From: Corallium rubrum
Taxonomy: Eukaryota > Cnidaria > Anthozoa > Scleralcyonacea > Coralliidae
Assembly: GCA_964035015.1 (NCBI GenBank)
Contig: OZ036006.1
Span: 1,176,269-1,240,268, forward strand
DNA: 64,000 bases
Direction: 5' to 3'
Each line of letters starts with the position of its first letter. Position 1 is the first letter of the stretch. Position numbers and translations under genes: made by a program. Under the pieces are notes generated by a model. The model did not search any database, was not told where the DNA came from, and saw nothing but the letters and a program-made list of their open reading frames with translations. This document shows, one piece after another, positions 1 through 64,000 of this stretch.

Positions 1-212
1 AACGGCTTCAATTCCTAGCCTAAAGGCCTTGATGCTGCATTGTCGCAACTTGTCCCGATTTGATTTTAAAATGTACAGTATATATTCTTACACTCGAGAT
101 TTTTCTTCACTAAAAACCCTTAGAAGATGTAGTTTAGTCAAGTGAAATGCCAAATATTACTTACATTATCCAAAGCTGCGCATGTATTTGAGGTTTGTGT
201 GCTTTCTTTCAG

Positions 213-25094
<24,882 letters not shown>

Positions 25095-27400
25095 ATTGCG
25101 GGTTACGTCTGATCCACGCGGGTTACACGGGATTACACGCGAGTTACACGAGGGTTACACACGAGTCAAAAGTGGAATTCAAAGGTTTTCGACCTTAGAC
25201 AAAAATCGTTGGGACACTTGAGTTATTTCATCTTCAAACGACTTCAGACCCCATACCTTTCTTCAATGTTGAAAAATCTAGCGTGTGGATCAATTGGGAT
25301 CAATCTCGTTCCCAGTTTTTTTTTTAAATTGGTAGCTAGGGAACACCACTGCCAAACGTTTGCGCATGCGTGAATTCGCTGAGTAAACATTGCAAGAGAA
25401 GTGGGAACTATAGCCGTGGCGACAACAACCGGACAGTGAAAACTAATTAAGACTCGACTATTCATTTGTGTTTTAAAAAAAGGGTAAAGAAAATTACGAA
25501 GTGGTAAATTCAGAATATGTCACAATATTGACAAGGAAGCCATGCACAAATTACCAACCTTATCTTTTTGGTAGTATGCTTATAATTTTAACTTTTGTGT
25601 CGGACTCTCGGACCAGTCCAAATATTTCAGTGTTTTCCCGCTCTTTTTCCGAGGACGAGCCAATACAAGCTCGGACGTCGCACATGCGCAAAACGTTTGG
25701 CAGCGGTGTTTAGATAGGGTGGGAAAAGGCCCTGGCATCGGCTGGTGGACTCTGCATTTTCATTGGTTGATTGCCTTTCTTAAACATTCCTCATGAAACA
25801 TATTTATGCATAGTTTTATGCCAGTTATGATCAAATAGCTTCAACGGAACCGCCAACAGGACCACTATTACATTGAACTTCTCCCAAAGGACTGCCATTA
25901 CTCAGAATGATTTTCCATACTAAACTAAATTGTTAATTTATTACACCCAGTATTTCTTGGTGCTGTGACTAGCCGATGCCAGGGCCTTTTCCCGCCCTCC
26001 CAATTTCAAAAAGGCCCTGGGAACGAGGTTGAATTGGGATAGCAAAAAAATATCACTACAGACATACACTAGCGCGCAACATTGAAGAGGGACGGGAGAG
26101 AGGGGAGAAATACTTAAGTGTCCTAACATTTTTGTCTTAGATTGTAGCTTACTCTTCGAGTTTTTGTAACAGCCAACTGTGTGAATGAGAGGTCGTATTG
26201 AAGAGAACAGCCGAAATTTTCACGGATTTTGAGAGTGTAATATAATTTTCTGAAATCTGAGGACAATATAAGTACGTAGAACGACTATATATAGAATATC
26301 ATAAGAAAACGTCGTGAAATTTCAAACGCGTATGAGACTTGTGACATTTTACTTTTGTGTCGTTCTCGTTTACAATCTGTGCTAATGGGCAATTCCATGG
26401 TGACTGCTGTTACATTTTGAACAAAAACAATGGATCAATTCTGATCTAGTTTAATGATTTATTTATTTTAACACTTCAACTATTGTCTGTAGACACCTAA
26501 GGGCCTAAGGTATTGAATCATGCTGAGGATGGAATATTTGATTGTACAATGCCACTAATTAGGATGTGTGACTCATGTTACACCAAAGTGACATCACCTA
26601 AAATTAACTTAACTTCTTCTGAACTTTCTTCGGAAATTAGAAGTGGGAGAAAACAGAATCTATCTTGAATTTAGAGGCTTTATGATAGACAAACTATTTG
26701 CATAAAAATGAGTTAAATTTAAAATGACAATAGGTAGAACAGTTACATAATGTCTGTGACTCATGTTACGTCTTAAGTGTTCGTTATAAGCCAGTCCATA
26801 AACGTGTTTAATTGCCTCTCAGACATAAAAATTAATGCCTGTAGAGTCTTCGTGTAGAAGAAATGCTTAATTGATTGCGCTCATTATCCCTATTATATGC
26901 AAACATTTTTGCATAATTTTGATACCGGTGCAATCAAGCAATATTCATTCATGCATGTGTACGTCTTGTGAGCTAGCCTGGTTAGCGTGATGGCTCGTTT
27001 TCTTTTTAAACATCTCTAATAATAACCCATTGACGGAGGTATATGCAGTCTTGGAGTGCCCTATTGTTACCGTTACATTAGGGCGTTTCCATGCTAATGG
27101 TACGTGACATTCATAAAAAAAATTAAGTTGTCAGGAACTTTAAAATAACAAGTTATAGCATACATATTCAGGGCCAATAGGAAAGTCAATTTGGATCGAA
27201 TACTGCCATTGGATTGCTTCTGTGCTCTGTTCAATCATTTGTTATCTCAGTTGCCAATATTTTAATTCTCCAGAGAGAAATAGGCCTAATCACCTACTAT
27301 TTTTCAGCTCCTAGATGTTCATTCAATTATTTTTACAAGGTGGTGTGAAATATCTGCCCAAGTCATAGACTCTTTGATAAAAAGAATTGCAATCTTAAAT
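25095..27400. other. Intergenic, no gene seen
   Basis: Begins with short gggttacac direct repeats just after the PEX5 stop. Contains a MITE-like inverted pair (25722-25745 and 25968-26000, ccctggcatcggct). From 26.2 to 27.3 kb I see only unique AT-rich sequence without splice-bounded conserved codons. Confidence 0.5.
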
Positions 27401-27404
27401 GTAA

Positions 27405-27656
27405 TCACTAAATTTCAACCAAATTCAACCAAAATTTAATGGGTTGGGCCTTTCCACAAACTTTCATAAAAACCTGTGCAGTATTTTGTGAGATATCCTG
27501 GCAACCAACAGACAAACAAACAAACAAACAAACAAACAAACAAACAAACAAACAAACAAACAAACAAACAAACAAACAAACAAACAAACAAACAAACAAA
27601 CAAACAAACAAACAAACAAACAAACAAACAAACAAACAAACAAACAAACAAACACC

Positions 27657-27744
<88 letters not shown>

Positions 27745-27787
27745 CGACAAACCGGGGTAAAAACATAACCTCTTAGCGGAGAGGGTA
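27405..27787 (+). mobile_element. Microsatellite-bearing repeat element, copy 2
   Basis: Left part (caaccaaaatttaatgggtt; gagatatcctggcaaccaac), then (CAAA)n 27510-27655 and (GACA)n 27660-27740, then hairpin end aaacataacctcttagcgga. Same layout and orientation as 469-1202. Confidence 0.8.
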
Positions 27788-27789
27788 CT

Positions 27790-29060
27790 TTGTGTAGCCC
27801 AGACCCCAATGGCACATTCTTAGCCACTCGCGAGTTACGCGCGACAATTACTTCGTGGATCTAAAAATAACTTAATAACTGGCAGAAAGGCAAGAAATGC
27901 GTCGTGGCTTAACGACTTAATGGATTATCCCCAAACTCACTGAGCTGTATATCAAATGGAAACCAATCCCAAAAATGTCGTACATGTCGCCAAAAAATTT
28001 TAAAAAACTGAATCCTTGCAAAATCTCCAATTAATTAAAATTATTCTCTTAAAATTAGAAATTAAGTTCTCAGTTATATTCTAGATTTGCCCCTCTCCAT
28101 ACGAGTATGTTAGACGCTAAAAATAGTAATTAAAAGCACAGTGTCACCATGACGCAAACTTGAAAAACTTCTTGGACAAATTCAAGTTTACATGATTAAA
28201 ATTATGGTGAATATCACACACGTTAAAAGTTAAAACTTAGCTTGGACTAAAACAGACCGTAAGAAAATGCACTAATGACTTGCTTTTTAAGAATATTATT
28301 CCTTTCCTTTGCACACAAATGTATTTTTTGTCTTGCGCAAAACTACTAATTAAGCGGTAATGTTGTGAGATGTTAGTTCTATACCGTTTAAAAGACAATG
28401 GATATTTGGTGTTATATATCATACACGAGGAGGAGACAGGTTTCATCAGGATTTCCAAACACCGAGACTTTTGTTGAAAACCGAGGCGAAGCCGAGGTTT
28501 TTGAACAAATTTCGAGGTGTTTCGAAATCCTGATGAAATACTCTTCCGAGTGTATGATATAGCTTCTCAAACAAATCAGTATTTTAAGAGAAAATCGAGG
28601 CGAAAGTTTGCTTAATATACGTAATTTCTTCCCCCGATATCAAAACCTCCGTCGCGGTACTGATTTCCTTTGTTTTCGGTTTATAAATTATTAATGAATT
28701 TTAAGTGTTCTTTTAAATAAGACAAACTTAATTTACGTTTCATAGGCACTTTAAGTTGTCCATCTTTCCCTCGCTTTTCTATCCGACCTTAGTAGGAGAT
28801 TTGAAGCAATTGAAAAGCAGACCAAGAATGCTCCTCATTGAGTCAAAAACAGCGACAAGGTCACAGGTTAAACACCTCAATAACAATGACAAACGGAAAG
28901 AACATGTATCATTTGGCTACATCTGCATGGCCATGTGATAGTTTATCTGACGATTAGTGATATATGTAATGGCTAAAAGGTTCCGGTGTTGACTTTAATA
29001 ATAACAAATTAATGAATTGTCTGTTTATATAGCTGGCGTATAGCTATAAGATGAATGATA
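27790..29060. other. Intergenic, palindromic fragments only
   Basis: 28440-28600 is a hairpin of the CGAG family (tcatcaggatttccaaacac mirrored). 28697-28755 is a solo family A end. The rest shows nothing recognisable. Confidence 0.5.
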
Positions 29061-29174
29061 AATAATATAAGGTAATAGCATGGTTTCAAGTGCAATTTGA
29101 AATATACGACACAATGCAATGCAATACAATACAATACAATACAAAATTAACAGAACAGTACATAATACAGCCAG

Positions 29175-29574
29175 CACAACAAAACAAAACAAAACAAAAC
29201 AAAACAAAACAAAACAAAACAAAACAAAACAAAACAAAACAAAACAAAACAAAACAAAACAAAACAAAACAAAACAAAACAAAACAAAACAAAACAAAAC
29301 AAAACAAAGCAAAGCAAAGCAAAGCAAAGCAAAACAAAACAAAACAAAACAAAACAAAACAAAACAAAACAAAACAAAACAAAACAAAACAAAAAACAAA
29401 ACAGCACACCACAGCGCAACAACACTAAAACACAACACTAAAACACGACACGACAAAATTAAAACACAACGCAACACAGCACAATAAAACACAACCGCAA
29501 CAGCACTAAAACACAACACTAAAACACGACACGACACGACACGACAAAATTAAAACACAACGCAACACAGCACA

Positions 29575-29575
<1 letters not shown>
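29175..29575. repeat. (AAAAC)n array and degenerate flank
   Basis: About 220 bp of AAAAC units with an AAAGC patch near 29306-29330, followed by ACAAC/CACGACA-type decay. Confidence 0.97.
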
Positions 29576-29576
<1 letters not shown>

Positions 29577-29622
<46 letters not shown>

Positions 29623-29890
29623 GGAGGATAGGTTTTTCAGCAGAGCTGGTGGGGTCCTCCATTTACAGCTAAGACCTATAGGTGTTGATTTTACGGAGGG
29701 AGGAAAACCGGAGAACCCGGCGAAAAACCCTCGAAGCACAGGAGAGACCAACTAAACTCTACTCACATGCGTCCCCACCCAGAGAACGGGGCTATTCCCC
29801 GACGGTCACCCATCCAAGTACTAACCCCGTCTAACCGGGCTTCACTATTGGTGAGAGGCAACGCGCTAATAGCACACGCCACCCGTGCTC
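29577..29890 (-). mobile_element. SINE3 (5S rRNA-derived), copy 1
   Basis: On the - strand it starts GAGCACGGGTGGCGTGTGCT. It contains the 5S promoter core GTTAGTACTTGGATGGGTGA, then ggaaaaccggagaacccg-type body, and ends in an (AAT)n/(AAAT)n tail. The core matches the 5S rRNA box A-box C region, which defines SINE3. It sits inside the ACAAC repeat field. Confidence 0.88.
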
Positions 29891-30995
29891 ACAATAAAAC
29901 ACAACACAACACAACACAACACAACACAACACAACACAACACAACACAACACAACACAACACAACACAACACAACACAACACAACGCAGCCCAGGACAAC
30001 AGACTACAGGACAACACAACGCAGACCAGGACAACACGCTACAGGACAACACAACGCAGCCCAAGGACAACAGACTACAGGACAACACAACGTAGCCCAG
30101 GACAACAGACTACAGGACAACACGCTACAGGACAACACAACACAACACAACACAACGCAACGCAACGCAACGCAACGCAACGCAACGCAACGCAACGCAA
30201 CACAACACAACACAACACGACGCAGCCCAGGACAACAGACTACAGGACAACACAACGCAGCCCAGGACAACACGCTACAGGACAACACAAGACAACGCAG
30301 CCCAGGACAACAGACTACAGGACAACACAACTCAGCCCAGGGCAGCAGACTACAGGACAACACAACGGAACCCAGGACAACACGCTACAGGACAACACAA
30401 TGCAGCCCAGGACAACACACTACAGGACAACACAACGCAGCCCAGGACAACACACTACAGGACAACACGGATAACGGAACACAACGCAGCCCAGGACAAC
30501 ACATTGCAGCCAAGGAAAACAGACTACAACACAACGCAGCCAAGGAAAACAGACTACAACAGGACAGTACAACGCAGCCAAGGAAAACAGACTACAGGAC
30601 AACGCAACGCAGCCAAGGAAAACAGACTACGACACAACGCAGCCAAGGAAAACAGACTACAACACAACGCAGCCAAGGAAATCAGACTACAACAGGACAA
30701 TACAACGCAGCCAAGGAAAACAGACTACAACACAACGCAGCCAAGGAAAACAGACTACAACAGGACAATACAACGCAGCCAAGGAAAACAGACTACAACA
30801 CAACGCAGCCAAGGAAAACAGACTACAGCACAACGCAGCCAAGGAAAACAGACTACAACAGGACAATACAACGCAGCCAAGGAAAACAGACTACAGGACA
30901 ACGCAACGCAGCCAAGGGCAATACAACACACCACAACGCAACACAGCCCAGGAAACACAGCACGACACAACGCGGTCCAACCACTGTTCTTTAAA
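29891..30995 (+). repeat. ACAAC-derived minisatellite
   Basis: (ACAAC)n grades into units of about 30 bp (cagcccaggacaacagacta), then cagccaaggaaaacagacta units to 30900. Long frames such as TTQHNTTQ are repeat artefacts. Confidence 0.95.
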
Positions 30996-33170
30996 TAAAG
31001 TGGATACGCCATTCCCTATAAACATTTCGTGGCAGTCGCCGCCATCTTACGTAGAACATATGACGCATTGCGGCCTTAGAACTTCTTCCCAATCCCAAAG
31101 TTGACTAGCATAAGCAATCTTGACGTCAGCACGGTCAGATTATCCGGGGGTAGGAATATTAAGTACTCTGTACCGGGGAGTCTGAAAAGCCGTAAAGCAA
31201 ACAACAGATGCCGGTTCGTTTAGTTTTCACTGTTTAACAACAAGTACAGTCAAAAGATGGCAAGCACACAACACGAAATATATTGTTAAGGCATTAATAT
31301 TACTATAAAAGGTACAATTTAAGACTTGGAATTTAATTCTTCGCAGATTTTATAGTCTGTTTTTCAGTTTATATTATCGTGAAGTTTCTTCGTTGTTGGC
31401 ACAGAAGAAAAACAACGATATTTAAAGGTTTTACAGCTTAGTAATAGAAACAAATACAAGAAATTAGTGTCTTAAACCTTATTGAGTACTTCTTGTGTCA
31501 TTACATTCGTTTAAATTTTCTTAAAATCACTTTTTTTTGTCTGTTTTCAATCTACGAAAGCTTATGAACTTTAGTGGCGGCCATCTTGGGTATTGGTCAC
31601 GTCATCATACAACTGGCACGCAAAATCCGGCCTCATGCCCCGGCCCCATCCAATTTATATAGAGATCAGTGAGTCCAACACAACACACCTTTTTTATCTC
31701 GAGTTTTAAGTATAGCCAATTTAAAGTAGCAAACAAAATTACGGTTTTGCACCCCTTTTTGCTAGTTCGGTGGTTTAAAAACACTTCTTTGACCAATTTC
31801 ACTTCAGTTACAAGAATACGTTCGGAATCGGCTTAAAATTTTGTATTTCATGTGGACATTGTCTCACAATTCCGAGTTCAGATCACGGCCATTTTTAATT
31901 TTTTTGTGAAAGAAAACGCCATCTTTCAAAATTCGCTAAGACGTGACTGGCTCCGTGTTGTTCCTTTTGCACCAATCAAGAAGGGTGATAAAACTTTTTA
32001 TCTGTAATAACAGATGTACAGATTATAGGAGATTAACTTGATAGTGCAAGCCCATAAGGCATGTCAACAATGATATATGACCATATTTTAACGCGGTATA
32101 CAAATTACTCAAATTCTTCAAGTGTTAATCTATGAGGTGATGATTCAAACGTTTAAACTCAATTAAATTGAAGTTGTGAAATCAAACACGTCACAAATGC
32201 GCATTTGGCGCTATGCCGGCATAATCTTTTTCTTTTTTTTTCCTTTTGTTTTTTTAAGAGAAGTGAAAGTTCAAGGGTTGGCTTCACAGCGCAAAAGGAC
32301 ACACTGTTGTAGTGTTGTTACAAGCATGGCCGTGGGAAGCTGGGTGGGGTGGGGGCTGAGCCGTCTTAGAAATTTGACACTCAATTTGAGACACTCTCTT
32401 TTGACACTCAATTTTCCCAATTTGATACCGGGTTAACCGGGCTCACGAGAACGATTAACTAAATTTACAAAGAAGAATTTGTTTGGTTTAGATGTAAACG
32501 AATCCTGAGGTTAATTCAAATCTACTTTTGCGGCCGAGAAAAGGATTAGCCCAGTTAACCGGACTAGCCCAAGCTCATGTAAACAGCCTCTAACGCACCA
32601 GAATTTTTTTTTAAATTTTTTTATTTATTAGCTTTGTCATAGATATTGAAGAATACAAGTATCAGGCTAGGTGAACGCAACAGCTAATGCCAGTTACTGT
32701 GCCCCCAAAATTTTTGATGTAGTCTACGGATATCCTAAGAAAGGAGGCAACGAAGTGCAAATAACGTATTATTGCTTTTTACTCGGGCTACTGTGGTACA
32801 GATCACAACACGCACAGGAGAGCACGAGAAACACTCCGGGTATCAAATCCTTTTTTCCCGTCTTCGCAGCACACAAAGAACACAGTGACTGCATGTATTG
32901 GGTAAGCTCTCTTAGTTTGGAAATGCCCCAGAATTACATGTATGTCAAAACATCCAAAGTTAAAAAGAATTGCGGGTGACGTGGCATTCGCCCGCGTACA
33001 CATGTTTTGCTAGGCTCGATTTCCATCTCGACTCGCGGTAGCCCGAAATAAGGCTGGAAACCGAGCCGAATGTTTTGCCAGCTCGGAAAATAATTTAATC
33101 CTACCCCAAATAATTTAAATATTTGATTTGAGTATATGGCGTTTCATAACCTTCAGATCTTTGTAAATTC
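30996..33170. other. Intergenic, no gene seen
   Basis: A possible inverted-end element lies at 31032-31610 (cgccgccatcttacg versus gcggccatcttggg). 32430-32600 has gttaaccgggct/agcccagttaac ends of the 40.2-kb MITE type. No conserved coding sequence was recognised. Confidence 0.45.
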
Positions 33171-33172
33171 TT

Positions 33173-33225
33173 CCTAACCCTAACCCTAACCCTAACCCTA
33201 ACCCTAACCCCTAACCCTAACCCAA
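33173..33225 (-). repeat. Interstitial telomere-like (TTAGGG)n
   Basis: About eight CCCTAA units with one extra C, followed directly by a hAT-type fragment (aaaatgcaggaaatggcatt). Confidence 0.95.
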
Positions 33226-33706
33226 AATGCAGGAAATGGCATTTCCGAAACTCTAGATTTCAAGAGCATACCTCCCTACCCCCTAAAGGTCACACTTTTT
33301 ACCCACCCCCACCCAGCTAACATAGAACATCTATGCCCAAAAGTAGATAAGCCGCCGCACCTCATACTTCCGTTACTGTTGACTTAATTAAAGGTGTTTA
33401 CATATTAGGCTGGCTGTCAAATCTGACCATTATAAACTATGGTCTGACTGAGTTTTTACATAACATATTGTTTTCGTGACTCTGGTTTTGAAATTCAGCG
33501 CCGGCCTAATCTCAGATCGCCAGCCTGACTGAAATAAAGTTTTGAAATCAGCCCAACTTCAGCCAATTTAGGCCGATTTTCCATGTAAATAAGAATAAAT
33601 ATAAAGCGAGAATAAGAATAGAAAATTTAATAAGCCGGAAGGAAATTAAGATTATATAATTATATTGACCGAATGTTGATAATCTCGTACCCCGTATAGA
33701 TAAAAA

Positions 33707-33887
33707 ATGTGTTGATTTTACCATCATTTACCTATATAATACATTATTGGTAAACAATGTTTCGATCTGAGTTAAACAAACTATAGATTATTTATAAATA
33801 ATCTATGGATTGTTTAACTCAGATAGAAACATTGTTTACCAATAATGTATTATATAGGTAAATAATGGTAAAATCAACACATTTTTG
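33707..33887. repeat. Near-perfect hairpin
   Basis: Arms of about 85 bp, including tacctatataatacattatt and its complement, around the centre agattatttataaataatct. The right flank (ttacatttggcgccccata) matches the terminus seen at 61830. Confidence 0.85.
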
Positions 33888-34109
33888 TCCTAAACAATTT
33901 TTTTACATTTGGCGCCCCATAACCCAGGGCCAACATTTTCTGCGCGAGTTCCCGACCAAAATAGCGACAGTCACACGTTTCTTGGAAAACTACAAAAATC
34001 TTAAAGTTAATTTGTACTTGCTGTATAATTGCATTATGAAATGACCCCTTCGTAATTTTTATGGCCTTTTTTTATAAACATAAATGAATAGTCGAGTCTT
34101 CATTATGGT

Positions 34110-34300
34110 CTGTTTATATGGAGCCGAGTTACCCGGTTTGCCGGAATAGACTTTCCGTTCTGTTTATATCTTGGAGCCGAGTTACCTAACAAGTTGTAAT
34201 ATTTGAGATGATTAGCATCAATAAGTGGCATTTATTCCCGGCTGCCAGTGCCGAGTTTCTCGCAAGGGCGAGTTACTCACCTGTCTCGCGTATAAACACT
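34110..34300. repeat. Fragment of a GGCCTGTTTATATGG element
   Basis: ctgtttatatggagccgagt and ccgagttacccggtttgccg, as in the outer element at 8171-9299. Confidence 0.55.
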
Positions 34301-34414
34301 GGGTACATTTTTGAATTCACGCATGCGCAAACCTTTGACAGCGATGTCTATAAAACTATGACCCTCGCCAAATTACGGGGGGACCATGTGAAACCCCATC
34401 TATAAACCAGGCTT

Positions 34415-35153
34415 GAAGTGCACTCTAGATGAAGTCTCTTATTTGAAAGAACACTTAAAGGACAAAGTGACATCTTTTGCACTTTTTCGTCTCCTTGCTT
34501 CGTTGTTGAGATATTTCAGTTTGTTTGATATGTAAATTAAACATTTTGCGTACAATGAGTTACTTTGCTATTATGTTTGATACTCTGGGAAAGCACAGCA
34601 CATGTCTCCTTTGAAATGATTTCGTTGTTTGATAATAGCAAAGATATACAGTGTGTATAAAAGACCGGAACCCTTAGAAAATACTAATTCTTTTACACAA
34701 CCTATTGTAGTAGTTTGAAAGCCCTAAACACTTCTGAGCCACGGATGCGTAAAAAACACGGTCTTTACACCTGGGAAATTAAGATAACTTGAAGTGTATG
34801 CATGTTGAAAGTATTTAAAAGCTGTTTCTCTTCCTGTTTAACGTATGTGCTGATTTTTCAAACTACTACAATAGGTTGTTTGAACAGAATACAATTTATT
34901 TTCTAAGGGTTCCATGTTGGGTTTTTTATACACACTATAACTTTCTCGATAACTTTCTCTATGCACGCGTGACGTCAAGTTGTTTAACTTGCATATCAAA
35001 CAAACTGAAACATCTCAAGAACGAAGCAAGCAAACAAGGAAATAAAAAAGATTACAAAAGAATTACAAAAAGATTATAAAAAAACTACAAAAGATGTTAC
35101 TCTGTCATTGTAAGTGTTCTTTCGAATAAGTTTTCTTTTCATGTAGGCACTTT
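34415..35153. mobile_element. Family A MITE with a nested insertion
   Basis: Both family A arms are present (34415-34600; 34945-35153). The right arm has a short local duplication (agattacaaaag/agattataaaa). The centre is split by 34649-34937. Confidence 0.85.
34649..34937. mobile_element. Tc1/mariner-type MITE with TA target
   Basis: Ends cagtgtgtataaaag and ttttttatacacacta, flanked by TA on both sides. Inner arms aacctattgtagtagtttga are mirrored. Confidence 0.7.
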
Positions 35154-35164
35154 ACTGACTTTGG

Positions 35165-35460
35165 ACTGCAACAGTGAGAGGCAGCGCCGCGCTTAACCCC
35201 TCCGCAGGCAATTCTGTGGGCCAGAACTGTAGCTTTTCAACTATATAAGGCGCGAAATGTTTAATTGGTCAAGATATGAAAACTGTGGCATGGCTTATAA
35301 TTTCAACTGTATGAGCAAAAATGTTTTGGTTTTGATCGATCGACATCATCTGACATCTGATCTCGACCAAAACCTTGCCCGTACAGTTGAAAAGCCACAG
35401 TTCGTGGTAGCCACAGAGTTGCCTGTGGAGGAGGAGGTCACGCGGCGCTAACAGGACACG
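35165..35460. repeat. Inverted repeat with GC-rich arms
   Basis: gccgcgcttaacccctccgc at the left pairs imperfectly with gaggaggaggtcacgcggcg near 35430. Inner ctgtagcttttcaact/agttgaaaagccacag. No conserved protein in the frames. Confidence 0.6.
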
Positions 35461-35877
35461 CCATCCCTGCTTGCCATGCCCATAGTTAATAACTGGAGGT
35501 CCGCACGAGAGCCTCATAATTAGGAAATGACACATGAGACGATGCCGACGCACCCGAGATCGTGTAAAACTGGAATTACTCGTCTCGCTGCGGTGGTATG
35601 CATAGTACTCGTCAGCTTACTCCGCCGAGGAATACTTCACCAACATCAATATAGGTAAGAATTAAATGTATTTCTATTGCCTTTCCATTACCATCTGTTG
35701 TCTAACACCTATTCTGTATTGTTTGTAGCCGTGTTGAAAGAAAATTAATACACTGAACGGATTTCTACAACGTCCTGGTGTTTATACAACCAGCGATAAG
35801 ACCCAGGGAGCACGTAGCCAGTACAAAGAGTGTACATTTGAAACTGGTAATTCCTACAATTTTACTAATTCGTATCT

Positions 35878-36301
35878 TAGGCCTGTGACAAACGGCGTAT
35901 TTTTCATGCGCCGTATAAAATACCTATTATAGTCGACCCAAATTCTGAAATTGTTCCTGTTGAGTTATACGGCGTATTTTCGTCGTTCTAATAAGTCGAA
36001 TAAATTACAGTTCTCGAGTCGTAGGTCTGGAAACGATGTTACAAACATGAATTGTGGATAGAAAATGTATTATCACATTGTAAATTAATGTATGCATTTT
36101 ATTCGGCGCATGAAAGGTACGCCGTCTGCATCAACGCCGTACTTGAGTCGTATGATACGACTGGGCTCGTCGTATTTAATGGCACTGTCGAACTTAGTGA
36201 AATTGCCGTATTCAATGGTTACAGACGGCGTATTTTTCATGAACTTAATTCTCATATTTTATACGGCGCATGAAAAATACGCCGTTTGTCACAGGCCTTA
36301 A
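35878..36301. mobile_element. MITE with 45-bp termini
   Basis: aaggcctgtgacaaacggcg at the left is the mirror of the right end. Inner tatacggcgcatgaaa segments repeat the motif several times. Confidence 0.85.
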
Positions 36302-36498
36302 GCGATAGAACATCTTGGATAATGGAATAATTCTTGTAGGACAGCCAACTTAGGTGGAGAATAATGATATTATGTGCTACTCGATTGAGTGATGAACCAT
36401 ATATTGGTAAATAAATCCCACAATAATTATTCCAACGACATAAGATGAAGAGTCCTCGCTTATTGAAGAAACTAAACCAGTTTCGAACTATCAAGTAC

Positions 36499-36572
36499 CA
36501 TGTAGCTCAGCTGGTAGAGCGTCGGACTATAGTAAACCGAAGGTCGCGGGTTTGGATTCCAGTCGCGATCGA
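36499..36572 (+). tRNA. tRNA-Tyr-like pseudogene or SINE head
   Basis: gtagctcagctggtagagcg is a perfect box A/D arm. gactatagtaaaccgaaggt and gggtttggattcc resemble the tRNA-Tyr anticodon arm and box B, but box B has an extra base and no acceptor stem forms. Confidence 0.45.
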
Positions 36573-37440
36573 GTAGAGTTTTATCACTCGGATTCGGAGT
36601 AGCGGGTATACCGCCTAATGTCATTGTTGGATGATATATCGTGGGCTATAGAAATGCATGCTATAAATTATCTAATCGGGCGTATGCTGTTTGTTTATAT
36701 TAATATACCGTATATAGCAATTTTGGCTTTGGTTGTTTATTTAATACATTCATTTCCTCGGAAGAGATTGGAAAGGCGATATTGAGTAACCGGTACAGAG
36801 ATTTGGTGCCTTGGTTATCCAATATTATATTTTTTTCGAAACGAGAGCTAATTTATAGCTTTTTTGTCGTTGACTAGACGTTGAAGGAGGCGCCTTTTCG
36901 ACGAAGGCACGTTCGTTGTTTAAGTCGAATATTAAATATCGCAACGTTTCTGTCATCGAATTGGTAAATAACTCGGAACACAAACTGCGGGAGACCAGCT
37001 TTACTTTGTCACACTGCACGCCAACACGCAAATGGAATGCGCGGGAATATCAATGTTAAGTGCTCGCTTCCGTGCTTGGGTATAGATAACGCTTTGTTTC
37101 TATTTTGGAAACGTTAACGATATACTGGAACTGTTCTTCGCAATTCGTACGAGCCGTCGAAAAAGTTACATATTTGCGAGAAATTGAAACGGCAATATTT
37201 CTAATTTGATTGGTAATTAAAGCAGAGTTTTAGTAACGAAATACTAGGCGAGTTGGTTGTTGTTGTTGTTGTTGTTGTTGTTGTGGTTGCGGTTTTTTTG
37301 GGTTTTGTTGGGGGTTTTTTTGTGTGTGTGTGTGGGGGGGGGGGGGGGTGTGTTTCGGGGGGGGGGTGATAATATCTAGAATTTTCCTCTAAAAAGCGAC
37401 ATTCTCGGTAATTCAGCATGAAATACTAAAGCACGTTTGT
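36573..37440. other. No gene seen; T/G-rich tract
   Basis: Unique AT-rich sequence, then (GTT)n 37256-37282 and poly-G stretches 37336-37366. Confidence 0.5.
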
Positions 37441-37447
37441 AAAGCTA

Positions 37448-37713
37448 GTCTGCGTAGCTGGCAGTTTTAAGGGGTTGGGGTCTTGGGGGTTGGGGATCAG
37501 TGGGTTTGGGTCGGAAAAAGCGGGCAAGGGCGAAAAAGCAGGCGAGGGTGGGAAGAGGAAGGGGCGGGCGAAAGAGAAGAGGCGGGGAGGGTTTCTTCTC
37601 CTCGCCCGCTCCTCTTTTTCGCCCGCTTTTTCGCCCTCGCCCGCTTTTTCGCCCTTGCCCGCTTTTTCCGACCCCAAACCCCAACCCCTTAAAACCGCCA
37701 GCTACGCAGGCTA
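37448..37713. mobile_element. MITE with GCCTGCGTAGCTGGCGG termini
   Basis: Left gcgtagctggcagttttaag and right cttaaaaccgccagctacgc. GC-rich arms of gcgggcaagggcgaaaaag type make several overlapping spurious ORFs. A solo left end is at 40421-40470. Confidence 0.8.
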
Positions 37714-37741
37714 TTGTAAAGCATGTAAGCGCATTTAGTTT

Positions 37742-37945
37742 GAATCCAACTGGATCCGTTGTTCTTTGACGCACGCTACTCATACGAAGCTTCCCAAACC
37801 AAAAATATAGCTCGTCCGCCATGTTGAATAATGGTGTACGTGTTTTAGTAAGGGATTATTAAATGACCGTGTAAACGCACCAAGGTGGCACATTTTAAGC
37901 ACGCTTAACTTAAGCGTGCTTAAATTTTGGCCGTGTAAACACGGC
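37742..37945 (-). mobile_element. Partial copy of the 58497-59021 element
   Basis: Shares ccgtgtaaacacggct, cttaacttaagcgtgcttaa and cgccatgttgaataatgg in reverse orientation. Confidence 0.8.
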
Positions 37946-37949
37946 TTTG

Positions 37950-39228
37950 TATTCAAAATTATGAACCGGAAATCGTTTTTCCAAATAAACTTCCGCACTT
38001 TCTTCGCTATGAACCAAAATCACAAGCAAAAGGGAAAGGAATGTTTTCGACAAACATTACTAAAGGTGAACAGAATGTAAGCTGTATTTCATGGGTCAAC
38101 TTTGGCAAAATTACTAGCGCATCTCGATTCAAACATTGGGATTTCGTTTGCAGTGACAGGCGATTAATAGGGATTAATTAATAGGGTTTGTGAATGCGAA
38201 TAGAAATCATTTTAAGGGAAAGATATATAAGGCTCCACTTGTTAGATTTGGTTTTTGGCAAAAGTATTGAATATATGCCACACAACAATCTTCGACGTTG
38301 GCAAACTAAAAAATGCAATTGGTTATAGTTGTATTTTCCGTCTTTTGCCGATTTCTCAGTCTGTGCTCAGTAATTTTTGTTGACTATTTATTGCGTGCCG
38401 CCGCTGTTTCTACGCGGGCTCAAATGACCTAGATTTCTGGCCAGGTGGGAGGGATGGGCAACCGAAGTCGAGATATTTTTAAAAGTCTGTTTAGTACTAA
38501 TTTTGGCAACAAATCTACTGTATAACCTACAAAATTTGATTATTCTGGACCAAATAATTGTTGAAAAAACAGTCCTAAGATAGTCTAGTCTATATGTTTT
38601 ATTCTGTTATGCCAATGGTAAGAGGGAAGGCTCAGGAAATCACTTAGTTTTATCAATGGATTTAATTGCACTGAGTAAATAAAGTGTACACCGTTTGGAT
38701 AATTACGGTAAATTACCCCATGTTGTTTCAACATTTTTGTTTGTCCACCGACGACATTAGTATCAATAGTATGGGATAACTCATCACGAGTGTGATATGG
38801 GATTTAACATCGTGGGATAACTAGTTATCCCATTGTTTTGACTGCTTATCGCATACTAAATTACGGTCATGATTTTCGTTTGTGTTTTCCTCATGAATTA
38901 TTAATGCATTTTTGAAAGGAAAATAACCACACAGTGAGATCCCGCTTACCGGGCTGGCTCGCCTCTCAAAAAACACCCCCTAACTCATGTTTAAATAAAA
39001 AACGTGATTTCACTGCGAGAGAGTCATGAGATAAAATGGTTAATTGATGGTCACGAGTGACATGGGATTTAACATCGCTCGTGAAGCTTCACTCACTATG
39101 CGTACTCATCTGCATGCTAATCAGTTGAATAAAGGATTTAAGCGGTCTGTTAGAACAATGAAATCTGGGTGTGTCATGAGATAAGAGGTGACAGAATGTC
39201 TACCAAATAACCACATACCGACCAGTTA
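37950..39228. other. No gene seen
   Basis: AT-rich; weak direct and inverted gggataact/catgggatttaacatcg units at 38760-39080. Confidence 0.45.
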
Positions 39229-39900
39229 AGGTTACAGGATACCCTTGGAAGCCATTTCAAGAAATTTGTTACCGCTCGCTCAATTTTTTTCCGATTTGTC
39301 TCAAATTTGCACCAAACATAGTTAAGTATGTGATGGACACTATCGTATTATACAGTAAATAAGAAATAAAATATTGTGCAGATATACTCATCAGTTTAAA
39401 ATCACAGTACCTTCGCGCCGCGGTTTAAGGCGGTCTTTGGTTTTACCTAAAAGCTCTCAATTTATCATATTTACACTTCTCAATGCTTGTTCTAAAAAAG
39501 TGTGTTCACGCGTTTTATTTATATAAAAATTACCTGAGTTACAAGCTTTTATTTGTCAATTGCTTGTGCCGCAACATAGGTCGAGAAATAAAATATCCTA
39601 GCTGCTAAACCACTACATTAATAAAAAAATGCGAACACACTTTCTTAGAACAAATATTGAGAAGTGTAAATATAAAACCAAAGACCGCCTTAAACCGCGG
39701 CGCGAAGGTTCTGTGATTTTAAACTGATGAGTATATCTGCAACAATATTTTATTTCTTATTTACTGTATAATACGATAGTGTCCGTCACATACTTAACTA
39801 CATTTGTTGCAAATTTGAGACAAATCGGGGAAAAATTGAGCGAGCGCAGAGCGGTAACAAATTTCTTGAAATGGCTTCCTAGTGTATCCTGTAACCTTGA
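39229..39900. mobile_element. MITE with about 220-bp inverted termini
   Basis: aggttacaggatacccttgg and the following 200 bp are mirrored at 39680-39900, including accgccttaaaccgcggcgc. Total about 670 bp. Confidence 0.9.
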
Positions 39901-40081
39901 CGATTTTCGTAATCTGTTGCTTTGAAATTGTTCATTCTGGTTTTCCTTTTGAGGATATAGACGAATCTGAGAGTGTTAATACTCTCACAGTGTTACTCTC
40001 AAATTTCGTTGCCTCGAGATTTATCTTGTTTATCACTTGCTATAGATTGACCAGGCGGAAAGCGTAATCTATTGATTAGAG

Positions 40082-41267
40082 CCCAGCATAAAACACGAAG
40101 CAGTGGCATTTTTAAAATATTTATTGAGACCTAACGTTTCGTTGTATTACGTACAACATCTTCAGAGACTAAGGGGGCGATTACATGGACCGGGCTGACC
40201 CGGTTAACCGAGCTAGCCCGGTTAACCAAGCTAGCCCGGTTAACCGGGATGAGTTTACGAAACGATTACATGGAGCGGGCTAGCCCGGTAAGCCGGGATG
40301 ATTCAGGCCGAAATTCACAATTATCATGTAAATAAGGGCAAAGCTACGTAGTTTTACTTCAGTTTTACACTAATTAGTCTATTATTTATTTTGTAAGCCC
40401 ATCGTTAATAAAAATTTTGTTAGCCTGCGTAGCTGGCGGTTTTAAGGGGTGGTGGGTGGGGGGTGGTGGGTGGAGGGGTTGGGGTCAGCGTCTTCACGAA
40501 GACTAATTAATTTATTAAATCTTCGCTTTGATAACGAAACACACAAACAACGTTGATGTTCTATTTCAGTTCCTTTCAGCACTATTTATTCGCACAGACA
40601 AGCAAACGAACGAACGCGTATCGAAGCGAATTCAGCAGTTTTTCAGCCAGGTTTGCCGGGATGAAAACGATTACATGGACATTTTCATCCCGGTTAACCG
40701 GGCTAGCCAGCTTGCCGTGTAATCGAAATGTTAAAACAACATGCGTTTTATATATAAAGCGGGCTAGCCCGGTTAAAGGCTAGCCCGGTTAACCGGGCTA
40801 TGTAATCGCCCCCTAGATAAATCTAAATCTAAAATCGCAAAACTAGATATTTCAATTTACATACAAAAGGTCTTAACCAATAAAAAGCGAGAATAAAATA
40901 AGCTTATTAAAGAAATAATAAAAGTGAGAAAAGAGGAAGGATTAAATGGTTGGTGACAGACGAAATCAAAACAAGTAGAGTGGCAACCTATGTTAGCATT
41001 TGAGGAAGGTTTAAGTTTAGCAATAAGCAAACTTTCACGTAAAAGAAGTTCAGATTCAAAAGAACAAGAGTTAATAATTTTAAAGTCGTCGAAAGAAATG
41101 GGGTGTCCATTGTGAAGATGGTGTGAGAGAATGCTAGTTGGAGGAGGATTTTTGCGTTTTCTTCCAGTAATAGCCGAAATGCCCATATGCTCTTGTTTAT
41201 CACTTGGTATATATCTCCAAGATCGTATCATCATTTCTGATGGGATTAGAGATTTGTTATGGGCCAT
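40082..41267 (-). pseudogene. Penelope-like element 3' end, split by a MITE
   Basis: The - strand frame 41267-40857 contains HHLHNGHPISFDDFKIINSC then SFESELLLRESLLIAKLKPS, the C-terminal part of a GIY-YIG endonuclease as found in Penelope-like retroelements. Downstream on the same strand, after the MITE 40173-40813, lies CTGAAGA, a GTTGTA/TACAAC stem, GAAACGTTAG and an AATAAA-rich tail (40170-40082). The reverse-transcriptase part is missing. Confidence 0.65.
40173..40813. mobile_element. MITE with GGGGGCGATTACA termini
   Basis: Ends gggggcgattacatgg and tgtaatcgccccc. Internal repeats of tagcccggttaaccggg. A solo end of the 37.4-kb MITE lies within it. Confidence 0.85.
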
Positions 41268-41777
41268 GCAGCGGGTACCCTAATTACCCGCTTAGGCTAA
41301 GGACCTGTTTATATGGAGGCGAGTCACCCCGTCAGCCCAGTCTTGTCATATGGCGAGTTCCTGGTCGATAGAACAAGCACTGTTTTTCCAAGAAACAGTG
41401 TTTATTACTCGGGCTACCGCAGGTAGACGAGTCTAGGTTTCGCGATTCTTATTATCGGCCGCTGGCGATATTGACCAATAAGCTTTGCAAAACTGAGGCA
41501 TGTGACTATACCTATGCACGTGACCAGAGCATGCCCTTTCTCGTCTCGGATGTGTTTTCTGTGTTCACAGACATAGTTATTTGGGCAGTAACGTCGCTGG
41601 CAAGTATCTTGATATTATATACGCTTACAATCGCACACGTTAATAATAGTTGTGTTGATATTTAATTACATGTGTGGAAATACGTTAATAAATACAGGCA
41701 ATCGTGTTTTGTTATTGCACATTATGTTTTCTATCGGAGAATTGGATTGTGTTTTGACTTTTGTCTGTGACCAATGT

Positions 41778-41784
41778 GTTTAAT
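41778..41784 (+). repeat. Target-site duplication GTTTAAT, left
   Basis: Seven bases immediately before the left terminus, identical to 47486-47492. Confidence 0.9.
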
Positions 41785-41821
41785 CATAGATAATAGAAGG
41801 GAGTGAGAAGGATTGGAAACT
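41785..41821 (+). repeat. Left terminal inverted repeat, 37 bp
   Basis: CATAGATAATAGAAGG to GGATTGGAAACT; perfect match to the complement of 47449-47485. Confidence 0.95.
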
Positions 41822-41964
41822 CTATTGTTCCAGGCCGACGCGCCAAAATTATGTTGAGCCGCTGGCGTTAGCGATCACGTGATGCTCAAGCGACACAGCG
41901 TTGACAGGGAAAATCAATAAATCATGTAAATACTCAGAGTTTCTTGAAACACAATGTGATTTAA

Positions 41965-44900
41965 ATGCCACAAAACTGCGCTTTTTTCAATTGCTCGTTT
42001 AGCAGAAGATACCAGGGAATAAGTTTGTTTAAAATACCAGCGAAAAAGTCGTCGGATTCAGACCACACGGCAAAAATAAAAGATGATGCCCGAGCTACCT
42101 GGAAGAATGTGATTCTCAGGACAAGAGAGGAGACGAAAGAACTGCGAGAACGCTTTAAACAGAACAACATTTATTTGTGTGAAAACCATTTTGACCCATC
42201 GCTTATTGATGAATTCCCATACGTTGACAGCCTTGGAAGAGCAAAAAGTCGGAAGATTCTTCAAACGGGAACGATTCCTGACCGCAATTTGCGACAGAAA
42301 ACGTTGGACTTGTTGACAAAAAATTCAGAAACAGCTGAAAGAAGAGTACTTGTGAAACACGAAATTCCTTCATCTTTACCTTCGTTTCCAAATCTTAAGA
42401 AGTACTTTGACAGAGATTACGACTACTTGAAAGGGTGGACAAAGAATATTTCAGAAGATTCTATAATCCTAGAACTGCGCGAAGAAGGTTTCCTCATACC
42501 AAAGTTTCATATTGAAATTTCCAAGGAACTCGATGTTTCTTTGGCTGTGTATGGAGCATCGGTGCCGAAAAGTTCTGCATTTTTTTTAAACAATTTCTCG
42601 AAAATGACTGGCAAGTTCAAGGAGTTGCATACAAATTTATACAAGCTAAACGTCTGCAAAGGAATTTTATTTCCAAATGTATCCTTTGTCTCTGAGCGTT
42701 CAAGAAATGTTTTTTGTCATGTCATCCCAATGGTAGTAGCCAAAGGCTCTACTTGTCCAGTTAATTACTCACAAGTATATCGGTCAAACAAGTGTGAAAT
42801 ACTTCTTGATGGACGTGAAAGCTGTGTCCCATGTACAAAGGCAAATGAAGAAAACACTGCCAAAAAAGAGGTTTGTCCTGCCAAAACGAGAGCGCCTCTT
42901 TCAGCGTGCTCAAGTGCAAAGTTAGTGGCCACCGTAAGAGAAGACCGAATCAAATTAAAAGAAGCTGAGCTGAAGTGCGCGCAACTTGAACAACGATTGG
43001 AAAGAATGAATACAGAGATCAACAACCATGATATACAGCTTGATGAGGGACTTCAAAAATCAATGTTGTCTATACTTAACACAACAGATCTTGCTACATC
43101 TCCGCACATGAAACTCATTTATGAACAGCAACAAAAGGCCATGATTAGCAATAAACATGGCCACAGATGGCATCCACACTTTATTGAGTTTTGTTTATCA
43201 ATCCATGCTAAGTCATCAGCTGTATATAACGACTTGAGAAGAAGTGCCAATAACCCAGATGGTCTTTTGTACTTACCACATGAAAGAACACTCAGAGATT
43301 ATAGGAACCACTTCAAGCCAGAGGCAGGATTTGTTGTAGATAATATCCTGATGCTACAAAAGATGGTCAAGGATTATAGTGGCACAGCTAAGTATGTAGT
43401 CCTTGTATTTGATGAGATGAAGATAAAGGGTCGACTAGTATTCGACAAACATTCGGGAAAGATTGTGGGTTTTACCTCACTTGGTGATCCAGAACTGGAT
43501 TTTTCCACTTTCGATGAACTGCAGATTGCAACTCATGTTCTTGCCTTTATGGTCCGAGGTGTACAAACATCACTGAAATTTATGTTAGCCTATTTTTACA
43601 CACGCACTATTGTCTCCTATCAACTTATGACTATATTTTGGCGTGCTGTGGCAATTCTGGAAATGAATTGCAAATTGTTTGTTGTTTCAGCAGTTAGTGA
43701 TGGAATGTCTGCCAACAGAAAGTTCTACAAACTACACAGGTTCATTTCTGGAGATGAAAATGAGAAGTGTATTTATAGAACCATAAACCTATTTGCTCCA
43801 CAACGGTACATCTGGTTCTGGGCTGATGTTCCACATTTAATGAAGACTTCAAGAGGTAAATATCAAAGTTGGTGGAGGGAAGGGGGTGTTCTTGCAAACT
43901 TATATGCTTTAATTTTTTTCCAAACACAGCATTGCTATTAATTATAAACATGTTCATGCAAACATAAAAAGTGCTTTGCACAGATGTCTGTTTTGTAAAT
44001 TTAAATTAAATTTTAATTTTAATAAAATTGTAAATTTCTCATTAATTCTGAGTTTGCCAACAATAGAAAAACCTTAATTTTGAATCTCTTGGGAGTCGTT
44101 TTCAGTTTGTTTCTCTGTATTTTAAGTTTATTTATATTAATAGCAACTGTGTGCTTTGTTATTTCATTGCATGTCTATCCTGAATGCCTGAATACCAGAA
44201 ATGCCCTGACAAAGCATACATAACTTTATTACTGGGACAAAGGGGTGGATCAGGGGGCATAGTTGTCCAGGTAGATTATACAATATTAGCTGAATAATTC
44301 TTTTGTCACATGATGAGCACAGCATTGATTTAGGGTGACCATGCTGTGCCCCCTCCCCCACATCCCACCCACCACCACCACACTAGACACCACCATCTCA
44401 GGTCCACCCATTTCCTATGATTGGGATACAGCATGCACATCTATGACTTTTACAAGACTTTGTACATGTACAATTTGCACTGTCAACAACATTCTGATTT
44501 TACATAAAAACTTCAACTGTTCCCAATTTAAGTTCCTATAAACTTTTTTGTTGAAGTTTTCATTCAGGATTGCCTGAGCCAATATGAAATTAAATGTTTG
44601 CAACTATTCTAGGAAAGTCAGAAATGTTTTTAAACATTTTAACTTCCTGTCAAGATTTCCTAACTTCCTAGGTGTTTTGAGCAAAGAAGAAACATCAATG
44701 ATAGCATCTTTGTTCAAAGCAGGAAGTTTACGAACACTTCCACATTCTCTAGTACATGAGTCTATCCATGGTTTATTCTATAATTTATAGGTAATCTGCA
44801 TAGTTCAGGACCAGGTTGCACTAGACTTTTGTGGAATAATGGAAAGTCTCTTTTGTGGGAACACATAACTCGGTGTTATTTTCAAGATCTAGACCTTGGT

Positions 44901-45605
44901 CTCCACCAACTTCCCAAACTTACCATTGAACATATTTATCTCACACCATATGCAAAAATGAAGGTAAACCTTGCAGTGCAAGTTCTGTCCAAAAGCATGG
45001 CCAAAGCTCTTCGTAGAACATTACCCATTGATGAGATAGCTGAAACTGCTAGATTTTGTGAAATCATGAATGACTTCTTTGATTGTTGCAATGTCAGGTC
45101 ATTGGAAGAACATACAAAGAAAAAAAATGTCCTTTTGGCTCCATACAGAATTGCAAATGATCCACGTTTTACATGGTTAAAGAATACTTTTCTGAAGTAT
45201 TTTACTGATTGGGAAGACAGTGTGAACAGTCGAACAGAATTTAAAAAGAATGCAAAACTGATGATGAAATTATCTTGGCAAACGGTTGAAGGAATCCAAA
45301 TATCAGTGAACAGTTTAATTGAATGTACAAAATATCTCCTTGAGCAAGGAATGCCCTATGTATTGACAGAAAGATTTATGCAAGACTGTTTGGAGGAATA
45401 TTTTGGGCATCAGCGCCAACGGGGTCGCCGATCAGATAATCCAGACGCTTTACAGTTTGGTTACAATGATCGCATTCTACAAATTCAAAGAAATGCTGGT
45501 TACATTCCTCATGGAAATGTTAGTGGTTGTAAACCAAAGGTTGAATCTAAATGGGTTAACATTAGAGAAGAACCTTTACCCAAAAGGAAGAAATCACAAC
45601 TTTAA
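41965..45605 (+). CDS. THAP-type P-element-like transposase, 2 exons (41965-43855, 44791-45605)
   Basis: Splicing at AGAG|GTAAAT and ATTTATAG|GTAATC joins the exons into about 901 codons without a stop. The N-terminus has a THAP-like C2CH finger (Cys5, Cys10, Cys72, His75), with GTIPDRN where THAP proteins carry AVPT. Then come a coiled-coil-like stretch (EAELKCAQLEQRLERMNTE) and the RNase-H-like core. Candidate acidic residues: Asp483 (VLVFDEMKIKG), Asp579 (AVSDGMSANR), Asp621 (ADVPHLMK, a motif of the P-type insertion domain) and Glu832 (QDCLEEYFGHQRQRG). LLWNNGKSLLWEHI follows the splice, as in P and THAP9 proteins. Expected role: DNA binding at the ends, cutting and pasting. Start chosen because the finger begins at this ATG. 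Reading through the intron would stop early at 43941. Confidence 0.93.
43856..44790 (+). other. Transposase intron with an inserted repeat
   Basis: 935 bp, GT-AG. The segment 44036-44168 (ctgagtttgccaacaataga; atagcaactgtgtgcttt) is homologous to 13711-13836 in a PEX5 intron. Confidence 0.85.
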
Positions 45606-45754
45606 AGTCTAATAAGAATGGTGGAACATTTTAATTCACTATTTTCATGATATTTGTGATGTGGCACACCTACCAGAGTACTTTCAAGTATAATTTTAGT
45701 ACTAATAGATAGAGGCAGGGGTGGTGCTAGGATTCCAAGTTCTTACTTTTTGGG

Positions 45755-45870
45755 GTTGGTAGAAATGCTAAACAGGGTCCTATAGGATCCTGTAGGATCA
45801 TACAGGATCTTGTACAAGATCCTATGGGATCCTACAGGATCCTAGTTAGGATCCTGTTTAGGATTTCTAC
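45755..45870. repeat. Array of GGATCCT palindromes
   Basis: About nine AGGATCCT/AGGATCTT-type units in 110 bp (tataggatcctgtaggatca; gatcctacaggatcc) between the two convergent genes. Confidence 0.9.
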
Positions 45871-46188
45871 CAGGGCCATAGCAGCTAGTAAACAAATATG
45901 ACATTATCAGTCACTCTGTGTTTTACATGCGTCTCTTTTTTTGATACAAGTACATTTTATCTAGTGTGAAGGCACACATAAATTGGGAAGACATTTTTTA
46001 AGGGCAGATGCAGCATCATCTGGTAGGCACTGGTCAACCTGTGGCACCACCCCTGAATATAGGATACTGGCAAAGCATTCTACATGTATATTAGGTTTAG
46101 TCACATAACATTGTCCAAAACTCTAGTAGATATAGCAGTTATGTGGGTACCTGACAATCTGCAGAGCATACTGTAATTTCTGTTTATA

Positions 46189-47283
46189 TTAAATGTTTTT
46201 CTTTAATTCTTTTCTTAAAGCTTTTTTGCGCAACTCAAGTTTTTCTTTCAACTTATACTGTGTTACAATATCTTTAGTATATGAAAATGCTCTAACTCGG
46301 ATGTACAACATTACTATGTTTTGTAAACATGCTCTAGTTGTCTCATCCTTTTCTTGAGAAGCGTCTAATAATATAGCCTCCCAAGCAGATTTTACTTTTG
46401 GGTCTTCCAAAATATCAGCACTTAATTTTGTAAGAGGGACCTCTTTCACTACTCCTTTTGTGTATTTTCTGAAGAACTTCTCACATTCAACTGCTATAAT
46501 AACTAAATTTCCACAAGGTACCCACAGTCCACCTCTAGAAAGTGAATTGATGTACTCGTTCTCATCTGCTGACTTTAAAGACAACAAAAGGCATTGGATT
46601 TGAATTTGAGTGTCGGTTTGAGAGCGATGAAACTTACTCATTCGGTACAATTTGCCAATTATATAGCCAGCAACATACGACAATGGGCCATATTCAGATT
46701 CTTCAAGTGACTTTTCAATAGCCATGCTGTCTTCGTTTTGTTCCCCTCTTTTGTAAAATGAAACAAGTAAGTCCGGAAGGTTTACCATTATTAAATTCAG
46801 AATTTCTACTGACACTGGATTAGATACCAAAAACATATTCGCACTTTGCGGGATTAATTTATATAAATTCATGAGCAGCTTGTCTCTATCACATTTCCTG
46901 CAAAACTTTGCGTAAAGATTCTTTATAGATTGTACCAGGAGTTCAGTTGGCTGAAAGGTGACAGTTGTGAAGACATTTCTAACAGCCAACCCATAGATAT
47001 CACATTTTGCTAGGGACTCCGTAGCATTTAAAAGCATTTTCTCGACACATCTCGAATCTATAGGCGATACCAATTTTTCGATGACAGTTTCATTTGGATG
47101 CTTAGCTCTGCTATGAAGAGTTAGACCAACTTTTGACTTACAGATCTTGGTGCACAGTCCACAAGGATAAGATTTAGTTCCCTCACATTCGTCTAAACTC
47201 TCAGCAAGACACTCGTCCAAACTGCCAGTCTTCTTCGTCCAAAAGACACTCCACCACTTGTTGTAGTTGCTCGACAGATCCAT
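46189..47283 (-). CDS. Second transposon gene: C2H2 finger plus P-transposase-like C-terminal domain
   Basis: About 364 codons from ATG at 47283; a GTG lies just before it and an in-frame TGA further upstream. A C2H2 finger YPCGLCTKICKSKVGLTLHS with RAKHP (Cys41, Cys44, His57, His62; CX2CX12HX4H) is followed by a helical region. Next come GPLSYVAGYIIGKLYRMS and SLSRGGLWVPCGNLVIIAVE, patterns I associate with the C-terminal part of P-like/THAP transposase-related proteins (AGY..KL; RGGLW). The basic tail is KKALRKELKKNI. It points toward the transposase gene and ends 580 bp from it. Role unknown: it could be a split-off C-terminal domain, a partner or a repressor. It cannot be a distant exon of the transposase, since it is on the other strand. 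Confidence 0.8.
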   Translation of the reverse strand: MDLSSNYNKWWSVFWTKKTGSLDECLAESLDECEGTKSYPCGLCTKICKSKVGLTLHSRAKHPNETVIEKLVSPIDSRCVEKMLLNATESLAKCDIYGLAVRNVFTTVTFQPTELLVQSIKNLYAKFCRKCDRDKLLMNLYKLIPQSANMFLVSNPVSVEILNLIMVNLPDLLVSFYKRGEQNEDSMAIEKSLEESEYGPLSYVAGYIIGKLYRMSKFHRSQTDTQIQIQCLLLSLKSADENEYINSLSRGGLWVPCGNLVIIAVECEKFFRKYTKGVVKEVPLTKLSADILEDPKVKSAWEAILLDASQEKDETTRACLQNIVMLYIRVRAFSYTKDIVTQYKLKEKLELRKKALRKELKKNI

Positions 47284-47467
47284 CACTCTGGTCAGATCTC
47301 AATTCATCACACATGCTCAAGATATAATCACTAATACGATTACCAAACCGACAAGAAAATATATTTAGCATAAAGCCAATCTGTGTCGTCTCAAGACCAC
47401 GTGACCAGGGGAAATTGAAAACAATTACTTGTTCTCGCCCCAGACCCCAGTTTCCAATCCTTCTCAC
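47201..47467 (-). other. Overlapping upstream frame of the second gene
   Basis: A - strand frame entering from the terminal repeat reads CDELRSDQSDGSVEQLQQVV then ECLLDEEDWQFG, acidic and protein-like. It overlaps the start of the 46189-47283 frame, one base out of step. It could be the true N-terminus joined by an unseen intron or a +1 shift, or simply leader sequence. Confidence 0.35.
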
Positions 47468-47485
47468 TCCCTTCTATTATCTATG
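47449..47485 (-). repeat. Right terminal inverted repeat, 37 bp
   Basis: Perfect complement of 41785-41821. Confidence 0.95.
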
Positions 47486-47492
47486 GTTTAAT
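47486..47492 (+). repeat. Target-site duplication GTTTAAT, right
   Basis: Identical to 41778-41784. Confidence 0.9.
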
Positions 47493-47516
47493 AGACTTTA
47501 GATCTTAGCACTGCAT

Positions 47517-47585
47517 AGCCTGCGTGCAGACGCTTGTATTTCCGGTGATTAATCACCGGAAATACAAGCGTCTGCATGCAGGCTG
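47517..47585. mobile_element. Short perfect palindrome
   Basis: agcctgcgtgcagacgcttg, then tatttccggtgatt, is mirrored by aatcaccggaaata and caagcgtctgcatgcaggct. About 69 bp, no loop. Confidence 0.85.
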
Positions 47586-47924
47586 AGCACTGCATAACAC
47601 TGTGATTTTGCAGCAGCCCGAGTGAACGCCTGACCAGGCGTCTTGTATGATACAGAAGGATAAGTTCCTCTTTGCGAGAACTCGGCATTGGCAACCGGGA
47701 TCTCGGCAAGGCGGATAAACATTTCCTCGTAAAAAACACTTTTCTCCGGGTAACTGGATATACCGGGAAGAATTTTCCATATTCGTTGCTTTATGTCACA
47801 TTTGTTGATGGTAATCATCTCAAATATTACAACTTGCAAAGTATATAACTCGCTTTCATATAAACAGGCCATTAGCCTTAGGAGGTGTTCACCTCCCGTC
47901 TATGCGTAAAGCCTCTTTTACAGT

Positions 47925-48835
47925 CATCTAGTCCAGAGGTTGGAGGGGGAGTATTGTCACCTGAGTGGAGAATTTACGAGACCAACTCTTTTAGTGTAAT
48001 TTTGGGTGTAGATTACGATTTTGCATGTTGATCAAGTGTTTGAGAGGGCGTTTCCGAGAAACGGGGGGGGTCTTTACTTTATCAGTTTTACCTTAAAGGA
48101 CATTGGAAGTATACTTTCAGTTTGTCTCATTTGAAAGAACTCGTGAAATGGTATAGTAAGACAATTTTCCCATACCTATCTTAGTTTTCGAAATCTTGTG
48201 GCCAAAATCAGCGTGCAGTCCGCCATTTTGTAGATCTTGAAATATATATGACAAAGAGTGAGTAACTGTTTGTGCGTACCTTACTGATCTGTTTACATTC
48301 TTTCAACCCATTTCAGCTCAAAATTACAGCAGATGAAGAATTGGATGAACACGTTTCGTGAATCTAAATGATTCAATGTCTGTTGATAAGAATTTTCCTT
48401 TTTTTTTATATTTAATTTTTTTCCTATCAATAGACATTGAATCATTTAGATTCACGAAACGTGTTCATCGAATTCTTCATCTACTGTATTTTTGAGCTGA
48501 AATGAGTTGAAAGAATGTAAACAGATCTATAAGGTACGTACAAACAGTTACTCACTCTTTGTCATATATTTCAAGATCTACAAAATGGCGGACTGCACGC
48601 TGATTTTGGCCAAAATATTTCGAAAACTAAGACAGATATGGGAAAATTGTAAAGAGTCTAAACTGATAAGGTGAAGACCCGCTCTTTAACCCCCGTTTCT
48701 CGGAAACGCCCCCTCAAACACGTGATCAACATGCAAAATCGTAATCTATACCCAAAATTACACTAAAAAAAGTTGGTCTCGTAAATTCTCCGCTCGGGTG
48801 ACAATTCTCCCCATCCAGCCTCTGGACTAATCGCA
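47925..48835. mobile_element. 910-bp foldback-like element
   Basis: Both arms (about 400 bp each) contain gattacgattttgcatgttg, gggcgtttccgagaaacggg, agtgagtaactgtttgtgcg and ttgaatgat/atcatttaga in inverted order, around a centre near 48410. Confidence 0.9.
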
Positions 48836-49845
48836 GTTGGCTGCAAGCATAGTCAATCGAGATATGGTTTGGAAACTCGGCAAACTTCAAAGCGTCTATA
48901 ATGACCTGGGATTTTATGTTGAACCCTACCTTACACCGTGCACATACTTTGTTTTAGGTTTATTAATATTTAAATAGCACAGTTGAGTGATTGAACTGAA
49001 ACGTTACTATTGGATAATTCGTTCATTATACTAAAATACAATGTGTTCAGTGACCGTGCACCGTGCACAAAAATGCATAAAGGTGAACAAAAAGATAGAG
49101 CAAAGACTTTAGCTGAGTTTCCAGACCAAATCTCGATTGACTATGCTGCAAGTAGATGCGAGTTCTAGTTCTCGCAGCGAGCTGTGAGTACTGAGCGAGG
49201 CTTTAAGCCTAGTTCTCATATGTCGCCGATCGTCGCCGATCCATGATTCAGATGCATGTTAAGTAATAAAGAACAATGCAGGAAAGCACTGCTTTCTGCA
49301 TTGTTCTTTATTACTTTCATACGAGAACTAGGCTTAAGGTGGCTCCCTAGTTCTTCAAAGTGGAAAAGGTGCAAGTTTCAACCTCGGAAAGTGCTTATGG
49401 ATATTTTGGAAAAGAACAACGCTGACGTTACGCATAGAAAAACGTTCAACGCATCAATTACTGTTAACAAATAAAGTGTTGCAGCTGTTGCTATGACAAC
49501 AGCGACGTTTCAAAATGGCTGTAAATTTACATTTAATCTAATTTTTTTCAAAAAGGAATTCGGTGACTCCCGGTGACTTTTTGGCCTGTATTTAAACACC
49601 AGCATGATTTTGTTCCGTTTTAAAATTGTACCGGCATCGTGTAAACGACCATAACGGTAGGCAAATAACCATAACGGTACGGAACTATTTCAAAGAGTCT
49701 GAGAATAAATAAATTATCAAGTAGAAAGATTAATTTTGAGAGCATCCGATTCTCAAGTCTTATTATGTATTTTACTCGTCACAAGAAAAGTCTCGACAGG
49801 AAAGAGTTAATTATTCGGGAGTAACTCAGATTAAACTGAGCAGAA
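48836..49845. other. Intergenic with one small MITE
   Basis: 49208-49337 is a MITE (agcctagttctcat/atacgagaactaggct, inner gtaataaagaacaatgcagg mirrored). The rest is unremarkable. Confidence 0.6.
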
Positions 49846-50070
49846 ACAGCAGCAGCAATGGCAGCAACGACAACAATAGCAACACCACCACCAACAACAA
49901 CAACAACAACAACAACAACAGCGCAGGACCACCAACAGCAGCAACACCAACACCAACAACAGAAACGACGACAATAACAACATTAACATGCAGCAACAGA
50001 AACAACAACAGGAGCACTAACAGCAGCAGCACTAACACAGCAGTACTATACCACCACCACCATCATCACC

Positions 50071-50134
<64 letters not shown>

Positions 50135-50135
50135 G
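49845..50135. repeat. (CAA)n/(CAGCAA)n array
   Basis: Interrupted CAA/CAG trinucleotides; pure CAA at 50067-50135. Leucine- or glutamine-rich frames are artefacts. Confidence 0.95.
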
Positions 50136-50214
50136 AAAAACCGTGACAACGACAATAACACTACGACGAACAACATTAATGTCTGTAGAAATGTACTGAC
50201 TTACAAATACATTG

Positions 50215-52030
50215 CTATGTATTTTTAATTCCTTTAACATTAACATTTTTGCCCTTCCAATTTTTACACCTGGACCCATTTTTTTACACCTATTTTTATC
50301 AACACGCAATGCCGTAATTACCTAACCTAAGTAGGCTAGGTCTTATAGCATTAAAGAGTTGTGTTGCGTGGGCACTGTGTTTACACGATGACAACGTAAA
50401 TGTATGAAAAATCTAAATATGGTGAACTGCCGATATTTTAGAAAACAAAACGCCAACGTTTCAAGCCAAAGAGCAAAGTGAAAAGGTGGTAAACTGCCGA
50501 GAGTAGTCCGCTCGAAACGACAATAGATTTTTTATCTATTTAACAAGTAGATTATGAGCTCGAAATTTCTATTTAACAATTCGTCACCGAAGTCGAGGTG
50601 ACTATCGGTGAATATTTACCGAGCGGCGAGGTAAATACACCGATAGTCACTGAGACTGAGGTGACTAATTGTTTTAGTATAATTTCTGAGGTTGATAAAA
50701 AACCAATAACGTTGAAACAAAAACTTTTAAACAACTGCCTTCATTTTAACAGTGGTGATTCTGTTTATTCACAGACGATGTTAGCAAGCCACAGTCTTTG
50801 TTAGTAAATAATTTCAAAAAAAGAGTAAACAACATCCTACTTTGGCACTGAACTTATTCAAATATATCGGCTAAAAAGACTTTTATTCTGGTGTTTTGGG
50901 TCCTGTGATACGGCTTTTTTGCACTTAATTCATGTTCAATATGTTCTTCACTCATGACGAAGTTTTCGAAAACATCGCTACGACCAAAACCTGGCCAAAA
51001 CATACAAAAAAAAAAAAAGAATTATAGAAAATATACTTCCTTACCTTTATAAAGTTTTGTTTTTACGATATTTGATATGCACAACATCTCAGTGATAAAT
51101 GTTTTCAGTATTATGCTCTTTTGTTTGTCTCAAAAACTATAGACCCCATTTTGAAAAAAAAAATCAACAGTTCAATGAATCAACAAATTCTAAAATCTCA
51201 TACTTCAAAATGACAACTCCGAGGGGGAGACTGAAACGAGTAAAGTCAGTGCAGTGTTGAATAAGCACCGGTCTCTTTTCCAAAACTACTTTTGAAGAAC
51301 AATTTCTTGTGATGCTATAGTCATCGCGCTAAGCGGTGACTATCACCTCAGATTCACCGCTGAGCGGACCAATCAGAAAGCTGGAAAGTCTCTTTTCCAC
51401 TATGAAATTATACTAAAATCTCATAGAAATTGAGAGCGAATAATCTAATTGTTTTAGTAGAAACTAACTTGTGTACCGTAGTTCTTCCAAATTATTTCAA
51501 AAAACGAGGCATAACCATTGTTTCTGTGCGAAAAGCGAGGCAAAACAATCTGGCACTCCTCATGTCCTCCATTTTACTGAATGGCCGCGCGAGTACTGGT
51601 ACTAAATTTACTACTCGCTATCTATTGACGAATAGATATCGAGTAGAGTAGCCAATCCGATTGCAGCATTTGCAATAGAATACTAGTAAGTTTCTACTAA
51701 TGTCTAATGGATTAAAGGAATTATTAATAACATAATAACATATTGGCCATAACAAAAATTCATCGCTAGTTATATATAGGTCACAGAAAAAAAATTTTTG
51801 ATTCTCTTCACAAGTTTTTGAAAATATTTCATAATAAGTTGTCGTCAGAAGGTTTATATTTTCTTTTATCAAAATATAAAAAAAAATTCTATGAAATTTG
51901 TTGAATTTCAGAATTGGGAAGGAAGGTATTGCGTGTTGATAAAAATAGGATGTAAAAAATGGGTCCGGGTGTAAAAATTGGAAGGGCAAAAAATGTTAAA
52001 TTTTTAATTTTTAAAGTTAAATGTTTAATT
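50215..52030. mobile_element. 1.8-kb inverted-terminus element
   Basis: Left end (acatttttgcccttccaatt, then tttacacctggaccca) returns inverted at 51935-52030. The interior includes cgaagtcgaggtgactat and gtcatcgcgctaagcggtga fragments. No transposase frame. Confidence 0.75.
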
Positions 52031-52172
52031 CCATAACATTAGAAGGCTAGCTATGCAGCAAGCATGTATACAAGACTCACTGGATGAACGGTTTTAAATC
52101 GGCTACTCAATTTTGTTCTTTATTACGCTGATTGCTCTATTTCTGAGATTTTCGTTGTTTTGTATTTTTTAG

Positions 52173-52250
52173 GTATAACCAGATCACCTAAACGTTTATT
52201 GCAATTTTTCGACAAGGTTTTATCAACCATGGGTTTATCTGGTCGTGCAG
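52173..52250 (+). CDS. TMEM272-like exon 1 (or internal exon)
   Basis: 25 codons ending RA, phase 1 donor G|GTACGA. In-frame ATG at 52229. Confidence 0.7.
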
Positions 52251-55200
52251 GTACGAAACTTTGATTTCAGAATGCGTACATACATTTAGGGCCTGTTTAC
52301 ATGAAGTGGATTGACAGTCCAATCGGATCGAAAAACGCGAGTGAAATCAATCCGGGCACATGTTTACATGGAGAATACGATCTGCTTGGAACATTGTTTT
52401 CTGCTTTAGAACACTATTTTCTGTGCTTCCCTCAATGCCTCCATTTAGCACGACACGCAACCAACTTCACTCATGCGTATCAAGTTATTTTCAAGTCAAA
52501 CTCTGTGTTTAGATGAATCAGATTCATTCAAGCCTGAATCGCAAGTCAATCCACTCCTGTGTGGATTAACTTCAGCCATTTCAAACTTTCAATCTTCTTC
52601 ATGTAAACACAACAAGTAGAAGCAACATGCGAGATTTGACTTGAACACTCAATCCACTTCATGTAAACAGAGCCTTGTACAATAACGTGACTTCTGTGTG
52701 CATTTTAATTGGTTGTTGCCCGTGATCTATTATTAGAGGCCGACAGATGCAAAAATTACGTCACTAATGTGTTATGATTTCTGTAAACCAATCACGGATC
52801 TCACTGTGGTATCACGAGCCAATGACGTTGCTTGATTTGTGTAAATCATGGATCACGTCAACTGACGCGATTCACCTTTTTCAATGCCTCAACAATTCCC
52901 TAGGAAAATTTAGTAAATTTTTTGAAATGTAGTTTTTCCGTTGTTTATTGTATAGAACAAATAGATTCTACTTTGCCGTTGTCTGTTTAGTTTTAGATGC
53001 ACATGCAGAGGAGCTTCGGCGGCTCGTGAACCACTTTTGTTCTTACCGCGTTGTGACATCATCGTCTGTACATCTATAACTGAACAGAAAACTCCAAAAT
53101 GGAATCTATTTATTAAATAAATCGCCTTATGATAAAAGCACGTGAATTTTCTACGCTTTCATTATGCGCTCTCGTTGCTAAGCGAATAATTTATATTCCT
53201 GATTCAAACCATCTATCTCAAGCTATGGACGCACGTTTTGTCCAATATATAGGATCTTCCTCACCAGTTTTGTCCAATATATAGGTTCTTCCTCACCTTT
53301 TTCAAATGTCTAAGTTGATTCTTTTTATCATTACAGCGTTTGCACTTGCCCAGCTCGTTTTTAGCATTGTAATTTTGGTTATGGGTAAGTTTTCTACTCA
53401 TATATATATATAATCTTTTTCCCTTGTTCTGTTTTTCCTCTTACTTTTCTTTTTGTTGGTTTCTTATTTGCTTGTTTTATTCATGTGTTGCTTCTCCCTT
53501 CTTACTTTTTCTCTTTGCTCATTTTCTTCTTTCCCCCCTTTTTTTGGTTGGTTGGTTGGTTGGTTGGTTGGTTGGTTGGTTGGTTGGTTGGTTGGTTGGT
53601 TGGTTGGTTGGTTGGTTGGTTGGTTGGTTGGTTGGTTTTGGTTGGTTGGTTGGTTGGTTTTGGTTGGTTGGTTGGTTTTGGTTGGTTGGTTGGTTGGTTG
53701 GTTGGTTGGTTTTGGTTGGTTGGTTGGTTGGTTGGTTTTGGTTGGTTGGTTGGTTGGTGGTTGGTTTTGGTTGGTTGGTTGGTTGGTTGGTTGGTTGGTT
53801 GGTTGGTTGGTTGGTTGGTTTTGGTTGGTTGGTTGGTTGGTTTTGGTTGGTTTTGGTTGGTTGGTTGGTTGGTTGGTTGGTTTTGGTTGGTTGGTTGGTT
53901 TTGGTTGGTTGGTTGGTTTTGGTTGGTTGGTTGGTTTTGGTTGGTTGGTTGGTTTTGGTTGGTTGGTTGGTTGGTTGGTTGGTTGGTTGGTTGGTTTTGG
54001 TTGGTTGGTTGGTTTTTGTTGGTTGGTTTTGGTTGGTTGGTTGGTTGGTTGGTTGGTTGGTTGGTTGGTTGGTTTTGGTTGGTTGGTTGGTTTTGGTTGG
54101 TTGGTTGGTTGGTTGGTTGGTTGGTTGGTTGGTTGGTTGGTTGGTTGGTTTTGGTTGGTTGGTTGGTTTTGGTTGGTTGGTTGGTTGGTTGGTTGGTTGG
54201 TTGGTTTTGGTTGGTTGGTTGGTTGGTTGGTTGGTTGGTTGGTTGGTTGGTTCCTTCTTTGCCCTTCTTTCTTCCTTCCTTCCTTTCATTCCTTTCTTCC
54301 TTGCTTTTTTGCTTGTTTGCTTCCATTTTTCCCTTTCCCTTCTTTCTTCCCCCTTCCTTATTTTTTAATTCCTTCTTTCTACCCTTTCTTATCTGTTCAA
54401 TGGCCAACTCACCTACCTACCTACCTACCTACATACCTACCTACCTACCTACCTACCTACCTACCTACCTACCTACCTACCTACCTACCTACCTACCTAC
54501 CTACCTATCTACCTAACCACCCACCCACCATGGCCACCTACTTAACTTACCTACCTACTGACTGACTTGTTCCTTCCTATTCTCCTGCCTTCCTTTTTTC
54601 CTTCTTTCCTTTCTTTCATTCCTTCTTTCCTTCCTTCCTTCCTTCCTTCCTTCCTTCCTTCCTTCCTTCCTTCCTTCCTTCCTTCTTTCCTTCATTTCTT
54701 CTTTCCCCCCTTCCTTTCTTCTTCTTTTCTTCCCGTTTTTTAAATTCTTCTCTCTCTTATTTCATTTTTGTTGACTTGCTTTCTTTCTCCCTCTTCATAC
54801 TTCCATCATTTATCCTATCTCTTCTTTCTTTCCCACTCCTTATTTTTTTCTCTTTGTAAACACCCACCCACCTATTATCTATGTTCTTCTATCTATGCGT
54901 CTGTCCTCCTCTCCCAACCATAAAGTGCATATAAACCCTTTTTTTTATCATCTGAATACGTTCTACATAGAGCAAACAGTTGTTCAGTGAAATATTTTTT
55001 TTGATTGGAGTTATTCTTCAATGTCTTTTGGCGATTTGCGTTTCTAGTATGGTAATGAGATGACGTCTATGTAGGCATTTGGCTTTCTTTCTCTATTTGG
55101 CAAGATAAACTACCTGAGAATTTTTGTGGAAAAACTCATACAATATGGAACATGTTGTTCAAAACACACCATTAATGGAAGAATTGGGTTATGTCACTCC

Positions 55201-56144
55201 TGCAAATAAATATTGTATAGATAATGATGACTACTTTGGCGTCATCTCATTACCATTTTGAAAACAAAAATCTCTATTAAAGCAATAAAGGTTGCTCCAA
55301 TCTAAAAACTCTTTCGTTGTTCATCTATTTGCCAAAGGTAGAACGTATTTAGATAATAAAAAATTTGGGGTTATGTAATAGATACAATATGAGCGGCCAT
55401 TGTAAATCCTATACAGTTCGCAGGCGAATATTGTATCTTACTTAAACTACGATGAGTTTATATCATGAAGACTTTGTTTAGCAGTCGTAGAAAAGGCAAA
55501 AACAAATTATTTGAAGAAGGAAAAAGCTCAATTTAAGTCAATGGGTCCTAATTAGTATGCTGTAAATCGGATACAACATTGAATTTTTATTAGGCAATGC
55601 TGTATCCGATTTACAACATCTGTTTATATAAACATTCATTTCTTTTGAATTTTCTTCATGAATTATTAATGATATTTTAAATGCTCTTTAACACTTTCCA
55701 ACTCCTCAAACCTCAATCATGTCATCTTTTCCATTAGGAGTGATATACCTTGACGAATGTCCAGTGGAGAAAAACATTCCGATTTTCCTAGTCGTAGCCG
55801 GAGTGGTCGGCATTCTCGTTGTTCTTCTATCGTTCCTGCAGAGTTGGTGTTTTGATGAGGACAGACAAACTGACCTGAACTGCTGGAGAATCATCATCCT
55901 CGTCGTCATGCTCTTTTGGTCGGCATGGTTTATCGCTGGCAGCTTTTGGGTCTACTCCAACTACCAACCACGCTATAGACATGGAGCGGCCGAGGCTGAC
56001 TCTCGCTACTGTAGCAAGGTGCTGTATTTGTTCTCGTTCTGGGCTATCAATCTTACCTATATGTTCTTCGCCGTCTTTCTTATTGCTGCCGTTTTTCTTT
56101 ACGTTTGTATGCCTGACACTTGGAGCCAGATTTGGGGCTACTGA
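52173..56144 (+). CDS. TMEM272-like four-pass membrane protein (exons 52173-52250, 53337-53384, 55738-56144)
   Basis: Phases agree across both introns, giving [38 protein letters not shown] and on to SQIWGY-stop. Four hydrophobic segments are visible: [58 protein letters not shown] and a last one from [17 protein letters not shown] through [12 protein letters not shown]. The [16 protein letters not shown] pattern is characteristic of TMEM272-like proteins, whose function is not established. ATG at 52229 in acc-ATG-g context gives about 158 residues. The frame is open upstream to a possible acceptor at 52172 ([18 protein letters not shown]), so an earlier exon may exist; I could not find one. 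Confidence 0.85.
52289..52676. mobile_element. MITE with GGGCCTGTTTACATGAAGTGG termini
   Basis: Left end cctgtttacatgaagtggat and right end atccacttcatgtaaaca, in TMEM272-like intron 1. Confidence 0.88.
52970..53110. mobile_element. Second copy of the 7665-7850 MITE
   Basis: gttgtctgtttagttttaga, ttgttcttaccgcgttgtga and ctgaacagaaaactcc. Confidence 0.7.
53225..53300 (+). repeat. 33-bp tandem duplication
   Basis: gttttgtccaatatatagg followed by atcttcctcacc occurs twice in a row, 40 bp before exon 2. Confidence 0.9.
53337..53384 (+). CDS. TMEM272-like exon 2, TM1
   Basis: [15 protein letters not shown]. Acceptor tcattacag, donor GG|GTAAGT. Confidence 0.88.
53546..54252 (+). repeat. (GGTT)n array with TTTTGG interruptions
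   Basis: About 700 bp of GGTT broken at irregular intervals by GGTTTTGG. Frames read WLVGWLVG or NQPTNQPT; not coding. In TMEM272-like intron 2. Confidence 0.98.
54411..54720 (+). repeat. (ACCT)n and (TTCC)n arrays
   Basis: ACCT units 54411-54515, then TTCC units mainly 54620-54685, within a long pyrimidine-rich stretch 54250-54850. Confidence 0.97.
54943..55365. mobile_element. MITE in TMEM272-like intron 2
   Basis: Left atacgttctac...ttttgattggag and right ctccaatctaaaa...gtagaacgtat are inverted, as are gtaatgagatgacgtc (55055) and gcgtcatctcattac (55240). Confidence 0.75.
55375..55625. repeat. Inverted repeats ahead of TMEM272-like exon 3
   Basis: gtaaatcggatacaacattg and gcaatgctgtatccgattta face each other at 55560-55610; gatacaatatgagcggcc lies to the left. 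Confidence 0.6.
55738..56144 (+). CDS. TMEM272-like last exon, TM2-TM4
   Basis: 134 codons and TGA. Acceptor ttccattag. Conserved Cys and Tyr residues in DECP, SWCFDED, CWRI and RYCSKVLYL. Confidence 0.93.
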
Positions 56145-56185
56145 ATCTCAGCTTAATTCGTTTTTTGCTCTCTTTGGCTATGACA

Positions 56186-56191
56186 AATAAA
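56186..56191 (+). terminator. Poly(A) signal AATAAA of the TMEM272-like gene
   Basis: 42 bp after the stop codon; a hAT-type MITE begins 11 bp downstream. Confidence 0.7.
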
Positions 56192-56201
56192 ATATTACAG
56201 T

Positions 56202-56384
56202 CAGTGGCGTACCGAGGACATTTTGATTTTTTTTTGGGGGGGAGGGTGTTACCAATTTACCGACGAAACCCCACCGGTTTTTATATTTTAAGGTTTTGAA
56301 TTTAGGACAAACCGATTTGCTTTTAACTGCATGACCTATATTAATGTACCGACCAATGTCCCAGAAAAGTGGGGTACGCCACTG
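56202..56384. mobile_element. hAT-type MITE
   Basis: Termini CAGTGGCGTACC and GGTACGCCACTG, flanked by ATTACAGT/ATTACAGC (7 of 8 identical), as expected for hAT. 183 bp. Confidence 0.85.
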
Positions 56385-56484
56385 ATTACAGCGCAGGGAC
56401 CAGTTGTACAAAGCCTGGATAGCTGGTAGATAAGTCCCAGCTAGAGAACCAAACTAGCCATGCTTTGAGCAATCTAATGTAAAT

Positions 56485-56665
56485 GTTAGTATAGGTAATA
56501 GCATGGTTTCGAGTGCAATTTGGAAAAAACATGCACGAGTGAGTTTTTCAAAGACTATCCAAATTGAGGTCTATTTGAGGTCTTTGAAAAACTCACGAGT
56601 GTGTGTTTGTTTTTTTCAAATTGCACGAGAAATTACGCTATTACTTATTAATAATATACATCATC
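56485..56665. mobile_element. Palindromic MITE
   Basis: ggtaatagcatggtttcgag, tgcacgagtgagtttttcaa and tttgaaaaactcacgagtgt form arms. Fragments recur at 29068-29105 and 57915-58025. Confidence 0.75.
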
Positions 56666-56899
56666 ATAAAGAGAATCTTTCTTATCAAAATGCTTTGTTC
56701 AAATAACATACATGAAAAAAAATAACAGGAGGAGCTTTTTTTCTAATAAAAAATTATTTTTGTGCGAATTTAAAAAATTACAAAATTTGCACTGTATTTC
56801 ACTTCTTTTCTGCACTGAATTACACTAAAATTGCACTCCTCTCAGCCAATCAGAATTGAGAACTTTTTTAATGTATATTATTAACTACTGAATAGCGAC

Positions 56900-57320
56900 A
56901 TATATGTATCTGAAAGTGCTATTCAGCAGATATTTTAAGATATTTGGAACCTTCTGAGACGAATTGTAATATATTTTCCTTTTCTAAAATTTCATCTTCA
57001 TGAACTTGTAATCTGTAAAGTGGTTTTTATATAGGCAAGTCCCTGCTTAGATGTCACTTCCGTACGTCAACCTTAACAGCGAAAAAGTCCATGAAAATGA
57101 AATTTTAGAAAAGGAAGATATATTACAAATCTTCTCAGAAGGTTCCAAATATCCTCAATATGTAAAATCCTCAATCATGATAGACGCTGAAACTATTGTT
57201 GGTAATGTTTTTGCATAATCTTAAAGATATTATGGTAGTTGGTAATTGTGCAAAGTTTTTGAAATTTCTCAAAAAAAAAGTTGAAATTTTACGTGCGAAG
57301 TTTGTATTTTGGAGCACTGG

Positions 57321-57384
<64 letters not shown>

Positions 57385-57880
57385 TATTTATTTAAGGAAG
57401 ATATGTTTTTCAGCAGAGCTGGTGGGGTCCTCCATTTACAGCTAAGACCTATAGGTGTTGATTTTACGGAGGGAGGAAAACCGGAGAACCTGGCGAAAAA
57501 CCTTCGAAGCACAGGAGAGACCCCGAGAACGGGGCTATTCCCAGATAGTCACCCATCCAAGTACTAACCCGGTCTAACCGGGCTTAACTATTGGTAAGAG
57601 GCAGCGCCCTAATAGCACACGTCACCCGTGCTCCCCGGGAACATCATAGACGTCATAGACTCAACCAAAACAAAAGATCATTGTTCTTGTCAACAAAAGG
57701 CTCATTGTTGTTATTGAGTCTATGACCTCATAAGCTTCCTCGACTCATTCTTCTTAGTTCTTAACCTTGGCCACTTTAATGGCGGCGCTATAAAATACAA
57801 ACTTCGCTCGTAAAATACCATATCCTCTTTGGCGTTATGCAAAAACATTGCTAACAATATTTTCATCAGAGAATCACTTT
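56900..57880. repeat. Two inverted-repeat elements, the second hosting a SINE3
   Basis: 56940-57170: gatatttggaaccttctgag and ctcagaaggttccaaatatc. 57185-57310 and 57765-57880: attgttggtaatgtttttgc versus gcaaaaacattgctaacaat, separated by the SINE3 insertion. Confidence 0.7.
57322..57634 (-). mobile_element. SINE3 (5S rRNA-derived), copy 2
   Basis: Same head, GTTAGTACTTGGATGGGTGA core, body and (AAT)n tail as 29577-29890, and similar in length. The head carries GCGCTGCCTC instead of GCGTTGCCTC. Confidence 0.88.
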
Positions 57881-58052
57881 AATTCAAACCATTACGCGTA
57901 AACAAAGTATATGTATAGCTAATAGTATCATGGTTTCGAGTAAATTTTGGAAAAAACGTGCACGAGTGAGTTTTTCAAAGACTCAAAATGGTTTATTTGT
58001 GGTATTTTTAAAACCATGCTATTGTAATGTTTAATAGAATACTTTCACAGAT

Positions 58053-59077
58053 TAAAGTGCCTAAGAAACAGAAATTAAGTTTGTCTTATTTGAAAGGACA
58101 CTTAAAATTATAGAGTAACGTATTTTCCAGTTTTTCGTTTCCTTGCTTCGTTTTTGAGATATTTCAGTTTGTTATGTAAATTTAACTTATAAGATAACTT
58201 TACGTCACTCTTTGCATAATGACTTATCGCCAAAGATCATACGTTTTTGTTTTTGTCAAACCAAAACACTTAAAATTTACGGACTATGTTGTATGAGAAA
58301 CACTCGCATGCTTCCTAATTCACAAATGCTATGGTTCGATAATAACAAAGATATAGAACACTTTGCAACAAGTCATTATGCAAACTGTGACGTAAAGTTA
58401 TCTTATAAGTTAAATTTGCATATCAAACAAACTGAAATATCTCAAGAACGAAGCAAGGAAACGAAAAACTGGAAAATATGTTACTCTATCATTTTAGCCG
58501 TGTTTACACGGCCAAAATTTAAACACGCTTAAGTTAAGCGTGCTTAAAATGCGCCACCTTGGTGCGTTTACACGGTCATTTAATAATCCCTTATTAGAAA
58601 AAGTACACCATTATTCAACATGGTGGACGAGCTATATTTTTGGTTTTGGAAGTTTCGTATGGGAAGCGTGCGTCAAAGAACAACGGAAGGGATCGGTACA
58701 CGAGAAAGAGTAATAGCTAAAAGAAAGAAAGAAACAAAGGAACAAAGAATAGCGAGATGGAAGCTTCTACAGCAGGGCAAAAAAATGCATTTTATCGTAT
58801 TAATAACACCGTATTAATAGCAAGCTTTTTTCAATCCCGTTGCGTTTACACGGCCAAGTTGAGCGCGATTAACTGATCGTGCTCAGTTTAATCCACCTCC
58901 TTGAGGTGGTGCAAACTAATCGCGATTAATTGACGCTGATCTGTTTACACGGACATTTTAAGCCCGCTTAAAGTCAGATGTGGATCAGATCCCGCTTAAA
59001 TTTTGTCCGTGTAAACAAGGCTTTTAAGTGTTCTTTCAAATAATACAAATTTAATTTTCGTTTCATAGGCATTTTAA
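58053..59077. mobile_element. Family A MITE with a clean nested insertion
   Basis: Left arm from taaagtgcctaagaa. The right arm ends at 58496 and resumes at 59022, between them the element 58497-59021. Confidence 0.88.
58497..59021 (+). mobile_element. 525-bp element with GCCGTGTTTACACGGCC termini
   Basis: Ends gccgtgtttacacggcc and gtccgtgtaaacaaggc; 5-bp target copy TTTTA at 58492-58496 and 59022-59026. A short frame at 58620-58817 (MVDELYFWFWKFRMGSVRQR) is not recognisable. Confidence 0.88.
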
Positions 59078-59529
59078 AGTAGATTAATAGAAATTTGAGA
59101 TAAGTGATTAATTAAGGACCGAACAAGAGAACAGGGGAATGATCGGATATAGACGAGGTATAGGAGATTGCGGGAAACGTTGTGAGAGCGATATATAGGA
59201 ATATAAATAAAGTTGTAAAGCGCACATATTGTCGATTGTTACACTATTATACTTATTAATAATAAATATTCATGAAAAAATGTTCAACTCAACTGTACTT
59301 ACGACATTACAGTGCCATTCCTCGTATATTTGGTTGTTTAAAAACGCTTTGATTCTTTCACCATTACTTGAAAAAGTTTATACTCAAAGTACTAAGTATC
59401 TTCTAGTTTTCGTGCAGGTAATTTTACTTGACAATATTAAAGAATAACTAGCTTAAAATTTGAACGAATTGTCTTCCACTACTCTGGGTCTTGGCCGCCG
59501 TCTTTGTTTATTTTGTGCGGGGTCTAAGG

Positions 59530-60336
59530 CAGAGTCGGACTGGCCCTATGTGCCATTGTGCCAATACGCTTCACGCAGCTGACAGCCTTACATGAAGTAG
59601 TCACCTAATTAATGGTACACACAATGTGAGTTGATTTGTCCATGTATGGGGAGCACGGGTGGCCTGTGCTGTTAGCGCGCTGCCTCTCACCAAAAAGTTA
59701 AGCCCGGTTAGACGGGGTTAGTACTTGGATGGGTGACCGCTTGGGAATGACCCCGTTGACGGGCTTGGACTCATGTGAGTAGAGTTGTAGTTGATCTCTC
59801 CTGTGCTTCGAGGGTTTTTCGCCGGGTTCTCCGGTTTTCCTCCCTCCATAAAATCAACACCTAAAATCTTAGTTGTGATCCGTGGTCTGAACTGTCGTTG
59901 GCGGCTGCTTCGACACGGCCACGTTGATCTGCGTCCTTCGCAATTCAGCCGCTGGCTGCAAGTAAGGATGATTAGCCACCCAGTCCTTTATCCTTTATCC
60001 TTTATGACGATATGTCCTCATGATGTATGCCTTGCATGTTATAGTGTATTCCTATGTAAAATAGTATATTTGAGTACTTTGTTTGGTATTTTATATCCTT
60101 CAATACTCTTTCAAACCCCCCTCAAAATGCAGGAAATGCTATTTCTAAAATTCTAAATTTCCCAGGGAAGTATGCTCCCAGATCCCCCTAGAAGTTGGTC
60201 GCGCCTTCGGCGCTCCTTGCCCCACACGTAGTAAGTATTCCCTGTTTTGCCCCCTTGTTAAATATTCTGAAAGAAACCCTGACGGCGCCCCTCTTCCTAA
60301 TGACACCGCCCCTAATACGAAGCCAGTCCGACTCTG
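59530..60336 (+). mobile_element. hAT-type element carrying a SINE3
   Basis: 15-bp termini CAGAGTCGGACTGGC and their exact complement, with an 8-bp target copy GTCTAAGG (59522-59529, 60337-60344). No transposase. Internal gcaggaaatgctatttct and aatttcccagggaagtatg match hAT debris at 22880 and 33230. Confidence 0.92.
59651..59870 (+). mobile_element. SINE3 (5S rRNA-derived), copy 3, inside the hAT element
   Basis: GAGCACGGGTGGCCTGTGCT head, GTTAGTACTTGGATGGGTGA core, ccgggttctccggttttcct body. The tail is lost after aaaatcttag. Confidence 0.88.
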
Positions 60337-60602
60337 GTCTAAGGCAGATTTCCAGTCCTCGCATAAAGCAACTCGCAGCTCGCTGAGACTACTCGCGAGT
60401 TTCCACTGTATTTCCACCACAATCAGCTCGTTGCGATAACTCTCTGGGCTAATTTCAACTGTATTCCCAAACAAACAAATATGGCGACAGGCGACTGATG
60501 AAGCGATAGCCGAGATTATTTAACAAACTTCGAGGCGTTTGGATATTCTGACGAAGCACTCTTTTGAGTGTCTGATATAGCATCTCAAACAAATCAGTAT
60601 TT

Positions 60603-61086
60603 TAAAGTGCCCCTAACCGCGACATTTTTTATTGTTTTATTTGGAAGAACTTTTAAAATGATAAAGTAACTTATTTAGAAGATTTTCGCTTTTTCGCTTT
60701 GTTTTTGAGATATTTCATTTTGTTTGATATGCAAATGTCTGGAATCTACGTCACACATGCGTAATAACTTATCAGAGAATGTTATATATCTTTGCGTTCA
60801 TCAAATAAAAATACTAATTAAAGTATGAATAACATGTGTGCGTGTTTCTCCGACACCACCAAACGTCTCAATTTTAAAAGATTTCGTTCGAGAATGAAAG
60901 AGATACACCAACTTCTTCGATAAGTCATGCACGTGTGACGTAGATTCCGGACATTTGCATATCAAACAAAATGAAATATCTCAAAAACAAAGCGCAAAAG
61001 CGAAAATCTTCCAAAGAAGTTACTTTATCATTTTAAAAGTTCTTCCAAATAAGACAATAAAATTTGTCGAGGTTAGGGACACTTTA
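60603..61086. mobile_element. Family A MITE, diverged copy
   Basis: Arms with aaaatgataaagtaactt, gatatttcattttgtttgat and gacgtagattccgg mirrored. Ends aaagtgcccctaacc and ttagggacacttta. Confidence 0.85.
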
Positions 61087-61496
61087 AGAGAAAATCTAGG
61101 TGAAAGTTCGATTAATTTATGTAATTTCTTCCTTCAATACCCATGCAAATTAACCATCGATACGGTAATGATTTCCTTTGTGCAATTTTCCTCATGAATT
61201 GCTAACGAGTTTGAAATGTTGACATAATTTGTTTTGATTGGTTTATTTACCTCGAGTACTTGCCGCGAGTAAAAAATAGTTCAAAATTTCCAATTATCTG
61301 CCACGAGAGCTAAAACACTCGCAGCGAGCTTGCGAGTGCTCGCAGCCAACTGCCAGTTGCTTCGTGTGAGCGAGGACTGGAAATCCGCCTTTTAAGAGGT
61401 GGAACTTTCTCCTCAGTGTTGTGGTTAGGTTTAGGGACACTGGGGGATTGTGGTTAGATTTACGCTTGTCGGTAGGTGGGGTTAGGGTAGGACTGC

Positions 61497-61820
61497 CTCC
61501 TCCGCAGGCCCTCGTTGCATCATGGACAGGTCACACACGCCAAATTTAGGGCCTGCAAGATCCTGTAAAAAATTTGGCAAAACTTGGCACGGAATAAACT
61601 TGCATAATTAACTACCCACCATTCTTAATAGCCATGGCTATATCCGAAGATTTTGAAGGCCATTGAAGACTTATAACATACGAATCCTAGCTTTAAAATG
61701 AAGAAATTGTTGAAAAAAGCAATTACGGTTGAACTTTGTCAACTTTCGGCCGGAATAATCAATCTTGGGTTTATACTTTTTCGGTTTCCACAACAACTGA
61801 AACTTGAATTACGCTACACT
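61497..61820 (+). mobile_element. Deleted copy of the 11857-13085 element
   Basis: Matches 11860-12122 closely, then jumps to the 12628-12687 segment (cttgggtttatactttttcg). Right part missing. Confidence 0.88.
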
Positions 61821-61827
61821 ATTATGG

Positions 61828-64000
61828 GGCGCCGTTTGTAAAAAAATTATTTAACGTATTTTAAACGGAATTTAGTATATTTTTACGTAATTTAATAAAT
61901 AGCACATGCGATTTAATAAATCGCATTGCGATTTATTAAATAACATTGCGATTTATTAAATAACATTGTGATTTATTAAATAACATTGTGATTTATTAAA
62001 TAACATTGCGATTTATTAAATAACATTGCGATTTATTAAATAACATTGCGATTTATTAAATAACATTGCCATTTATTAAATAACAGTTGTGATTTATTAA
62101 ATAACATTGGGATTTATTAAATAACATTGGGATTTATTAAATAACTTACGATTTATTAAATAACAGTTGTGATTTATTAAATAACAGTTGCGATTTAATA
62201 AATAACGTGATTTAATAAATAGCATTGCGATTTATTAAATAACAGTTGCGATTTATTAAATAACAGTTGCGATTTAATAAATAACATTGCGATTTAATAA
62301 ATCGCATTGCGATTTATTAAATAACATTGTGATTTATTAAATAACAGTTGTGATTTATTAAATAACATTGTGATTTATTAAATAACAGTTGTGATTTATT
62401 AAATAACATTGTGATTTATTAAATAGCATTGCAATTTATTAAATAACATTGCGATTTATTAAATAACTTGCGATTCATTAGCGAATCCGCAAGAAAAAGA
62501 AGGGCATGATACTCTGAGTATATCAGATTAAACCAAACAGGAATATTTTAAATCAGATACGGAGAAGGGGAGAGTCGCCCAAGAGGTAGTTTATTTTTTG
62601 ATGCAAATTAATACATAATTTGTGACAAAAATGTCGACCTTATATAATTAAGCAGCTTTTTTGTTTTCTTACAGTAGTATTTTTCATTTAAAAAAACAAT
62701 TTTACATACATTTATCTTTTTATTTACAGTAGTCTACATGCTCAACAGATGGTCAGCTGCTTTGGATCGGCAAAAAGTTGCACAAAATGTCGTATAAGTT
62801 AAGTAAGTTAACTCTATCAAGACTTGGGTGATTTAAACCTTTGTAACTTTTTGAGTATTTAAAAGTGTAATTTTGAGTATTACTCTAGTGAAAACCAGTA
62901 GCAAGAAAATAAAACTATAAAACTTAAAAATTTTGGAAGAATTTGGTTTATCATGACAGATAATGATGGAAGGGGAACTAGGTAGCATGATTTTAGCCTC
63001 GTGAGACCATTAGCCGCTTATAAATGCATGTATAATTACCATAGCAAGTTGTGCAAACATAGTTTCCGGTTTCCTATCCAGTTCCCCTTCCATTATCTAT
63101 GGTTTATTTTTGGTTTACGGCTATTGAGGTAGTTACTAAATTGATAACGTCACTATATGACGCCATTGTTCGGCCATTTTGGATTCCACCATATGGATCT
63201 ATGACGTCATTAGATGAACATATAAATAACATAAACTTTATTCTTTGAACGTTTTCATGGCGATAAAGTAATATAAATAAGTTTTGTGGAAACACCACGT
63301 AAAATATTTCTTTGCTAAAATATTTCTTCACATAAAATTTGTGGAATTATGAAGAAACAACCCCCAAACATACCAAATTAGAGCAGAATTTCGAAATTGT
63401 TGCCATAAACGTAATCAAAAACGTGGTTGCCGTGGCAACGCAAATCAGTGTGTTCTTTTTTTGGTTGTGAAAAGTCAAAAAATCTCGTGCATTTTGAATA
63501 ATCAAAAAGTTACAAAGGTTTAAATTACTGCAGACACTTTACGCCCCACCCCCCCCCCCCCCCCCCCCCCCCACCCCACCCCCAAGTCTTGACGATCTTT
63601 TGCTGATCCAAAGCAGCTGACCATCTGTTGAGCCTGGAGACTACTGTAAATAAAAAGATAAATGTATGTAAAATTGGTTTTTAAATGAAAAAAAAATAGT
63701 ACTGTAAGAAAACAAAAAAGCTGCTTAATTATATAAGGTCGACATTTTTGTCACAAATTATGTATTAATTTGCATCAAAAAATAGACTACCTCTTTGGCG
63801 ACCTCTCCCCTTCTCCGTATCTGATTTAAAATATTTCTGTTTGGTTTAATCTGATATACTCAGAGTATCAGGCCCTTATTTCTCTTGCGGGTTTGCAAAT
63901 CGCAAGTTATTTAATAAATCGCAATGTTATTTAATAAATCGCAATGTTATTTAATAAATCGCAATGTTATTTAATAATTGCAATGTTATTTAATAAATAA
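61828..64000. mobile_element. Large foldback element with tandem-repeat arms (cut by window end)
   Basis: Left arm: about 28 units of a roughly 20-bp repeat (aacattgcgatttattaaat) at 61890-62475, then 62480-62790 of complex sequence. The same complex sequence returns inverted at 63590-63900, followed by inverted units to the window end. The terminus atggggcgccgtttgtaaaa resembles 33895-33925. The interior (62790-63590) holds a P-like MITE, a solo Penelope-like tail and poly-C at 63547-63580. Confidence 0.85.
62952..63101. mobile_element. P-like MITE, 150 bp
   Basis: Termini CATGACAGATAATGATGG and CCATTATCTATG with ggaaggggaact mirrored; flanked by GTTTAT on both sides. The CAT(A/G) start, AGATAAT core and GTTTA-type target agree with the 5.7-kb transposon. 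Confidence 0.75.

Follow-up and report, generated by a model that had tools for sequence, protein, structure and literature searches.

P elements are a founding model of transposition, and the role of the C-terminal domain (CTD) of their transposase has been hard to isolate as it resides on the same polypeptide as the remainder of the protein and its loss gives a repressor. The P element of Drosophila is described as carrying one gene for one 87-kDa protein, CTD included, and as having 8-bp target copies, while truncated P protein acts as a repressor (PMC7776569). Zebrafish Pdre2 is described with target copies of 8 bp, subterminal inverted repeats, 13-bp ends which start with CATA and one gene for a full-length THAP9 transposase (PMC10983969), and Galileo, a Drosophila element of the P superfamily, with a THAP domain, a DDE core and target copies of mostly 7 bp (PMC4168063). 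Outside this superfamily, RAG1-RAG2-like transposons are described as two convergent genes between common ends (PMC7204232), and a two-protein RAG-like element has been described in which the sea-urchin pair is called head-to-head (PMC4411706).

The element described here occupies positions 41785 to 47485 of the window, by which we mean the whole 64,000-nucleotide stretch of Corallium rubrum DNA that was analysed. It shares with the Drosophila P element a THAP domain, a split RNase H with a GTP-binding insertion, the identity of three catalytic and eight GTP-contact residues, and short inverted ends starting with CA next to short target copies; it differs in consisting of two convergent genes, in target copies of 7 bp and in an extra C2H2 finger. 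The P-type core is also common to zebrafish THAP9/Pdre2, as are the CATA start and the subterminal inverted repeats, whereas the described Pdre2 differs in its single gene and in the lengths of its target copies and ends. Galileo, as described, resembles the C. rubrum element in its target copies, THAP domain and DDE core but its inverted ends are very long and its transposase is a single segment. The RAG-like elements, in the descriptions available, have the same convergent pair between common ends, but their transposase belongs to another superfamily and gene 2 of the present element is a domain detached from its own transposase. To our knowledge, RAG2-like proteins are not known as such a detached domain. 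No two-gene P element was among the papers that literature searches brought up, Repbase lying outside the scope of those searches.

Results

The first-pass annotation, made from the sequence alone, had claimed an intact element with perfect 37-bp termini and 7-bp target copies. The termini and target copies were borne out, as repeat comparison recovered inverted repeats of 37 bp without a mismatch at 41785-41821 (plus strand) and 47449-47485 (minus strand), with GTTTAAT read on either flank (41778-41784 and 47486-47492). Within the window, the opening 27 bases of the terminus are present at two sites, both being the ends of the element. A genome-wide search for its opening 23 bases, allowing up to 2 mismatches, found them at the ends of the window copy, at the ends of a second copy, on C30, and at a single solo site on C299. 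The window and C30 copies are 99.8% identical (5687 identical positions, 13 mismatches and 5 length differences), and in neither of them are both genes open: gene 1 of the C30 copy is broken in exon 2, while gene 2 of the window copy is frameshifted relative to C30, and the description as intact was consequently abandoned. Sequencing or assembly error in either copy may be the source of these breaks.

An inverted end pair was found around both genes at 13 of the 21 loci read, the pair of L012 having been added by eye to 12 others, as its right end has a small length difference. All 13 loci with both ends have 7-bp target copies, each of a different sequence, and the idea of 8-bp target copies was dropped. 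The eight loci without a counted pair are L013, L017, L019, L020, L023, L026, L027 and L028; at L026 the left end is present, but the best match to the right end has 7 mismatches and no target copies accompany it, while L027 and L028, which lay outside the main end scan, gave no ends in an earlier end search. Within the termini of the window copy there is a left subterminal inverted repeat with a TCACGTGA core (41875-41898, plus strand) and a right one with a TCACGTG core (47381-47404, minus strand). In the window copy alone this repeat is weak, 42 of 1000 shuffles scoring equally high, unlike the CACGTG core, which recurs across element types and is convincing at that level. Among the eight types compared, with L012 and L015 counted separately though a terminus type is common to both, CACGTG is found at one or both ends in seven and is absent from both ends of L024. 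The CACGTG sites lie between each element end and the adjoining gene start.

Gene 1, on the plus strand, comprises exons at 41965-43855 and 44791-45605 with GT/AG borders around a predicted phase 1 intron (43856-44790), and the C30 copy has the same break between matches. The 901 codons are stop-free, and matches to Pfam and to 6p5a mark the product as P-type, thereby confirming the spliced transposase that had been proposed. Exon 1 encodes a THAP domain (PF05485, E 1.8e-6, scoring 29 bits where the cut-off is 23.9; Cys5, Cys10, Cys72 and His75), a helix-turn-helix-like region below cut-off and the N-terminal part of the RNase H (RNaseH_N, 1.2e-24). Exon 2 encodes the GTP-binding insertion (GBD, 2.9e-18), the end of the RNase H (RNaseH_C, 0.0011, under its cut-off) with Glu832, and a 69-residue basic tail ending in the stop, after which there is no CTD. 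By sequence, gene 1 matched the 569-residue chain of 6p5a in the PDB (E 9.1e-17), while exon 1 searched against the PDB gave no match. The catalytic residues Asp483 and Asp579, both in exon 1, were placed by motif and Glu832 by the 6p5a alignment, in which all eight GTP-contact residues reported for P (PMC7776569) are identical. With its RNase H and GTP insertion, THAP domain, DDE and GTP-contact residues, ends and target copies, the transposase of 41785-47485 is a member of the P superfamily; it departs from the canonical P and THAP9 proteins, in which core and CTD form one protein, in that the CTD module sits on the opposite strand. Viral contigs scanned with either gene 2 or exon 2 of gene 1, prokaryote contigs scanned with gene 2 and phage records scanned with gene 1 exon 1 yielded no relatives, as expected of an animal transposon. 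A single partial match to the GFP family in the genome is compatible with a cnidarian host, without proving it.

Gene 2 corresponds to the opposing frame that had been noticed on the minus strand, which is stop-free from 47298 to 46189 (369 codons, 364 from the first ATG) and contains a C2H2 pattern together with YVAGY and RGGLW. This frame is beyond chance, as 1000 random sequences from an order-2 model of this region contained no open frame longer than 223 codons and as, by codon use trained on gene 1, it scores 0.17 while none of the other five frames exceeds 0.08. The finger, at residues 42-67 of the frame (47098-47175), is matched weakly by Pfam under cut-off, and the module at 46198-46713 is homologous, by profile comparison, to the C-terminus that one-gene P-type transposases carry fused to their core. 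Near 47227 the window and C30 copies have a two-base length difference, and therefore about the first 23 codons of the window frame are out of frame. The probable true N-terminus lies in another frame at 47228-47371, where its codon score peaks at about 47305, and the C30 copy is one frame throughout (428 codons, 394 from the first ATG). The claim that the module has its own finger stands for most of the family, the C2H2 pattern being kept in 8 of 9 aligned members, but not for the L024 subfamily, in which the module is present and the finger absent.

Searches of window gene 2 gave only matches under cut-off in Pfam, with no RAG2-type kelch or PHD match at E up to 10, nothing useful in NCBIfam, and by sequence a best E of 0.52 in the PDB, with 6p5a unmatched. 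Pfam THAP9_C (PF22824) matched three of four one-gene proteins and none of nine gene-2 members at E up to 1, and Tnp_P_element_C was touched by only two of the nine (E 0.06-0.07, under its cut-off). A profile of the gene-2 family, on the other hand, aligned with the C-terminal part of the genome's own one-gene P-type proteins at a hhalign probability of 96.9% (E 1.5e-10), as against 0.1-0.3% for five shuffled controls; a single gene-2 sequence reached 85.8% (E 5.3e-6), and a profile search found the module in all four one-gene proteins. At the five loci L030-L034 no inverted ends with target copies were found in the 5.5 kb read of each, so that the one-gene proteins belong only putatively to mobile elements. 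At 19 of the 21 loci, split-type gene 1 ends 65-80 residues past the catalytic Glu, the exceptions being L013 (117) and L029 (11, through a premature stop), and the four one-gene proteins extend 267-268 residues past it.

Trees of the two genes, built from 10 two-gene loci (for L014 the first open piece of gene 1 only) and the four one-gene proteins, correlate at r = 0.86, which none of 5000 permutations attained. Between L012 and L015 gene 2 is diverging faster, with a dN of 0.30 as compared to 0.10 for gene 1; for dN/dS synonymous change is saturated between subfamilies, and the values of 0.22-1.04 among near-identical copies reflect very few changes, from which no conclusion was drawn. The homology to the fused C-terminus, the shortened gene 1, the common ends and the co-divergence together show, at the level of sequence, that part of the transposase was split off as a gene of its own, in most cases with a C2H2 finger added, as the first-pass annotation had proposed for its C-terminal module, and that the two genes have long stayed paired.

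Discussion

Sequence comparison shows these elements to form a diverse P-superfamily lineage with a split, convergent-gene transposase, and it is reasonably probable that the CTD encoded by gene 2 completes the core in trans. Gene 1 encodes the DNA-binding and catalytic core (THAP domain, helix-turn-helix region and RNase H with the GTP-binding insertion), and gene 2 the CTD, which one-gene P-type proteins carry fused to that core, usually with a C2H2 finger added. The product of gene 2 would dock on the gene-1 core to complete the DNA-cutting or inserting complex, a proposal in keeping with the placement of the CTD and its linker described in section 8 of PMC7776569. The finger may hold the CTD at the element ends, perhaps at the CACGTG subterminal sites. 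Gene 1 alone would resemble a truncated P protein, a repressor, and since each gene starts beside one end, separate dosing of the two proteins would be possible. A stricter version, an obligate two-subunit transposase whose CTD acts only in trans, whose finger sits on the CACGTG site and whose excision and insertion both need the two genes, is put forward tentatively, and we would sooner doubt than adopt it; the finger-less L024 is also the one type compared that has CACGTG at neither end.

A natural lineage with the CTD as its own gene allows the two parts to be expressed, mixed and omitted separately. Alongside the RAG-like elements, it is also an independent instance in animals of a cut-and-paste transposon made of two convergent genes, and one in which the origin of the second gene can be traced to the transposase's own domain.

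Gene 2 might instead be a transposon-encoded regulator which limits transposition, its detached CTD blocking the docking surface of the core or its finger repressing the promoters of the element. The natural repressor activity described for truncated P proteins (PMC7776569), the position of the CACGTG sites between the ends and both gene starts and the faster divergence of gene 2 are all in keeping with such a role, but it would leave gene 1 without the domain that one-gene proteins carry fused to their core, for which a mere regulator is an unlikely replacement, and in Drosophila that domain is described as touching both DNAs (PMC7776569); we regard this reading as unlikely. Less likely again is that gene 1 cuts DNA alone and gene 2 acts only afterwards, for example in choosing the target, in nuclear import or in repair: those catalytic and GTP-contact residues that were checked are kept in gene 1, which has its own basic tail at its end, yet the homology of gene 2 is to part of the transposase itself.

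That gene 2 is a host gene or a chance frame caught in a single element, as the lack of a Pfam family match over cut-off might suggest, is scarcely credible, and its standing as a passenger was ruled out by the convergent pairs, the common termini of the 13 loci, the co-divergence with gene 1 and the homology to the fused C-terminus. The genome yielded 64 gene-2 loci; at 43 of them a P-type GTP-binding domain lies no more than 10 kb away, and all 43 pairs are convergent, contradicting a chance insertion absent from all other copies. That the two genes travel together between the same termini holds for the 13 loci with both ends, but at 21 of the 64 gene-2 loci no GTP domain lies that close. 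Conversely, gene 2 is missing from 71 of the 114 GTP-domain loci (8 of these were read, the other 63 being unread). The totals of 64, 43 and 114 are hits of the first genome searches only, a few later gene-2 places being unclustered. A gene-2 place outside these counts, C1:70930810, likewise faces a GTP domain in convergent orientation, at a distance of 1.8 kb.

Structure and state of the window element

The element spans window positions 41785-47485, with perfect inverted ends of 37 bp and 7-bp target copies (GTTTAAT), and gene 1, the P-type transposase core gene on the plus strand, comprises 901 codons across two exons separated by a predicted GT/AG intron of phase 1; the termini, target copies and spliced transposase described in the first-pass annotation were all found. 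In gene 1, Pfam cut-offs are passed by the THAP domain, RNase H (N-terminal part) and the GTP-binding insertion; RNase H (C-terminal part) and a helix-turn-helix region score below them. Exon 2 aligns with structure 6p5a of the Drosophila P transposase (E 9.1e-17; matched chain of 569 residues), and the catalytic places are occupied by Asp483 and Asp579, both placed by motif, and Glu832. All eight P residues reported as GTP contacts (K385, K400, V401, S409, F443, D444, N447 and D528; PMC7776569) are identical in gene 1, as read off the 6p5a alignment. The element had been called intact, a description that does not hold for gene 2, the opposing minus-strand gene, which is frameshifted near 47227. 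Between the window element and its second copy, on contig C30, there are 13 mismatches and 5 differences in length; the C30 copy has gene 1 frameshifted in exon 2, so that neither copy, as assembled, has both genes open. At L012, a locus of a different subfamily, gene 2 reads through 439 codons in one frame, the gene 1 exon has 839 open codons and target copies are present. Positions 44034-44156, within the gene 1 intron, and 13707-13822, outside the element, share 81% identity across 123 columns and are perhaps a small repeat. Nested palindromes built on AGGATCCT lie between the convergent genes at 45757-45872, and a palindrome of 43+43 bp, 91% complementary, lies at 47508-47593, beyond the right target copy by 15 bp.

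Pairing and co-divergence of the two genes

A search of the window's own genome (474 Mb, 312 contigs) established at least 97 gene-2 matches, clustered into at least 64 loci, and at least 117 matches to the GTP-binding domain PF21788, clustered into at least 114 loci, all of these counts being lower bounds; gene 2 is a family in this genome, not the chance insertion in one copy that the first-pass annotation had named as a refutation. A GTP domain lies within 10 kb of gene 2 at 43 of the 64 loci but not at the other 21; for one of these (C1:72372502) the nearest convergent GTP domain is slightly farther away than 10 kb. The orientation is convergent in all 43 pairs, with none parallel or divergent, and paired gene 2 is as little as 27% identical to that of the window; as some loci are near-identical copies of one another, these are not 43 independent events. 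Among 21 loci read for termini (the window and 20 paired loci), 13 have inverted ends on both sides enclosing both genes, each of the 13 with perfect 7-bp target copies of its own sequence; the two genes travel together, a point that the first-pass annotation had asked to be checked. The ends start with CATAG, CACGG or CACAG, and a CACGTG core was observed approximately 75-98 bp from 13 of 16 ends representing 8 element types, as compared to a mean of 0.3 and a maximum of 3 in 1000 shuffles.

For each of the two genes a tree was built from 10 two-gene loci plus four one-gene proteins, P-type proteins of the same genome with a fused C-terminal domain (CTD). Both trees contain the groups window+L011, L012+L015+L014 and L017+L018, and patristic distances correlate at 0.86 (permutations as high, 0 of 5000); the trees disagree at deeper nodes (L017+L018, L020, L027), every one of which has a support of 0.63-0.66 in one tree or both. 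Synonymous change between subfamilies is saturated and dN is 0.10-0.36 for gene 1 and 0.30-0.53 for gene 2, values consistent with purifying selection having acted on the two genes for a long time, less strictly on gene 2.

Origin of gene 2

Five GTP-domain loci without gene 2 (L030-L034) were read next, four of which (L030, L031, L032 and L034) each have one open frame of 778-859 codons with a C-terminus extending 267-268 residues past the catalytic Glu and carrying variants of the gene-2 motifs (in L030 SYIAGYV, RGGL, E..F and YCKIR). The gene-2 family profile matched the one-gene C-terminus over 156 columns at 96.9% (E 1.5e-10), as compared to at most 0.3% for five column-shuffled controls, and matched L032 alone at 85.8% (E 5.3e-6), while a profile search with gene 2 recovered all of the set of four one-gene proteins (E 1.6e-12 to 9.4e-6). 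Pfam labels this region THAP9_C in three of the four, and five of the six THAP9_C matches in the whole genome have a GTP domain next to them in the same orientation. None of nine gene-2 members matched THAP9_C and only two touched Tnp_P_element_C, below its cut-off, and the link between gene 2 and the CTD thus rests on profiles built in this analysis. In 19 of 21 loci the split-type gene 1 continues for 65-80 residues past the Glu before it stops, mostly as a basic tail. From these sequence comparisons we conclude that the CTD now occupies its own gene, and the profile match and the short gene 1 agree with the earlier suggestion of a C-terminal module turned separate gene. A single fission event is the simplest reading, with four one-gene proteins in the tree; the opposite direction, in which two genes fused into the one-gene proteins, is possible. 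The C2H2 finger ascribed to gene 2 by the first-pass annotation stands N-terminal to the module in eight of nine aligned members and is missing from L024, which adjoins the one-gene proteins in both trees (support 0.997 and 0.915), so that the finger was either gained after the split or lost in L024.

GTP-domain loci without gene 2 number 71, of which eight (L030-L037) were read. Core and module share a strand in L030, L031, L032, L034, L035 and L036 (in L035 the module matches weakly by profile). L033 (C1:23022000-23027500) represents a separate type that lacks a THAP match and shows zinc-finger-like patterns, its plus-strand frame at 486-3506 encoding 1007 codons with a P-type RNase H_N, a GTP-binding domain and two C2H2-like patterns. 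Frames of exactly 1007 codons with identical scores recur in seven GTP-domain hits, which are probably recent copies. Related elements lacking gene 2 while active had been foreseen as evidence against the two-gene arrangement; among the eight, a split-type tail without gene 2 in the approximately 5.3 kb read beyond it was found in L037, where the gene 1 frame is broken, and, with eight of 71 read, intact split-type elements without gene 2 may exist.

Possible function and wider occurrence

The likeliest arrangement, we infer, is an enzyme of two subunits, where the CTD would be supplied to the gene-1 core in trans by gene 2. The main rival is that gene 2 acts as a regulator; in the P element a 66-kDa truncated protein is reported as a repressor (PMC7776569). 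No two-gene P element was found in a literature search judged by titles and abstract openings, with Repbase and most subscription papers outside its scope. Similar C2H2 proteins occur among unnamed cnidarian proteins, and the gene-2 family may therefore sit undescribed in databases.

THAP domains are very common in this genome, with 824 candidates, and all 150 that were scored reached E 0.001. Elsewhere in the window, a long tandem minisatellite at 10430-11972 stays open in several reading frames, for as many as 499 codons, without these being genes, and a TPR-like open frame at 23821-24162 resembles part of the peroxisomal receptor PEX5.
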